NCBI GenBank assembly: GCA_017461315.1
Contig: JAFTYR010000075.1
Location: 62,001 to 126,000, forward strand
Origin: Burkholderiaceae bacterium
GTDB taxonomy: Bacteria; Pseudomonadota; Gammaproteobacteria; Burkholderiales; Burkholderiaceae_F
DNA: 64,000 nt
Direction: 5' to 3'
Made by a program: the position numbers and the translations under genes. The notes under the pieces are model-generated. The model searched no databases. It saw nothing but the letters and a program-made list of their open reading frames with translations, and was not told the DNA's origin. Positions 1 through 64,000 of the stretch are shown here, one piece after another. Numbering within the stretch: position 1 is the stretch's first letter; each line of letters starts with the position of its first letter.

Positions 1-120
1 ACTTTCTATAACGATATTAAGAAGATTGCTGAAGTATCTGAAGATTTAGGACTACCTATGTCCGGTATTGATGTTAGAAATTTAAAAGAAAATGAAACCT
101 TCGCACAGAGAGGTTGGTAA
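1..120 (+). CDS. pdxS: Pyridoxal 5'-phosphate synthase lyase subunit PdxS (3' end only)
   Basis: Only the last 39 codons are inside the window. PdxS builds PLP from ribose 5-phosphate, glyceraldehyde 3-phosphate and the ammonia delivered by PdxT. The visible tail has the typical C-terminal PdxS pattern: a segment reading AEVSEDLG, then GID, and a terminal AQRGW like the family's common AERGW ending. The stop codon TAA shares its final A with the ATG of the next gene, pdxT, so the two are translationally coupled. The identification rests on this short tail plus the PdxT neighbour; together they are convincing. Confidence 0.9.
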
Positions 121-680
121 TGCAATGTGTTGGAGTTCTCGCACTGCAAGGCTCTTTTGCTGAGCATTTACATTCGTTAAGTGATATTGGCGTAAAGGCG
201 CTTGTTGTACAAAATAAGGCAGACCTAGAAAGGGTGGATCGTCTTATTATTCCTGGTGGAGAAAGCACAACTATTGGAAAAATTCTACGAGATACAGAGC
301 TTTTTTATCCGTTAAAAGAGAAAATTCAAAATGGTATGCCGGTGTGGGGAACTTGTGCTGGATGTATTCTTTTAGCAAAACAGGTTCAGTCTGGTGTACC
401 ACAGTTGGAATGCATGAATATTCGGGTTGAACGTAATGCCTATGGAAGTCAGTTGGATAGTTTTTCTACGCAAGAGATGATACCGGTAATTTCTAATAAA
501 CTATTGAATTTAATTTTTATACGAGCCCCTAAAATACGATCGGTTTTTGGACATGCTCAAGTACTGTGTCAAGTGCGAGGAGAAATTGTTGCAGTAAGAG
601 AGAACTCTATGTTCGTTACCACGTTTCATCCCGAATTGGCAGACGGAGGAGATTTTCATCAGTATTTCTTGCAAATATGA
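120..680 (+). CDS. pdxT: PLP synthase glutaminase subunit PdxT
   Basis: This class I glutamine amidotransferase hydrolyses glutamine and passes ammonia to PdxS in the DXP-independent vitamin B6 pathway. The 186-residue product matches the usual length. It has the GGEST motif at residues 46-50, the nucleophile Cys79 in the GTCAG elbow, and a C-terminal FHPEL segment carrying the His-Glu of the triad. I chose the ATG that overlaps the pdxS stop by one base. A TTG two codons upstream is possible but would lengthen the conserved VGVLALQG start. A strong hairpin follows the gene, so pdxS-pdxT probably ends the transcript here. Confidence 0.95.
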   Translation: MQCVGVLALQGSFAEHLHSLSDIGVKALVVQNKADLERVDRLIIPGGESTTIGKILRDTELFYPLKEKIQNGMPVWGTCAGCILLAKQVQSGVPQLECMNIRVERNAYGSQLDSFSTQEMIPVISNKLLNLIFIRAPKIRSVFGHAQVLCQVRGEIVAVRENSMFVTTFHPELADGGDFHQYFLQI

Positions 681-688
681 TTTGATTT

Positions 689-726
689 CAAAGGACATCC
701 GATTCGAGGTGTTCGGTTGTCCTTTG
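689..726. terminator. Hairpin terminator between pdxT and the convergent gene
   Basis: Inverted repeat of 14 positions (689-702 with 713-726, one T-T mismatch), loop of ten bases, followed by a T-rich stretch. It lies between the stops of pdxT (plus) and the minus-strand pseudogene and could serve both. Confidence 0.75.
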
Positions 727-739
727 ATTTAGCATAATT

Positions 740-1786
740 TTATTGAATTGCTTGAGCGATGAACCGAGCCGCGGTTTCATTAAACATATAACGCTCGGTC
801 TCGATCTGCGCTCCTTTCTTTATAAATTTTCCAGGTCTAAATACTCGATCTCCTTTTGTTGGAGCGATAAATGCAAATTGAGCTTTATTTTTCTCGTACA
901 ACTTTATGCCATAGTCACGAGGATCAATATTATCTGGAATATTGAGCACAACAGCAGAATGTTGAGAGGTTTTAATAAAATTCCAGCTTCCTTTCGTAAT
1001 TACCTTGTCATTGAGTGGACGACAGAATAAGGTATCCTTACGAACGGGAATAATTTTGAAGGTTCCGTTTTGCTTACTATTTTTGTTTCGAGTAAATAGG
1101 ATTCCAAAAGCCTGTGCGTTTGCTCGATTTTCAAAAGAAAAACAAAATGGAACCTTACTAAAATTTTCTATTAGTTCATTTGTATTGCGAGCATTCGTGA
1201 AAGACTCTCTAACCGGAAGAACTAGTTGATTATCAAAAAATTTAATGGTAGGCATATAAGCTATCGATCCTTCAGGGAAGTTTTGATAGACATCTAGTTG
1301 AGCGAAATTATTACTCTTTAAAGGTAAAAAAGTAGATATAGGAGAGCCACTGATATCGTAGGCTTTTAGTTGCAAATTGATTTTAGTTGTTTTTTTCCCT
1401 TTACCATACTGAAATTGTATGTAATTTCCATCCTTTGAAAAATGAACTTGATCCGGAGTTGTAAGGTTCCTTTTTTGATTTTGGATTGTAATCGAACTTG
1501 CACCAAGCTGTGATACTAAAGGGTGTCCATCAATTTTTTCGTATTTAAAATGATATTGAGTTTTCTTTTATTGCTCCTGTACGGACCAAGAAGATAGTTT
1601 TGTACCATCAAAAGACCATATTCTTTGATTAAGAACAATTTGTTTTGTCGTTTTGTCCAACAAAATAGGAGAATGATCTGAATGATCCTTTGAAGAAAAA
1701 CTTAGAAAACTGGCATATACCGGAATACAGGAACAGGTTGCGATCGAAAAAACAACTAATGAAGAAGCAATTTTTAGGAAGTTCAT
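740..1786 (-). pseudogene. Secreted protein of unknown function, interrupted by one in-frame TAA
   Basis: I do not recognise this family. Read on the minus strand from the ATG at 1786 (AAAGG ribosome site six bases upstream), the frame is open to the TAA at 740 except for a single TAA at 1568-1570, codon 73. The 194 bases between the stop and the next possible start (TTG at 1375) read through cleanly in the same frame, so no frameshift is needed; the restored product would be 348 residues. The N-terminus has a hydrophobic core followed by PVYAS, a plausible signal peptidase I site, so the protein is probably exported. It has many beta-prone segments and no motif I can name. It could be a recent nonsense mutant, a sequencing error or a readthrough gene. 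Confidence 0.7.
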
Positions 1787-1934
1787 AAAAACCTTTAGGA
1801 TCTTTTGCGAATACTTAAAAATATACACTGATACACTAGGAATGATTTAAATAAATAACTAAATAGGTATCAATTCATTATCGAGCGACCAAGAGATGAA
1901 TCCCTCAAACGACACAGAATTGCTCCTGTAAATT

Positions 1935-2237
1935 ATTTCAAAAGAGCTCTGTTCCTTCCTTTACACTCTGTAGCTGTCTCCCTGGTCGGTATACAGTAAT
2001 GTAATAAGCGACCCAAGATAGCGAGTGTGGCTATGGAATCACCAGAAATGAGCCCCATTCACCTGGTGAACGGTTACTCGTAATGATCGTACTTTTGCTT
2101 TCGTAACGACGATTGATTAATTGACATAGTAAGTGAGGAGCACTCGGAAAAAACAGTAAATATCTGAGTTCATCAATGATTAAAAGCTTCAACTTATTTA
2201 ATTCGTTGAGTTTGGTTTGAAGATTTCTTTCTGACAC
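1935..2237 (-). pseudogene. Decayed IS21-family helper ATPase (istB) fragment
   Basis: A 67-codon open stretch (2237-2034) contains LLIIDELRYL, INRRYESKSTIITSNRSPGEW and related features of the Walker B to sensor region of IstB, the AAA+ helper of IS21 transposases. Just after the EWG codons the frame shifts by one base; a second frame gives GDSIATLAILGRLLHY (family: DPVIATAILDRLLHH). A further shift gives GDSYRV, matching the IstB C-terminus, followed by a stop. The Walker A half and istA are absent. This is a dead remnant truncated next to the rne terminator. The outer limit near 1935 is approximate. Confidence 0.8.
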
Positions 2238-2247
2238 ATAAAATGAG

Positions 2248-2284
2248 AAAAACTCTACTCAAGATATCCCCAAGTAGAGTTTTT
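2248..2284 (-). terminator. Rho-independent terminator of rne
   Basis: A perfect 12-base inverted repeat (2248-2259 with 2273-2284, 13-base loop) ends in a run of T on the minus strand, 20 bases beyond the rne stop. The IS relic begins immediately downstream. Confidence 0.85.
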
Positions 2285-2303
2285 GGTTAGTTTGGAAAAG
2301 AGA

Positions 2304-5201
2304 TTAACTATTTAACGTAGTTTTTGAATGAACTTGTTGAAGTTCACCATCTTCCACTGTTACGGGTTTTTTAATTCGTTTTCTACCCAACTTAACTTTC
2401 TTTTCTGTATGAATTGGAGCTGTAGCCGTTTTTTTCGTGCTGACAAGTTCCAATCCAGCTTCTTCAAGTGAGGCGCCAAAATCTACAGTTTTTTGTGTAG
2501 TAATTTCCTTAGCAACTTCTTTTTCGACAGAAACTGGTGTGGTTGGTACTGTTTCTTGAGTAGAAACGAACTTTTCTACCATTTCTTTGGACTCAACAAC
2601 CGTCTTAACAGATTGAGTTTCCGTTTTTTCTTGCGTTTCTTGATCTACCTTCTTTGTATTTTGTGAAGATTTTTCTACATCAATAGAACTAATCGATAAA
2701 TTCGGAATACTAATCGCAATAGTTTCCTCTGTGACCGGTTGTTCAACAACTCGAGCACTTTCAGGATGTGGTGTGTGAACAATTCCTGTTTCAGGAGCAA
2801 CCGCATCTTCTAACGCAGTGACTACAGGAGTAATAGCTACCGGTGGTTTTCCATTAGTGTCAGATGTACGGTGATCTCGTCTTAGGTTACGTCTACGACG
2901 TCGACTACGTGGTTCTGTTGTTGTAGACAATGCTTCTTGAGAAGTTACTACTCGAACAATTTCATTTTCTGCCGATACTTTTTCTACCATGGGTTTAGAT
3001 GTATCTGGCTTGTTCTCTACAGTCAATTTTTCTTTTGTAGAGGAACGTTCTTGCGTCTTCAAGTTTTCTTGGTTAGCCATTTCTTTCTTCTGATTTAAAG
3101 TAGAAGATGTGCTTACCATAGATTCTTGAATAGCTACCTCTTGATTTTCTCTACGATTTTGACGTTTAGAGGATTTTTCAGTTGAAAAATCTTGAGAACG
3201 TTTTACGTTACGACGATTATTCGTCGTAACTGCTCTTTCTACAGTTTCTTGATTACGATCTACAACTTCCGTACGATCACGACGATCATTTCCTCGACGA
3301 GAGTTCGTGTTTTTTTGATCGTCACGATTACGTTTGAGACGTCGATCACGAGGATTTTCTCTTTCTGAACGAGTATTCTTCTTGGGTTTACTTTCAACTG
3401 TTTTTTCACCCATGAAGAAGCCGAGAATCTTTTCCCAAAGAGTCTTTGCTTTAGGTTGTTCTTCTTTTTTCTTTGAGTTGTTTCGTTCTGGTTCTACATG
3501 CTTTGGAGCATCTTCTCTTGCCGGAAGTCCCTTGATTACAGGAACTTGTTTAGGACGATCAGACTGTTGAGCAGGAAGAGCCCTTGTATAAGGATCTGTT
3601 TGCTCTTGGGAAATTTCTTCTGTACGACTATAACTCGGGGTAGAAACTTCAAGTCGTTCATCATCGGTTCTCAGTCGTTCAACATGGTAGTGAGGAGTTT
3701 CTAAGTTCTTGTTGGGAATTAGAATCACATTGATGTGATGACGACTTTCAATTTTCGCAATATCTTCTCTCTTTTCATTTAAAAGATAGGTGCCTACATC
3801 AACAGGAACCTGAGCCTGCAGTGCTGCAGTACCATCCTTCAGTGCTTCTTCCTGAAGAATACGAAGAATCTGAATCGCACTTGATTCTGTATCACGGATT
3901 ACACCAACACCGTTACAGCGAGGGCAAGTGATGTGGCTACCTTCATAAAGAGAAGGGCGCAATCTCTGTCGTGATAATTCCATTAAACCAAAGCGAGAAA
4001 TCTTTGCTAATTGAACTCGTGCTCGGTCATAGCGAATAGCTTCTTTGAGTCGTTGTTCAATGTCACGTTGATTTTTTGGATCTTCCATATCGATGAAATC
4101 GATAACGATGAGTCCTCCTAAATCTCTTAGACGCATTTGACGAGCAACTTCATCCGCCGATTCGCAATTCGTTCTATAAGCTGTTTCCTCAATATCAGTA
4201 CCACGAGTTGCTCTAGCCGAGTTCACATCAATAGCGACCAGTGCCTCTGTATGGTCAATAACAATCGCACCACCGGAGGGAAGAGGGACGGTTCTAGAGT
4301 AAGCCGTTTCAATTTGATGTTCAATCTGGAATCGAGAGAATAAAGGAATGTCATCCGTATAACGTTTAACCCGACCGACCATATCAGGCATGACGTGTCC
4401 CATGAACTGTCGAGCTTGCTCATAAATGTCATCGGTATCGACAAGGATTTCACCGATTTCTGGTTGGAAATAATCTCGAATAGCACGAATAACGAGATTG
4501 CTTTCTTCAACAATGAGGAATGGAGCTGGATTGACTCGCTTTAATGCCTGACCGTTAGCGTCGTGTGAAACTGAGACATAGTTTCCCTGTCTGTCTTCGT
4601 ACTGAGGCGCTGCAGCTTCTGAAATGGCATTCCAGAGTTTAATTAAATAATTTAAGTCCCACTGAAGTTCTTCTACCGATCGACCGATACCTGCAGTTCG
4701 AGCAATTAAGCTCATGCCACGAGGACACTGGAGTTTTTCCATTGTTTCTTTCAGTTCTTGGCGTTCTTCGCCTTCAATACGGCGACTAACTCCACCACCT
4801 CTAGGATTATTCGGCATCAAAACCAAATAACGACCGGCAAGAGAAATGAATGTTGTAAGGGCGGCTCCCTTGTTCCCTCGTTCTTCTTTTTCTACTTGTA
4901 CGATAAGTTCTGCACCTTCAGAAATTGCTTCCTTGATAGAGCAGTTTCTGACATCAACACCTTCATTGAAATATTGACGAGAAATTTCTTTAAATGGTAA
5001 AAAACCATGTCTTTCTTCGCCATAATCAACGAAACAAGCTTCAAGAGAAGGTTCAACTCGAGTAACGATACCCTTATAGATGTTGGATTTACGGTGTTGA
5101 TTCGCTGCTGATTCGATATCAATATCGATCAACTGCTGTCCGTCGACTATGCTCACACGCAATTCTTCTTGGTGTGTGGCATTAAAAAGCATGCGCTTCA
5201 T
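2304..5201 (-). CDS. rne: Ribonuclease E
   Basis: The essential endoribonuclease of mRNA decay and of rRNA and tRNA maturation; it normally scaffolds a degradosome at the inner membrane. The 965-residue product starts [13 protein letters not shown], typical of RNase E. An S1 domain covers roughly residues 38-130, the DNase I-like catalytic residues are Asp325 and Asp368, and the zinc-link CPRC motif is at 426-429. From about residue 530 the chain is low complexity: Arg-rich patches (including SRRRRR), then a long Thr/Glu/Val-rich tail, as expected for the disordered scaffold half. I chose the ATG at 5201, not the upstream GTG at 5219, because GAGGAG lies six bases before it. The gene stands alone with a long structured leader. 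Confidence 0.97.
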
Positions 5202-5282
5202 CAAGCACTCCTCAACCACTGTCGCGGGTTATTAGCGTGCTGGATGATTTTGTTTAAAAACAAAAGGTTAAGTACTGGATCA

Positions 5283-5425
5283 ACACGAACACCACCCTCC
5301 TAGTGAAAAAAGGATCAAGGAAGGTGGTTTCGTGTGATAGGACGAATTCCGGGCGGAAAAGGACATATCCTTTAAAGGATCCATTTTTATCCAATTCATC
5401 GGCATCATCGGAAGGTGTCCTATCA
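5283..5425 (-). promoter_or_regulatory. Structured 5' leader of rne mRNA
   Basis: Two stacked stem-loops abut in the untranslated region upstream of rne. Stem A pairs 5283-5296 with 5323-5335 (13 pairs, one bulged C). Stem B pairs 5335-5343 with 5417-5425 (9 perfect pairs) and continues with 5347-5351 against 5409-5413; an inner hairpin AAAGGA/TCCTTT lies at 5358-5372. RNase E is known in enterobacteria to bind and cut its own leader to regulate itself; that this leader works the same way is inference. The non-coding stretch 5202-5805 holds this structure, a smaller hairpin near 5535-5552, a promoter candidate and a minus-strand terminator, and no gene. Confidence 0.6.
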
Positions 5426-5662
5426 ACCAATACATGCTACGAATAAATTCTTAGCACTTTAATTAATCAATACATTCGTACGCAATCCAATCAATGGAAG
5501 CGTAAAGTTTTTAAACTAAATCTGTTCCAACAGTGTACCGTTTCAACGGCACGTCCTTTGCTTTACCTCAACAATCATGCCAGATTGGAACGAAAGCAAA
5601 GCGATCATTAACATTCTTTCCTTAAATTAGCTATTGAGAGCCTTTATTTTTCCGACTTTTTA

Positions 5663-5692
5663 ATTACAGAGTCCTCATCAGGCTACAATCAA
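5663..5692 (-). promoter_or_regulatory. Candidate sigma-70 promoter of rne
   Basis: Read on the minus strand: TTGATT (5692-5687), an 18-base spacer, then TGTAAT (5668-5663). It would give a leader of about 450 bases including the stem-loops at 5283-5425. This is pattern matching only. Confidence 0.4.
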
Positions 5693-5753
5693 CGCCAAAA
5701 CGAGATTTTATTCCATCGTTTGTTTAGGTCTTTTCCTAGTGACAAAATAAAAA

Positions 5754-5769
5754 CCCTCTAATATGAGGG
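5754..5769 (-). terminator. Minus-strand terminator upstream of rne
   Basis: CCCTC (5754-5758) pairs with GAGGG (5765-5769) around a six-base loop. On the minus strand it is followed by TTTTTATTTT, a clear intrinsic terminator. It points toward rne and lies upstream of the rne promoter candidate, so it either blocks antisense transcription coming out of rluC or attenuates a more distal rne promoter. Confidence 0.65.
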
Positions 5770-5805
5770 CAGGAAGCAAAAACCTCAGTCGGAATTCTAA
5801 AGCAA

Positions 5806-6900
5806 ATGAAAGACTCACGCCAATTAAAGAGAACGATTTCAGCGTCCAATACAGGTTTGGAACGAAAAAAACGAACTAGAAGTGGTAAAGAACTTTTAGC
5901 TAAATTGAATGTAGATTTATTGAAAGATAAGAAAAAATCTGAGAAAGAAACAAAAAATTACAACAAAGTACGGTTTCAAAAGATTACAGAAGCCTCTGAT
6001 GGACAACGGCTCGATAATTTTTTGTTTGGTTTTCTCAAAGGAGTACCAAAGTCTCATATCTATCGTGTTATTCGCAATGGGGAGGTTCGTATCAATAAAT
6101 CTAGAGCGAAAGCAGAGACTAAATTAATATTGGATGACGTAGTTCGAATTCCTCCGATTACGTGTTCTGAATCAAAACCAGTAGAAACGCCAGCTTTTGT
6201 TGATAGTCCTGTCATTCTCTATGAAGATGAACATCTTTTAGTCGTTGATAAGCCAGAAGGACTGGCAAGTCACGGAGGTAGTGGTATCTCGTATGGTTTG
6301 ATTGAGCGAATGAGGGCAACAAGACCAGAAGCAACTTTTTTAGAGTTGGCACATCGTTTAGATCGAGATACTAGTGGTGTCATCGTAATGGCTAAGACTC
6401 GAAAGTGTCTTGTGCGTTTACATGAGATGATGAAAAATGGTGAAGTTCATAAAACCTATCGTACTTTGGTAAAAGGTGATTGGGTTAATGATCGTCAACA
6501 TATCAAAGAACCCTTATATAAATATTTGACCACTCAGGGTGAGCGACGCGTAAGAGTAGATTACGACAAAGGATTACCTTCGCATTCAATTTTTAATTTA
6601 ATAGAGCGTTTTGGCTCCGTGTCTTATCTAGAAGTGGTTCTTAAAACAGGTCGAACTCATCAAATTCGTGTACATGCTTGCTCTCAAGGACATCCGTTAG
6701 TGGGCGACGATAAGTATGGAGATTTTGACTTTAATCATGATGTAGAAAAAGGAATTTTAGGTATTCCTTTTAAGCGAATGTATTTACATGCATGGAAGTT
6801 AGAGTTTAAGCATCCTATTTCTGGTGACAGTCTTTGTATTGAGTGTCCAGAAACTCAAGAGTGTCGAAACCTTATCAATGTCTTGAGACAAGGCCTATGA
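5806..6900 (+). CDS. rluC: 23S rRNA pseudouridine synthase RluC
   Basis: An RluA-family pseudouridine synthase; RluC modifies 23S rRNA positions 955, 2504 and 2580 (E. coli numbering). The 364-residue protein has a Lys/Arg-rich N-terminal extension of about 55 residues, an S4 RNA-binding domain (about 63-118) and the catalytic domain with HRLDRDTSG at 183-191, in which Asp186 is the nucleophile, followed by the RTHQIRVH motif. RluC rather than RluA or RluD is inferred from the S4 domain and the position next to rne, which is conserved in proteobacteria. The extension is longer than in E. coli, and a later start cannot be excluded. Its end overlaps the next gene. Confidence 0.9.
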   Translation: MKDSRQLKRTISASNTGLERKKRTRSGKELLAKLNVDLLKDKKKSEKETKNYNKVRFQKITEASDGQRLDNFLFGFLKGVPKSHIYRVIRNGEVRINKSRAKAETKLILDDVVRIPPITCSESKPVETPAFVDSPVILYEDEHLLVVDKPEGLASHGGSGISYGLIERMRATRPEATFLELAHRLDRDTSGVIVMAKTRKCLVRLHEMMKNGEVHKTYRTLVKGDWVNDRQHIKEPLYKYLTTQGERRVRVDYDKGLPSHSIFNLIERFGSVSYLEVVLKTGRTHQIRVHACSQGHPLVGDDKYGDFDFNHDVEKGILGIPFKRMYLHAWKLEFKHPISGDSLCIECPETQECRNLINVLRQGL

Positions 6901-7547
6901 AATATTCAGTCGTTGCATTTGATTGGGATGGAACATTGGCAAACTCAACGGGGGTGATTGTTGAGAGTCTTCAATACGCAAATCAACAAATGGGTTTAAA
7001 TCCTGTTTCCGAACAAGAAGCAAAAAGTGTCATTGGCTTGTCACTTTTTAATATGTTGACTCATTTGGTTCCAGAGCTACCGGAAGAGAAATATTCAAAA
7101 TATCTTGAATACTACGTGTCTTACTATCTAAAACTAGAGGATTCTATTGAACTGTTTGAAGGTATTTTCCCTTTACTAGAAATACTTAAGAATTCGGGTA
7201 TAAAAATCGCTATTGTGACGGGTAAAAGTCGCAAAGGTGTCGATCGCATCCTAAAACGGATGGAATTGCTTAATTTTTTTGATGCAACCTACTGTGCAAG
7301 CGAATATGCTTCAAAGCCGGATCCTATGATGTTAAATGCTTTATTGAGGGAATTTAATGTAACTGACAATCACGTTTTGATGGTAGGAGACGCTCTTTAT
7401 GATATTCAAATTGCACATAATGCGAATTGTGATTCTGTTGCGGTAACTTACGGAGCGGGAAGTCTCGAGCAACTCGCTCAAGCCCAACCAACTTATCTGG
7501 TTCATAGTGTAAGCGAGTTGCGAAAATTACTTTTATCGGCTTGCTAA
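6897..7547 (+). CDS. HAD-family phosphatase (phosphoglycolate phosphatase-like)
   Basis: A HAD superfamily hydrolase of 216 residues. Motif I is FDWDGTLANS with the nucleophile Asp9 and the acid/base Asp11; motif II is IVTGKS; motifs III/IV include KPDP and MVGDALYDIQIA. The helical cap between motifs I and II is the type found in Gph and related phosphatases. I used the ATG at 6897, which overlaps the rluC stop as ATGA; the longer frame starting at 6843 lies inside rluC. The substrate cannot be read from the sequence. Neighbours suggest co-transcription with rluC. The 3' end overlaps the convergent methyltransferase gene by 15 bases. Confidence 0.85.
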   Translation: MKYSVVAFDWDGTLANSTGVIVESLQYANQQMGLNPVSEQEAKSVIGLSLFNMLTHLVPELPEEKYSKYLEYYVSYYLKLEDSIELFEGIFPLLEILKNSGIKIAIVTGKSRKGVDRILKRMELLNFFDATYCASEYASKPDPMMLNALLREFNVTDNHVLMVGDALYDIQIAHNANCDSVAVTYGAGSLEQLAQAQPTYLVHSVSELRKLLLSAC

Positions 7548-8240
7548 AAGACCAAAAATAGTCGGAAGCTTAGGAAGGTCTTGTATTTTTTTCCATTCAG
7601 AAGCTTTCATGGTTCGAATGGATTGTGCAGATCCCGTGATATCTACGGCCACTAAAATCCGTGTGTTAGGAGCACAATACTTTACTAAGTCTCTTAGAAG
7701 ACCGGTATTTCGATAAGGAGTTTCGATGAAAAGCTGTGTTTCTCCTGCTCCTTGCATACTTTGTTTTTCTAAAGCTCGAATGGTCTTACTTCTTTGTGGT
7801 TCTTTAATCGGTAAATATCCACAGAAGCGGAAATGTTGACCATCGAGTCCAGAAGCCATCAGAGCAAGAATGATAGAACAGGGACCCACGAGCGGTACCA
7901 CAGAAATCCCTCGATCTTGTGCTTCGGCAACAATTTGTGCACCGGGGTCGGCTATGCCCGGGCATCCAGCCTCACTAATAATTCCGACGTCATTACCCTG
8001 TAGGAGAGGGTTTACGTATTGAATGATTTTTGCTGGATCCGTGTGATGACCAATTTCAATAATAGTGAGTTCAGCAATCGGTTTGGGATGCTTTATTTCT
8101 TTTAAGAAAGCACGGGCAGACTTAGCATTTTCAACTAAAAAAACAGACAGCTCCCGCGTTACTTCTAGTACTTGTTGCGGAAGTGCTTGGTTGAGTGTCC
8201 CATCAGCGATAGGGACTGGAATCATATAAAGTTGGCTCAT
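7533..8240 (-). CDS. SAM-dependent methyltransferase, RsmI-like (tetrapyrrole methylase fold)
   Basis: A 235-residue protein of the same fold as RsmI, which 2'-O-methylates C1402 of 16S rRNA. Recognisable segments are the N-terminal LYMIPVPI strand, IISEAGCPGIADPG (the SAM-binding loop) and VPLVGPCSIILALMASGL. It is shorter than RsmI and lacks its C-terminal region, matching a group of RsmI paralogues often found beside maf in betaproteobacteria. The exact substrate is unknown. Its start overlaps the maf stop by four bases, so the pair is translationally coupled. The strict RsmI name is not warranted. Confidence 0.8.
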   Translation of the reverse strand: MSQLYMIPVPIADGTLNQALPQQVLEVTRELSVFLVENAKSARAFLKEIKHPKPIAELTIIEIGHHTDPAKIIQYVNPLLQGNDVGIISEAGCPGIADPGAQIVAEAQDRGISVVPLVGPCSIILALMASGLDGQHFRFCGYLPIKEPQRSKTIRALEKQSMQGAGETQLFIETPYRNTGLLRDLVKYCAPNTRILVAVDITGSAQSIRTMKASEWKKIQDLPKLPTIFGLLASR

Positions 8241-8836
8241 TTTAGAATAGTAGACAATGGAGAAACACCTACTTTTGCTAGCATTTCGGAGACTCGAATA
8301 AGAGGTAGGCCGATGATAGCAGTCGGATCTGTTGATTGGTATTCTCGAATAAGAGAGATACCTAGTTTTTCAATTTTTGCCGATCCCGCACAATCAAAGG
8401 GTTCTTCTAATTTTAGATAGGTATCAATAGATTCTTCAGAAAGGTTACGAATAAAAAGGGTCGTTTGAACTTCATCTAATTCGTAAGAACCATCTGGAGC
8501 CACGATGCAAATGCCCGAGTGAAATACAACCGATTTACCACTCATAGTCATTAATTGTTCTTTTGCTTTTTCGTAAGTATGTGGCTTTCCCAGACTTTTT
8601 CCATCTAGGCATAGTACTTGATCACTGCCGATAATGATTTGACCTGGATACATTTTGGCTATAGCAAAGGCTTTTAGTTTTGAAAGCCTTAAAGCTAAGT
8701 CTCTAGGGGTTTCATTAGGACAAGGGGTTTCGTCAACATCGGGAGAAACACAAGTAAAGGGAACGTGAAGCCGTTCTAACAATTCTCGACGATATGGAGA
8801 GCTAGAAGCTAGGATAACTTGAACATTGTTTGTCAT
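8237..8836 (-). CDS. Maf family nucleotide pyrophosphatase
   Basis: Maf/YceF proteins hydrolyse non-canonical or modified nucleoside triphosphates to monophosphates. Diagnostic features are ILASSSPYRRELL near the N-terminus, DVDETP, IIGSDQVL with the catalytic Asp, and KAKEQLMTMSGKSVVFHSG. The position next to yceD and rpmF corresponds to E. coli yceF, the m7GTP pyrophosphatase, so the YceF subgroup is likely. I chose the ATG at 8836 (199 residues, normal length); an upstream ATG at 8890 would overlap the divergent yceD. No good ribosome site is visible before either start. It is divergent from yceD with about 23 bases between start codons. Confidence 0.9.
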   Translation of the reverse strand: MTNNVQVILASSSPYRRELLERLHVPFTCVSPDVDETPCPNETPRDLALRLSKLKAFAIAKMYPGQIIIGSDQVLCLDGKSLGKPHTYEKAKEQLMTMSGKSVVFHSGICIVAPDGSYELDEVQTTLFIRNLSEESIDTYLKLEEPFDCAGSAKIEKLGISLIREYQSTDPTAIIGLPLIRVSEMLAKVGVSPLSTILK

Positions 8837-8859
8837 AATATGCATATATGGAGAAAAAT

Positions 8860-9396
8860 ATGAACGAAGATTTTCTAAAATCAAATGCATATGTGGATGT
8901 TTACGAATTGTCTCGGACTAAAGATACGATCTCAGGTCGAGTACTTTTAAGTGACATGCCACGTCTACAGGACTTAATTTTACAGTCTAATAAAGCGTTG
9001 CAATTTACTATTTGTGGCATCGTCGGTAAAGAGGGCTGGCCTGGAGCTACTGTGACATTATCTGGTGATGTTCCTCTTGTCTGTAATCGTTGCAATCAAC
9101 CGATGAGTTTTGAAATGAACCGGGAGGTGGTTTTTAGATTTGCAAAAAGCGAGTCTGAAGCGAATCAGATCCCTATCGAAGAAGATGATGATATTGAGAT
9201 TGTCGTTGGTAGTACCAAGATGAACTTATTGGAATGGCTCGAAGAAGAGGCTTTGCTTTCATTACCTTTAGTGCCAATGCATCTGGAACAATGTATCGAA
9301 CCATTACACATTCGTTTAGGTGAAGATGAAGAAAACGAGAAAAAAAATCCTTTTGCACAATTAAAAGAAATGAAGAACTTGAGAAAAGCAGACTAA
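8860..9396 (+). CDS. yceD: YceD family protein (DUF177, 23S rRNA accumulation protein)
   Basis: DUF177 proteins affect 23S rRNA accumulation and are almost always found directly upstream of rpmF, as here. The 178-residue product contains the CNRCNQPM motif in its middle, an acidic stretch (EEDDDIEIV) and the LEEEALLSLPLVPMH segment typical of the family. Start: the ATG at 8860 has GGAG eight bases upstream; an ATG at 8848 would place that site inside the gene. It probably shares a transcript with rpmF, with a hairpin between the two. Confidence 0.92.
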   Translation: MNEDFLKSNAYVDVYELSRTKDTISGRVLLSDMPRLQDLILQSNKALQFTICGIVGKEGWPGATVTLSGDVPLVCNRCNQPMSFEMNREVVFRFAKSESEANQIPIEEDDDIEIVVGSTKMNLLEWLEEEALLSLPLVPMHLEQCIEPLHIRLGEDEENEKKNPFAQLKEMKNLRKAD

Positions 9397-9424
9397 TTGT
9401 GTAGAATCCGTTGTTTTCGATGAG

Positions 9425-9455
9425 TGTCATTGGGGAGGTATATGCTCCGATGACA
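9425..9455 (+). promoter_or_regulatory. Stem-loop in the rpmF leader
   Basis: Positions 9425-9435 pair with 9445-9455 (eleven pairs, two of them G-U) between the yceD stop and the rpmF start, about 40 bases before the ribosome site. There is no T-tract, so it is not a terminator. It may be an mRNA stability or ribosomal protein regulatory element; no known L32 leader motif is claimed. Confidence 0.45.
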
Positions 9456-9495
9456 TGATTAAAGTAAATTAACCATTTTAAATCGTGGGGTTACC

Positions 9496-9681
9496 ATGGC
9501 TGTTCAGCAGAACAAGAAATCAACTAATAAGCGCGGCAATCATCGTGCTCATGACTTTTTGACAAATCCACCTCTGGCTGTCGAACCGACAACTGGTGAA
9601 GTGCATCGTCGTCACCACATCTCTGCTTCTGGTTTTTACCGTGGCAAGAAAGTGATCGACACAAAGTCTGACGCAGAATAA
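9496..9681 (+). CDS. rpmF: 50S ribosomal protein L32
   Basis: Small basic subunit protein of the 50S ribosome, 61 residues, of normal length. It begins MAVQQNKKS, continues with [11 protein letters not shown] and has the typical [15 protein letters not shown] block. It lacks zinc-ribbon cysteines, as in most proteobacterial L32. A GTGGGG site precedes the ATG. In related bacteria plsX follows immediately; here the transcript ends at a terminator about 80 bases downstream. Confidence 0.97.
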
Positions 9682-9763
9682 TTAATTTCTTTTGATTTGG
9701 AGTGGATCCGATAGCCCCACAGCGGACGGCTCACTTCGAAACGAAATGAATAAAAAAGAAAAG

Positions 9764-9790
9764 GCAACCTCTCGAGGTTGCTTTTTCTTT
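9764..9790 (+). terminator. Rho-independent terminator after rpmF
   Basis: GCAACCT/AGGTTGC seven-base stem with CTCG tetraloop (9764-9781), followed by TTTTTCTTTTT. It separates yceD-rpmF from the fab cluster. Confidence 0.88.
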
Positions 9791-9886
9791 TTAGAGTTAA
9801 TTTCGCTTAACTTAGGTTAATCAGCAGTGTTTTGGTTTGTTAAGTTGCGTTATGCTAACTGACAGTTCAATTCGATTGTTTAAAGT

Positions 9887-10870
9887 ATGAAGTATTCTCG
9901 GCTTGTTTCAACTGGTAGTTATTTACCAGGCAAACCAATTTCAAATGATGAGCTTGCTCAACGCCTAGCAAAACTAGGAATAGAGACAAGTGATGAATGG
10001 ATACTAAGTCGTACTGGTATTAAACAACGTTATTTGGTAAATGAGCAATCTCCATTATCGACTGGAGATTTGGCCGTTCGGGCCTCGCGGTTAGCTTTAG
10101 AGAAGGCATCGGTTTCTCCTGAAGAGGTTGATCTGATCATTGTTGCTACGACGACTCCAGACCGGATTTTTCCGAGTACAGCATGCTATGTTCAAAATGC
10201 TTTAGGTTGTAAGCGAGCTTCTGCCTTTGATTTGCAAGCAGTGTGTTCCGGCTTTGTTTATGCGTTATCCGTTGCTGATTCGATGATTCGTAGTGGTTCT
10301 GCGAACTATGTTCTAGTCATTGGTAGTGAGGTACTTTCTAGAATTTTGGATTGGAAAGATCGAACGACCTGTGTGCTTTTTGGAGATGGAGCGGGGGTTG
10401 CGCTACTTAAGTCAAGTGATACTCCAGGTATTCTCTCTTCGGTCTTAGGTTCTGATGGGCAGTTTGGAACTGGAGTTTTAGCATCTGATGCTCGAATCGA
10501 AGGAGGCCAAATTGTAGGTGATCCGTTTATTAGAATGGATGGTAAGGTCGTTTTCCGTATGGCTGTTGAGAAGTTGTACGACAGTGCGCTTCAAGTTTTA
10601 AGTAAAGCTGGCTATACACCAAATGATGTTGATTTATATATTCCTCATCAGGCTAATATACGTATTATGACGATGGTGGCTCATAAACTTGGGATTGATG
10701 CAGAAAAGATGATGATTTCACTCGATTCTCACGGCAATACCTCCGCCGCTAGTGTTCCAATTTCCTTGGATAAGGCTATGAATACTAATAAGCTTCGAAA
10801 GGGGGCGCTCGTTTTGTTGCAAGGAGTTGGCGGTGGATTTACCTGGGGATCGGTCCTTCTACGTATTTGA
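9887..10870 (+). CDS. fabH: 3-oxoacyl-ACP synthase III (FabH)
   Basis: Condenses acetyl-CoA with malonyl-ACP to start fatty acid synthesis. The 327-residue thiolase-fold enzyme has the full triad: Cys120 in DLQAVCSGF, His254 in YIPHQANIRI and Asn284 in SHGNTSAAS. The C-terminal GGGFTWGSVLLRI is also typical. It is the first gene of the fatty acid cluster here because plsX is missing. There is no convincing ribosome site directly before the ATG; the preceding about 100 bases after the terminator should hold the promoter for the fab operon. Confidence 0.96.
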   Translation: MKYSRLVSTGSYLPGKPISNDELAQRLAKLGIETSDEWILSRTGIKQRYLVNEQSPLSTGDLAVRASRLALEKASVSPEEVDLIIVATTTPDRIFPSTACYVQNALGCKRASAFDLQAVCSGFVYALSVADSMIRSGSANYVLVIGSEVLSRILDWKDRTTCVLFGDGAGVALLKSSDTPGILSSVLGSDGQFGTGVLASDARIEGGQIVGDPFIRMDGKVVFRMAVEKLYDSALQVLSKAGYTPNDVDLYIPHQANIRIMTMVAHKLGIDAEKMMISLDSHGNTSAASVPISLDKAMNTNKLRKGALVLLQGVGGGFTWGSVLLRI

Positions 10871-10899
10871 TTTGTTATATCTAAATATAAGGAAATATT

Positions 10900-11832
10900 T
10901 TGACTAAGAAAATAGCTTTTGTTTTTCCTGGACAGGGAAGTCAGTCCGTTGGCATGTTAGCCAGTTTTGTTGATATTCCCTTAGTGGATCAAATTTTAAA
11001 TCGAGCCTGTGATACTTTAGGCTTTGACTTAAAAAAACTGATTACAGAGGGACCAGCTGAAGAGCTGAATCTTACGGTGAATACTCAACCGGCTCTTCTT
11101 ACAGCAAGTTACGCTATGTATTCATACTGGAGAAGTTTAGGTGGTGCTACACCCGATATCATGGCTGGACACAGTCTTGGTGAATATTCTGCTTTGGTAT
11201 GTGCTGGTGCGCTCAGTTTTGAGGATGGCTTAAGGTTAGTACGATTCCGTGCTGAACAGATGCAACAAGCAGTTCCTGTTGGACAGGGTTCAATGGCCGC
11301 GATTCTCGGTCTTCCCGATGAAAAAGTAATCGAAATCTGCAAAGAAGCTTCCGGTTCTGGAGTGGTTGAGGCCGTTAACTTTAATACTCCTGGACAAGTC
11401 GTTATTGCTGGTGAAATAGCCCAGCTACAGGACGCAATGCAACGCTGTAAGGATGCCGGTGCAAAACGAGCATTACCATTGAAGGTTTCTGGTCCATTCC
11501 ATTCTAGTCTGATGAAGCCCGCTGCCAATAAACTAGCTGAACGTTTAGCAGATGTTGAATTTACTGTACCAAGCATTCCAATTTTGCATAACGTAGATGT
11601 GAAGACCCGGGATACTGTTGATGGCATAAAGAGTGCTTTATCGGATCAGGTTGCATCTGCAGTTCTGTGGTCAAAAACCATTCTTGAAATGGAAAGCATG
11701 GGAATTGAAACGATTTACGAATGTGGTCCTGGAGCCGCATTGACCGGTATGGTTAAGCGTATTACGCCATCTGTATCTTCAAAATCCATTAATACATTAG
11801 AAGCCATTGATATGGCTCTTAAAGAGGGTTGA
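10900..11832 (+). CDS. fabD: Malonyl-CoA:ACP transacylase (FabD)
   Basis: Loads malonyl groups onto acyl carrier protein. The 310-residue product has the FVFPGQGSQ opening, the nucleophile Ser92 in GHSLGEYSAL and His201 in SGPFHSSLM, the same residue numbers as in E. coli FabD. The start is TTG with AAGGA about six bases upstream; no ATG fits the conserved N-terminus. The stop overlaps the region just before fabG, so fabD and fabG are co-translated or nearly so. Confidence 0.96.
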   Translation: MTKKIAFVFPGQGSQSVGMLASFVDIPLVDQILNRACDTLGFDLKKLITEGPAEELNLTVNTQPALLTASYAMYSYWRSLGGATPDIMAGHSLGEYSALVCAGALSFEDGLRLVRFRAEQMQQAVPVGQGSMAAILGLPDEKVIEICKEASGSGVVEAVNFNTPGQVVIAGEIAQLQDAMQRCKDAGAKRALPLKVSGPFHSSLMKPAANKLAERLADVEFTVPSIPILHNVDVKTRDTVDGIKSALSDQVASAVLWSKTILEMESMGIETIYECGPGAALTGMVKRITPSVSSKSINTLEAIDMALKEG

Positions 11833-11834
11833 TT

Positions 11835-12593
11835 ATGAACGTTTTTACATCAACAGCACTGGAAGGTCAGTGTGTTTTGGTTACTGGAGCTTCCCGTGGC
11901 ATTGGCGCTGCGATTCTTGAAGCTTGTGCTAAGTCTGGCGCTACGGTTATTGGAACAGCAACAAGTGAACAGGGGGCTAATCGAATTACCGAAAAGATTG
12001 CATCTTGGGGAGCTAAAGGGGAGGGTCGCGTATTAAATGTTGCAGATCGCGCTCAAACCGATGAGTTTGTAAAAGCATTGGAAAAAGATTACGGTGCTAT
12101 AACCGTTTTGGTTAATAATGCAGGCATTACTCGAGACACACTTGCAATGAGATTGAAGGATGAGTTGTGGGATGAAGTGATTGAAACGAATCTTACAGGT
12201 TCATTCCGTCTAATTCGAGCTTTAATGCGTGGCATGATTAAGGCGAGACACGGTCGAATCATTAATCTTTCCTCTATTGTGGGTGAAATTGGTAATCCGG
12301 GTCAGGCCAACTACGCTGCGTCTAAAGCTGGCTTAATCGCAATGAGTAAGTCTTTAGCTAGAGAGCTTGGTTCTCGTGGTGTGACGGTTAACTGTATTGC
12401 TCCTTGTTTTATTGCTACCGATATGACCGCCGCATTATCTGACGAGCAGAAAGATGCTTTAGCAAAACAGATTCCGCTAGCTAAGTTAGGACGAGCTGAG
12501 GACATCGCTGCTTCCGTCATTTTCTTAGCTTCTGATGCAGGTTCCTATATCACTGGTCAAGTGATCAGTGTAAATGGCGGAATGTCAATGTGA
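11835..12593 (+). CDS. fabG: 3-oxoacyl-ACP reductase (FabG)
   Basis: NADPH-dependent short-chain reductase that reduces 3-oxoacyl-ACP. Of 252 residues, it has the TGASRGIG nucleotide-binding motif (17-24), NNAG (94-97) and the Ser147-Tyr160-Lys164 catalytic residues (in INLSS and ANYAASK), and ends in ITGQVISVNGGMSM. The ATG at 11835 has GAGG seven bases upstream; the frame also allows a TTG two codons earlier that overlaps fabD. It is the third gene of the fab operon. Confidence 0.96.
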   Translation: MNVFTSTALEGQCVLVTGASRGIGAAILEACAKSGATVIGTATSEQGANRITEKIASWGAKGEGRVLNVADRAQTDEFVKALEKDYGAITVLVNNAGITRDTLAMRLKDELWDEVIETNLTGSFRLIRALMRGMIKARHGRIINLSSIVGEIGNPGQANYAASKAGLIAMSKSLARELGSRGVTVNCIAPCFIATDMTAALSDEQKDALAKQIPLAKLGRAEDIAASVIFLASDAGSYITGQVISVNGGMSM

Positions 12594-12667
12594 TTTAACG
12601 TATAGGTTTTTGTTAAAATCTAAATTTGTCCTTAACTAAGGACGTAACTTTAATCAAGAGGATTCAA

Positions 12668-12901
12668 ATGGAAAACATCGAACAACAGGTTAAGAAAGTC
12701 GTTGCAGAACAGCTCAGCATCAATGAAGCTGATATCAAGAATGAAAGTGCCTTTATTGCTGATCTCGGTGCCGATTCTTTGGACACCGTTGAATTGGTGA
12801 TGGCTCTCGAAGATACATTCGGTATTGAAATTCCTGATGATCAGCAAGAAAAGATCCAGACTGTTCAGGATGCTATCGACTTTATCAAAGCTAACAAATA
12901 A
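12668..12901 (+). CDS. acpP: Acyl carrier protein
   Basis: Carries growing acyl chains on a phosphopantetheine arm attached to Ser37 in GADSLDTVE. The 77-residue acidic protein is of standard length and starts [12 protein letters not shown]. The ATG at 12668 has AGAGG just upstream; upstream in-frame codons at 12626 lie in the leader and do not look conserved. AcpS, which attaches the arm, is encoded at 19770. The 74-base gap after fabG is AT-rich and could hold a separate promoter, as acpP is usually expressed more strongly than its neighbours. Confidence 0.97.
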
Positions 12902-12927
12902 TTTTCTTTGTTGAAGAGGAGAATCAA

Positions 12928-14154
12928 ATGCGTCGTGTTGTAGTGACGGGCCTAGGAATGGTAAGTCCTTTAGGTAATGATGTATTAACCAGTTGGCAAA
13001 ATGCCTTGGCAGGAAAGTCTGGCGTTACTCGCATCACGCAGTTTGATGCTTCAGCCTTCGGCTCTCAGATCGCTGGTGAGGTCAAAGATTTTGACGTATC
13101 ACCCTATCTGAGTCCGAAGGAAGCTCGTCGATTCGACCGCTTTATTCATTTTGGCGTTGCAGCGGGTGTTCAGGCATTGGATGATAGTGGTATTGAGATT
13201 ACGGAAGAAAATGCTCACCGGATTGGTTGTTCCGTCAGTAGTGGTATTGGTGGCTTGCCTGAAATTTGTCGCAATGACGCCGTATATCTCGAAAAAGGTC
13301 CAAGAAGAATCTCTCCATTCATGATTACTGGATCTATCGTTAACATGATTTCTGGACAGCTTTCAATTATGAAAAATTTGAAAGGTCCAAACGTTGCTTA
13401 TTCAACAGCTTGCTCTACTGGGTTGCATTCCATTGGTGAAGCTATGTGGATGATTAAACGTGGTGATGCTGATGTGATGGTTGCTGGTGGCGCTGAATCG
13501 ACTGTATGCCCTATCGGTTTAGGTTCATTCGATTCAATGCATGCTCTTTCTCGCAGAAATGATGATCCATCTACTGCATCTCGTCCTTTTGACAAGGATC
13601 GTGACGGTTTCGTTTTAGGGGAAGGGGCTGGTGTACTCGTGCTTGAAGAGTATGAACACGCTGTTGCTCGTGGTGCTAAGATCTATGCTGAAGTTCTTGG
13701 TTATGGTCTTTCTGCTGATGCAGGGCACATTACAACACCAAATTCTGACGGTCCACGTCGTTGCATGTTAATGGCTCTCGAACATGCAGGAATTCGCGCT
13801 GATGAGATTGATTATTTGAATGCTCATGGTACAAGTACTCCTGTAGGTGACGCAAATGAAACCAAGGCAATTCGAGAAGCATTTGGCGATCATGCTTATA
13901 AGTTGGTTGTGAATTCTACCAAGTCTATGACAGGTCATCTGCTGGGTGGTGCAGGTGGTATTGAGTCTGTATTTACAGTTCTTGCTATTAAGAATCAAAT
14001 TTCACCTCCAACTATTAACATTTTTGATCAAGATCCAGCTTGTGATTTAGATTATTGTGCTAATACTGCGCGTGAAATGAAGATTCGCTATGCAATGAAG
14101 AATTCTTTTGGATTTGGTGGTACGAACGGATCTATTGTGTTTGGTAAACTCTGA
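12928..14154 (+). CDS. fabF: 3-oxoacyl-ACP synthase II (FabF)
   Basis: Elongating condensing enzyme of type II fatty acid synthesis. The 408-residue product has the Cys162-His300-His337 triad (STACSTG, NAHGTSTP and MTGHLLGG) and the RRVVVTGLGMVSPLG opening typical of FabF. An AGAGGAG site precedes the ATG by seven bases. It closes the fab operon and is followed by a terminator. Confidence 0.97.
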   Translation: MRRVVVTGLGMVSPLGNDVLTSWQNALAGKSGVTRITQFDASAFGSQIAGEVKDFDVSPYLSPKEARRFDRFIHFGVAAGVQALDDSGIEITEENAHRIGCSVSSGIGGLPEICRNDAVYLEKGPRRISPFMITGSIVNMISGQLSIMKNLKGPNVAYSTACSTGLHSIGEAMWMIKRGDADVMVAGGAESTVCPIGLGSFDSMHALSRRNDDPSTASRPFDKDRDGFVLGEGAGVLVLEEYEHAVARGAKIYAEVLGYGLSADAGHITTPNSDGPRRCMLMALEHAGIRADEIDYLNAHGTSTPVGDANETKAIREAFGDHAYKLVVNSTKSMTGHLLGGAGGIESVFTVLAIKNQISPPTINIFDQDPACDLDYCANTAREMKIRYAMKNSFGFGGTNGSIVFGKL

Positions 14155-14183
14155 TCTACTGTATCGTAATTGAAAGAATTTAG

Positions 14184-14210
14184 AGGGTTGCTATACAGCA
14201 GCCCTTTTCG
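14184..14210 (+). terminator. Rho-independent terminator after fabF
   Basis: AGGGTTGCT (14184-14192) pairs with AGCAGCCCT (14197-14205) around ATAC, with one T-G pair, followed by TTT and a further T-run at 14212-14216. It ends the fatty acid operon. Confidence 0.85.
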
Positions 14211-14227
14211 TATTTTTAAATTACTTG

Positions 14228-14267
14228 TCCTGATGCATTTGAACTTATTGGTTTAGACGCATCAGGA
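14228..14267 (+). promoter_or_regulatory. Stem-loop overlapping the Shine-Dalgarno region of lepA
   Basis: TCCTGATGC (14228-14236) and GCATCAGGA (14259-14267) form a perfect nine-base stem. The 3' arm includes AGGA of the AGGAGAAGG purine run at 14264-14272, so folding would mask a ribosome site close to lepA. A regulatory role is inference. Confidence 0.45.
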
Positions 14268-14287
14268 GAAGGTTCTTGCGGAAGATT

Positions 14288-16081
14288 ATGAAACTCATAA
14301 GAAATTTTTCCATCATTGCACATATTGACCATGGCAAGTCGACTCTTGCAGACCGTTTGATTCAGTTTTGTGGTGGCCTTTCTGAGCGAGAAATGGAGTC
14401 TCAGGTTCTAGACTCAATGGATCTTGAGCGTGAACGAGGCATTACGATTAAAGCCCAGACGGCCTCTTTAAATTACAAAGCTAAGGATGGTCAAACGTAT
14501 CAGTTAAATTTGATTGACACACCGGGACACGTCGACTTTAGTTATGAAGTCAGCCGTTCTCTTTCTGCTTGTGAAGGTGCGCTATTGGTTGTGGATGCGA
14601 CTCAGGGGGTTGAAGCGCAAACCGTAGCCAACTGTTATACCGCAATTGAATTGGGTGTTGAAGTTATTCCTGTTCTGAACAAAATGGATTTGCAAAGTGC
14701 GAATCCAGACGAGGCGAAAGAAGAAATTGAAGACGTGATAGGTATTGATGCTACCGATGCTATCGAGTGTTCAGCTAAAACAGGTCTAGGGATCGAAGAT
14801 ATTTTGGAGCGTGTAGTTCAAAATGTTCCTGCACCTCAAGGTGATGCATCTGCTCCATTACAAGCACTGATTATCGATTCATGGTTCGATAATTACGTTG
14901 GCGTTGTTATGTTAGTTCGTGTCGTAAATGGTACGTTACGTCCCAAAGATAAAATTCGCCTCATGGCTACGGGTGCATCGCACTTAGTAGAACAGGTCGG
15001 TATTTTCACACCTAAGTCTCAAAATAAGACAGAATTAACTGCGGGCCAAGTCGGCTTTGTTGTAGCAGGTATTAAAGAACTACGAGATGCGAAAGTCGGG
15101 GACACGGTTACTAACGCTCAAAAACCTGCGGATCAATCTTTACCTGGATTTAAAGAAGCAAAAAGTCAGGTTTTTGCAGGTTTGTATCCAGTTGAATCAA
15201 ATCAGTATGAGGCGCTACGTGATGCACTGACTAAGTTACAACTGAACGACGCCGCTCTTCACTTCGAGCCTGAAGTCTCACAAGCCTTAGGGTTTGGTTT
15301 CCGCGCAGGGTTCTTAGGTTTATTGCACATGGATATTGTCCAAGAGCGACTAGAGCGCGAATACAACATGGACCTGATTACAACTGCTCCGAGTGTTGTG
15401 TATGAAGTTCTTCTACGTAACGGAGAAGTGATCCAAGTAGAGAATCCCTCTAAGTTACCCCCAGTTGAAAAAATCGCAGAAATTCGTGAACCGATTGATA
15501 ACGTGACGATCTTTGTGCCGGATGAGTATGTTGGGGCGGTTATGAAACTTTGTAACGATAAGCGAGGTGTACAAACAAACCTAGCGTATCACGGTCGTCA
15601 AGTTCACATTCATTACGATTTGCCGTTAGCTGAAATCGTCTTAGATTTCTTCGATAAATTGAAATCTTTAACGCGTGGTTACGCCTCAATGGACTATGAG
15701 TTCAAGGAGTACCGAGCTGCGGATGTGGTCAAAATCGACATTTTGATCAACGGTGATAAGGTTGATGCTTTATCTAGCATTGTTCACCGAGCCAATTCGG
15801 TCAGTCGTGGTCGAGATATTGTGTCTAAGATGCGAAGCATTATTCCTAGACAGATGTACGATGTTGCCATCCAAGCTGCGATCGGTGTTAACGTTATCGC
15901 TCGAGAAAACGTTAAGGCTTTAAGAAAGAACGTATTGGCAAAATGCTATGGTGGCGACATTACCCGTAAGAGAAAACTGCTTGAAAAACAAAAAGCTGGG
16001 AAAAAGCGTATGAAACAAGTCGGAACGGTGGAAATTCCACAGGAAGCTTTCCTGGCTATTTTGAAAGCAGATGAACGGTAA
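14288..16081 (+). CDS. lepA: Translation elongation factor 4 (LepA)
   Basis: A ribosome-dependent GTPase that back-translocates or assists stalled ribosomes. The 597-residue product has G1 AHIDHGKST, the DTPGH motif, NKMD, and a LepA-specific C-terminal domain ending in [15 protein letters not shown] chose the ATG at 14288 ([12 protein letters not shown]) because it matches the family start; a TTG at 14276 sits closer to the AGGAGAAGG run, so the true start is slightly uncertain. lepA-lepB-rnc-era-recO is a conserved string; the rpoE-type genes often found before lepA are absent. Confidence 0.96.
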
Positions 16082-16099
16082 AACAGAAGAGTATTGAAA

Positions 16100-16990
16100 A
16101 TGAATTTTCCATTAATACTATTTATTTTGACCATTGTGACCGGATGCTTGTGGATTCTGGATTTCTTTGTTTTAGCACCTAAAAGACGTCAGATTGCGCA
16201 GGCAGAGCTTCGTACGTTTGATGCGAACAATGAAGAAGCTCTTCGACGCGGTGAGGCGACGGTTTTATCTGCTCGTGACGCCATTCAACTTCGCCTTAAA
16301 GATCGCCCTAAGTGGCTTGAATATACGGCTGGATTTTTCCCAGTTATCTTCTTTATTTTCGTCTTGAGATCGTTTCTTTTTGAACCATTTCGAATCCCGA
16401 GTGGCTCTATGATGCCGACTCTTGAAATTGGTGACATGATTTTGGTCAATAAGTACGAGTATGGTCTAAGACTTCCTGTCCTCAATACTAAGGTAATTCC
16501 AGTAGGCGAACCACAAAGAGGAGATGTTGTGGTGTTCCGTTTGCCTTCAGACGAAAGTATTGATTACATCAAACGAGTTGTTGGTTTACCAGGAGATAAG
16601 ATTCGCTATGTTAACAAGCAGTTAACTATTAATGGTGAACCAATCAAGTTAAAAAATGATGGTCAATATTATGACGAAAATCGTCTTTTAGAACTAAATC
16701 AATACGAAGAAGTTTTGGGTAAAAATAAACATAGGATTTTAATAGACGGTCGCGTTCCTCCTGTGGCTTATGCTTTACCGAGTCATAACAACATGCAAGC
16801 CTGCCAATATATACCGGGTGGTTTAGAGTGTGTTGTTCCTCAAGGTATGTATTTCGTAATGGGTGACAATAGAGATAACTCGGAAGATAGTCGATATTGG
16901 GGTTTTGTCCCAGAGAAAAATTTGGTAGGCCGAGCTTTTATGGTGTGGCTGAATTTGTCGAAACCGAGTCGCATTGGCTTCTTTGATTAA
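16100..16990 (+). CDS. lepB: Signal peptidase I
   Basis: Inner-membrane protease that removes signal peptides from exported proteins. The 296-residue protein has two N-terminal membrane segments (about 2-27 and 77-93), the catalytic Ser103 in RIPSGSMMPT and general base Lys158 in YIKRVVGLPGDK, and the late GDNRDNSEDSRYWGFV box. The ATG at 16100 has AGAAGAG eight bases upstream; a TTG at 16094 is less likely. It directly follows lepA with an 18-base gap. Confidence 0.95.
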   Translation: MNFPLILFILTIVTGCLWILDFFVLAPKRRQIAQAELRTFDANNEEALRRGEATVLSARDAIQLRLKDRPKWLEYTAGFFPVIFFIFVLRSFLFEPFRIPSGSMMPTLEIGDMILVNKYEYGLRLPVLNTKVIPVGEPQRGDVVVFRLPSDESIDYIKRVVGLPGDKIRYVNKQLTINGEPIKLKNDGQYYDENRLLELNQYEEVLGKNKHRILIDGRVPPVAYALPSHNNMQACQYIPGGLECVVPQGMYFVMGDNRDNSEDSRYWGFVPEKNLVGRAFMVWLNLSKPSRIGFFD

Positions 16991-16999
16991 GGAAGAAAA

Positions 17000-17683
17000 A
17001 TGAAAAGTCTCAATGAGTTAGAGCAAAGACTGGGATATACCTTTAAAAATATCAAACTATTAAAACGAGCCGTGACGCATCGTTCATACGGTGCTGAACA
17101 TAACGAGAGACTAGAATTTCTAGGTGATTCTGTTTTAAATTGTGTGATCGGAAATGCACTCTTTCAAAAAGAGGATCATTTTGATGAGGGTTCTCTATCT
17201 CGAGTACGCGCTAATCTTGTATGTCAGAATGCTCTAGTTGAGGTTGCTGAAATTTTAGGTATTTCTGATTTTCTCAATCTAGGTGAAGGTGAAATGCGTT
17301 CTGGAGGAGGACATCGTCCTTCTATTATGGCGGATGCGGTTGAAGCGGTCTTTGGTGCCATTTTTATGGATGGAAGTTTTGAGCAAGCTCAAGCCGTGAT
17401 TCTCAGGCTGTACGAACCTGTACTGAATAAATTAACTCCGTCTGCGATGAGTAAAGACGCTAAAACACTTTTACAAGAAAAATTACAGTCTGCTCACTAT
17501 AGCTTACCGATCTATGAAATATGTCGTGTAACGGGAGCTCAACACGATCAAACGTTTGAAGTGTATGTCAAATTACCGGCTTTAGACATTGAAATGCTTG
17601 GATGTGGTAAGTCACGCCGACAGGCTGAGCAGGACGCCGCTAGTAAAGCCTTAGCGGATGAAAAGCTTCAAGGACTATTTTAG
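17000..17683 (+). CDS. rnc: Ribonuclease III
   Basis: Cleaves double-stranded RNA in rRNA precursors and mRNAs. The 227-residue product has the signature ERLEFLGDSVL at 36-46 with the metal-binding Glu39 and Asp43, a second acidic motif MADAVEAVFGAI, and a C-terminal double-stranded RNA-binding domain from about residue 155 ending with the SRRQAEQDAASKAL block. It is 9 bases downstream of lepB and 11 bases upstream of era. Confidence 0.96.
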   Translation: MKSLNELEQRLGYTFKNIKLLKRAVTHRSYGAEHNERLEFLGDSVLNCVIGNALFQKEDHFDEGSLSRVRANLVCQNALVEVAEILGISDFLNLGEGEMRSGGGHRPSIMADAVEAVFGAIFMDGSFEQAQAVILRLYEPVLNKLTPSAMSKDAKTLLQEKLQSAHYSLPIYEICRVTGAQHDQTFEVYVKLPALDIEMLGCGKSRRQAEQDAASKALADEKLQGLF

Positions 17684-17694
17684 AGATCTTGATT

Positions 17695-18591
17695 ATGACC
17701 AATAGTAATGAGTTTAGAAGTGGTTTTGTTGCGGTAGTGGGTAGGCCTAATGTTGGTAAGAGTACACTGATTAATGCTTTGGTTGGAGAAAAGGTTTCGA
17801 TTACAAGCAGAAAGCCACAGACGACACGTGATCGTGTGATCGGAGTCCTGACCACAGAAAGTGAACAGTATGTTTTTGTTGATACTCCAGGATTTCAAAC
17901 GAAACATACTTCTGGTCTTATTAAGCATATGAACCAATCGGTTCGGGCTAGTTTATCGGATGTTGATGCGATTGTTCTCGTTATTGAAGCAACGGGATGG
18001 AGGAAAGAGGATGAGGAAGTGTTGCGTCTTATTCCTCAAGATGCCACCAATGTAATTTTGGCTATCAATAAAACTGATGAAATTCATGAAAGAGAAAAAA
18101 TATTACCTTTGCTAGCTGATTCTCAGAAACGGTTCCCATTTGCTGATTTTGTTCCAATTAGTGCTGAAAAAGGACGTCAGTTAAAGGTACTTTTGAACTG
18201 TATTGCAAAACACCTTCCTGAAGGTGAAAAGTTCTATGACGAAGATATTTATACCGATAAGACGCCTCGATTCATCGCTGCGGAAACCATCCGTGAAAAA
18301 GCCTTCCGATTACTTGGAGACGAATTACCCTACGGTTGCGCAGTGATGATTGATAAATGGGAAGAAGATGAGAAATTAGCAAAGATTTATGCAACGCTCA
18401 TTGTCAGTCGAGAAAGTCATAAGGGTATCGTGATCGGTGAAAAGGGTGCAAAACTTCGAGAAATCTCTCGTCTAGCCCGTACGGAAATCGCTCAAATTTT
18501 GGATAAAAAGGTTTATTTAGAGGTTTGGGTTCGCGTACGAAAGGGTTGGGGCGATGATGCAAAAATACTTAAAACACTAGGATATGACTGA
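17695..18591 (+). CDS. era: GTPase Era
   Basis: Essential GTPase that binds the 3' end of 16S rRNA during 30S assembly. The 298-residue protein has G1 GRPNVGKST, G3 DTPG, NKTD, and a C-terminal KH domain with GIVIGEKGAKLREIS. The ATG at 17695 is preferred over the TTG at 17689. Its last codons overlap the recO start by eight bases, indicating coupled translation in the rnc-era-recO operon. Confidence 0.96.
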   Translation: MTNSNEFRSGFVAVVGRPNVGKSTLINALVGEKVSITSRKPQTTRDRVIGVLTTESEQYVFVDTPGFQTKHTSGLIKHMNQSVRASLSDVDAIVLVIEATGWRKEDEEVLRLIPQDATNVILAINKTDEIHEREKILPLLADSQKRFPFADFVPISAEKGRQLKVLLNCIAKHLPEGEKFYDEDIYTDKTPRFIAAETIREKAFRLLGDELPYGCAVMIDKWEEDEKLAKIYATLIVSRESHKGIVIGEKGAKLREISRLARTEIAQILDKKVYLEVWVRVRKGWGDDAKILKTLGYD

Positions 18592-19291
18592 AAAGGTTCG
18601 TGAGAATTTTCGGATAGAAAATCAACCGGCTTTCGTATTGCAGACCTATCCTTGGAGAGAAACGAGCCTTATTGTTGAGATTTTTACTCGCGATTACGGA
18701 AGAGTTCCACTGGTTGCTAAAGGAGCTAAAAGACCTGCCTCTAAATTTCGAGGTCTTTTGAATGCTTTTTCTCCGTTATTGGTGAACTTTTCGGGTAAAA
18801 ACGAAGTAAAGACATTAACGGATGTGAATTGGTTTGGTGTTTTACTCATTCACGAAAAGGCTCTGATGCCAGCCTTTTATTTAAACGAACTAATTGTACG
18901 TTTTACAGAAAGATTGGAACCCTACCCAGCTTTGTTTTCTTCATATTCACGTACTCTAAAAGATCTATCTCAAGATGAGACGAAACGAGTTGTTTTACGT
19001 TATTTCGAGATGGATCTTTTACAAGCGATAGGGTATGGTTTACCAGAATCGGACTTTTCAAATGAATGGTACAGTTATTCTCAGGGCGAATTCTGTGAAA
19101 TTACATCTCCTCAGGAAGGACTAGGTGTTCCTGTGAGGGGAAAAACGTTACGTCAGTTAGCGATGCGTTCTTTATCCGTTGGGCAAGAAGAAAAAGAAGC
19201 TCGATCATTAACGCGAGAGATGATTCGCTATCACATGGAGGATAAATCGCTTAATACTCGCCGTATTATGGAAGAGCTAGCGCGACTGTGA
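18584..19291 (+). CDS. recO: DNA repair protein RecO
   Basis: Mediates RecA loading on SSB-coated DNA in the RecFOR pathway. The 235-residue product has the N-terminal OB-fold pattern FVLQTYPWRETSLIVEIFTRDYGRVPLVAKGAKRP and the helical C-terminal part. No zinc-binding cysteine cluster is visible, as in many proteobacterial RecO proteins. It overlaps era by eight bases. In related genomes pdxJ follows; here a DUF805 gene does. Confidence 0.93.
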   Translation: MTEKVRENFRIENQPAFVLQTYPWRETSLIVEIFTRDYGRVPLVAKGAKRPASKFRGLLNAFSPLLVNFSGKNEVKTLTDVNWFGVLLIHEKALMPAFYLNELIVRFTERLEPYPALFSSYSRTLKDLSQDETKRVVLRYFEMDLLQAIGYGLPESDFSNEWYSYSQGEFCEITSPQEGLGVPVRGKTLRQLAMRSLSVGQEEKEARSLTREMIRYHMEDKSLNTRRIMEELARL

Positions 19292-19311
19292 TCTTTTAAA
19301 GGAAAGAAAAA

Positions 19312-19758
19312 TTGAAAATAGAAAGAATTTTTCATTTTAAAGAATGGCTTATTAATTCTTGTGTGTTTACACAGAGTCTAGCAATGTCTTTAGGGAAAAA
19401 TTATGCGAATTTTTTGGGACGTGCATCGCGTCAAGAAATGTTCTATTTTCTAATATTCTTATTTCTTTATTATTTAACTTTCTATTATGTTTTAACGACG
19501 TGCGTTGAAAGTATTCTTATCTTTTTTGTATTGCTTTTGCTTGGCTGGCTTTGGGTTTCTGTTCCATTTCTATCGATCTGTATACGCCGACTAAGAGATT
19601 CCTCTCAAAATTATCTATGGGCTGTATTGCTACAGTTCGGTGTGTTTTATTTATTGATTGTGCACTTACTTTATTTGGATTTAGGTCTTGTACCCTATCT
19701 TGTTGTCTTTGGGGTAAGTTTGTTATCACTAGGCTTTCTATTTTGCCGGTCTAAATAA
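19312..19758 (+). CDS. DUF805 family membrane protein
   Basis: A 148-residue membrane protein of the DUF805 group (YhaH-like), whose function is unknown. Recognisable features are NFLGRASRQEMFYF before the first membrane segment and PFLSICIRRLRDSSQN after the second; four hydrophobic segments cover most of the rest. The start is a TTG with AAAGGA about seven bases upstream. It sits exactly between recO and acpS, where pdxJ usually lies, with short gaps on both sides, so it is probably transcribed in the operon. No link to its neighbours' functions can be read from the sequence. Confidence 0.8.
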   Translation: MKIERIFHFKEWLINSCVFTQSLAMSLGKNYANFLGRASRQEMFYFLIFLFLYYLTFYYVLTTCVESILIFFVLLLLGWLWVSVPFLSICIRRLRDSSQNYLWAVLLQFGVFYLLIVHLLYLDLGLVPYLVVFGVSLLSLGFLFCRSK

Positions 19759-19769
19759 GAAGGTGTTAG

Positions 19770-20165
19770 ATGGTTGCTGGATTAGGTTGCGATATTGTCG
19801 AAATTGATCGAATTCAAAAAGCGTATTCTGATCGCGGGAAAAGATTTGCAGAAGTTGTACTTTCCGAAGAAGAACTGAAGGTTTTTGAAGAGCGTTATAC
19901 ACTAAGTCCGGAACGGGGAATTCGTTATATTGCCGGTCGTTGGGCCGCTAAGGAGGCTTTTTCTAAAGCAATGGGAACCGGAGTTCGAGGAGTCGTTCGG
20001 CTCCGAGATATTAGTGTTCTCAATAATGAACTTGGTGCACCTTATTTGAAATTTTCTGGTGCGTTAGAGGCTGAAATAAAAGAGAAAAGATTAAGATTTT
20101 TTCTATCGATTAGCGACTCTACTACGGTGAGTATGGCGTTTGTTGTTAGCGAAAGGATTGATTAA
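19770..20165 (+). CDS. acpS: Holo-ACP synthase
   Basis: Transfers phosphopantetheine from CoA to Ser37 of AcpP. The 131-residue product shows GLGCDIVEIDRIQ at the N-terminus with the Mg-binding Asp, RYIAGRWAAKEAFSKAMGTG with the Glu, and a conserved C-terminal ISDSTTVSMAFVV strand. It has a normal length and an AAGGTG site before the ATG, and precedes nagZ by two bases. Confidence 0.95.
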   Translation: MVAGLGCDIVEIDRIQKAYSDRGKRFAEVVLSEEELKVFEERYTLSPERGIRYIAGRWAAKEAFSKAMGTGVRGVVRLRDISVLNNELGAPYLKFSGALEAEIKEKRLRFFLSISDSTTVSMAFVVSERID

Positions 20166-20167
20166 TC

Positions 20168-21238
20168 ATGGATAAAGTAGAACGACCTTTAGGTCCCCTT
20201 GTAGTTGATATTAGTGGTACTACCTTAACGGATGAAGAGGCGAGTCTTTTACAGCATCCTCTTGTCGGTATGGTGATCCTTTTTACAAGAAACTATAAAA
20301 ATCCTGAACAATTAAGAAGTCTTACTCATGAAATTCATTCATTGAGAAATCCACCACTTTTGATTGGGGTGGATCATGAAGGTGGACGTATTCAGCGTTT
20401 CCGAGAAGGTTTTACAAAAATTCCATCAATGAAGTCTCTTGGAAAGTTGTATGACAAGGATCCCGTGCGTGCAACTTCGTTGACATCAGCTTGTGGCCTT
20501 GTGATGGCCAGTGAACTTCGAGCTTGTGGCGTTGATTTAACGTTTGCTCCCTGTTTAGACCTAGATTATGGTCAAAGTAACATTATTGGTAATCGAGCTT
20601 TTCATCGTAATCCACGAGTTGTTGCAATATTGGCTCAATCTCTAATTGCAGGAATGTCGCAAGCAGGTATGGCTAATTGTGGCAAGCATTTCCCGGGACA
20701 TGGATATACAAGTGCGGATTCCCATTTAGAGCTTCCGGAAGATAAACGAGATTTATCTTTGATTCGTAGTAATGACGAAATACCGTATTCGGCTCTTGGA
20801 TCTTTGTTGACTTCCGTTATGCCGGCTCACGTTACGTATTCTAAGGTTGATGTGTCTCCAGCAGGCTTTTCGAGTAAGTGGTTACAAGACGAATTAAGAA
20901 ATCGTTTAGGGTATGACGGTTTGATTTTTAGTGATGACTTATCGATGAAGGGCGCAGCGGTCGTTGGCGAGTTAACCGCTCGAGTCAACGCCGCATTGAA
21001 CGCCGGTTGTGACATGGTCCTCCTCTGTAACGACCCAGAAGGTGTGAAAACGGTTCTTAAAAATCAAAGATGGATCCGTACCAAGACTTTTGATCAGAGA
21101 ATTAACCGTTTACAACCTCGTGGCAAGTTTTTAAGTTTAGATGCGCTTGTTTTAACCGAAAACTATCGTCACTGTGTTGAATTGATTAATATATTCAATC
21201 AAGAAGTTTTCGATCAAGAAACGAACGGTGGTATCTAA
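20168..21238 (+). CDS. nagZ: Beta-N-acetylhexosaminidase (NagZ)
   Basis: Cytoplasmic glycoside hydrolase family 3 enzyme that removes GlcNAc from anhydromuropeptides during cell wall recycling. The 356-residue protein has the GVDHEGGRIQRF motif, the KHFPGHGYTSADSH loop with the catalytic His, and LIFSDDLSMKGA carrying the Asp nucleophile. It is the last gene of the long plus-strand operon; only three bases separate it from the convergent bisC stop, and no terminator is visible. Confidence 0.95.
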   Translation: MDKVERPLGPLVVDISGTTLTDEEASLLQHPLVGMVILFTRNYKNPEQLRSLTHEIHSLRNPPLLIGVDHEGGRIQRFREGFTKIPSMKSLGKLYDKDPVRATSLTSACGLVMASELRACGVDLTFAPCLDLDYGQSNIIGNRAFHRNPRVVAILAQSLIAGMSQAGMANCGKHFPGHGYTSADSHLELPEDKRDLSLIRSNDEIPYSALGSLLTSVMPAHVTYSKVDVSPAGFSSKWLQDELRNRLGYDGLIFSDDLSMKGAAVVGELTARVNAALNAGCDMVLLCNDPEGVKTVLKNQRWIRTKTFDQRINRLQPRGKFLSLDALVLTENYRHCVELINIFNQEVFDQETNGGI

Positions 21239-21241
21239 AGT

Positions 21242-23572
21242 CTAAACAATAAACCGTGCATCAGGATCCTGGTTTTTAGTGATACGTGGTTCTAAATGAA
21301 TGGTCGAATTCATGTGTTGTCCGGCATATTTTTCCACATAGACAAAACCACCTGATGCTATGTTGCCACAGGAAAGTCTCGAAGTAGGAACATCTTCGGT
21401 TAAAACATTAGCACAGCCGTGATTGTCTAATACTCCCGTTTCTGTCATTTTAGGTTCAAACCAAGCTCCGTGGCGTACTAGAATTGCCCCTTCCATGATA
21501 TGGTCCGTTATGTCTGCTTGTGCTAAGAGTTTTCCGAACTGATTCCAAAGTATTACGGTATCGTTTTGAGAAATTCCCCTTTTTCTAGCCTCATTTGGAT
21601 GTATCCAGCAGGGTTCTCTATGAGTATTTTGTCCTACGGGATCTAATTGACTGTGCAATCTAAATCGGCTTTTAGTACTTAAAAAAGCCAATGCTTCTTG
21701 AGGTTTACATTCAGGATAATACTTCGGCAAACCTGAGCAATCAGGATAGTGATAAGAATCAATTTTTGGTGAAAAAATCTGTAGTTTCCCACTTTCAGTT
21801 TCCAATGAATGTACTTTTGGATCTAGTCTAAATTCTTTAAAAGAAACGAATTTTTTTTCGTATTCGGATGATGGATAAAGTAGGAGTCCTTGATGCCAAA
21901 AATCATCAAAGGTTGGGAAAGAAATCCCCATCGATTGGCCTTTTTGAGCAGTTTCGTTATAAATACGTTGAATCCAACCGAGTTCATCTAGATTTTCTGT
22001 AAAAGCTTCTTTAATGTTAAGCCTTTCTGCTAAAGAGGCAAAAATTTCGTAATCGGACTTGGATTCCCACTGAGGTGCGATGAGTTGCTTCATCGCGACG
22101 AGTCCGTCATTAGTATAGGTTCCAATACCCGAAATATCAGATCGTTCAAAGGTTGTACAAGACGGTAAAACAATATCCGCATGGCGCGCCGTTGGTGACC
22201 ATACGGAGTCAGCAACGATAATCGTTTGAGGTTTAGACCAGGCCTGTTGTAGTTTGTTAGTTTGTGGTTGATGATTAAATGGATTTCCACCTGCCCAAAA
22301 AACTAACTTAATGTCCGGATAGGTCACTTTAGTGCCGTTGTAGTCAATTGTTTTACCTGGATTTAGGAAGCAATCTGCAAAGCAAGAGACTGGAATAAAA
22401 TGGGATCCCTTCCAGTGTGGGTTAAAAGTTCTTACGGGATCAACTTTTTCTGCAATTCCTTGAGGACGTGGTCCATAGTTCGCAGGACAACCACCTTGTG
22501 AATAATGGTAGTTTGTTCCGATTCCTCCACCAGGAAGACCGATTTGACCAAGGGCAACAGCTAAAGCATAACCCATCCAAGGAAATTGTTCTCCGTAGGG
22601 ACGTCGTTGCATACCCCATCCCATCATGATTTTGGTTCGGTGTGTTCTTAAATCATGAGTAAGGGAGCGAATTTGTGAAGCCTTAATGCCTGTGATTTGT
22701 TGAGCCCATTCGGGAGATTTAGCGATGTTGTCACTTTGTCCTGTGACATATGCTTCAAAAATATTCCATCCTTCTACGCATTCATGAATAAAGTTACGGT
22801 CAATTCCTGTTGCTATTAATTCATAAATAATCGCTAACATTAATGCGCAATCGGTTCCAGGAAGTGGTGCAATCCACTGACTACTTAAATAATCCGCGGT
22901 TTCAGTCTTTAAGGGATTAATTGAAATTGTTTGAATTTGAGATTTCTTAAGTTTTTCGAGATAAGGGTAGGAATTGTGTATCGTTGTAGACCAATCGACA
23001 TCATTAGTAATTAAAGGATCACAACCCCAAAAAACAATTCGTTCTGAGTATTCTAAAACTATATCCCAAGAATCTGATTTAGGATCCGAGACTCCTGTAA
23101 CGTAAGGCAAAATCGTAGCAATTGAAGCGGTGGAATAACTATTGACGGTTTGTACCATTCCTCCACAAAGATTTAGTAAACGTCTCAGTAAGGTGATAGA
23201 AGAATTTACTAATCCGGTTGACTTCCAACCATAGGATCGTCCATAAACTGCAGAAGGACCGTATTCGGTATAAACACGGTCGAGTTCTTTGGTAACTAAA
23301 GCGAAAGCTTCATCCCACGAGACTTCAATGAAATTTTCATTTCCCCGTTTTTTCGTAGCATAAACACCGTCCTTTAAATAACTTTCTCTTACGGCGGGTC
23401 GTTTAATTCGAGCTTCGCAATAGGGGAGTTGAACGAGTCGCGAAAGCACGGGGCTCGGTCTTGGATCGATTTCATGTGGACATAGTTTAATAAGTTTTTG
23501 ATGTTTAAATTCTGGTCGAACAATGCCCCAATGCGTCGCCGTAATATCTCCAGGGATAAGAGTACAAGACAT
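21242..23572 (-). CDS. bisC: Biotin/methionine sulfoxide reductase, molybdopterin enzyme of the DMSO reductase family
   Basis: A 776-residue molybdopterin guanine dinucleotide enzyme. The order of motifs follows E. coli BisC closely: TATHWG near the start, SWDEA, SYGWKSTG, the Mo-ligand Ser147 in SYSTAS, MMGWGMQRRPYGEQ, LGQIGLPGGGIG, and late HSQLDPVGQNTHREP. BisC reduces S-oxides such as biotin or free methionine sulfoxide. There is no N-terminal iron-sulfur cysteine cluster and no twin-arginine signal, so a cytoplasmic enzyme is predicted, unlike TorA or TorZ. No electron-transfer subunit or Mo cofactor gene is nearby. The gene is alone on its strand. Confidence 0.85.
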   Translation of the reverse strand: MSCTLIPGDITATHWGIVRPEFKHQKLIKLCPHEIDPRPSPVLSRLVQLPYCEARIKRPAVRESYLKDGVYATKKRGNENFIEVSWDEAFALVTKELDRVYTEYGPSAVYGRSYGWKSTGLVNSSITLLRRLLNLCGGMVQTVNSYSTASIATILPYVTGVSDPKSDSWDIVLEYSERIVFWGCDPLITNDVDWSTTIHNSYPYLEKLKKSQIQTISINPLKTETADYLSSQWIAPLPGTDCALMLAIIYELIATGIDRNFIHECVEGWNIFEAYVTGQSDNIAKSPEWAQQITGIKASQIRSLTHDLRTHRTKIMMGWGMQRRPYGEQFPWMGYALAVALGQIGLPGGGIGTNYHYSQGGCPANYGPRPQGIAEKVDPVRTFNPHWKGSHFIPVSCFADCFLNPGKTIDYNGTKVTYPDIKLVFWAGGNPFNHQPQTNKLQQAWSKPQTIIVADSVWSPTARHADIVLPSCTTFERSDISGIGTYTNDGLVAMKQLIAPQWESKSDYEIFASLAERLNIKEAFTENLDELGWIQRIYNETAQKGQSMGISFPTFDDFWHQGLLLYPSSEYEKKFVSFKEFRLDPKVHSLETESGKLQIFSPKIDSYHYPDCSGLPKYYPECKPQEALAFLSTKSRFRLHSQLDPVGQNTHREPCWIHPNEARKRGISQNDTVILWNQFGKLLAQADITDHIMEGAILVRHGAWFEPKMTETGVLDNHGCANVLTEDVPTSRLSCGNIASGGFVYVEKYAGQHMNSTIHLEPRITKNQDPDARFIV

Positions 23573-23709
23573 GATCCAATTCTTTAGAAGTTTAATTCAT
23601 ATTAAATAACTATGTATTTTATAAAATGAATTTTATTTTTAGGATGAAATTTTTAGTGTATTTATGAAGTTTTTTAGATGGGTGACTTCATGAGGTATAA
23701 AGGAAAGCT

Positions 23710-23737
23710 TAATGGAAGGAAAGGTTTCCTTCCATTA
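23710..23737 (-). terminator. Terminator of the polar amino acid ABC operon
   Basis: A perfect 13-base inverted repeat with a two-base centre begins six bases after the stop of the ATPase gene. On the minus strand it is followed by an interrupted T-rich tract. Confidence 0.75.
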
Positions 23738-23742
23738 GAGGG

Positions 23743-24480
23743 TTAAAGTACTTTGGCTAAGAAGTCTTGGGTTCGTTTGTGTTTGGGAGAAGAGAAGAAA
23801 CTTTCAGGGTCATTTTCTTCAACGATAAGACCACCGTCGACAAAAAGAACACGATCTCCCACCTCCTTAGCGAATCCCATTTCGTGAGTGACAACGACCA
23901 TCGTCATTCCTTCGCGGGCAAGCGATTTCATTACATCTAAAACCTCTTTAACCATTTCTGGGTCAAGAGCGCTGGTCGGTTCATCAAAAAGCAGGATCTG
24001 TGGATTCATAGCCAAAGAGCGAGCAATAGCGACGCGTTGCTGTTGTCCGCCAGATAATTCATCAGGCATTGCAGAAGCTTTATGGTCTAGTCCCACTCGT
24101 TTTAGAAGTTGTAGAGCTTCTCTTTGGGCGTCTTCTGGTTTTTTACCTCGTACCTGAACAGGAGCGAGCATCACGTTTTCCAAAACACTCATATTCGGAA
24201 AGAGATTGAAACGCTGGAACACCATTCCAACTTCTCGGCGAATTGTGTTTAGATTCGTGCCTTCTTTAAGAGGGATACCGTCAATAATAATTTCGCCACT
24301 ACTTGGAGTTTCTAAGTAGTTAAGGCAACGCAGAACGGTACTTTTACCGCTACCCGAAGGTCCGATGATAACAACAACTTCTTTTTCTTTAATTTCGAAA
24401 TTAATGTCTTTTAAAACAACGGTATCCCCGAAGCTTTTAGTGAGGTGTTTGACCTCAATCATTACTTTGCGATCTGTCAT
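23743..24480 (-). CDS. Polar amino acid ABC transporter, ATP-binding protein
   Basis: ATPase of the GlnQ/HisP class energising uptake of polar amino acids. Of 245 residues, it has Walker [10 protein letters not shown] at 40-48, the Q-loop in [19 protein letters not shown], the signature [16 protein letters not shown], Walker [13 protein letters not shown] and the switch His in VVTHEMGF. An AAGG site precedes the ATG. It is the third gene of the order binding protein, permease, ATPase. GlnQ-like is a family statement; the actual substrate is set by the binding protein. Confidence 0.93.
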
Positions 24481-24494
24481 TGTTAACCTTTTTA

Positions 24495-25169
24495 TTAAAT
24501 GCTTCGAACTTTTCGACCACGGTTAAAACGTTTTTCTGCGTAAGCTACTAAGCGAGAAATCGCTAAAGTCATCACTAAATAGATCACTGCAACAGCAATC
24601 CAGATTTCAAACGCTGCGTACGTTCTCGAGATGATCAATTGTCCGGTACGAGTCAGTTCTCCAAATCCAATTACGGACACGAGAGAGGAGTCTTTAAGCA
24701 TCGTGATAAATTCGTTACCTAAAGGAGGAAGAATACGTTTAAATGCTTGTGGGAGGATGACAAAACGCATAGTTTTGAACCAGCTTAAACCTAGAGCCCG
24801 AGCCGCTTCCGTCTGTCCTACATCAATGCTTTGAATACCACCACGGATAATTTCTGCAATGTAGGCACCACTGTTAATCGAACAGGCTGCCACCGCCGCC
24901 ACGAACGGGTCAATTCGAACTCCAAGAATCGGTGGAAATGCGAAATACACCAAAAAGATTTGGACTAGGAGTGGAGTTCCGCGGATGAAATCAATATAGA
25001 TAGCCGCTAACGATCTAAAAAAGCGGTTTGATGAGAGACGAGCAATGCCGAAAACCATACCAATCAGTAGACCAAGACCAACTGAAAGAGCGGTGATTTC
25101 CACCGTAATCACAGCCCCCTTCAACAAAAGAGGTAAGCTCTCAGCAATAAGTTCTGTATTTAATGTCAT
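24495..25169 (-). CDS. Polar amino acid ABC transporter, permease
   Basis: Inner-membrane permease of the HisMQ/GlnP type, 224 residues. It has about five membrane segments and the ATPase-contacting EAA loop [33 protein letters not shown] single permease gene suggests it acts as a homodimer, as for GlnP. It lies between the binding protein and ATPase genes, with a stable hairpin in the gap upstream. Confidence 0.93.
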
Positions 25170-25180
25170 ATGCTATAAGT

Positions 25181-25212
25181 GAATGCATAAAACGAGACCG
25201 TTTTATGCATTC
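25181..25212 (-). promoter_or_regulatory. Intercistronic hairpin between binding protein and permease genes
   Basis: A perfect 14-base stem (25181-25194 with 25199-25212) with an AGAC loop lies between the first and second genes of the operon. There is no T-tract behind it on the minus strand. Such hairpins commonly protect the upstream message from 3' decay and keep the binding protein in excess over the membrane parts; that role is inferred here. Confidence 0.65.
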
Positions 25213-25228
25213 TTAAATCAGTTAAGAA

Positions 25229-26005
25229 TTAGGATCCGAACCATTTTTTATAAATTTTGTCGTACTCTCCGTTTTGTTTCAGAGCGTTGAGTGCGTCATT
25301 AAATTCTTTGGTCAGTTTGTCGTTTCCTTTTTTCAGAGCAATGCCGTAATCCTCAGCGTTCATTCGCTCACCAACGATCTTGCCACTACCACCTTGTACT
25401 AAATAGTAAGCAATGACTGGATGGTCACTAATCGCCGCGTCCACCCCCTTATTATTCAATTCCATGAACGGTTCATTGGAATTGTTAAAGGAGACGACGG
25501 TTGCGTCTTTTACAGTTGATGCTTTTTCAGCGCCTGTGGTACCGATTTGCACAGCAATCTTTTTACCTTCAAGGTCTTTAAGTGATTTGATATCGTTATT
25601 ATCCGAATGAACTAGGATAGATAGACCTGAAGTGTAATAGGGGTTAGAGAAATTAATGGCCTTCTTTCTAACTTCAGTGATAGACATGCCGGAGATCGCC
25701 GCATCAATATTTCCCGATGAAATTGCTGGAATCAAAGCATCGAATCCAAGATTAGAAACTTCAATTTTGTATCCCATCTGTTTTCCAAGGGCATGAATTA
25801 AATCTAAGTCAAAGCCAACCAATTCATGATTGGTACCTTGAAATTCAAAAGGAGCAAATGTTGGATTCGTTCCAATTCTGAGAATTTTCTGTGTGGGCTG
25901 TTCTACTGTTTTTGTGGCAGTAGTTTTTGAATCGTCACAACCGGTTAGAAGGGTTGAACTTAATAGAGCAACAACTGGTAAAACCAGCAGGGTTCGTTTA
26001 AACAT
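25229..26005 (-). CDS. Polar amino acid ABC transporter, substrate-binding lipoprotein
   Basis: A family 3 extracellular solute-binding protein of 258 residues. The N-terminus has a hydrophobic signal and the lipobox LLTGC with Cys23, so it should be anchored as a lipoprotein. Family features include LRIGTNPTFAPFEF, LVGFDLDLIHALGKQMG and the DAAISDHPV region. A GGAG site lies seven bases before the ATG at 26005; the TTG two codons upstream is less likely. The ligand (glutamine, arginine, histidine or another polar amino acid) cannot be fixed from the sequence. Confidence 0.92.
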   Translation of the reverse strand: MFKRTLLVLPVVALLSSTLLTGCDDSKTTATKTVEQPTQKILRIGTNPTFAPFEFQGTNHELVGFDLDLIHALGKQMGYKIEVSNLGFDALIPAISSGNIDAAISGMSITEVRKKAINFSNPYYTSGLSILVHSDNNDIKSLKDLEGKKIAVQIGTTGAEKASTVKDATVVSFNNSNEPFMELNNKGVDAAISDHPVIAYYLVQGGSGKIVGERMNAEDYGIALKKGNDKLTKEFNDALNALKQNGEYDKIYKKWFGS

Positions 26006-26067
26006 CGGCAATCTCCGTAATGTATTAAGTCTCGGGAATTTCCCACCGAGATTGATTGAAAAATGAG

Positions 26068-26081
26068 CGCTAAGTTTAGCG
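26068..26081. promoter_or_regulatory. Palindrome CGCTAA-GT-TTAGCG, possible operator
   Basis: A perfect 6+6 inverted repeat with a two-base spacer sits between the divergent binding-protein and DMT exporter genes, 62 bases upstream of the former. A separate short hairpin (TCTCGG/CCGAGA) lies in the binding-protein leader near 26033-26054. Binding by a regulator is a guess from symmetry and position. Confidence 0.35.
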
Positions 26082-26200
26082 TACTAATGACCATTTCTAG
26101 TACCAGATTGATGGTATGCATGAAAAAACAATATTTTTATGAAATTTGTCAACAAAATAAAAAATCATTTCATATCAAAAGAAGCGATTTATTTCATATT

Positions 26201-27187
26201 ATGATTTCGCATGGAAATTATTTTGTAGATAAATTCATGCTAGTTGGTTTTTTTAGTGGTGTGATGGGATGTGCCTTATGGGGCTTTATCTATCTCGTAC
26301 CGCTTCTTTTATCGGGATATGATCCAATCAGCATTGCAATGGCTCGATTTGCTTGCTTTGGAATTGGCAGTGTGTTTCTGTTATATCGATATCAAGAACA
26401 ATTAAAACAACTGACTTTCCGAGATTGGTTTGATGCCTTTAATTTAGCTTTTATTGGCAATGCGGTTTATTTCGTTTTTTTAAGTCAAGGTATTAAATTA
26501 TCTGGTGCTCCGCTTGCTGGTATGTTAATGGCTTTGATTCCGGTGTTGGTCGCAGTTATTACAAACCGAAAAACTCTAGACAATCCAATTGTTGTTCCCT
26601 GGAAAAAGTTGATTGTCCCACTTGGAATGATTCTGCTGGGTCTTGTGATGGCTAATTTGACGGAATTCGAATTAGCAACTGAAAAGACATCTACTCGTGA
26701 TTTCTGGATCGGGGCGGGTTGTTCTACGATTGCGATGCTTTTGTGGACTTGGTTCCCAATTCGTAATTCTCAATGGCTAACTCGACATCCTACGATTAGT
26801 CCTTTTGCCTGGACGACTGCACAAGGATTTGCCATTTTTCCAGCAACTGTCTTTATTTATTGTTTTGTAAATGTTGATTCGATTATTGGAGAAACTCCTT
26901 TTTTAGGAGAGACACCTTTAACTTTTATTATGTTGATGCTTCTTGCGGGCATCATTTGTGGCTGGGGAGGAATGGCTTTATGGAATTATATGAGTGCTCG
27001 TTTGCCCGTGGCTTTGTCTGGTCAAATGATTGTTTTTGAAACGATCTTCTCGGTCATTTATACCTTGATATATCGTGAAGAATATCCGTCTTGGACTCTA
27101 TTACTTGGTTTAATTATTTTGTTATTGGGTGTTGTACTTTCTTTGAAAGTGTTCCAAAAAGCGATAAAAGAATATCGAGCTCAATAA
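26201..27187 (+). CDS. DMT superfamily (EamA-type) transporter
   Basis: A ten-helix drug/metabolite exporter of the EamA type; such proteins export amino acids or other metabolites. Two related halves are visible: helices starting at FFSGVMGCALWGFIYL, the SQGIKLSGAPLAGMLMALIPVLVAV segment at the end of the first half, and ARLPVALSGQMIVFETIFSVIYTLIY in the second. The frame is open back to 26063, but the upstream part is polar, AT-rich and unlike the family. I placed the start at the ATG 26201 (328 residues); an ATG at 26237 is an alternative. No clear ribosome site marks either. The substrate is unknown. Confidence 0.8.
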   Translation: MISHGNYFVDKFMLVGFFSGVMGCALWGFIYLVPLLLSGYDPISIAMARFACFGIGSVFLLYRYQEQLKQLTFRDWFDAFNLAFIGNAVYFVFLSQGIKLSGAPLAGMLMALIPVLVAVITNRKTLDNPIVVPWKKLIVPLGMILLGLVMANLTEFELATEKTSTRDFWIGAGCSTIAMLLWTWFPIRNSQWLTRHPTISPFAWTTAQGFAIFPATVFIYCFVNVDSIIGETPFLGETPLTFIMLMLLAGIICGWGGMALWNYMSARLPVALSGQMIVFETIFSVIYTLIYREEYPSWTLLLGLIILLLGVVLSLKVFQKAIKEYRAQ

Positions 27188-27218
27188 AACAAATTTAAAT
27201 TTTGAAAATGCTTTAACT

Positions 27219-27797
27219 ATGAAAAATTATTTACAACCCGTTTCTTTAGATCATGCTTATTTGCTTTTTAATTTAGGAGCCACTTCCTTGGTTTCTGCTT
27301 CGCATCAGGCCGATGAGGATGTGATGCCTGCCACTTGGGTGTGTCCACTCGATCTAAAGCCTTCAAAAGTAACGGCTGTTATTGATCGTACTCATTACAC
27401 ACGAGGTCTTATTGAAAAAAGTGGTTATTTTGCCCTGATGCTTCCAGGAAAAGGAATTATTGATCAGGTGATGTATCTTGGAACCACATCGAAAAACGAT
27501 GAAATTAACAAGTTAGAAAAAAGTGGATCTGAATTTTTTTATTTTCCAGGTTTTGACATTCCTATGGTTTGCGGGTGCGCTGCGTACGCCATCTTCAAAG
27601 TCATTCCCGAAGAACACAATGAAAAAACGTACGATCTGTTCATTGGTGAATGTGTCGGTGCTTGGTCGGATTGTCGGGTTTGCCGGAATGGTCACTGGTC
27701 TTTTGATCAAGAAAATGATTCTTTACGCTTACTCCATTACTCTGCTGGAGGGCACTTCTACACACTAGGTGATTCCATATCTCCAAAAAAAATTTAA
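27219..27797 (+). CDS. Flavin reductase family protein
   Basis: A 192-residue FMN-binding split-barrel protein of the flavin reductase-like family (HpaC/FlaRed group). Support comes from the early MPATWVCPLDLKPSKVTAVID strand, the ARG-like TRGLIEKSGYFALMLPG block and the C-terminal LRLLHYSAGGHFYTLGD. Members reduce free flavin or serve as electron-transfer partners; no partner monooxygenase is nearby. It lies 31 bases after the DMT transporter gene, so the two may be co-transcribed. The specific role is open. Confidence 0.8.
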   Translation: MKNYLQPVSLDHAYLLFNLGATSLVSASHQADEDVMPATWVCPLDLKPSKVTAVIDRTHYTRGLIEKSGYFALMLPGKGIIDQVMYLGTTSKNDEINKLEKSGSEFFYFPGFDIPMVCGCAAYAIFKVIPEEHNEKTYDLFIGECVGAWSDCRVCRNGHWSFDQENDSLRLLHYSAGGHFYTLGDSISPKKI

Positions 27798-27806
27798 AGC
27801 TTAGGT

Positions 27807-27840
27807 AAAACGTCCTAAAGAAATGATTTGAGGATGTTTT
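27807..27840 (+). terminator. Hairpin after the flavin reductase gene
   Basis: AAAACGTCCT (27807-27816) pairs with AGGATGTTTT (27831-27840) with one G-T pair. The T-run inside the 3' arm is short, so termination may be moderate. Confidence 0.55.
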
Positions 27841-27867
27841 AGGGTTGAAAATTTATGGTTCTGCAAA

Positions 27868-27896
27868 TTGACTGAACGTTCATTCATAAATTAAAA
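27868..27896 (+). promoter_or_regulatory. Candidate promoter of the RND efflux operon
   Basis: TTGACT (27868-27873), 17-base spacer, TTAAAA (27891-27896). The -35 is good and the -10 weak. It is the only reasonable sigma-70 match before the efflux operon, and the operator candidate lies inside its spacer. Confidence 0.5.
27869..27886. promoter_or_regulatory. TetR-type operator candidate at the efflux promoter
   Basis: The sequence TGACTGAACGTTCATTCA is an 18-base near-perfect palindrome (8 of 9 positions symmetric) with the perfect core TGAACGTTCA. It overlaps the -35 and spacer of the operon promoter. A TetR-family gene is the last gene of the same operon, so autoregulated repression is the natural reading. 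Known TetR-type efflux operators have similar size and symmetry; the match to this particular regulator is inference. Confidence 0.6.
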
Positions 27897-27958
27897 TTTG
27901 GTCGTTTTTGTTTCTGGGTAAAAGACAGAAACGGTCAGAGTTTATGTTTGAGGAAAAA

Positions 27959-29128
27959 ATGCATAAAAAAGGTTTTAAGGTTTTAGGTGTTTGCGTTGCC
28001 GTAGCAACTCTTCTTGCCGGCTGTGGTAAAGAAAGTGCTCAGCAGGCAGGCCCGACAGGAGTGGCAGCTCTTCCGCAAGTTTCTGTCTACGAAGTCACCC
28101 CAAGTACCACTACAATGATTTCGGTTCTTCAAGGAAGAACGAGTCCATATCTTGTTGCCGAAGTTCGTCCTCAGGTAACCGGTATCTTACAAAAGAGATT
28201 ATTTACTGAAGGTGCTGAGGTAAAAGAAGGGCAACAGCTGTATCAGATTGATCCAGCGACTTATCGTGCTACAGTTGATAGTGCCAAAGCTTCTTTAGCC
28301 AATGCTGAATCGGTTTATGCTCAGGCTAACCGTACGGCTAAGCGTTATGCCAAGCTTGTAAAAAGCAATGCCATCAGTCAACAACAAAATGATGATGCCC
28401 AAGCCGCTCGCATCCAAGCCGCGGCTCAGGTCAAAGCCGCCAAGGCTGCCCTGCAAACCGCACAGATTAACTTAGGTTATACCGCTATTAAGTCTCCAAT
28501 CAGTGGCATTATTGGTCGCTCTTTGGTTACTCCTGGTGCCTTGTTAACCGCCAACCAAGCTAATTACATGGCTGTAGTTCAAACATTAAATCCGATTTAT
28601 GTTGACGTAAACCAGGCCAGCACGGATTTACTTCGTTTGCGCAAGGAGGTCGCAAGTGGTCGACTTAAAGCAGAAAATGGTGAAATTCCAGTCGAACTGA
28701 TTATGGAAGATGGTTCTATTTATGCTCATAAGGGAGTTTTACGTCTTTCTGAAGTCAGTGTTGATGAAGGAACCGGTACGATTACTTTACGTGCGGAATT
28801 CCCGAATCCACAACAAGATTTATTACCAGGTATGTATGTTCGAGCTAAGTTGCCTGAAGGGGTTAGAGAAAACGCAATTTTGATTCCTCAGAAGGCTCTT
28901 TTAAGACTGACTAACGGTACTCCTTATGTTTTAGTGGTTAATAAAGAAAATAGACTAGAACAGCGTATTGTTAAGACCAACCGAACTCTTAATGGTCAGT
29001 GGATTTTGGATGAAGGTCTGAATCCTGGGGAAAGAGTTGTGATTGAAGGTTTCCAGCGAGTTCGTCCCGGTGTTCCTGTGAATGTCGTACCTCTGCAATC
29101 TGAGCAAAAGACTCCTGCTAAGAAGTAA
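27959..29128 (+). CDS. acrA: RND efflux pump periplasmic adaptor (AcrA/MexA type)
   Basis: Membrane fusion protein linking an RND pump to the outer membrane channel. The 389-residue product is a lipoprotein (lipobox LLAGC, Cys22). It has the split lipoyl/barrel sandwich (EVRPQVTGILQKRLFTEGAEVKEGQQLYQID), a coiled-coil hairpin (about 95-165) and ISGIIGRSLVTPGALLT after it. The ATG at 27959 has GAGG six bases upstream; the frame extends further but without family similarity. The acrA symbol denotes the type; orthology to mexA, mtrC or bpeA is equally possible. Multidrug efflux is the expected role. Confidence 0.9.
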   Translation: MHKKGFKVLGVCVAVATLLAGCGKESAQQAGPTGVAALPQVSVYEVTPSTTTMISVLQGRTSPYLVAEVRPQVTGILQKRLFTEGAEVKEGQQLYQIDPATYRATVDSAKASLANAESVYAQANRTAKRYAKLVKSNAISQQQNDDAQAARIQAAAQVKAAKAALQTAQINLGYTAIKSPISGIIGRSLVTPGALLTANQANYMAVVQTLNPIYVDVNQASTDLLRLRKEVASGRLKAENGEIPVELIMEDGSIYAHKGVLRLSEVSVDEGTGTITLRAEFPNPQQDLLPGMYVRAKLPEGVRENAILIPQKALLRLTNGTPYVLVVNKENRLEQRIVKTNRTLNGQWILDEGLNPGERVVIEGFQRVRPGVPVNVVPLQSEQKTPAKK

Positions 29129-29148
29129 TTTTTCATGAGGTAGGAACA

Positions 29149-32100
29149 ATGGCAAAGTTTTTTATTAATCGTCCGATTTTCGCATGGGTGATTGCGATCG
29201 TAATCATGCTTGCGGGTATGCTTTCGATTCTGAATTTACCGATTTCTCAGTATCCTCAGATTGCACCTCCTCAGGTTAGTATTACGGCAAGTTATCCAGG
29301 AGCTTCGGCTAAGACCATTGAAGATACCGTCGTGCAGATTATTGAACAGAAAATGACGGGTCTCGATGGTTATTTGTACATGAACTCCAGTAGTGACTCT
29401 GCGGGCCGAATTCAGATTACCTTGACTTTTATTGCTGGAACGAATCCGGATATGGCTCAAGTTCAGGTACAAAACCGCTTATCTCAGGCTGAATCTTCAC
29501 TACCTGAAATTGTGCAACGCTTGGGTATTACGGTTATTAAAACAACCGCAAGTTTCTTAAAGGTTGTTGCGTTAACTTCAAAGGATGGAAGTATCACCAA
29601 TGCGGAATTGGGTGACTATTTGAAGTCCAATGTGGAAGAACCTTTAAGCCGAGTCAAAGGGGTAGGTCAGGTTGATGTCTATGGATCCAATTTTTCCATG
29701 CGAATCTGGTTGGATCCGGAAAAGTTATATAAGTATGGCTTAGTTCCAACGGATGTCACGACAGCTATCAGTACTCAGAACGTTCAGGTTTCATCGGGTC
29801 AAATCGGTGGTATGCCTGCCGTTCAAGGAACTCAATTAAATGCGACGATTTCTTCAAGCTCTTTATTACAAACAGTTGAAGAGTTCGAAAACATCTTCTT
29901 AAAAACCATGCCAAATGGTTCTCAGGTGTACTTAAAGGATGTTTCTCGCATTGAAAAAGGTGAAGAGTCCTACGAAGCCGCTGGCTACTACAACGGTAAA
30001 CCCGCCGCAGGTATCGCGATTCGCTTAGCCGCTGGCGCTAACGCTCTTGAAACTTCTGATTTAGTGAATCAGAAAATGGAAGAGCTCTCTGCATACTTCC
30101 CAGAAGGTTATGAGTATGTGGTTCCGTATGATACGACACCATTTGTTCGAGTTTCAATTAAGGGCGTGGTTCAAACCCTGTTTGAAGCGGTGATTCTCGT
30201 AGTCTGTGTGATGTATCTATTCTTACAGAACATGAGAGCAACCTTAATCCCAACAATCGCTGTTCCAGTGGTGGTTTTGGGTACGTTCGGTGTACTTGCC
30301 GCGATGGGATACTCCATCAACATGTTGACCATGTTTGCTATGGTTCTTGCGATTGGTCTATTGGTAGACGATGCCATTGTGGTGGTGGAAAACGTGGAAC
30401 GAATTATGCATGAGGAAAAGTTATCGCCTCATGATGCAACAGAAAAATCCATGGGGCAGATTACGGGCGCTCTCGTCGGTATCGCTATGGTTTTGTCTGC
30501 CGTATTTATTCCAATGGCCTTCTTCGGTGGTTCTACTGGCGTGATTTATCGTCAGTTTTCGGTAACGATCGTCGCAGCGATGGCTCTTTCCGTTTTAGTG
30601 GCTTTAACCTTAACACCAGCTTTATGCGCAACGATTTTGCGCCCTATTAAACACGAGAAGAAAGAAAAAGGTTTCTTTGGTTGGTTTAATCGGATCTTTA
30701 ACATTGGTGCTGAGAAATCCACTAATGCTGTCGGTCATATGGTTCCTCGTTGGAAACGTTACATTGCGGTCTATGGTCTGATTATCGGTTTAATGGTTTA
30801 CGGCTTTATGCGTGTACCGTCTTCTTTTATGCCAGATGAAGACCAAGGTTCCCTGTTAGTTCAGGTTGAACTTCCTGCTGGTTCAACCCGAGAACAATTG
30901 GCTCCTGTTGTGGATCGAGTTAAGGACTACTTCTTGAAGGATGAACAGGCCAACGTCGAAGGTATCATGACAGTAGTTGGCTTTAGTTTCTCGGGTCAAG
31001 GACAAAATTCAGCCATGGCTTTCGTATCTTTGAAGGATTGGAGTGAACGAAAAGGGGAAGAAAATACCGCTCAAGGTATTGCAATGCGTGCTAACCGCAC
31101 TTTGTTGAGCTGGAAAGATTCTCTCTCATTTAGCTTTGCGATTCCTCCGGTTCCTGAATTAGGTATGGCAGATGGTTTCGATTTTTACCTGCAGGACCTG
31201 TCTGGTGCTGGCCACGACAAGTTGATGGAAGCTCGTAATCAACTCTTAGCCGCGGCTCGTGCTAATCCGAAACTCTATAACGTTCGTCCAAACGGTAAAG
31301 AAGACAGTCCACAGTTCAACGTGAAGATCGACTTTGCCAAAGCCGCATCCCTTGGCGTATCAGTAGCAGATATCAACAATACCCTTTCTGTCGCTTGGGG
31401 TAGTACATATGTCAATGACTTCTATGATCGTGGTCGAATCAAGAAAGTTTATGTCCAAGCCGATGCTCCATTTAGAAAGGACCCTGAAGATATTAATCGC
31501 TGGTACGTGAGAAACAATCAGGGCGAAATGGTGCCATTTTCAGCCTTTACCTCGACGAGCTGGTCTTATGGTTCACCTAGACTAGAACGTTTCAATGGTT
31601 TAAGTGCCGTTAACATTCAAGGTTCTCCTGCAAGAGGTTTGACCACAGGTCAGGCTATGGAAGAAATTGAAAAAATTGCTGAAACCTTGCCTCCAGGATT
31701 TGCAATTGCATGGAATGGTATTTCTTTCCAAGAAAGACAAGCAGGTTCTCAAACAACAGCGCTTTATTCTCTATCGGTGGTGATTGTGTTCCTGTGCCTT
31801 GCCGCTCTCTACGAAAGTTGGTCGATTCCGGTTGCCGTCATTATGGTGGTTCCACTTGGTGTGGTCGGTGCTATTGGATTGACTGGTACCTTTGGAATGA
31901 ATAACGATATTTACTTCCAAGTGGGCTTATTAACAACGATCGGTCTCGTCAGTAAGAATGCCATTCTTATTGTGGAGTTTGCTAAAGAGTTACATGAGAA
32001 GGGAATGTCTGCCGTCTCCGCTGCGATGCAGGCCGTTCGCTTAAGAATTCGACCGATTATCATGACCTCGTTGGCTTTTGGTCTAGGGGTTCTACCTCTT

Positions 32101-32289
32101 GCTAAGGCTACAGGAGCGGGTTCTGGTGCTCAAAATGCGATTGGTATCGGTGTGCTTGGTGGCATGATGACGGGTACATTCCTTTGTATTATTTTTGTGC
32201 CTATGTTCTATGTGCTGATTTTGAAAGTCTTTGGTGGTAAACGAAAAAAGACTCAAAAATTAGAATCTCAGGAGGTAACTCATGAATAA
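29149..32289 (+). CDS. acrB: RND multidrug efflux transporter (AcrB/MexB type)
   Basis: Proton-driven inner-membrane trimeric pump of 1046 residues, the normal HAE-1 length. It starts MAKFFINRPIFAWVIAI and carries the twin aspartates in LLVDDAIVVVENVERIM in helix 4 needed for proton coupling, two large periplasmic loops, and twelve membrane helices in two similar halves. A GAGG site precedes the ATG. It overlaps the channel gene by eight bases. The substrate range cannot be read from the sequence, but HAE-1 pumps typically export drugs, dyes, bile salts and detergents. Confidence 0.95.
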   Translation: MAKFFINRPIFAWVIAIVIMLAGMLSILNLPISQYPQIAPPQVSITASYPGASAKTIEDTVVQIIEQKMTGLDGYLYMNSSSDSAGRIQITLTFIAGTNPDMAQVQVQNRLSQAESSLPEIVQRLGITVIKTTASFLKVVALTSKDGSITNAELGDYLKSNVEEPLSRVKGVGQVDVYGSNFSMRIWLDPEKLYKYGLVPTDVTTAISTQNVQVSSGQIGGMPAVQGTQLNATISSSSLLQTVEEFENIFLKTMPNGSQVYLKDVSRIEKGEESYEAAGYYNGKPAAGIAIRLAAGANALETSDLVNQKMEELSAYFPEGYEYVVPYDTTPFVRVSIKGVVQTLFEAVILVVCVMYLFLQNMRATLIPTIAVPVVVLGTFGVLAAMGYSINMLTMFAMVLAIGLLVDDAIVVVENVERIMHEEKLSPHDATEKSMGQITGALVGIAMVLSAVFIPMAFFGGSTGVIYRQFSVTIVAAMALSVLVALTLTPALCATILRPIKHEKKEKGFFGWFNRIFNIGAEKSTNAVGHMVPRWKRYIAVYGLIIGLMVYGFMRVPSSFMPDEDQGSLLVQVELPAGSTREQLAPVVDRVKDYFLKDEQANVEGIMTVVGFSFSGQGQNSAMAFVSLKDWSERKGEENTAQGIAMRANRTLLSWKDSLSFSFAIPPVPELGMADGFDFYLQDLSGAGHDKLMEARNQLLAAARANPKLYNVRPNGKEDSPQFNVKIDFAKAASLGVSVADINNTLSVAWGSTYVNDFYDRGRIKKVYVQADAPFRKDPEDINRWYVRNNQGEMVPFSAFTSTSWSYGSPRLERFNGLSAVNIQGSPARGLTTGQAMEEIEKIAETLPPGFAIAWNGISFQERQAGSQTTALYSLSVVIVFLCLAALYESWSIPVAVIMVVPLGVVGAIGLTGTFGMNNDIYFQVGLLTTIGLVSKNAILIVEFAKELHEKGMSAVSAAMQAVRLRIRPIIMTSLAFGLGVLPLAKATGAGSGAQNAIGIGVLGGMMTGTFLCIIFVPMFYVLILKVFGGKRKKTQKLESQEVTHE

Positions 32290-33739
32290 AATTTTTAAAT
32301 TAACGACGATTGCCTCCTTATTGTTGGTTGTTTCTGGTTGTACTTTGGCTCCGAAGTATGAAAGACCCGTTGCTCCCGTAGCTACTGAGTTTCCTACAGG
32401 GCCCGCTTATACGGATGTACAAACCACAGAGGCTAATTTACCCAATTGGAAAGAGTTCTTTACTAACGACAGGGTTCGTAAAGTAATCGAGTTGGCATTA
32501 GAAAATAACCGCGATATGCGCGTTGCTCTTTTGAATGTTGAAAAAGCCCGTGCTGTTTACGGTATTCAACGCTCAGAATTGTTGCCAACGATCGCTGGTG
32601 GTTTTACAGAACAGGCTTCTAAGACTCCAAGTACTTTGTCGGCAACGGGACGCTCTAGCGTGAACCATACATACCAGGCTAATTTAGCTACGACCGCTTG
32701 GGAAATTGATCTTTTTGGTCGAGTACGTAGCCTTACCGAGTCTGCACTTCAGAGCTATTTAGCTACAGAAGAGGGCAGTTATGCTACTCAAAATAGCCTT
32801 ATTGCCGAAGTAGCAAGTGCCTGGGTAAGTGTTGGTGCACAAAAAGATTTCTTAAAGTTAGCTGAAGTAACCCTTCAGAGCCAAGAAGAAAGCTATCGCT
32901 TGATGGAGCAGAGCTATAACTTAGGAGCTAGTTCTCTTTTAGAACTTGAACAAGCTAAGACTACGGTAGCTAGCGCTCGTGCTTCTTTGGTTTCTTACCA
33001 AAGAGGTTTAGCACAAGCTCGCAATGCTTTAGCACTTCTTGTTGGAACAACGATTCCAGAGTCATTAGAACCTACAGAAATTGAAGCTGCGACTTCGATC
33101 ACAGCTATTGCTCCAGCAAGTCTTTCTAGTACGGTTTTGTTGAATCGACCGGATATTCGTCAAGCTGAAAATCTCCTGAAGGCTGCTAACGCCAATATTG
33201 GCGCTGCTCGCGCCAACTTCTTCCCAAGAATTTCGTTGACCGCTGGTATTGGTACTGGCTCTACGGAATTGAGCGATTTGTTTGATGGGGGTTCAGGACT
33301 GTGGAGTTTTGTTCCAACCGTTTCTCTTCCGATCTTTACGGGAGGCGCCAATATTGCTCGTTTAGAACAAGCTAATGTCGAACAAAAGATTGCGGTAGCT
33401 CAATACGAAAAAGCAATCCAAAACGCCTTTACTGAAGTATCAAATGCTTTAGCAACCGAAGGTACGGTAAAACGTCAAACGGATGCTCTTCGAGATTTAA
33501 TGCAGGCGACTGAACGTGCTTATAGTCTTTCTCAAGATCGATATCGAAATGGTCTTGATGGATTCTTGACTGTTTTAGAAAGTCAAAGACAGATGGTACA
33601 AGCTCAGACAAACTACATCGCTAGCGAACAGTCGCGTATTACAAGCATTATTTTGTTGTATAAGGTTCTTGGAGGAGGCGCTCTGTCTGCAGAGGATGCG
33701 TCTGTGAATACAAAGGAGGAACGTAATGCCTCCTCATAA
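32282..33739 (+). CDS. Outer membrane efflux channel (OprM/NodT type)
   Basis: TolC-like outer membrane factor that completes the tripartite pump. The 485-residue protein has a lipoprotein signal (LLVVSGC, Cys20), the CTLAPKYERP segment typical of OprM-type channels, and two repeats of long coiled helices with SLPIFTGGANIARLEQANVEQKIAVAQYEKAIQNAF near the second strand pair. It overlaps acrB by eight bases and the regulator gene by 14, so the four genes form one tight operon. Confidence 0.93.
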   Translation: MNKIFKLTTIASLLLVVSGCTLAPKYERPVAPVATEFPTGPAYTDVQTTEANLPNWKEFFTNDRVRKVIELALENNRDMRVALLNVEKARAVYGIQRSELLPTIAGGFTEQASKTPSTLSATGRSSVNHTYQANLATTAWEIDLFGRVRSLTESALQSYLATEEGSYATQNSLIAEVASAWVSVGAQKDFLKLAEVTLQSQEESYRLMEQSYNLGASSLLELEQAKTTVASARASLVSYQRGLAQARNALALLVGTTIPESLEPTEIEAATSITAIAPASLSSTVLLNRPDIRQAENLLKAANANIGAARANFFPRISLTAGIGTGSTELSDLFDGGSGLWSFVPTVSLPIFTGGANIARLEQANVEQKIAVAQYEKAIQNAFTEVSNALATEGTVKRQTDALRDLMQATERAYSLSQDRYRNGLDGFLTVLESQRQMVQAQTNYIASEQSRITSIILLYKVLGGGALSAEDASVNTKEERNASS

Positions 33740-34295
33740 ACGGGTGTGTGTCTCTGAAATGAGAAAGAAGGATATCCTAAACGCAGCCTTTGAATTATTT
33801 ATTCAAAAAGGTTTACAGGCTACTTCGATGGCAGAAATTGCAAAAATGGCCAACGTGAGTACGAGCCATTTATACAATTTCTTTGACAATAAAGCTTCGA
33901 TTGCTCTTGCCGTAGAAAAACAATTAAATACTGAAGTTACCGAGATGTTTCAGCAATATGCTTCTGCTGGGAAAGCAGGGGAAGCTCTCGAAAATCAGAG
34001 ATACGATTGTTTGTTCGATAGTAAGCGTTGGTCTTGGGTATTAAGTTTTATGACAGAAGGATTAAGAACTCAATCGGTTCGAGATCAATTTGTCAGTAGC
34101 GATAAACTGATCCAAGATCTGCATGCAGAGTATCGCCAGATTAATTCGGAAAATATGGAGGAAAAGATCGCTCAAGAACTAGCAGTATCTTTGTTCTTTG
34201 GTGTTGCGATTCGAAGGATCTTTATCAAAGATATTCCGAATGAAGCCTTATTGAAGGCGGTAGCAAAAGCGACAGAAAATCTTCTAAAAAAATAA
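33726..34295 (+). CDS. TetR/AcrR family transcriptional regulator
   Basis: A 189-residue one-domain-plus-sensor repressor. The N-terminal helix-turn-helix spans ILNAAFELFIQKGLQATSMAEIAKMANVSTSHLYNFFDNKASIALAV; the C-terminal ligand-binding domain is divergent. A perfect GGAGG lies within the end of the channel gene, just before the ATG. Unlike acrR, which is divergent from acrAB in E. coli, this regulator is the last gene of the operon it probably controls, through the palindrome at 27869-27886. That would be a simple feedback circuit. Confidence 0.88.
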   Translation: MPPHKRVCVSEMRKKDILNAAFELFIQKGLQATSMAEIAKMANVSTSHLYNFFDNKASIALAVEKQLNTEVTEMFQQYASAGKAGEALENQRYDCLFDSKRWSWVLSFMTEGLRTQSVRDQFVSSDKLIQDLHAEYRQINSENMEEKIAQELAVSLFFGVAIRRIFIKDIPNEALLKAVAKATENLLKK

Positions 34296-34324
34296 GATAG
34301 ATCACTTATTTTGGAAAATAGAAT

Positions 34325-34346
34325 GGCTCCATTAAGTAAAGGAGCC
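34325..34346. terminator. Bidirectional terminator between the efflux operon and rlhA
   Basis: GGCTCC (34325-34330) and GGAGCC (34341-34346) form the core of a stem that extends outward through A/T pairs (ATAGAA with TTCTAT). It lies between the convergent TetR and U32 protein genes. Confidence 0.75.
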
Positions 34347-34367
34347 TTTCTATTTGAGAAAAAAACT

Positions 34368-36260
34368 CTACTTTTTAACTATTTTCCCAACGATCGACAT
34401 TTCACACGGTTTGCAATGGAAACGAGCCTCTAATTCAATGTCATCACTAATTAATTTTAGTGGGGTTGGTTTAATTTTTTTCCCTTGTTTGGCACCTTCT
34501 TTGGGACATAGACCTAAAGAGAATCGAATGCAGTGTTTACAACGCATCAGTTCTATTTCACGAGAAACCGCTTTACCCTCAATTGCTGGTTCTGTGACGA
34601 TACAGTGATGCTTTAGATAAAAATCTTTTGATTTAGAATTTAAAACATTACCGCGATAATCAATTTCAGATTGTGGATAGACAACAGATGGGTCAATAGA
34701 AGATGCTTGTGGACGACGATAAGTGCTCTTACGAACTTCATCGAGTGTCTTGACTAAGAGACGCCGTAACTCGTTGATTTCAGAAATAGGAATAAATCGA
34801 ACTGAGTCCCATTCAAGTTCGATTTTGGTCGTTCTATAGATTGTTCCGCCTAGTTTTTTGAGAGAATTCTGTACGCTAACGATTGCTTTATTAGTATTTT
34901 GTGCTTTTTGTAAAGGAAGTTTTTTGTTTACTTGAGCACAGTTTCCTTCTTCATCCAAAGCTTTAAGCGTAATACGGTTTGCATTTATTTGAGCTTTAAT
35001 CTTAATCGGAACAAAACGTTGGGCAGTATCCTTTTCCATCAAACGCATCCAAGCATTATCACGGTTACGCATCAGTTTTAACCCAGGGCGCAATTGAGGA
35101 ATATTCTTTGTTGGTTCTCGTAGGAAAATTGACCAAACACCTTTTCCTTGATTTTCTGCTCGATTGATTAAAAGACCATTTAAAACGCCGTCATCTTGGT
35201 AAAAGGCAAGTCCATCTCCATTATGAAGCTCTAAATTACTTTGCAATAAAAAACTTTGATCTTGAACTTTAAGGACTTTTCCTGCAGGAATTCCTGCATT
35301 TTTAGGAGTATCAAAGGATGTGATATCTGAGTGACCGCGACCATGGACAAAATAGTCTGTCACACCTCGATTAAAGGTGCGATTTGGATCAGGTTCAAAG
35401 GTGACTTCGGTATAACCGACACTTGACGAGTGAAAATCAGGGTTTCGGGTTAGGTAGTCATCAAGTCGTTGACGATAAAAAGCCGTGGTATTTTTTACAT
35501 ACGAAATATCTTTGTATCGTCCTTCAATTTTGAAACTTCGAACACCCGCTCTGATTAAAGATTCTAAATTAGAACTTTGATTATTGTCCTTTAATGAAAG
35601 GGCGTGGCAGTTTTTCTTTAACTGTAATCCATTTTCATCGAAAAGGTCATAGGGGAGACGACAAAGTTGAGCGCAATTTCCTCTATTGGCACTGCGTCCT
35701 TTAATTGCCTGACTTGCATAGCATTGACCGCTATAACTGACACACAAGGCACCATGAATAAAAAACTCGATGCGAGCCGTCGTTAACTCATTCGAGATCG
35801 CTTGAATTTGCTCTAAGGAAAGCTCCCGAGCTGGCACGATCTGTGAAAAACCAACCGCTTCTAAAAATTTGGCTTTTTGAGGGGTTCGAATATCACACTG
35901 AGTTGATGCATGTAATTGAATGGGAGGTAAATCGCATTGCAATAAACCCATATCTTGTACGATTAAAGCGTCGACCCCAATATTCCATGCTTGATGTGCT
36001 AACTTGTGTGCAACAACGAGCTCTTCGTCAGTAAAAATGGTATTCAAAGCCAGATAAACACGAGAGCGGAAGCGATGTGCATGATTACAAAGTCGCTCAA
36101 TATCTTCTAATGTATTAGAAGCATTGACTCGGGCAGAAAAAATAGGTCCACCGATATAAACCGCATCAGCGCCATGGTTAATGGCCTCGATACCAATGTC
36201 TGCTGTCTTAGCTGGAGCCAACAGCTCCAATTCGTTTAAATACTGAGTTTCTTGACGCAT
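34368..36260 (-). CDS. rlhA: U32 family protein, 23S rRNA C2501 hydroxylase RlhA-like
   Basis: The U32 family was named for peptidases, but several members (RlhA, TrhP, UbiU/V) are oxygenation enzymes with an iron-sulfur cluster. This 630-residue protein resembles E. coli RlhA (YdcP): LELLAPAKTADIGIEAINHGADAVYIGG at the start, FIHGALCVSYSGQCYASQAIKGRSANRGNC (in two parts) with the cluster cysteines, RLPYDL, and the long C-terminal region including CKHCIRFSLGLCP. The ATG at 36260 is chosen; a TTG at 36275 is also possible, and no good ribosome site precedes either. The specific RlhA assignment depends on length and motifs and is likely but not proven. Confidence 0.78.
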   Translation of the reverse strand: MRQETQYLNELELLAPAKTADIGIEAINHGADAVYIGGPIFSARVNASNTLEDIERLCNHAHRFRSRVYLALNTIFTDEELVVAHKLAHQAWNIGVDALIVQDMGLLQCDLPPIQLHASTQCDIRTPQKAKFLEAVGFSQIVPARELSLEQIQAISNELTTARIEFFIHGALCVSYSGQCYASQAIKGRSANRGNCAQLCRLPYDLFDENGLQLKKNCHALSLKDNNQSSNLESLIRAGVRSFKIEGRYKDISYVKNTTAFYRQRLDDYLTRNPDFHSSSVGYTEVTFEPDPNRTFNRGVTDYFVHGRGHSDITSFDTPKNAGIPAGKVLKVQDQSFLLQSNLELHNGDGLAFYQDDGVLNGLLINRAENQGKGVWSIFLREPTKNIPQLRPGLKLMRNRDNAWMRLMEKDTAQRFVPIKIKAQINANRITLKALDEEGNCAQVNKKLPLQKAQNTNKAIVSVQNSLKKLGGTIYRTTKIELEWDSVRFIPISEINELRRLLVKTLDEVRKSTYRRPQASSIDPSVVYPQSEIDYRGNVLNSKSKDFYLKHHCIVTEPAIEGKAVSREIELMRCKHCIRFSLGLCPKEGAKQGKKIKPTPLKLISDDIELEARFHCKPCEMSIVGKIVKK

Positions 36261-36299
36261 GAGATCGAGTATCAAAAGTGAAAATGAATACTCGCTATT

Positions 36300-36941
36300 T
36301 TAACGGCAATGATCGTATGCTAAAGCTTGAATGACTTCCTGTGTGTTTCGACGTTGCTTTGCGATATCAGCCGGCGCTAGAGCTTCATTTGTACAAAAGT
36401 CTTTTCGAGCCCCTGCAGATAACAGTAGTTTAACGGTTTCGATATCCGCATCCCGAGCCGCCATATACAGTGGGGTAATCCCACGAAGTGTTCTCGCATT
36501 AACATCAGCCCCTTTAGCTAATAATTTTTTAATCATTTCCAGATTTCCAACCGCAGAGGCGTAGTGCAGAGGCGACCAATATCCTGGATTATTTGGGTTT
36601 GCTCCTTTTACAAGAAGCTTGTTTGCGATTGCATTTTTTTTCAGATAAATCGCAATCATGAGTGGTGTTTCATGAATTTGATTCGGAGTGTCGATTTTAA
36701 GGTTTTTATGGGATAAGAGAAGGTCAACGATTTTGTCTGAATTATGACGAATAGCCAACATCAAAAGGGGATCTCCCATTCCGGAAGGTGTGACCGAATT
36801 TGGATCTAAACCTTGTTTAAGAGCTGTAGCCATGACTTCTGGTTTGTTATCAATCGCAGCGGAGATTGCTTCTTCATACGTACCAGCCGAGACCGTTGTG
36901 GCACACAATAAGAATAATGATGCTAAAAGACCACGTATCAT
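36300..36941 (-). CDS. Secreted ankyrin repeat protein
   Basis: A 213-residue protein with a clear signal peptide (LLASLFLLCATTVSAG, cleavage after SAG or similar) and about five ankyrin repeats, the best being SPLHYASAVGNLEMIKKLLAKG followed by a repeat with TPLYMAARDADIETVKLLLSAG. Ankyrin repeats bind proteins, so this is probably a periplasmic interaction module. It is 12 bases upstream of, and on the same strand as, the preceding gene in transcription order, tatD; an ankyrin gene next to tatD recurs in betaproteobacteria. The partner is unknown. Confidence 0.85.
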   Translation of the reverse strand: MIRGLLASLFLLCATTVSAGTYEEAISAAIDNKPEVMATALKQGLDPNSVTPSGMGDPLLMLAIRHNSDKIVDLLLSHKNLKIDTPNQIHETPLMIAIYLKKNAIANKLLVKGANPNNPGYWSPLHYASAVGNLEMIKKLLAKGADVNARTLRGITPLYMAARDADIETVKLLLSAGARKDFCTNEALAPADIAKQRRNTQEVIQALAYDHCR

Positions 36942-36953
36942 GAGTAAGATCCT

Positions 36954-37754
36954 TTAAATTCGAAAATCAGTGACAAGTTGAGAACGATTTGCCTTACGAA
37001 ATAGTTGGAAAAAGTTATCGCCCGTAGCCGAGGCAATCTCTTCTACAGGTGCTTGTCTTAAGTCAGCTAATTTTTTTGCGACAAATGGAACATACGAGGG
37101 CTCATTTCGCTTACCCCGATAAGGTATTGGAGCCAAATAAGGACAATCGGTTTCTATGAGTATGCGATCTAATGGTGCCCAGGAGGCTACTTTTTGAATT
37201 TCTGTGGCATTTTTAAAGGTCAGAATACCGGAAAAGGAAAGATAGCCACCTAAGTCAAGTGCTTGGCGGGCCATGCTTTCATCCCCGGTGAAACAATGTA
37301 AAACAAAACCACATTCATCGGCCTTTCCTTCTTTTAACAAGGCAATCGTATCTTCTTTGGCATCACGAGAGTGCACAATGAGAGGAAGATTGGCGGATCG
37401 AGCTCCTTCGATATGTAGGGCAAAACGATTTCGTTGCCAGTCTAGAGGTTCTTCATTGTAATAATAATCGAGACCACATTCGCCAATTGCAATGACCTTA
37501 GAAGATTGCGTCAGAGTAGTAAAGTCTTTAAGAGTCACCTCTCTAGGATCATTGTTAGTGCTGGGATGAACGCCAAAACTAGCCCAAACACCAGGATGCT
37601 TTTCCGCAAAATTCAGGGTACTTGGAAATTCATGTAATGAACAACAAGCAAGCAATGCACCAGATACCTGAGCTTTACCCATTCGGTCTAAAACTGCATC
37701 AATATCGTTGGCAAATGGATCCGTATCAATATGGCAATGTGAATCAATGAACAT
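36954..37754 (-). CDS. TatD family metal-dependent DNase
   Basis: A 266-residue amidohydrolase-fold nuclease of the TatD/YcfH group. Metal ligands are visible in FIDSHCHID, the Glu in GECGLDYYY, H in LPLIVHSRDA, H in FVLHCFTG and the Asp in LIETDCPYLAP. Members have 3'-5' DNase or D-aminoacyl hydrolase activity. It is three bases from lpxH, so the block lpxH-tatD-ankyrin is probably one transcript. YcfH versus TatD cannot be decided. Confidence 0.92.
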   Translation of the reverse strand: MFIDSHCHIDTDPFANDIDAVLDRMGKAQVSGALLACCSLHEFPSTLNFAEKHPGVWASFGVHPSTNNDPREVTLKDFTTLTQSSKVIAIGECGLDYYYNEEPLDWQRNRFALHIEGARSANLPLIVHSRDAKEDTIALLKEGKADECGFVLHCFTGDESMARQALDLGGYLSFSGILTFKNATEIQKVASWAPLDRILIETDCPYLAPIPYRGKRNEPSYVPFVAKKLADLRQAPVEEIASATGDNFFQLFRKANRSQLVTDFRI

Positions 37755-37756
37755 GA

Positions 37757-38542
37757 TTAAACCAAGTGACCGAAATGAAGATACTCGTTTTCAAAACTGA
37801 GATAACCACCTCGTGGCGTATCACAATCAAAGTCCCAGTCCGGAAGTACCCAACGGTCAAGTCTGAAGTCATCAATAAAATGAGTCATGTGACCGGGTTT
37901 GTGTGTGTGTCCATGAATCAATATGTGGCTATCGGCTCGGTGAGAAGCTTTGGTTACTTCAGAGATGACCACATCCATTTTTTCAGTGGACTTTTGGCTA
38001 TTGTCTTGGCGACTTTGTGTTCGAAGACTATTCGCTAGATCAATACGATATTCTAATTTTTCACTTAGTATGGCGCGTTGAACGTCTGGATTTCTGAGAG
38101 TGGCGCGAAATTCTTGGTATTCAGGATCAGCCGTACACCATACATCGCCATGAGCCAACAAAATATTTTCAATGCCGTTACGAACCCGAATAGGATCCTG
38201 AATTAGAACAGCACCGGTCAGCTGTGAGAAGTCTTTACCGAGGAGAAAGTCTCGATTTCCATGCATGATATAAAGCGGACGGCCGGAATCGCTAAATTTT
38301 CGCAGTGCGAATAAAACATCGCGATAGCTCTCAGCATGATCGTCCCCAGCCCAAAACTCAAAAAGATCCCCTAAGATCAATAATTCGTTAAATCGGGGAG
38401 CAATACTCTCCATGAAGTTTATGAACGCCACCATGGTCCGAGGTTTATCTTGAGATAGGTGTAAATCGGAGATAAAAACCGGATTCTTTAGTGGTGGAAT
38501 TTGCTTACAACAAGCATTAAAGGGGACGATTCCTGTAGACAT
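37757..38542 (-). CDS. lpxH: UDP-2,3-diacylglucosamine diphosphatase (LpxH)
   Basis: Fourth step of lipid A synthesis: hydrolysis of UDP-2,3-diacylglucosamine to lipid X at the inner membrane. The 261-residue calcineurin-like phosphoesterase has the expected metal motifs: FISDLHLSQ, LGDLFEFWAGDD, MHGNRDFLLG, LAHGDVWCTAD and LIHGHTHKPGH. An N-terminal extension of about 18 residues precedes the first strand. It follows the cyclophilin gene by three bases. Presence of lipid A synthesis is consistent with a Gram-negative envelope. Confidence 0.93.
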   Translation of the reverse strand: MSTGIVPFNACCKQIPPLKNPVFISDLHLSQDKPRTMVAFINFMESIAPRFNELLILGDLFEFWAGDDHAESYRDVLFALRKFSDSGRPLYIMHGNRDFLLGKDFSQLTGAVLIQDPIRVRNGIENILLAHGDVWCTADPEYQEFRATLRNPDVQRAILSEKLEYRIDLANSLRTQSRQDNSQKSTEKMDVVISEVTKASHRADSHILIHGHTHKPGHMTHFIDDFRLDRWVLPDWDFDCDTPRGGYLSFENEYLHFGHLV

Positions 38543-38545
38543 AAC

Positions 38546-39037
38546 TTAAATAACTTCCGCTTTGACGATAGTGACCTCTTCGACTGGGACGTCTTGATGG
38601 AACCCATAGGAGCCAGTACGAACGGAGGCGATTTTATCTACTACTTCTTGTCCCTTAACTACTTTACCGAAAACGGCATAACCCCAACCTTGAGGTGTTT
38701 CGCTACGGAAATTAAGGAATGCATTGTCAGCCACATTGATAAAAAACTGACTAGTTGCAGAATGAGGTGCATTCGTACGAGCCATAGCGATAGTATATTT
38801 GTCGTTTAATAAACCATTGGAGGCTTCGTTTTGAATGGGAGCACGTGTATCACGTTCTCTGAGCCCAGATGTATAACCACCACCTTGAATCATAAAGCCC
38901 GGAATAACACGGTGAAACAGCAAGCCGTCATAGTGACCATCAAGAACATACTGTTCAAAGTTTTTTGCTGTAATTGGAGCCTTTTCGTAATCAAGTTCAA
39001 GATCAATTTCACCGTAATTGGTTGTTAAACGTATCAT
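38546..39037 (-). CDS. ppiB: Peptidyl-prolyl cis-trans isomerase, cytoplasmic cyclophilin
   Basis: Cyclophilin of 163 residues without signal peptide, as for E. coli PpiB. Active-site features are [13 protein letters not shown] (Arg and Phe of the proline pocket), [17 protein letters not shown] and WGYAVFGKV. An AAAAGGAAT stretch precedes the ATG. It is paired with a secreted paralogue just upstream and followed by lpxH. Confidence 0.93.
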
Positions 39038-39059
39038 TTAAATTCCTTTTTATTGATAA

Positions 39060-39620
39060 TTATTTAGTAATGGTTACAGACTCAATGACGATTGGACGAA
39101 TCGGTACATCGTCATAAAAACCTCGTGTTGTAGTTGGTGCACGTCCAATTTTTCGTACAACATCCATACCGCGGATGACTTTACCAAAAACAGTATAACC
39201 ATAACCGTCTTGAGATCTAGGTTGATTTAAAAAATCATTATCCTTCAAATTAATGAAAAACTGGCTCGTGGCTGAATTTGGATCGGTTGTTCGAGCCATT
39301 GCGATAGTTCCTACATAGTTCCCTAGACCATTTTTTGATTCGATGGGAATCGGAGCCTTAGTTTTTTTCTGATCCATTCTTTGGGTAAAACCACCGCCTT
39401 GAATCATGAAATTTGGAATAACTCGATGGAAAATTGTTTTGTTATAAAAACCAGATTCAGCGTACGAGATGAAATTAGCAACAGTTTTAGGGGCTTTTTC
39501 TCTATTAAGTTCAACGATAATTTTCCCTTCAGAGGTATTAATTGTGGCTGTAGGAGAAGCCCAAACAAAGGCGGAAGCAACCATAAAACTTAAGGCTACT
39601 GTGAACTGAATCTTGGTCAT
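39060..39620 (-). CDS. ppiA: Peptidyl-prolyl cis-trans isomerase, periplasmic cyclophilin
   Basis: Cyclophilin of 186 residues with an N-terminal signal peptide (cleavage likely after VWAS-like AxA region near residue 21). The catalytic core is intact: [32 protein letters not shown] and YGYTVFGKV. It is probably a periplasmic folding helper like PpiA. The gene lies 22 bases upstream of ppiB, with which it shares a duplicated origin. Confidence 0.92.
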   Translation of the reverse strand: MTKIQFTVALSFMVASAFVWASPTATINTSEGKIIVELNREKAPKTVANFISYAESGFYNKTIFHRVIPNFMIQGGGFTQRMDQKKTKAPIPIESKNGLGNYVGTIAMARTTDPNSATSQFFINLKDNDFLNQPRSQDGYGYTVFGKVIRGMDVVRKIGRAPTTTRGFYDDVPIRPIVIESVTITK

Positions 39621-39677
39621 GTATATCTCGTAAAAATAAAATAGATAAGAAAAGAAGATAACAACAAGAGTGTGGCG

Positions 39678-40223
39678 TCACTTAAGAAGTAATTCAACTT
39701 CATTTAAACGCTTTTGCATTCTCTTATTTCCTGGAGCAATGCGTAATGCTTGTCGATAAGCGTCTCGTGCTTGAGCCAGATAAATGTCCCCCAAATTAGA
39801 GAAGGTCACAAAAGACTTGCTGTTGTTCGATACCGCGCGCTCCAAAAGTTCTTTTGCCTGTCCGATGTTACCTTCTGATGCGTACATAACTGCCAAATTG
39901 TTGTACGGTTCTGCTATTTCTGGATAGTCTCGAATCATTTGCTCAAAAACGCTTCGCGCTTCATCTTTACGGTTCAAATCGTTTAGTAGAACCCCTCGCA
40001 AGAAACGGATTTGAACATTTTTTTCATTTTTCTTTAGTTCTGATTCAGCTAAAGCTAAAGCTTCTCGTTTTTGCCCCTGATTGGATAACTCGGTAATTTT
40101 CTTTACGGGACGATAGACTTGGGGTTCATTTTCATCGAAAAAAGAACCAGCTGATTGAGCCTGAACGCTCACGGTTGACAATAAAGCGACCAATGCTACA
40201 GAAATCAAACGAAGACAGAACAT
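39678..40223 (-). CDS. Secreted tetratricopeptide repeat protein
   Basis: A 181-residue exported protein with signal peptide (ALVALLSTVSVQAQS) and three to four TPR motifs, for example NVQIRFLRGVLLNDLNRKDEAR and AEPYNNLAVMYASEGNIGQAKE. A gene for such a protein at the head of the ppiA-ppiB-lpxH block, divergent from cysS, is conserved in betaproteobacteria. TPRs suggest a scaffolding role in the periplasm; no partner is identifiable. Confidence 0.85.
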   Translation of the reverse strand: MFCLRLISVALVALLSTVSVQAQSAGSFFDENEPQVYRPVKKITELSNQGQKREALALAESELKKNEKNVQIRFLRGVLLNDLNRKDEARSVFEQMIRDYPEIAEPYNNLAVMYASEGNIGQAKELLERAVSNNSKSFVTFSNLGDIYLAQARDAYRQALRIAPGNKRMQKRLNEVELLLK

Positions 40224-40437
40224 CGAACTTCCTCGTACTACATAAGGATAATGGAGATTATTGTAGCAATATCCATTAAATAGGCCTAATCAATCTGTAT
40301 TGATTCTGTAAATACATGAAAACGGTATTAGAAAAATTGCGAAAATTAAGAAAAGAGAAATGGTATTGCAAAGGTATAATTTCTAATTACAGTTCAAATA
40401 ATGAACATGCCAAGTTCAAACAATAGAAAGGAAAAAG

Positions 40438-41832
40438 ATGGCACTGAAAATATATAACACGCTTACGCGCAAACCGGAGTTGTTCCAGTCCATTGAACCC
40501 GGAAAAGTTAACATGTATGTTTGTGGCGTAACGGTTTATGATGACTGCCATATTGGTCATGGAAGAACTTTTATCGCTTTCGATATTGTGAGACGCTGGT
40601 TGGAAGCGAGTGGTTACGAAGTTCGTTTTGTTCGTAATGTGACAGATGTGGATGACAAGATTATTCGACGATCTGCAGAAAGAGGAATTCTTCCGAGCGA
40701 ATTAGCTGAAGAATTTACGTTACGTATGCAGGAAGATCTTAGAAATCTAAATTGTTTAGATCCGACCGTTGAACCTCGGGCTACAGCTTATGTTCCCCAG
40801 ATGCTTTCTTTAATTGAAAAACTTGAAGAGAAAGGGTATGCCTATCAGGATAAAGAAGGCGATGTTGACTTTTCTGTTCGTAAGTTTGAGTCTTATGGTG
40901 CCTTATCTGGTAAGAAGATTGATGATCTTCGTGCTGGAGAGCGAGTTGAATTAGATACAGCGAAGCGAGATCCCTTAGATTTTGTTTTATGGAAAAAGGC
41001 AAAACCGGGTGAACCTCAGTGGCAAAGTAAATGGGGTATGGGACGTCCGGGCTGGCATATTGAATGTTCGGCTATGAGTAGCTCCCTTTTAGGGGATACT
41101 TTGGATATTCATGCTGGGGGTCCTGATTTGAAGTTCCCGCACCATGAAAATGAAATTGCGCAAAGCGAAGCTGCGAGTGGCAAGCGCTTTGTCAACGTTT
41201 GGATGCATTCAGGTCCATTAAGAGTTAATGGCGAAAAAATGAGTAAGTCCTTGAAGAATTTCTGGACAATTCGCGATGCTCTTGAACAGACCAATCGAGA
41301 ATACGGAGACAAAAACGGCGCTGAAACATTGAGATTTTTCTTGTTGAAATCTTCTTACAGAAGCCCAATTGATTTTTCATCTGGCTTAGTCGAAGATGCT
41401 CACCAGGGGTTGGTTCGTTTGTATACAGCCTTACGTGATGTACCTGCTGATCAAGGTGAACTCGATTGGAATGAAGATTATGCTCGTCGCTTTAAGGAAG
41501 CAATGGACGATGACTTTAATACCGCACTTGCCGTCAGTGTTCTTTTTGAACTTGCCGGTGCAATCAATGCTTCGAAGTCTCCAGTTTTAGCACGTCAGTT
41601 GTTAAAGCTTGGGAACATTCTAGGTTTCTTGCGGTTGGATCCAACTTCGTTTGTTAAGGGGGCAGTTGAAGATATTGACTCCACTTGGGTCGAAGAACAG
41701 ATTCAGAAACGAAAAGAAGCTAAACAAGCGAGGAATTTTAAAGAAGCTGATGCCATTAGAGCGACTTTGAAAGAAAAAGGGATCGTCCTGGAGGACGCCC
41801 CAGGTGGAATTACAACATGGCGCAGGGGATAG
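40438..41832 (+). CDS. cysS: Cysteinyl-tRNA synthetase
   Basis: Class I synthetase that charges tRNA-Cys; 464 residues, of normal size. Zinc and active-site features: Cys29 in [14 protein letters not shown] at 38-41, [20 protein letters not shown] and the [10 protein letters not shown] signature. A GGAAA site precedes the ATG. A TATAAT at 40375-40380 lies 57 bases upstream, but no matching -35 is evident. The last 16 bases overlap the glycosylase gene, and cysS-alkA-accA-tilS forms a tight conserved operon. Confidence 0.97.
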
Positions 41833-42488
41833 GATTTCCTTCTACAATAGTAGAACCGCCATACTGGCGTGAAGCCTGTGTGGCGCTAAGTGAATCCGAT
41901 CCGGTAATGGCGCGTTTGATTGAAAGATTTAAAGGACGCGCCTTAAAAGGTGGTTATGAGCCTTTTAAGATGTTAGTTCGATTCATTATCGAGCAACAGA
42001 TATCCTTAAAGACGGCCGATAAGGTTTGGGAACGGTTTGTTAAGGCCTGTCCTGAAATGACTCCGTTGCTGGTATCTCGAAAGCATCGAAGGACGTTGAG
42101 ATCCGTGGGGCTATCGGAACGAAAGATTGATTGTATATGGGATATTTGTCGTTTCTTTATTGAAGAAGAACAACAAATGGTTGACTATGATAGGTTAGAT
42201 GACCAAGAGATTGTGAAACGCCTGATGTCTATAAAAGGGGTAGATGAATGGATGGCACAAATGTTTTTGATATTTGTTTTACATCGTCCTAATGTGTTGC
42301 CCCTTTCAGATACGAGGCTTATTAAAGCAATTGAAAACGAGTATTTTGATTCTGAAATGTTCAATGGGATGGAAATTTCTGAAAGACGCAGAAAGTTAGA
42401 CCAAATCACAACATGTTGGAATCCATGGAGAACGGTTGCCACGTGGTACATGTGGCAAAGTTTTGAAGCAAATACAGTTAGTTACTGA
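41817..42488 (+). CDS. DNA-3-methyladenine glycosylase, AlkA-like HhH-GPD family
   Basis: Base-excision repair glycosylase of 223 residues. The helix-hairpin-helix is IKGVDEWMAQMFLIFVLHR and the catalytic Asp is in LPLSDTRL. LVRFIIEQQISLKTADKVWERF is typical of the AlkA-type fold. No iron-sulfur cysteine cluster is present, so it is not an EndoIII homologue. Translation is coupled to cysS by a 16-base overlap. Confidence 0.88.
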   Translation: MAQGIGFPSTIVEPPYWREACVALSESDPVMARLIERFKGRALKGGYEPFKMLVRFIIEQQISLKTADKVWERFVKACPEMTPLLVSRKHRRTLRSVGLSERKIDCIWDICRFFIEEEQQMVDYDRLDDQEIVKRLMSIKGVDEWMAQMFLIFVLHRPNVLPLSDTRLIKAIENEYFDSEMFNGMEISERRRKLDQITTCWNPWRTVATWYMWQSFEANTVSY

Positions 42489-42506
42489 AATAAGAAGATA
42501 TTGACT

Positions 42507-43475
42507 ATGGCAAAAATTAATTATCTAGATTTTGAAAAGCCTGTTGCAGCTCTGGATGAAAAAATCCAAGGTTTGATCGATTTACAAAGTGGAGACGAAA
42601 AGGTCGATATCAAGAAAGAGATCGAAGGGTTGGAGCAAAAACGTGAAAAACTCTTAAAGGATCTGTATGGGAAACTTTCTCCGTGGCAAACTTCTTTAGT
42701 TGCTCGCCATCCACAACGTCCGTATACGTTGGATTATATTCAGGCTGTCTTTTCTGATTTTCATGAACTTCACGGTGATCGTGCTTTTGCTGATGATGCT
42801 TCTATCGTCGGTGGTTTAGCTCGCTTTAATGGTGAATCCGTTATGGTGATTGGACATCAAAAGGGTCGAGATACCAAAGAAAGAACACTTCGAAATTTCG
42901 GTATGAGTCGTCCAGAAGGTTACCGTAAAGCATTGCGCTTGATGAAATTGGCCGAAAAGTTTGGTCTTCCAATTATGACTTTTGTCGATACTCCAGGTGC
43001 TTATCCTGGTATTGGTGCTGAAGAGCGAGGACAGTCTGAAGCAATTGGTCACAATCTTTATGAAATGAGTCAATTAAAGGTGCCGGTTATTGCAACCATT
43101 ATTGGTGAAGGAGGATCCGGTGGTGCTTTAGCGATTGCAGTCTGTGATGAATTGCTCATGATGCAAAATTCCACCTATTCGGTGATTTCTCCGGAAGGCT
43201 GTGCCTCTATTTTGTGGAAGAGTGCGGAAAAGGCCAGCGACGCCGCGACTGCGCTCGGTTTATCTGCTCCTCGCCTTAAAGAATTAGGTTTAGTTGATAA
43301 AATTGTAGAAGAACCTTTAGGCGGTGCACATCGTGATCCACTCGCTACGGCCACTTCCTTAAAGCGTGCTCTTACCGATTCGTTAAGAGCCTTGAAGCGA
43401 TTGTCTGTTGATGAGCTTTTAGCTCGTCGTCATGAAAAACTTATGAACTATGGAGTCTTTGCGGTTGAAAATTAA
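42507..43475 (+). CDS. accA: Acetyl-CoA carboxylase carboxyltransferase, alpha subunit
   Basis: Transfers CO2 from carboxybiotin to acetyl-CoA with AccD, producing malonyl-CoA for the Fab enzymes encoded at 9887-14154. The 322-residue protein has the helical N-terminus ([12 protein letters not shown]), [10 protein letters not shown], the carboxylase core with [22 protein letters not shown] (in part) and [11 protein letters not shown] oxyanion loops. The ATG at 42507 is chosen over the TTG at 42501. The 3' end overlaps tilS by 26 bases. Confidence 0.97.
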
Positions 43476-44880
43476 AGGTCGAGAACATCGTCGTTTGACT
43501 TTTAAACAGAAAATCGATGCCTCTCTTGTCGAGATGCTTGAGGGGCTTGTTCGTCACAAAGAGCTAAAGTTTGCCGCAGAGGGGCAGTCCGTCAATTTAG
43601 CGGTTGCCTTTTCTGGAGGTTGTGACTCAACGGTGCTATTGAGTGCTTTAGCAAAATTGAAGTGCCCTCTCTTAGGCCGTATCACTGCGATTCATGTTCA
43701 CCACAATTTGTCTGCAAATGCGAATGCGTGGGCCGAGCATTGTCAAAAAGTAGCTCAAAAGCTCAAAGTTGATTTTGTACTTCGTAAAGTAGTTGTGAAT
43801 AAGAGCGGTGACGGTGTCGAGGCCGCCGCCCGCAAAGCCCGCTATCGAGCTCTCGAAGATTCAGCGCGACGCGCAGGATGTCAAGCGATTGTGACTGCAC
43901 ATCATCAAGATGATCAGCTCGAAACTTTTATGATTCAATGGATTCGAGGGGCAGGGGTCGAAGGCTTAATTGGAATGCCTCCGATGCGACAGACCGGATC
44001 GATTGCGATTGTTCGTCCTTTATTACGTTTTTCTCGCAAAGAACTTGAAAACTATGCGAAAACTCGCAAATTTGAGTGGGTTAATGATGAAAGCAATTTA
44101 GATACGGCCTATCTCAGGAATGCAATTCGCTTAAAGGTATTACCGGTCATTGATGAACAGAGAAAAGGCTGGCGGGACGCCGCGGCGCGTTCCATTGAAA
44201 TCTTGTCAGAAGCCGATGAAATTCTTCGCGACGTTGCTCAAGAGGACTTAAAGCGAGTATTAAATTCAGTTGGTCATTTTATTGAATTAGATGCTTTCTT
44301 GAGTCTAAGTTCGGCCCGTCAGTCTCGGGTCTTACGACTTTGGATGGCTGAAAACGGGTTTGAAGTATTGCCTTGTTCTCGACTGAGAGAGCTCCTTCGT
44401 CAAATCAAAGAAAGTGAATCTTCTAGTATTTTGCTACTACGCTTTCAAGATAAAGAACTACGTTTATACGGTAAACGTCTATTAGTAACTCAAAGTGAAA
44501 AGACTAATGGATCAGACTTTACGTTTAATTGGCAGGGAGAGAAAAGAATTGCGGTTCCATCTTTTGATGGTGAATTGATTTTTGAAGAAAATCCAGAAGG
44601 CTTTTCAGAAACTTTCTTGCGCTCAGCTCCTCTTACCGTCAAAAGAAGAAGTGGCGGTGAAAAGATTAAGATCCACAAATTCCGTCCGTCTAAACCATTA
44701 AAACAACTGTTCTCTGCGGTGGGAATCGCTGAATTTGAAAGAGCTTCGATGCCACTTGTATGGCGCGGTAAGGATTTGATCTTTGTTGCTGGAATTGGAG
44801 AAGAGGTGCGAGCCAAACTAGATGATGATTCTGGACCTCGTTACAGCATTCGTTGGAAGAAAAATCCGTCACTTCTTTAA
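43450..44880 (+). CDS. tilS: tRNA(Ile)-lysidine synthase
   Basis: Modifies C34 of the CAU tRNA-Ile to lysidine so that it reads AUA. The 476-residue protein has the PP-loop [13 protein letters not shown], the [13 protein letters not shown] and [12 protein letters not shown] motifs with the metal-binding His and Asp residues, and the C-terminal TilS domain ([14 protein letters not shown]). It begins inside accA; the overlap of 26 bases is longer than elsewhere in the operon, and later starts would cut the N-terminal helix only slightly, so the exact start is somewhat uncertain. It ends the cysS operon. Confidence 0.95.
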
Positions 44881-44892
44881 GCTAAAAGAAAG

Positions 44893-44933
44893 AGTAAAAG
44901 GCGATACCTCTTGTTTGCGTATCGCCTTTTACT
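44893..44933. terminator. Bidirectional terminator between tilS and the ABC operon
   Basis: A perfect 15-base inverted repeat (44893-44907 with 44919-44933) with an A-tract and a T-tract built into its arms. It serves the convergent tilS and ABC importer operons. Confidence 0.88.
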
Positions 44934-44953
44934 GTAGTTGAATCCGAAAGATT

Positions 44954-45757
44954 TTAAGCAGGAACTGTAAAAATTGCTTCAGGATTATCAAATTCCATGC
45001 CACTTGCTTTTTCAAACATTTGAAGAAGCAAGGGGACAGTAAGATTTTCCTTTTCTTTATCTCGAACATCAATGATGACGCGTCCATTATGCATCATAAT
45101 GAGACGATTACCAAATCGTAATGCATCTCGCATGTTGTGCGTAATCATTAGCGCAGTCAGATGTCCTTCAGTGATTCTCTTTTTAGTGAGATTAAGAACT
45201 TTTTCTGCTGTCTTCGGATCAAGCGCCGCGGTATGTTCATCCAACAGAAGAATCTGTGGTTTCACAAGTGTTGCCATTAATAATGTAATCGCCTGTCTTT
45301 GACCGCCTGATAATGTTCCGATACGAGTCGTAAGTCTTGATTCAAGACCGAGATCTAGTTCGGCTAAAGCTTGCGTGAATTCAGCTGTTTGCTTAGGATC
45401 TGCGGACCATTTCAGTGATAATTTTTGTCCACGACGACTTGCCATTGCGAGATTTTCACCCACCTGCATATCCGCCGCAGTTCCTAGCATTGGATCTTGA
45501 AATACTCGCCCAATATATTGAGCTCGGATGTGTTCCGGCATCCGAGTCACATCAACCCCATCGATTTTGATCGTGCCACTGTCTGGCAAGAACATGCCAG
45601 CAATGCAGTTCATCAAAGTTGATTTTCCAGAACCATTTGAACCAATCACGGTGGTCCAGTCACCTTCTTCTAATTTTAGATTGACGCCTCTTAATGCTTT
45701 CTTTTCATTAGGAGTGTTCGGGAAAAAAGTTTTCTTAAGACCTTGAATTTCAAGCAT
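44954..45757 (-). CDS. ABC importer ATP-binding protein (PF04392-associated class)
   Basis: ATPase of 267 residues with Walker A GSNGSGKST (about 38-46), the signature TLSGGQRQAITLLMA, Walker B ILLLDEHTAALDP (note His in place of the more common Pro after Glu) and switch His in LMITHNMRDAL. The DEHTAALDP variant is characteristic of the importers that pair with a BPD_transp_2 permease and an ABC_sub_bind protein, as here. The substrate is unknown; some members transport tryptophan or related aromatic compounds. Confidence 0.88.
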   Translation of the reverse strand: MLEIQGLKKTFFPNTPNEKKALRGVNLKLEEGDWTTVIGSNGSGKSTLMNCIAGMFLPDSGTIKIDGVDVTRMPEHIRAQYIGRVFQDPMLGTAADMQVGENLAMASRRGQKLSLKWSADPKQTAEFTQALAELDLGLESRLTTRIGTLSGGQRQAITLLMATLVKPQILLLDEHTAALDPKTAEKVLNLTKKRITEGHLTALMITHNMRDALRFGNRLIMMHNGRVIIDVRDKEKENLTVPLLLQMFEKASGMEFDNPEAIFTVPA

Positions 45758-45759
45758 GT

Positions 45760-46644
45760 TTAATTCCTTTTGCGCATTTCATTTAGTTTTCCACGCATCA
45801 GGGGCATTGAAAGAGCAATGGCAACTAAAATTGCTGTAAAGAGCTTTAGGTCGTTGGGAGGCATACCCATTTCGAGCACCGCCGCGATCACAATACGGTA
45901 AACAATAGAACCTAAAATAACTGAAATCAAAAGGTTCATGAAACTGCGAGTACCGAATAGAACTTCTCCAATAATGACAGAAGCTAGACCAATCACAATG
46001 GTTCCAGTTCCCATGCCTACGTCAGCAAAGCCGTTACTTTGAGCAACAAGCGCACCACATAAAGCAACCAGACCGTTAGAGATGAGAAGTCCAAGGATTA
46101 CCATGATGTCTGTATTAATACCCTGAGCTCTTGCCATTTGGGAGTTACATCCTGTTGCTCGAATCGCCGTACCGAGAACTGTTCCAAAGAACCAATACAT
46201 CAGAATTCCCACTAAAGCACAGGCTACAAAACCAACGATTAAGGTGGCTATAGGTGTTGAGACCGATAAGGTTTCTTCCGTGAGCGTAAAAACGGTTTCA
46301 CAACGAAGTAACGGGACATTGGCTTTTCCCATAACCATAAGGTTAACGGAGTAGAGACCAATCATTGTTAAGATACCGGCCAAGAGTGCGGGTATCTTAA
46401 GTTTAGTCGTCAGTAAAGCCGTAACGGTTCCTCCGATACATCCCGCAAGCATGGCTAAGGACATTGCTATCCAAGGACTTTGTCCCATGTCGATGAGGGT
46501 CGCAGCCACCGCCGCTCCCAACGGAAACGTTCCTTCTACCGACAAATCGGCAACATCTAAAACTCGGAAAGTTAAAAAGACGCCCAAAGCCATAATCGCC
46601 CAAAGAAGTCCCTGGGAGATTGTCGCAATAATAAGATCTTGCAT
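45760..46644 (-). CDS. ABC importer permease (BPD_transp_2 family)
   Basis: Inner-membrane permease of 294 residues with about eight hydrophobic segments. It belongs to the branched-chain amino acid/sugar permease superfamily: FRVLDVADLSVEGTFPLGAAVAATLI at the N-terminus and the cytoplasmic loop GTAIRATGCNSQMARAQGIN that contacts the ATPase. It lies two bases upstream of the ATPase gene and six bases after the binding protein gene in transcription order, a single operon. Confidence 0.9.
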   Translation of the reverse strand: MQDLIIATISQGLLWAIMALGVFLTFRVLDVADLSVEGTFPLGAAVAATLIDMGQSPWIAMSLAMLAGCIGGTVTALLTTKLKIPALLAGILTMIGLYSVNLMVMGKANVPLLRCETVFTLTEETLSVSTPIATLIVGFVACALVGILMYWFFGTVLGTAIRATGCNSQMARAQGINTDIMVILGLLISNGLVALCGALVAQSNGFADVGMGTGTIVIGLASVIIGEVLFGTRSFMNLLISVILGSIVYRIVIAAVLEMGMPPNDLKLFTAILVAIALSMPLMRGKLNEMRKRN

Positions 46645-46650
46645 GTAGGG

Positions 46651-47640
46651 TTATTCCACTAATTCAATCTGCAGACCATCAGGAATCTTCACACCGAGTG
46701 CTTCTGCAGCGCGTTTATTAACGAGAGTTTTGAAGTTGTTCTGGAAACGAATCGCCATATCTTGTGGTTTGGATTTTTTGTCCAAGATGTCCGCTGCCAT
46801 GTCGCCAGCAATCTTACCGAGTTCATAGTAATCTAGAGCAATCGCCGCAGTAGCTCCACTTTTTACCATACCGCCTTCACCTGTAAAGACTGGAAGCTTT
46901 GCTGGTTCGGTGATCTTAATCAGAGCAGGAACTGCAGAAGCGATCGTGTTATCTGTAGGGGCATAAATCAGATCGACTTTACCGACTAAGCTCTGAGCCG
47001 CTTGCTGAATATCATTCACATTAGATACCGTGGCTTCTAACACATTAAGGTTGTACTTTTGAGCTTCTTTCTTAAAGATATCAATCTGGCGCTGAGAGTT
47101 AATTTCGCTAGACGAATAGATAGCACCAATATTTTTGGTTTGAGGATAGAACTTCAAGATGAGTTCTACTAACTTATCAATAGGAGCCATATCGGAGGAG
47201 CCCGTAACATTGGTTCCTGGTTTGTCATTGCTTTTAACGAGTTTAGCGATCTCGAAATCGGTTACGGCAGTTGCGACGATAGGCGTCTTTGTGGTTGCGT
47301 TGGCCACAGTTTGCGCTGCGGGCGTCGCAATTGCGCCGATCAAATCAACCTTGTTACTCATAAAACGTTGAGCAATATTACGGAGGTTAGATTGGTCGGC
47401 TTGTGCATTTTGTTGATCAAATTTCACATTTTCTCCAGCTTTAAAACCACGGTTTGCTAATGCATCAACAAAACCGCGATTTGCCGCATCCAACGCATTG
47501 TGTTCTACCAATTGAACAATACCGATCTGCAATACTTTCTTTTCTGAAGCGGATTTACTTGCTTGTTTATCATCACAAGCCGTTAGAGAAAGAGCAGTTG
47601 CAACGGCAACAGCCATAAGACATAAACGTGAAAATTTCAT
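46651..47640 (-). CDS. ABC importer substrate-binding lipoprotein (ABC_sub_bind, PF04392)
   Basis: A 329-residue periplasm-facing lipoprotein (lipobox LTAC, Cys22). Family features: LQIGIVQLVEHNALDAANRGFVDAL at the start of the mature protein, KTPIVATAVTDFEIAKLV and KNIGAIYSSSEINSQRQI, then LIYAPTDNTIASAVPAL. The ATG at 47640 has GAAGAG seven bases upstream; the frame extends 27 bases further upstream without a better start. The family includes the tryptophan-linked TrpX proteins, but nothing here fixes the ligand. Confidence 0.88.
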   Translation of the reverse strand: MKFSRLCLMAVAVATALSLTACDDKQASKSASEKKVLQIGIVQLVEHNALDAANRGFVDALANRGFKAGENVKFDQQNAQADQSNLRNIAQRFMSNKVDLIGAIATPAAQTVANATTKTPIVATAVTDFEIAKLVKSNDKPGTNVTGSSDMAPIDKLVELILKFYPQTKNIGAIYSSSEINSQRQIDIFKKEAQKYNLNVLEATVSNVNDIQQAAQSLVGKVDLIYAPTDNTIASAVPALIKITEPAKLPVFTGEGGMVKSGATAAIALDYYELGKIAGDMAADILDKKSKPQDMAIRFQNNFKTLVNKRAAEALGVKIPDGLQIELVE

Positions 47641-47723
47641 AACAGACTCTTCTTGGAAAAAATTCAAGGATTAGGTAGATTGTATCAATCGGAATATCTA
47701 AAAATTACGCTACAGGAGAGAAT

Positions 47724-48155
47724 TTATGCGTTCATGTTTAAAGATTCGATTAACTTTTCAGGTGTTAATATAAAAAAACCTTCTTTAGCACTTTTTTTCC
47801 GACACCGTAGAACTAATTTATCCCGGCTAACTAAATACTGAGCTTGTGCTGAAAGTGCTAGGTTTAAAAATTTCTGATCGTCTGAATCAAGGCACATAGT
47901 ACTTGCAGATTGAGTCATGTCGTACTTAGTTGCAATAGAAGTCCAAGATTCGATAAGTCGATCTACCGTTTGTTGCGTTAGTTTAAATTGACTACGGCTT
48001 AAAACATCACGTAATTCAAAAAGTGTTTCTTCTGAGTAGATCGCTTCTATTTCACGATTTTGAATTTTTGTGAGTAAAGCAGAGGTGTTTGGATTATTGA
48101 AATATAGAAAATCTAAAATAACGTTTGTATCAAAAACAACTCGAATTAAATTCAT
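47724..48155 (-). CDS. PIN-domain protein (putative toxin-type ribonuclease)
   Basis: A 143-residue PIN-domain protein of the putative toxin group (COG1569 type). The acidic residues expected for a metal-dependent RNase are present: Asp9 in VFDTNVILD, Glu in SEETLFELRDVLS, Asp in LDSDDQKFLNLAL and Asp in LVSRDKLVL. No antitoxin gene precedes or follows it; its neighbours are mdh and an ABC importer. The ATG directly follows a run of nine T bases that belongs to the mdh terminator, and there is no ribosome-binding sequence. Expression is therefore probably very low. It may be an orphan toxin or a housekeeping nuclease. Confidence 0.8.
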   Translation of the reverse strand: MNLIRVVFDTNVILDFLYFNNPNTSALLTKIQNREIEAIYSEETLFELRDVLSRSQFKLTQQTVDRLIESWTSIATKYDMTQSASTMCLDSDDQKFLNLALSAQAQYLVSRDKLVLRCRKKSAKEGFFILTPEKLIESLNMNA

Positions 48156-48187
48156 AAAAAAAAACGGTTGCCCGTAAAGGGCAACCG
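48156..48187 (-). terminator. Rho-independent terminator of mdh
   Basis: On the minus strand, CGGTTGCCC/GGGCAACCG (9-base perfect stem, 48165-48187, loop of five) is followed by nine T bases (48164-48156), 15 bases after the mdh stop. The ATG of the PIN gene follows immediately. Confidence 0.9.
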
Positions 48188-48202
48188 TGCATTTAGAGAG
48201 AA

Positions 48203-49186
48203 TTAGCCAATCAATTCATCAACAATTTTACGTTCTTCTTCAAGCGCTACGATATTACGAGCAATACCAGCCTTCTGTTCTTCCGTTAATTGAAGACCTT
48301 GAACGATCTGATAATCACCATCTTTACAGATGCATGGGAAACCGAAGACAAGACCTTCGGGAACACCATAAGAACCATCAGATGGAACAGCCATAGTAAC
48401 CCATTGATCGTTAGAACCTAAAACCCAGTCGCGAACATGGTCAATCGCTGCATTAGCAGCCGAAGCCGCAGAGGAGTGACCTCGAGCTTCAATAATAGCG
48501 CTACCACGTTTTGCTACCGTCGGAGTAAAGTTGTCCGTGTACCAAGTTGCATCCAATGTATCGGCTACTTTCTTTTCACCAATCTTCGTTTGGTTCAAAT
48601 CTGGATACATGGTGTTGCCATGATTTCCCCACACTACAAGATCCGTGATTTCATCGACAGCACAGTCATACTTTTGAGCCAATTGAGTCAAAGCGCGGTT
48701 GTGGTCTAGACGCATCATTGCGGTGAAGTTGCGTGGATTAATGGAAGGAGCACAACGTCGAGCAATGTAGGCATTGGTATTGCACGGATTTCCAACAACG
48801 AGAACCTTGATATTCTTGTTAGAAGATTGGTCAATGGCCTTACCTTGTTCGATAAAGATACGAGCATTTGCTTCGATAAGATCCTTACGTTGCATATCCT
48901 TAGAACGAGGACGAGCACCTACGAGAAATGCTACATCAGCGCCTTCGAAACATTCCACTGGATCCGATGTGCTATTTAAACTTGCCAATAAGGGGAAGGC
49001 ACAATCGTCCAATTCCATCATAACGCCACGAACGGCCTTGATGGAGGTCTCATTGTTACGTTCTAACAACCAGAGGTTGATCGGTTGATCTTTACCAAAA
49101 ACTTCCCCGGCACAGATTCTAAAGAGTAAAGAATAACCGATTTGTCCAGCCGCACCTGTAACAACAACTTTCATAGGTTTTTTCAT
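48203..49186 (-). CDS. mdh: Malate dehydrogenase
   Basis: Interconverts malate and oxaloacetate with NAD in the TCA cycle. The 327-residue protein belongs to the cytosolic-type bacterial group: [16 protein letters not shown] (Rossmann loop), [19 protein letters not shown] with the substrate Arg, [12 protein letters not shown] and [14 protein letters not shown] with the catalytic His. It is divergent from the 2-oxoglutarate dehydrogenase operon, another TCA step. The ATG at 49186 has AAGGA eleven bases upstream; a second ATG four codons later is possible. Confidence 0.96.
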
Positions 49187-49380
49187 GATATTTTGATTTC
49201 CTTTTAACCGAGAATGTATCAGTTGAAAATGATAAAACTAATTCTCTTAGTTTACAGCGACGTTGCAATGAAATTGAAGTTTTAAAACAACGAATCTATA
49301 GAGATTAGAGACAAAATCTTGGCATGTAACTTGGGTTAAATTTTCTCTTACAAACTTGGATCTGACTGAGGAATTAAGAC

Positions 49381-49409
49381 TTTAGATACATAGAGGTCTT
49401 TGTTAAAAT
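49381..49409 (+). promoter_or_regulatory. Candidate promoter of sucA
   Basis: TTTAGA (49381-49386), 17-base spacer, TAAAAT (49404-49409), 47 bases before the sucA ATG. The rest of the 269-base gap between mdh and sucA is AT-rich, with no ORF or strong hairpin that I can see. Confidence 0.45.
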
Positions 49410-49455
49410 TCCAAGATTAGCCATTTTGATAATAAGATGACTGTGGGGTAACGGT

Positions 49456-52266
49456 ATGGCGAATCAAGATAAAAGTTCTTTTCTTTTTATGACAAATGCA
49501 CCCTATATAGAAGAACTTTATGAAAAGTATTTACAAAACGCCACCTCTGTTTCCGCTGAATGGCGCTCTTACTTTGATCAGGTCCACCAAGCCTCTGAAG
49601 TTAAAGAAAAAAACTATTTAGAACCGATACACGAGGTTATTTCTGTTTCTTCCGAAAAGACTATTCATGAGATCGCACGAAAACAAGTTGGAGTGCAATC
49701 CCTTATTGGTGCTTACCGTTTTTTAGGAAACCGTAGAGCGAATTTAGATCCTCTAAAAAGGAAAGAAAAACCTAAAATTGCTGAATTAGAGCCGTCTTTT
49801 TATGGATTAAATGAATCAGATATGGGAAAGATTTTTTCCACTACCAATACATATTTTGGTGCTGATTCTATGACGTTAAAGGAACTAATCCAGGCACTCG
49901 AACAGACTTACTGTGGCAATATCGGTATCGAGTACATGTATATCAGTGACCCTGTTATTAAGCGTTGGTGGCAGGAAAAATTGGAGTCGATTCGATCTGA
50001 ACCGACTTTAAGTGATAAAACTAAAAGAACAATTCTTTCCTATCTGACTGAGGCGGAAGGGTTGGAGCGATATTTACATACTCGATATGTGGGACAAAAA
50101 CGTTTTTCCCTAGAAGGTGGAGAAAGTTTTATTGTCTCGATGAATCATTTGGTCGAGTTGGCGACTCAACAAGGATTGGAAGAAGTCGTTATTGGAATGG
50201 CTCACCGGGGTCGTTTAAATGTTCTTGTGAATGTTTTAGGAAAGTCACCCAAAGATTTGTTTGCGGAATTTGAAGGTAAGTATTCCAGCATGGATTTACC
50301 GGCCGGAGATGTGAAGTATCACAATGGGTTTTCTAGTGACATCCTAACGACTTTAGGTCCCATTCATTTGTCTTTAGCTTTTAATCCGTCGCATTTAGAA
50401 ATCGTAGATCCTGTGGTAGCAGGTTCTGTACGAGCTCGTCAGGATCAAAAGTTAGATTACCAAGGTAAAAAGGTGATGGGTGTGATGGTTCATGGCGACG
50501 CCGCTTTTGCCGGACAAGGCGTTGTGATGGAAACGCTTAATTTAGCGGATACCCGTGGCTATGGTATCGGTGGCACATTCCATATTGTCATCAATAATCA
50601 GATTGGTTTTACAACTTCAGATCCAAGAGATAAGGGGTCAATGACTTATAGTACCGATCCAGCTAAATTGATAGAAGCTCCCGTTCTTCATGTTAACGGG
50701 GATGACCCGGAGTCGGTTGTTTTAGCGACCCAACTTGCCATGGAGTTTCGTAATCAATTTTCTCGTGATGTTGTATTGGATATTGTTTGCTTCCGTCGAT
50801 TGGGTCATAACGAACAAGATACACCGTCTTTGACACAGCCTCTAATGTATCGAAAGATTGATGTTCATCCCGGAACAAGAGCTTTATACGGGACTCGATT
50901 AGTAGAAGAAGGAATTCTTAAAGACTCAGATGTAAAGAAGCTGATTGCGACTTATCGACGTGATTTAGAAAATGGAATCGCTCCCCGAAAAACTCAAATA
51001 GCTTTTGATGATTCGGATGCAATGGATTGGTCCCGATACGATGGTCGCTGGACGGATTATATTCGTACGGCTGTTCCTGAAAATGAGATTATTGAACTTG
51101 GTGAAATTCTAACGACGGTTCCAGAGCACTTTAAATTACATCCACTTTTACAAAAAGTGATTAATGATCGAAAAGCGATGTTGGCAGAACAAAGTGATGT
51201 TGACTGGGGACTTGCGGAACATTTAGCTTTTGCTACTTTATTGTCCGATGGCTATTCTGTTCGAATCTCAGGTGAAGATAGCGGTCGAGGTACTTTCAGT
51301 CACCGTCATGCGGTCTGGCACGATCAGAATCGAGAGCGCTGGGATTCGGGTACTTGGATTCCATTAGAGCATTTGTTCCCTAATCAGGGACGATTCACAG
51401 TTATTGATTCGGTTCTATCTGAAGAAGCCGTTCTTGGCTATGAATATGGTTATGCGTTATCGTCACCTAAATGTCTAACAATTTGGGAAGCGCAGTTTGG
51501 TGACTTTGCTAACGGGGCACAGGTGGTGATTGATCAATTTATTTCATCTGGCGAAGCAAAGTGGGGGAGAAGATCGGGACTTACTATGATGTTGCCCCAT
51601 GGTTATGAAGGACAAGGTCCTGAACATTCATCGGCGAGAGTGGAACGTTACCTGCAGTTAGCCTCTGATCACAATATGTTGATTATGCAACCCACGACCG
51701 CCGCTCAGATCTTCCACCTTCTACGACGCCAAATGCTTGGAACCGTGCGTAAGCCTTTAATTATTTTTACACCAAAGAGTTTATTGAGAAACAAGAGCGC
51801 CTCTAGCCCGCTTCAAGCACTCTCAGAAGGCGTGTTTTTACCTGTTATTGGCGAAACAGACGCAATCGAAGCCTCTGATGTTCGTCGCATTATTCTATGT
51901 ACGGGGAAGGTTTACTACGAATTACACAAAAAGCGTTCTGAAAAGCAATTAAAACATGTGGCTTTGATTCGTGTAGAGCAACTGTATCCATTTCCAGAAA
52001 AAGAACTAGAAGTCCAAATGAATCGATATCCCAGTGCTGAAGAGATTGTTTGGGTACAAGATGAACCACAAAATCAGGGTGCTTGGACATATATGACCCC
52101 ATTGATTTGGCAACTCATGAAAAAGGGACAAACGCTAGCATACGCAGGGCGCGAAGCTTCCTCGTCTCCAGCTGTCGGCTACGCAACACGTCATCACGAA
52201 CAACTTAAAACTCTTTTAGAAGACGCTTTTGCAGATGAGTTAAAAGAGTTTAAACAAACAAAATAA
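49456..52266 (+). CDS. sucA: 2-oxoglutarate dehydrogenase E1 component
   Basis: Thiamine diphosphate-dependent decarboxylase of the 2-oxoglutarate dehydrogenase complex (TCA cycle). The 936-residue protein has the N-terminal NAPYIEELYEKYLQNATSVS segment that binds E2, GMAHRGRLNVLVN, the ThDP motif VHGDAAFAGQG through INNQIGFTTS, and the C-terminal EAQFGDFANGAQVVIDQFI. The GGGGTAACGGT stretch before the ATG is the likely ribosome site. It is first in the order sucA-sucB-lpd. Confidence 0.97.
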   Translation: MANQDKSSFLFMTNAPYIEELYEKYLQNATSVSAEWRSYFDQVHQASEVKEKNYLEPIHEVISVSSEKTIHEIARKQVGVQSLIGAYRFLGNRRANLDPLKRKEKPKIAELEPSFYGLNESDMGKIFSTTNTYFGADSMTLKELIQALEQTYCGNIGIEYMYISDPVIKRWWQEKLESIRSEPTLSDKTKRTILSYLTEAEGLERYLHTRYVGQKRFSLEGGESFIVSMNHLVELATQQGLEEVVIGMAHRGRLNVLVNVLGKSPKDLFAEFEGKYSSMDLPAGDVKYHNGFSSDILTTLGPIHLSLAFNPSHLEIVDPVVAGSVRARQDQKLDYQGKKVMGVMVHGDAAFAGQGVVMETLNLADTRGYGIGGTFHIVINNQIGFTTSDPRDKGSMTYSTDPAKLIEAPVLHVNGDDPESVVLATQLAMEFRNQFSRDVVLDIVCFRRLGHNEQDTPSLTQPLMYRKIDVHPGTRALYGTRLVEEGILKDSDVKKLIATYRRDLENGIAPRKTQIAFDDSDAMDWSRYDGRWTDYIRTAVPENEIIELGEILTTVPEHFKLHPLLQKVINDRKAMLAEQSDVDWGLAEHLAFATLLSDGYSVRISGEDSGRGTFSHRHAVWHDQNRERWDSGTWIPLEHLFPNQGRFTVIDSVLSEEAVLGYEYGYALSSPKCLTIWEAQFGDFANGAQVVIDQFISSGEAKWGRRSGLTMMLPHGYEGQGPEHSSARVERYLQLASDHNMLIMQPTTAAQIFHLLRRQMLGTVRKPLIIFTPKSLLRNKSASSPLQALSEGVFLPVIGETDAIEASDVRRIILCTGKVYYELHKKRSEKQLKHVALIRVEQLYPFPEKELEVQMNRYPSAEEIVWVQDEPQNQGAWTYMTPLIWQLMKKGQTLAYAGREASSSPAVGYATRHHEQLKTLLEDAFADELKEFKQTK

Positions 52267-52294
52267 TCGAATTTAGATTTATAGAGGAACGGTT

Positions 52295-53500
52295 ATGTCT
52301 TTGCTCGAAGTTAAAGTACCTCAACTTTCAGAGTCGATTTCTGAGGCTACACTTGTCGAATGGAATAAAAGAGTCGGAGACCAAGTACAGATTGATGAGG
52401 TTCTTGTTGCCATCGAAACAGAGAAAATAGTTTTAGATATTCCATCTCCGGCAAGCGGAAAACTAGTTTCGGTTGCGGTTGAAAACGGAGCAACAGTACT
52501 GGCAGATCAAGTGATTGCTGTTATTGATACTGATGCGGTTGAAGTTCAAACGAAAACGAACGAATTAGATGCTTTGACTGAGGAAATAAAAGTGTCTCCG
52601 ATTCTTATGCCCTCAGCAGAAAAAATACTCTTAAATGAAGCTCTAGATCCTAATGAAATTAGGGGAACTGGATTAGGTGGTCGAATCACAAAGGCAGATG
52701 TTTTAAGAGAAATGGAGATTATAGAAAAAACGCCTAAACCAGTAGAGGCCGTGTCTGCTGAAGAAGAAGTGGTACAAAAAAATATGGGAGCCCATTCGGA
52801 CCGATTAGATCAAAGAGTTCCAATGTCGCGACTTCGTAGTATGGTTGCTGAGCGCTTAGTAAGAAGTCAACAAACTTCTGCGATTTTGACTACCTTTAAT
52901 GAAGTCAATATGGCCCCTGTTATTGAGTTAAGGAAGCGTTATAAAGAAGCCTTTGAGAAAAAATATAACGTTAAATTGGGCTTTATGAGTTTCTTTGTTA
53001 AAGCCGTCTGCTCAGCTCTGAAGGAATATCCCATTATCAATGCCTCAGTCGAAGGCTCCGATATTGTTTATCACAATTACTTTGATATCGGAATTGCAGT
53101 CGCATCTCCTAGAGGTCTAGTGGTTCCTGTTCTAAGGAATGCAGATCAATTAAGTTTTGCGGAAATTGAACAGCAAATTGCAGATTTTGGGCGACGTGCA
53201 AAAGAAGGAAAACTGACGATCGAGGAACTTTCGGGTGGAACCTTTACCATTTCTAATGGTGGTGTTTTTGGGTCTTTATTCTCAACACCGATTATCAATC
53301 CTCCGCAGTCGGCCATTTTAGGCGTTCATGCTACTAAAGAGCGTCCCGTTGTTGAAAATGGTGAGATTGTGATTCGTCCGATGAATTATTTTGCTCTGTC
53401 ATACGATCATAGAATTATCGATGGCCGAGAAGCGGTTTTAGCGCTCGTAGCGATCAAAAATGCACTCGAAGATCCCGCTCGTCTTCTCTTAGAAATCTAA
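52295..53500 (+). CDS. sucB: Dihydrolipoyl succinyltransferase, E2 of 2-oxoglutarate dehydrogenase
   Basis: Core enzyme of the complex, transferring succinyl groups to CoA. The 401-residue protein has one lipoyl domain with the modified Lys44 in [10 protein letters not shown], a peripheral subunit-binding segment (about 105-140, [15 protein letters not shown]) and a catalytic domain ending with [13 protein letters not shown], in which the His and Asp act in catalysis. A GAGGAACGGTT stretch precedes the ATG. The gap to sucA is 28 bases. Confidence 0.96.
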
Positions 53501-53521
53501 AAGAAAGCAAAGGTGACTGTG

Positions 53522-54952
53522 ATGAATTCAGAAAGATTAACGTATGATGTCGCCGTAGTAGGGGCTGGACCTGGTGGATATATTTGTGCGATTCGTGCCT
53601 CTCAACTTGGTTTTAAGGTTTGTTGCATTGATAATTGGTTAAAGGATGGGAAACCGGCATTAGGGGGAACTTGTACTAACGTTGGATGTATTCCTTCTAA
53701 ATGCTTATTGAAGTCAACTGAACTCTTTGAAGAAATTTTGCATGCACAAGAGCATGGAATTTCAGTTGAGGGTGTGCGGTTTTCTATTGAAGCTATGCAA
53801 GAGCGCAAAGATCGCATTGTTTCAGAAAGCAATCAGGGGATTCAGTTTTTATTTCGAAAAAATAAGGTTGATTTTTATCTGGGAACGGCCTCCTTTGCTT
53901 CTCATAATGAAACCGGTTCTGTGTTAAATGTTATTGACCAAGAGACGATTCAAATCCATGCAAAACATGTCGTACTGGCTACCGGGAGTCGACCAAGAGA
54001 ATTTCCGGATACTCCGTTTGACGAAGATCGGATTTTATCGAACACAGGAGCTTTAGCTTTAAGGGAAACCCCAAAAACGCTTGGTATTATTGGTTCAGGG
54101 GTAATTGGACTAGAAATTGGTAGTGTGTGGGCTCGATTAGGAGCTGAGGTTCGAGTTTTAGAAGTTCAAAATCGATTGTTACCCGTAGCAGATGAAGCGA
54201 TTTCTAAGGAGTTTGGACCTTTGTTAGCTAAGCAAGGGATTGCAATCGAATTGGGCGTGAAAGTTCAAACGATTGAAAATTATGGCGATCGTGTTTTGGT
54301 TTCTTATGTGAATCGAAACGAAGAAATAGAAGAACTTTGGGTAGAACGTCTATTGATTTCGATTGGTCGAATTCCTAATACTGAAAGTCTTGGGGCTGAA
54401 TCCGTTGGTCTTTCTTTAAATGCTTCTGGTTTTATTGAAGTTGATGAAAATTGCCGAACGAATTTAGAAGGTGTCTGGGCGATTGGAGATGTAGTCCGCG
54501 GTCCAATGCTTGCTCATAAAGCCGAAGAAGAGGGCTTTGCGGTAGCTGAACGGATTAGGGGGATTGTCTCTGCGATTCATCTAGAGCGCATACCTAATGT
54601 GATTTACACCACACCAGAGGTGGCTTGGGTTGGTAAAACAGAAAAAGAATTGCGTGAAAGTGGGCGGAAAATTCGTGTTGGATTTTTTCCAATGAAAGCC
54701 AATGGTCGAGCTCGAGCAATCGGAAGTACTTCTGGCTTCGTTAAAGTTATTTCTGATGCTCAGAGTGATGAAATTTTAGGAATTCATATTTTAGGTACAC
54801 AAGCTAGTGAGATAATTGGTCAAGCGGTACAAGCGCTTGCCTTTAAAGCAAGTTCAGAGGATTTGGGGATGCTTTGTATGGCTCACCCAACTTTGAGTGA
54901 AGCTCTTAAAGAAGCCTCTTTAGCGGTAAACCATAAAGCTTTAAATATTTAA
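53522..54952 (+). CDS. lpd: Dihydrolipoyl dehydrogenase, E3
   Basis: Flavoprotein that reoxidises the lipoyl arm of E2. The 476-residue protein has the FAD motif VVGAGPGGYICA, the redox disulfide Cys51/Cys56 in GGTCTNVGCIPSK, the NAD motif IIGSGVIGLEIG, GDVVRGPMLAHKAEEEG, and the C-terminal HAHPTLSE-like AHPTLSEALKEA with the catalytic His-Glu pair. The ATG at 53522 has AAGG eight bases upstream; a GTG at 53513 is less likely. It could also serve other lipoyl complexes encoded elsewhere. Confidence 0.96.
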   Translation: MNSERLTYDVAVVGAGPGGYICAIRASQLGFKVCCIDNWLKDGKPALGGTCTNVGCIPSKCLLKSTELFEEILHAQEHGISVEGVRFSIEAMQERKDRIVSESNQGIQFLFRKNKVDFYLGTASFASHNETGSVLNVIDQETIQIHAKHVVLATGSRPREFPDTPFDEDRILSNTGALALRETPKTLGIIGSGVIGLEIGSVWARLGAEVRVLEVQNRLLPVADEAISKEFGPLLAKQGIAIELGVKVQTIENYGDRVLVSYVNRNEEIEELWVERLLISIGRIPNTESLGAESVGLSLNASGFIEVDENCRTNLEGVWAIGDVVRGPMLAHKAEEEGFAVAERIRGIVSAIHLERIPNVIYTTPEVAWVGKTEKELRESGRKIRVGFFPMKANGRARAIGSTSGFVKVISDAQSDEILGIHILGTQASEIIGQAVQALAFKASSEDLGMLCMAHPTLSEALKEASLAVNHKALNI

Positions 54953-54962
54953 TTTGATACAA

Positions 54963-55697
54963 ATGAAAAAAATAAGTCGAGTATTGTTGTTCGTATTGGG
55001 ATTAGGGGTACAGGGTGCTGTATTTGCAGGCCCTAACGATATTCCCTTTGCAGATCGTTATCCACCGGAATCGATTAATTCGATGGAACGGGCTCAAGAG
55101 GTAATTACGGCTTATGAAAAAGAAAAGGCGGAATGGGATCAATGGCGTTCGGTTGAAGATAAGGCTTGTTATCGAAATTTTTTTGTGAATGATTGTCTTG
55201 ACGATAATAAGAAAAAATACGCTAGAGAGGTCGCTAAGGCTCGAGCCGTGTGGTTAAAAGCACGCGACTTTGAACGTCAATATAAAGCGAATGAAACAAA
55301 AGCAAAACGAGAAGCCAATCTTACAAAACAAAAGCAAAAAATTGCGCAACATAAAGATCATTCTGATAAAGAGGTATTTTCGGATACCACTCGTACTCAG
55401 GAACGTGATTTGACTCTAGAGCAGGAACAGGCAAATCAAAAAGAGTACGAATTAAAACAACAACGTCATAAAGAGCGTGTCAAACAAGAACAAATGAAAG
55501 AAAAACCGACGCCTTCTACAACGATGGATGAGCGTCTTAAGGCACGGGCGGAACGTCGTAAGGCCGCTGAAGCCAAGCGTCTTGAAAATATTCGTAAACG
55601 TGCCTCGAAAGCTGCCGAGTACGAGCGCCAAGTAAAGCTCCGTGAAGAGCAAAAAAATCAAGTACTTGAAGATTTATCTACCATTATCTATAAGTAG
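54963..55697 (+). CDS. Exported coiled-coil protein of unknown function
   Basis: I do not recognise this family. The 244-residue product begins with a typical signal peptide (MKKISRVLLFVLGLGVQGAVFAG), cleaved probably after VFA. Residues about 40-75 hold two cysteines (DKACYRNFFVNDC) that could form a disulfide in the periplasm. The remainder is highly charged, rich in Lys, Glu, Gln and Arg, and almost certainly a long helical coiled coil. It starts 10 bases after lpd and ends 8 bases before the helicase gene, so it is transcribed with them; no functional link is evident. Confidence 0.75.
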   Translation: MKKISRVLLFVLGLGVQGAVFAGPNDIPFADRYPPESINSMERAQEVITAYEKEKAEWDQWRSVEDKACYRNFFVNDCLDDNKKKYAREVAKARAVWLKARDFERQYKANETKAKREANLTKQKQKIAQHKDHSDKEVFSDTTRTQERDLTLEQEQANQKEYELKQQRHKERVKQEQMKEKPTPSTTMDERLKARAERRKAAEAKRLENIRKRASKAAEYERQVKLREEQKNQVLEDLSTIIYK

Positions 55698-55705
55698 ATC
55701 GGTTC

Positions 55706-57736
55706 ATGACGGAAAGTTCTGACGAAAAAAAATATCTTGATCGAGTTTTAAATATTTTTTCCGAGGGCGCAGAGCTTTCTCGGGCAACTGTTGGTTTTAA
55801 GGCTCGTCCCTCACAAGTTGATTTTGCACTTGCGGTTGCCCAAGCACTCGTTGATAAACGAACGATCGTGGTTGAAGCGGGAACTGGAACGGGTAAAACA
55901 TTTGCATACCTAGTTCCCGCACTTTTGCATGGGGGACGTATCTTAATTTCAACGGCAGGTAAAACCTTACAAGATCAACTTTTTTATAAAGATATCCCAG
56001 CTCTAATTCGAGCGCTTGGCCTTCCAGTAAAAGCCTCTGTCCTTAAGGGGCGTTCTAACTATATTTGCCCGCTACGTTTAGAGCGAGCTATGGAAAACAA
56101 CGTTGCTAAAAGTAAAGAAGAAGTACGTTATCTCAATGAAATTTACAAGTTTTCTTTAGCTAGTCGTACCGGAGAAAGAGCAGATGTTTCAACGGTTCCT
56201 GAAAATTCTCCTATTTGGTCTGAAGTCACTAGTAGTGCGGAAAATTGTCTCGGTAAAGAATGCGAACATTATGACGATTGTTTTTTGATGAAAGCTCGAA
56301 ATCGAGCCAAAAGTTCTGATTTAGTGGTGGTAAATCATCATGTTTTTATGGCGGATCTTTCATTTAAAGACGATGACATGAATGAGTTGCTTCCCAATTT
56401 TGATTTGGTTGTATTGGATGAAGCGCATCAATTACCAAGCATTGCTCAAGACTTTTTTTCAGAAACATTATCTTTATACGATGTTAAAGCAGTCGCTCAA
56501 GATGCGATTCTAAGTGCCACTCGAAAAGAGGCTCAAAGTGAAACAGACTGGGGTCAGTTAGGAAAACGAATTGTTAATGCGTGTGATGATCTTCGCTTAC
56601 AAATGACCGCATTAGGTTTGAAAGAAGATTATCGAGGTGCGGTTGAAAATTTCCGTGACCGATATTTATTGACTGAGTCCTTTGAAAAGCTGTCGAAATG
56701 TATTGTTGCGATGCTAGAAGCGGTTGCACCTCTAGAGGATGATAATGATCCAGAATTTAAGCTGATCGTTAGTAATTTAGAGGAATTTCGCTTAAAGACT
56801 TCTTTTTGGGCTGAGGTATTTGCAGATCGTATTAACACTTCAGAAAATGGCGATTCACCATCCGTATATTGGTTTACGTTATCTGCAAAAAATGCTTGGT
56901 TTAATAAAACTCCCTTATCGTTTGCAAAAGCGTTTAAACGGGTTCGAGAAAAAGTAGGAAACCCCTGGGTATTAACTTCGGCGACCTTATCGGTTCAAAA
57001 TGATTTTTCTCATTTTCTTGAACAAATGGGGGCAGATGATGCTCAAACTTATCGATGGGAATCTCCGTTTGATTATGAAAATCAAGCCCTTTTATATATT
57101 CCTGAAGAGATATCGTTCCCGAATACCGCTCAATTTTCAGAAGATGTTGCCGATCATATATGGCCATTAATTCGATTATGTGAAGGACGTTGTTTTGTGC
57201 TTTGTACTACGCTTCGAGCCGTCAGTACAATTTCAAGTCGTTTGCGTCAGAAGATGAGAGAAGAGGGCGTTACCTATCCTTTATTTATTCAAAACGAGAT
57301 GCCTAAAAAAGAACTCATCAACAGCTTCCGTAAAAGTGGTAATGGAATTTTAGTAGGCAGTATGAGTTTTTGGGAGGGTGTGGATATTAAAGGCGATGCC
57401 CTTTCTATGGTCGTGATCGATAAAGTGCCCTTTACACCACCAGATGATCCGATATTTGACGGTAAGAAAAAATGGCTTGAATCCCAGGGTAGAAGTGCCT
57501 TTAGAGAATTGTCACTTCCCGAAGCTACTATGCTCTTAAGACAAGGTGTGGGACGTTTAATTCGTGATGAATCCGATTGCGGTCTTGTGATGATCTGTGA
57601 TCGACGTCTTATTGATCCAAGATGTGGCTGGGGCAAAAGTATCTGGAAGGCGCTACCACCTTTTGCTCGTACGAAAAAAAAGGAATCCGCCTGCTTGTTT
57701 TTAAGTGAAAACTTAACGAAAGAAGAGGTGAAGTAA
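55706..57736 (+). CDS. yoaA: ATP-dependent DNA helicase, YoaA/DinG family
   Basis: Superfamily 2 XPD-like helicase with an iron-sulfur cluster; such enzymes unwind damaged or RNA-containing DNA. The 676-residue protein has Walker A AGTGTGKTFAYL, motif II DEAH in VVLDEAHQLPS, four candidate cluster cysteines (YICPLRLE, then CLGKECEHYDDCF), and late motifs GSMSFWEGVDIKGD and LRQGVGRLIRDESD. The size and motif spacing fit E. coli YoaA better than DinG. No ribosome site is obvious. It ends the sucA transcript, before a terminator. Confidence 0.88.
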   Translation: MTESSDEKKYLDRVLNIFSEGAELSRATVGFKARPSQVDFALAVAQALVDKRTIVVEAGTGTGKTFAYLVPALLHGGRILISTAGKTLQDQLFYKDIPALIRALGLPVKASVLKGRSNYICPLRLERAMENNVAKSKEEVRYLNEIYKFSLASRTGERADVSTVPENSPIWSEVTSSAENCLGKECEHYDDCFLMKARNRAKSSDLVVVNHHVFMADLSFKDDDMNELLPNFDLVVLDEAHQLPSIAQDFFSETLSLYDVKAVAQDAILSATRKEAQSETDWGQLGKRIVNACDDLRLQMTALGLKEDYRGAVENFRDRYLLTESFEKLSKCIVAMLEAVAPLEDDNDPEFKLIVSNLEEFRLKTSFWAEVFADRINTSENGDSPSVYWFTLSAKNAWFNKTPLSFAKAFKRVREKVGNPWVLTSATLSVQNDFSHFLEQMGADDAQTYRWESPFDYENQALLYIPEEISFPNTAQFSEDVADHIWPLIRLCEGRCFVLCTTLRAVSTISSRLRQKMREEGVTYPLFIQNEMPKKELINSFRKSGNGILVGSMSFWEGVDIKGDALSMVVIDKVPFTPPDDPIFDGKKKWLESQGRSAFRELSLPEATMLLRQGVGRLIRDESDCGLVMICDRRLIDPRCGWGKSIWKALPPFARTKKKESACLFLSENLTKEEVK

Positions 57737-57881
57737 AACTTAAAAGCATATCGCAGGAAAGGTGTTGTATACGGATGGAGCTAGTTTGTTCTATTGTTAA
57801 TCGAGATGGAAAGGGTGAGTATATGATCAAACTTCGGTAAGCTAGGTTTTCTGAAGATGCTATTAGGAATAGGTGATCGAG

Positions 57882-57910
57882 GGGGAATTTCTTAGGAATT
57901 TCCCTTTTTT
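57882..57910 (+). terminator. Rho-independent terminator after the helicase gene
   Basis: GGGAATTTC (57883-57891) pairs with GAATTTCCC (57896-57904), one mismatch, TTAG loop, followed by six T bases. The preceding 145 bases after the helicase stop show nothing else. Confidence 0.82.
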
Positions 57911-57988
57911 CAATTTGAAAATCTTAAATTTCTTACATTATCGATTAATCTGTTGGCTTTGAAAAAATAAACGATTAGGAATATTGGC

Positions 57989-59329
57989 GTGACAGACAAC
58001 AAAACCGTATCAACGTTTGGTTCTCGAGTTGGATTTATTTTAGCCAGCGCTGGTTCCGCTGTAGGTCTATGAGCTATTTGGAAGTTTCCTTATATGGCAG
58101 GAAGTCATGGCGGTTTTGTTTTTGTACTTCCTTATATTTTATTTACTTTCACGATCGGCATTGTGATGCTGATTAGTGAATACGCAATTGGTAGAGCAGG
58201 AAAACAAGCCGCTATCGGCTCTCTAAGACGTGTGGCTGGAAAATATTGGACCATTTTCGGTGCTTTAGGTGTTTTGACAGGGTTTACGATTCTTTGTTTC
58301 TATTCCTGTGTTGGTGGATGGTGTTTGAAATATTTAGTGGATGCCGTTACAGGACAAGGCCTTATGGTCAATACCGATCAACTGAATCAACACTTTGGCT
58401 CTTTCGTCAGTGATGGCGTTAAAAGTTACGCTTATCAATTAGTATTTTTGGTTGCAAATGCTTATGTTGTAATCAAAGGTGTTGAAAAGGGGATTGAACG
58501 ACTGTCTAAAGTTCTCATGCCCCTATTATTTATCTTAATGTTGATATTGATTGTCCGTGGCTTGAGTCTTCCTGGGGCTTGGGAAGGTGTTGAATACCTT
58601 TTTAAACCTCAGTGGGATGCTTTTAATGCTGAAACCATTTTTAATGCCATGGGATTTACATTCTTTTCCTTGTCATTAGGTTCTGGAGCAATGGTGACCT
58701 ATGCGGGTTACCTTTCGGAAAAAGAAAATTTACTGACTTCGACTGCGTGGGTGGCCTTTTTAGCCATTCTTTCAGCCCTACTAGGTGGTCTTATGGTCAT
58801 GCCGACTGTTTTTGCGTTTGATTTAAGTCCTACGGCTGGTCCAGGTCTTACTTTTGTGACTATGCCTGCTATTTTTGCGCAAATGCCTTTAGGACAACTC
58901 TTTGCTGTGGCTTTTTATTTGTGCCTTGTGGTCGCAGCGATCACAAGCTCAGTATCCATGCTTGAAGCCATGACCGCAACCCTAATACAGGAAACCCGTG
59001 TTAACCGAACGATGATTACCGTGATTGCTACGATCGTCGCCGCCATTATTGGTCTTTTCTGTACTTTGAGCTTTGGAAGTCTATCGGAATTTAAAATATG
59101 GGGCCGAACTGTATTTGACCTTTTAGATTTCTTAACGAGTAACATCGGTATGCCAGTTTCTTTGATGGGCTTTAGTTTTGTTTCAGCTTGGGTTTCTTGG
59201 CATGTGACGAAAAAACAATTGACAACTGCTTCTTCTTTATCCCCGAGAACACTTGGTTTACTTCGTTTTGGAATAGGTGTTTTATCACCGATTTTGATTG
59301 TCACAGTAGTTTTATCTGGATTGCTTTAA
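57989..59329 (+). pseudogene. Neurotransmitter:sodium symporter family transporter, interrupted by one in-frame TGA
   Basis: A sodium-coupled amino acid transporter of the NSS (LeuT/TnaT/MhsT) family. From the GTG at 57989 (AGGA eight bases upstream) the frame reads SRVGFILASAGSAVGL, then TGA at 58070-58072, then AIWKFPYMAGSHGG and on without interruption to 59329. Restored, it would be 446 residues, the usual bacterial NSS length. The TGA stands exactly where the family has the nearly invariant Gly of GLGNIW/GLGAIW in helix 1, next to the sodium and substrate sites; GGA to TGA is a single base change. The rest carries the expected twelve-helix pattern. It is a fresh nonsense mutation, a sequencing error or readthrough; a restart at ATG 58094 would lose half of helix 1. 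Confidence 0.85.
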
Positions 59330-59411
59330 GAAAAAGAAACTGTTTCGAGAGAAACTCAAAGAACGAAGGGTCGATGATTTTTCTCTTAAAATGCTATTGA
59401 ATTGAAAATAA

Positions 59412-60212
59412 ATGAATTTTATGGCCTCTTTGATTGATAAATTCTTACATCAACCCAAGTACTGGATTATTACTCCGGTATTGTTGGTTGTTGGTGCTTT
59501 ATCGATTCAAATCTATCGAGATGGTTTTTTAGATCTCGGTGTCGATAAGGGGAAAGAGCTTCAAAAATCCAAAGAAACCGTTTATTCAGAATGGAAAAAA
59601 CAAATTCAGGAACAAAATGTCCTACAGAGAACTTATCAGATGAGCATTCGTGCAGATAAGTTACATTTTTCTCAAAAGAATCTCATTGAGTATATTTTCA
59701 AGACTTATAAGGCCGTTAAACGTGAAGAAGCTCAGAACATTGTTAAACAAGCCTACTTAACGGGGCAACGATTAAATTTAGATCCTCGTATGATTTTGGC
59801 CATCGCTGCGATGGAAAGCAGTTTTAACCCCAATGCAATCAGTACGACCGGGGATCACGGTTTGATGCAGGTTCAAATCAGACTTCATAAAGAAAAGTTT
59901 GAACCCTTTGGAGGTATTGAAAAAGCATACGATATTGTGGCTGGTATCGAAGTTGGTAGCCGAATCTTTAAGGATTGTTTAAGAAGGAAAGGAGATGCTC
60001 AGAACGCATTAAAGTGTTACGTTGGGGCGGGTTACCACGGCAATGATAGGGGCTATGCCTCAAAGGTTTTAAATCTAAAAATGAGTCTGCAATACGCTTC
60101 TGAGGGTAACTATCGTCGTGCTAATCAGGTGATGCGTCGTGGCAGTTCGTATGTTAGAGAAGAAAATGTAGATTTTTCTAATGTCTTTTTCTCACAAAAA
60201 CTATTTAGTTAA
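59412..60212 (+). CDS. Lytic transglycosylase (SLT domain) membrane-anchored protein
   Basis: Cleaves the glycan strands of peptidoglycan in the periplasm. The 266-residue protein has one N-terminal membrane anchor (YWIITPVLLVVGALSIQIY), a linker, and an SLT domain from about residue 120 with the catalytic Glu in AMESSFNPNAIS, the GLMQVQ motif and the YVGAGYHGNDRGYASKVL region. An ATG three codons downstream is an alternative start. Its 3' end overlaps the convergent lipoprotein gene by four bases. Confidence 0.85.
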   Translation: MNFMASLIDKFLHQPKYWIITPVLLVVGALSIQIYRDGFLDLGVDKGKELQKSKETVYSEWKKQIQEQNVLQRTYQMSIRADKLHFSQKNLIEYIFKTYKAVKREEAQNIVKQAYLTGQRLNLDPRMILAIAAMESSFNPNAISTTGDHGLMQVQIRLHKEKFEPFGGIEKAYDIVAGIEVGSRIFKDCLRRKGDAQNALKCYVGAGYHGNDRGYASKVLNLKMSLQYASEGNYRRANQVMRRGSSYVREENVDFSNVFFSQKLFS

Positions 60213-60814
60213 GGAATTAAGTGAGTTTTTTGACAAGACTTCCATTTTTGAGCCATTGCTTCTATTTTATCTAATTCGGGAATGTGCTCATAACCACAAA
60301 GAATTCGAGCCAAACGGTCTGTATCTGCTTTCCCTTTTAAATTGAACGACACTTTATCAGTAAAGGGAGCCGGATCGTCTTTAGCAAAGTTTGTGAAAGT
60401 CATTGTGCCCTCAAGGGACTTGGCTCGGCAGGCTGAAGCTGAAACTCTAAGACTTGAATGCGTAATATGCTTACTTGGCATATCGATTGCAATGGTTTCT
60501 GCTTGATAGTAATCCTTTTTATTGAGACGTAAATGTCTAAAAGAACGATTACGAATCCATAAAGATTTTCCTGTTTCTGCTCGAGAAATATTTCTCCAAT
60601 CTCCTGGATGGGAAATTTGTAGTAAATAGAAGGGGAGTTTATTTTTTTGCGATTCTTGATCTGCCAGACGAGATAACTGCTCACAGCTCATGTCTTCGAC
60701 TTTCTCGGGAAGTGGTTGAAGTGTTTTACAACCGGTAAGTCCCATGGTTATGAATCCAATAATCAAACAGGCTTTTGTTATTGAACACAATTTGAATTGG
60801 GAAGAAGAAAACAT
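60209..60814 (-). CDS. Putative lipoprotein of unknown function
   Basis: I do not recognise this family. The 201-residue product has a lipoprotein signal with lipobox GLTGC (Cys29) and no further membrane segment, so it is expected to be anchored to the inner or outer membrane. Four further cysteines (SCEQL, SACRA, ILCGYE and KSCQK) could form disulfides in the periplasm. It lies downstream of bamD on the same strand, separated from it by a bidirectional terminator, and overlaps the transglycosylase gene tail to tail. Confidence 0.75.
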   Translation of the reverse strand: MFSSSQFKLCSITKACLIIGFITMGLTGCKTLQPLPEKVEDMSCEQLSRLADQESQKNKLPFYLLQISHPGDWRNISRAETGKSLWIRNRSFRHLRLNKKDYYQAETIAIDMPSKHITHSSLRVSASACRAKSLEGTMTFTNFAKDDPAPFTDKVSFNLKGKADTDRLARILCGYEHIPELDKIEAMAQKWKSCQKTHLIP

Positions 60815-60850
60815 AAGACCTTAAATACGCTATCTAATGATGAAAGAAAG

Positions 60851-60889
60851 CCATCAATGAATATTGACTCGTATTCATTGATGGTTTTT
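60851..60889. terminator. Bidirectional terminator between bamD and the lipoprotein gene
   Basis: A perfect 13-base stem (60851-60863 with 60872-60884) with an eight-base loop, followed by TTTTTC on the plus strand and a weaker T-rich tract on the minus strand. It lies 18 bases after the bamD stop. Confidence 0.8.
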
Positions 60890-60902
60890 CTTTAAAGAAA
60901 GA

Positions 60903-61736
60903 TTACTTGATGAGACCTTGTTCTTTTAGGTTTTGAAATTCAAGTGTTTTTTGATAAGTATCAAAAGAAGGTCTATCTTTGTTCGCTTCGATAATACGGC
61001 GGATATCAGCTTCTTTATCGGTCATATTCAATGCCTTGTAGCATTCAGCCATCAGCTCAAGAGCACCTTCGGCTTGAGGTGATGTTTGGAAATCGGTTAA
61101 GACGATCTGAGCTCGGTTAATCGCCGCGAGGTACGCATGGCGCACAAAATAGTAACGAGCGGTATTAAGCTCATACTTAGCCTGTGCTTCTACCAATTCA
61201 TGCATTCTTTCTCTAGCATCGTTAGCATAACGACTATATGGGAAACGCAAAGTTAATTCTTTGAAAATATCGAAAGCATCCCGAGCCGCTTGTGCATCTC
61301 GCTGAGATAAATCCTGCTTTGTTAGATAATTCATCCATCCGTCATCTTCGTCTAACGTCGCAAGGCCTTTAAGGTACATGACGTAAGAGGCCAACTGATG
61401 ATCTGGATACTGTCTTAAGAAACGATCTGTATTTTGAATCGCTAAAGCCATATCATGATTCTTATAATGTGCGTAAACCGTTTCTGCTTGAGCTTGTTGG
61501 GCATAACGGCCGAAAGGATAGCGAGCTTCAATTTTTTGGTAGTACTCTAGGGCAGTTTCCAAGTTGCCTTCGTTTAAATTATCACGGGCTTCTACATAGA
61601 GTTTATCGGGAGACCACCCTTCTGTAGGGTCTTCAATTCCTTTTAGCCAACCACAAGATGCACTGGTTAAAATAACGGAACCTAAAGCGACACAGGCAAG
61701 GGTGCGCTGAATAAACGAAAAATAGGACAAAGACAT
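60903..61736 (-). CDS. bamD: Outer membrane protein assembly factor BamD
   Basis: Essential lipoprotein of the BAM complex that inserts beta-barrel proteins in the outer membrane. The 277-residue product has a lipoprotein signal with the acylated Cys28 (SASC), then five TPR-like repeats: YVEARDNLNEGNLETALEYYQKIEARYPFGRYA, QAQAETVYAHYKNHDMALA and so on, as in BamD/ComL. Its start codon overlaps the alternative rluD start by two bases; bamD divergent from rluD is conserved in betaproteobacteria. The promoter must lie within the rluD 5' region. Confidence 0.94.
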   Translation of the reverse strand: MSLSYFSFIQRTLACVALGSVILTSASCGWLKGIEDPTEGWSPDKLYVEARDNLNEGNLETALEYYQKIEARYPFGRYAQQAQAETVYAHYKNHDMALAIQNTDRFLRQYPDHQLASYVMYLKGLATLDEDDGWMNYLTKQDLSQRDAQAARDAFDIFKELTLRFPYSRYANDARERMHELVEAQAKYELNTARYYFVRHAYLAAINRAQIVLTDFQTSPQAEGALELMAECYKALNMTDKEADIRRIIEANKDRPSFDTYQKTLEFQNLKEQGLIK

Positions 61737-61803
61737 GTTTGAATCACAAAAACAGGATACGTCAGGAGATTATAGCCACAGTGAAGGCGAAGGCGGGGAT
61801 TTT

Positions 61804-62934
61804 ATGGATCAAGAAAACGAAATTCGTTCATTTATTGTAAATTTTGATGATGACGGAGCTCGTTTGGACAAAGTTTTAGCACAACATTTTCCAGATATCT
61901 CTCGTTCTCGCATTAAAACCTTAATTGAAGAGGGTGCCGTCACTCTTAATGGTTCCATCTGTACTCTGGCTAAGACAAAGTTGTCCTTAAACCAAGAAGT
62001 TTGTATTGAAGTTAAACCGAGAATCGAAGATCAGGCATTTATTGCAGTTCCAATGGAAATCGATGTGGTCTATGAAGATGGTTCGATTCTTGTAATCAAT
62101 AAGCCGGCAGGACTCGTTGTACACCCTGCTGCCGGGCACTGGGATGACACACTATTAAATGGTCTTTTAGCTTACGATCCCATTTTTAAGAAATTACCCC
62201 GAGCAGGTATTGTTCATCGTCTCGACCGAGACACCAGTGGTTTGATGGTGGTTGCTAAAACCGAAAGAGCACAATTGGATTTGGTGCGTCAATTACAAGA
62301 ACGTACGGTAAAACGAGAGTATTGGGCGATTACCCGTGGTCAAGTACCTCAAGAAAAGATTATCGATGCATCCATTGAACGCGACCCTAGAAATGCACTT
62401 CGTTTTATCACAAGTCATGCAGGTAGAGCAAAGCCCGCTCAAACCCATGTTCGCTTAGTTCAAAAGGTAGAAGTTAACGGAAAGCCCTTCTCATGGGTGG
62501 CTTGTCGTTTAAAAACAGGACGAACACACCAGATTCGAGTTCACATGGAGTCTATTGGTTTTCCATTGATTGGAGATCCTATTTATCGAAATAAGCTACC
62601 TAAACCTCAAGAAGATGGTTCTGTGCTTCATTCTTTTAGTCGACAGGCGTTACACGCTTCCCGATTGGGGTTATTGCATCCTGAGACCGGAGAGATGATG
62701 GAGTGGTTTGCAGAACCCGCAGATGACTTTAAAAACTTAATGGATGAACTAGGCCTTGGTCCTTGGGATCGTCCGACTGAAGTCTTTGGTGATCCTGTCG
62801 TGATGGTCGATTTAGATGAACAAGAGACCTTTAGTGATGTGGGTCGAGTCTCTTCTTGGGATGACTTTGATTTTGGTGACGATGAGGATGATACAGACTA
62901 TCAAGTTTGGACCGTAGAAAGAAGAAAAGATTAA
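61804..62934 (+). CDS. rluD: 23S rRNA pseudouridine synthase RluD
   Basis: Makes pseudouridines 1911, 1915 and 1917 in helix 69 of 23S rRNA. It has an S4 domain (DDDGARLDKVLAQHFPDISRSRIK), the HRLDRDTSGLMVV catalytic motif and RTHQIRVHMESIGFPLIGDP. I chose the ATG at 61804 (376 residues); the frame also runs from an ATG at 61735, which would overlap bamD, and a poor ribosome site makes either possible. A strongly acidic C-terminal tail (about 40 residues, rich in Asp) is unusual for RluD. Divergence from bamD supports RluD over RluC. Confidence 0.93.
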   Translation: MDQENEIRSFIVNFDDDGARLDKVLAQHFPDISRSRIKTLIEEGAVTLNGSICTLAKTKLSLNQEVCIEVKPRIEDQAFIAVPMEIDVVYEDGSILVINKPAGLVVHPAAGHWDDTLLNGLLAYDPIFKKLPRAGIVHRLDRDTSGLMVVAKTERAQLDLVRQLQERTVKREYWAITRGQVPQEKIIDASIERDPRNALRFITSHAGRAKPAQTHVRLVQKVEVNGKPFSWVACRLKTGRTHQIRVHMESIGFPLIGDPIYRNKLPKPQEDGSVLHSFSRQALHASRLGLLHPETGEMMEWFAEPADDFKNLMDELGLGPWDRPTEVFGDPVVMVDLDEQETFSDVGRVSSWDDFDFGDDEDDTDYQVWTVERRKD

Positions 62935-62936
62935 GA

Positions 62937-63713
62937 ATGTCAATTACTAAACCTTCAACAGAAGTCATTTATCCCGAGTGGGATGCTCCAGAAAATGTAC
63001 ATGCTTTGTTTACTTTGCGTAGTGGAGGACTATCTGCTGGACCCTGGGGCGGTGAAGATGGCTTTAATGGTTTAAATTTAGCCAATCACGTCGGCGATAG
63101 TCCTTTTGCAGTCAAAATGAATCGACAGTTTTTACGCTCTTGGATTCCGTCAGAACCTAAGTGGCTAAACCAAATACATTCTACGGAAGTGGTTGTAGCC
63201 GATCAAATTGAAAATCCGGTTGATGCGGATGCTTCAATTACAACCAATAGCAACGTGGTTTGCGTGGTGATGACCGCAGATTGCTTGCCTATTTTATTGA
63301 CTGATCGCCAAGGGTGTGCGGTATCTGCGGTTCATGCTGGCTGGAGAGGTTTAGTTCAAGGTATTATTCAAAAATCAGTCGAAGAAATGCGCAAGACTTT
63401 AGCGGATCCAGAAGCGGAAATTATGGCCTGGATTGGTCCTTGCATTCGTCAGGAATCGTTTGAAGTACAAGAAGATGTCGCTCAGATTTTTAGAGAAAGT
63501 TCTTTGTCTGCTGTAGCGAACACGGCTATTTCTCAGAATGGAAACTCTTTTCTATTAGATTTACCCGCTTTTGCTAAAGAAGCGTTACGACTTCAAGGGG
63601 TTACTCAAGTGTTTGATTCGGGTTGCAATACTTATACTGACGCCAAACGATTTTACAGTTATCGTAGAGATGGAGATTGCGGGCGCCATGCAACATTGAT
63701 TTGGAAAGATTAA
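62937..63713 (+). CDS. pgeF: Purine nucleoside phosphorylase/polyphenol oxidase family protein (YfiH/PgeF)
   Basis: The laccase-domain (YfiH) family has been described as cleaving purine nucleosides and as a peptidoglycan editing factor (PgeF) that removes wrongly placed amino acids. The 258-residue product has LNQIHSTEVV, MTADCLPILLTD, VSAVHAGWRGLVQGI and the C-terminal FYSYRRDGDCGRHATLI. These include the His-Cys-His metal site (in IHSTEV, ADC and HAGWRG). The ATG at 62937 lies two bases after the rluD stop, a conserved pairing. Confidence 0.9.
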   Translation: MSITKPSTEVIYPEWDAPENVHALFTLRSGGLSAGPWGGEDGFNGLNLANHVGDSPFAVKMNRQFLRSWIPSEPKWLNQIHSTEVVVADQIENPVDADASITTNSNVVCVVMTADCLPILLTDRQGCAVSAVHAGWRGLVQGIIQKSVEEMRKTLADPEAEIMAWIGPCIRQESFEVQEDVAQIFRESSLSAVANTAISQNGNSFLLDLPAFAKEALRLQGVTQVFDSGCNTYTDAKRFYSYRRDGDCGRHATLIWKD

Positions 63714-63771
63714 TGTGTGGAATACAAGTGTGTTTTCATGATGATTTAGAGCCATTCAAAATGAGAGGGTT

Positions 63772-64000
63772 ATGTTAAAGCTAAATCCTGTTCGAGTAGA
63801 TCAGATGAGTAATTTTTTACATGAAAATGAAATGCAATGGCATGTGGAATTGCCTCGCTATAAGATTTTCAGCTGGCCTCATTTTCTTTTATTGACCTTT
63901 TTATTTATTTTGATCTGCTTGATTTATAGCTTGGTGGACTATGCTTTTTTCTTTAAAAGCTGGTGGGCCATGTTTATTCTTCCGGCAACAGGACTTTTTC
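63772..64000 (+). CDS. Membrane protein of unknown function (5' part)
   Basis: An open frame runs from the ATG at 63772 (AGAGGG three bases upstream) to the window edge, 76 codons. The first 36 residues are polar, then two hydrophobic segments follow (HFLLLTFLFILICLIYSLV and WWAMFILPATGLF), separated by a short linker. I cannot name the family from this part, and the rest lies outside the window. Confidence 0.6.
   Translation, partial: MLKLNPVRVDQMSNFLHENEMQWHVELPRYKIFSWPHFLLLTFLFILICLIYSLVDYAFFFKSWWAMFILPATGLF

Follow-up and report, generated by a model that had tools for sequence, protein, structure and literature searches.

RNase E is the main RNA-cutting enzyme and is essential, and the long gap between its gene and the divergently transcribed rluC in a betaproteobacterium raises the question of whether the rne mRNA begins with a leader that controls its own expression and, if so, which part of that leader is under selection. 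The locus lies in a window of 64,000 nucleotides (the whole stretch of DNA analysed) belonging to a draft genome of 1.55 Mb in 81 contigs. An earlier note, made from the letters of the window, had proposed a long, structured rne leader that may be a separately evolved autoregulatory element. The comparison used here covers 66 further genomes of the same family from 17 other genera, the source genome being the sole representative of its own genus. Its closest relatives are Burkholderiales, and since Duodenibacillus (Sutterellaceae) is among the family genomes, the family covers at least part of Sutterellaceae. The two genes that border the gap are:

2304..5201, minus strand: rne, RNase E, 965 aa (Pfam RNase_E_G 1.4e-93, S1, RNase_E_G_Thio)
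5806..6900, plus strand: rluC, divergent pseudouridine synthase

The intergenic gap is exactly 5202-5805 (604 nt), with the rne ATG at 5201 on the minus strand and the rluC ATG at 5806 on the plus strand. The start of rne is the ATG at 5201, the GTG at 5219 merely opening the longest open reading frame, and the MKRML N-terminus of RNase E is kept across the family. In every Burkholderiales locus where rluC was found, it lies divergently beside rne. Two promoter elements are predicted within or at the edge of the gap:

5794..5823, minus strand: predicted rne promoter TTGGCG-18-TAGAAT, from a consensus scan and its conservation at the rluC start, overlapping the rluC start codon
5684..5689, plus strand: candidate rluC -10 box TACAAT, within GGCTACAATC, from 8-mer conservation and with a weak -35

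The consensus scan gave TTGGCG-18-TAGAAT as the sole promoter-like site, which alone is not above chance (1 found versus 1.4 expected). Conservation carries the assignment: genomes L002-L005 and L007 (genera g15 and g17) have TTGGCG or ATGGCG-18-TARAAT in the same place, with the CAT of the rluC start inside it, and most other genera have TATACT or TATAAT at the equivalent position over the rluC start. A promoter held at the rluC start implies that the whole leader, predicted at ~586 nt, is transcribed, with rne likely starting near 5787. The earlier note had held that a start downstream of 5283 would speak against its proposal; the conserved promoter points instead to the far end of the gap. 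The rne leaders implied in the same way for the relatives are ~450 to 1500 nt long and are kept in all genera. In some g16 genomes (L113, L115, L125), rne and rluC are ~1.4-1.6 kb apart and the promoter remains at the rluC start, which implies very long rne leaders there. On the opposite strand, the 8-mer GCTACAAT, which ends in TACAAT (5684-5689), occurs in 13 of 18 genera versus 0.2 expected and is probably the rluC -10 box. With the predicted starts near 5697 for rluC and near 5787 for rne, the first ~90 nt of the divergent transcripts would be complementary. A k-mer search of the mid-leader across genera returned only promoter motifs as widely recurring; the motif GATGATG was found in 5 genera only, likely by chance. 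Upstream open reading frames in the leader were examined as well and none makes a convincing leader peptide.

All the structures that the earlier note had listed are present where it placed them, namely two abutting stems, an inner palindrome and a further hairpin. Stem A has its arms near 5284-5297/5322-5336 and as a whole spans 5283-5335 (21 bp, near-perfect); stem B consists of 5335-5343/5417-5425 (9 bp) and 5347-5351/5409-5413 (5 bp), and the inner palindrome ATCCTTTAAAGGAT is found at 5367-5380. Folding adds a junction that unites the two stems:

5272..5433, minus strand: predicted three-way junction, with closing helix 5427-5433/5272-5278 (7 bp), stem B as 5336-5343/5417-5424 with 5347-5351/5409-5413, and stem A as 5283-5335
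5535..5552, minus strand: 7-bp hairpin GUGCCGUUGAAACGGUAC, from folding, for which no counterpart was recognised in relatives

The junction folds at -61.5 kcal/mol (z -6.0, 0/300 shuffles), with predicted probabilities of 0.58-0.85 for the closing helix and at least 0.97 for the outer pairs of stems A and B. On the rne strand, against dinucleotide shuffles, 5202-5440 reaches -78.1 kcal/mol (z -5.4), the full 604 nt have z -5.4 and 5441-5805 has z -2.9. The best short hairpin (within 60 nt) is stem A, which at -31.1 lies beyond all 200 shuffles; once it is left out, the best local structure of the leader is ordinary (106/200 shuffles are equally good), and the stem at 5331-5430 (stem B) alone is moderately unusual (8/300 shuffles). 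As the folding excess is concentrated in 5272-5433, the statement that these structures fill the 604-base gap is overstated.

These stems appear to belong to this lineage. A DNA similarity search recognised no counterpart of the named stems in the 66 relatives of 17 other genera, and the only rne-locus match of the leader was to the ribosome-site region (G048/L004, query 566-604). The folding excess at the equivalent place has genus means of +0.4 to -2.4 in relatives, versus -6.2 in the window. Junction and stems are thus a striking lineage-specific structure as predicted from one sequence. RNase III sites are carried by the E. coli rnc and pnp leaders, and stem A could likewise be such a site, whose processing sets the stability of the rne mRNA; its length and near-perfection suit known RNase III substrates, but relatives do without it, and we regard this role as very unlikely. 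It is also highly unlikely that the stems act at the DNA level, or are a mobile repeat (a REP/MITE-like insert, a terminator or an operator), instead of forming an RNA element. Their absence from relatives would fit such an origin, as would the folding of stem B, which is about as good on either strand. However, a search of the source genome found no second copy of the stems, neither stem A nor stem B is followed by a T-run, and stem A is stronger on the rne strand than on the other (z -6.2 versus -2.8).

The earlier note had suggested aligning rne upstream regions of related genomes and looking for covariation. That comparison does bring out a conserved and covarying part, but it is a hairpin at the ribosome site, absent from the note's list, and not the stems it named:

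5204..5241, minus strand: Shine-Dalgarno-sequestering hairpin, 38 nt, AGCAC-G-CU...AACC-C-GC-GACA-GU-GGUU...GG-A-GUGCU (covariation model R1, 63.6 bits)
5208..5211, minus strand: Shine-Dalgarno GGAG, part of the hairpin's 3' arm and 6 nt ahead of the ATG

Three of the four bases of GGAG are predicted to be paired (P ~0.95, folding context 5100-5440). In the family consensus, the arm RGCAC-G-YY is joined by a variable junction to an inner stem, which has a bulged pyrimidine and is capped by GC-GNNA-GU; GG-A-GUGYY, which holds the Shine-Dalgarno, comes next. The apex motif YGCGNNAGU is near-constant across eight genera. The model R1 was built on 7 ungapped sequences from 4 genera and matches the rne start in most of the 66 family loci, including genera outside the model (L023 at 1.5e-14, L125 at 1.8e-9, L131 at 2.9e-8 and L026 at 5e-8). 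In a set of 27 distinct sequences from 8 genera, pairing holds in 93.7% of cells versus 85.2% in shuffles (0/500), a count in which the junctions were cut out and the arms were chosen by a pattern that itself fixes part of them. In the same sequences, both partners have changed in 34 cells versus 12.1 in shuffles (0/500 as high), and the covariation score is 0.372 versus 0.213 (0/500). Since kinship can lift such scores above shuffles without any structure, and since the arms were picked by pattern, most weight falls on the independent genera and on the slid versions of the alignment, in which only 29-48% of cells pair (maximum 48.4%). The strong covariation sits in the inner stem; the outer stem hardly varies, its support being a single GC-to-AU double change plus some G-U intermediates (g2). 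The Shine-Dalgarno therefore lies within a helix backed by compensatory changes. G-U pairs occur at several positions and would be A-C on the opposite strand, which argues that selection acts on the RNA in the rne direction. Hairpin, strand and conservation are in this way established by sequence comparison.

The hairpin is not uniform over the family. About half of the genera have another apex, with simple GC hairpins in g3, g5-g7, g9-g13 and g18; the outer arm is retained under a plain GC apex in g3, g5-g7, g10 and g18, and loss of pairs or of the outer arm is seen in some family members, several of them in g4 and g16. Beyond the family, rne genes of other Burkholderiales gave no clear start-site match to R1 except L059, which is itself a family member. 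Matches of 21-30 bits in other Burkholderiales families were taken as chance, as none of them carries rne. Elsewhere in the window and the source genome, R1 matched nothing besides rne, which suits a dedicated control. An alternative hairpin around the start codon (GUGCUU/AAGCGC) was rejected, as the Lys-2 codon does not track the arm consistently between genera. A count of complementarity to the Shine-Dalgarno arm against shuffles was uninformative, its power being low because G-U-rich arms pair with anything.

The leader was then compared with the RNA families of Rfam 15, where no family matched it at gathering or relaxed thresholds; two sub-threshold matches to human RNAs are put down to chance. 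The enterobacterial rne5 (RF00040) had no match over its cut-off anywhere in the family, while the E. coli control was found, and rne-II (RF01756), a motif that precedes rne, had none at any threshold tried. The leader has thus probably evolved separately and is, by analogy, at most a counterpart of the known rne leaders and a member of neither rne5 nor rne-II. Of the earlier proposal, the betaproteobacterial host, the long structured leader and probably the separate origin stand, whereas the conserved element is other than the one it named. The leader of E. coli rne is 361 nt long and mediates feedback (PMC10989929, PMC3997798). The likeness to rne5 lies in a long structured rne leader beside divergent rluC and in the proposed control by the enzyme's own mRNA; the element in the window, however, covers the Shine-Dalgarno, whereas the E. 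coli ribosome site folds weakly in silico. Another rne leader motif, rne-II, has been described separately, and its authors restricted it to Pseudomonadales (PMC2864571). In Synechocystis, rne leaders of 458-622 nt are cleaved by RNase E itself, and cyanobacterial control is reported to act via a U-rich site and premature termination (PMC10989929); these leaders are similarly long, but come from unrelated organisms, and the control reported for them is not by a Shine-Dalgarno hairpin. General Shine-Dalgarno-sequestering hairpins, for instance those in autoregulated ribosomal protein leaders, share the Shine-Dalgarno in the 3' arm and a conserved apex as a possible protein site, whereas the hairpin described here is specific to rne in one family and has no known ligand. 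A search of open-licence papers found no description of this element. Thus, while RNase E control through its own leader in enterobacteria and RNase E cleavage of cyanobacterial rne leaders are already known, what the comparison of genomes adds is a new hairpin, covarying and unlisted in Rfam, at the ribosome site of the rne leader in a single betaproteobacterial family. This suggests that control of rne through its leader arose several times among bacteria, with different RNA structures.

As for what the hairpin does, a Shine-Dalgarno inside a helix suggests a translational brake, and the cell probably throttles RNase E output in this way. With somewhat better than even confidence, we propose that the hairpin-ended ~586-nt leader limits RNase E translation, that the poorly translated mRNA is exposed to RNase E and that the apex is read by a factor; repression, feedback and the identity of that factor are what we infer. 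The rne gene would be transcribed from the promoter at the rluC start codon, and the hairpin, with GGAG in its 3' arm, would lower ribosome loading. Weak translation would then leave the rne mRNA exposed to RNase E, so that the level of RNase E would limit its own synthesis. The near-constant apex suggests recognition, and with its pyrimidine bulge and GC-GNNA-GU it would probably be what a trans-acting factor recognises, with RNase E as the first candidate; at ~40 nt, the hairpin is a compact candidate for binding RNase E or a partner. In this lineage, the 21-bp stem and the three-way junction may in addition act as an RNase E entry site or barrier. Occlusion of the Shine-Dalgarno alone does not imply feedback. 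Feedback is made plausible here by the leader control in E. coli (PMC10989929; PMC3997798) together with the report that Bordetella pertussis has more rne mRNA when RNase E is truncated (PMC8386462), and by analogy with enterobacterial rne5 the leader probably does feed back on the RNase E level. A hairpin that merely fixes a low translation rate, with no sensing or feedback and with neutral upstream stems, is possible though doubtful: what the genera share is the pairing of the Shine-Dalgarno, the apex being different in about half of them, and mid-leader sequence is unconserved between genera, yet such a static brake would need neither a near-constant apical motif nor long leaders retained throughout the family.

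The full-length leader offers one further structure that the earlier note had not listed, and it competes with the hairpin:

5507-5532 with 5238-5261, minus strand: predicted long-range helix, 22 bp, in which 16 nt are 94% complementary (0/150 shuffles with an equal repeat)

Its last 7 bp use the arm of the Shine-Dalgarno hairpin, so the two structures, which share 5238-5241, are mutually exclusive, and because of this competition the predicted probability of the hairpin is 0.19-0.29 in the full-length fold of the window leader. The helix may be a switch or a folding artefact. As a switch, it would capture the anti-Shine-Dalgarno arm and open the ribosome site, and the hairpin would be able to close once the leader is cleaved or unfolded, for instance by RNase E. 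The shared bases and the rarity of a comparable repeat in shuffles fit such a two-state switch, but the helix comes from a single, AT-rich sequence, and the fall of hairpin probability in long folding contexts is seen in many genomes and may reflect the folding model, such long-range predictions being unreliable; we consider the switch quite unlikely. The fuller version, a separately evolved RNase E-responsive switch in which RNase E or the degradosome reads the apex and leader cleavage toggles between helix and hairpin, is likewise unlikely.

Some minor observations concern other leaders and the surrounding genes. The hairpin-loop motif CCGGTTGA, sought in the window and absent from it, occurs in rne leaders of g15, g17 and several Oxalobacteraceae and is possibly another leader element; from the rne start, it lies at -289 in L002, -297 in L004, -289 in L005 and -272 in L007, and it is also present in L031-L033, L039, L079, L084 and L086. 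Past the catalytic half of RNase E (2304-5201, minus strand), a short segment looks amphipathic by eye, like the membrane-targeting sequence of E. coli RNase E. Downstream of rluC (window 6843-11832), genes for a HAD hydrolase, a tetrapyrrole-methylase-like protein, Maf and YceD are followed by fatty-acid synthesis genes, an order that resembles the rluC-yceF-yceD region of E. coli.
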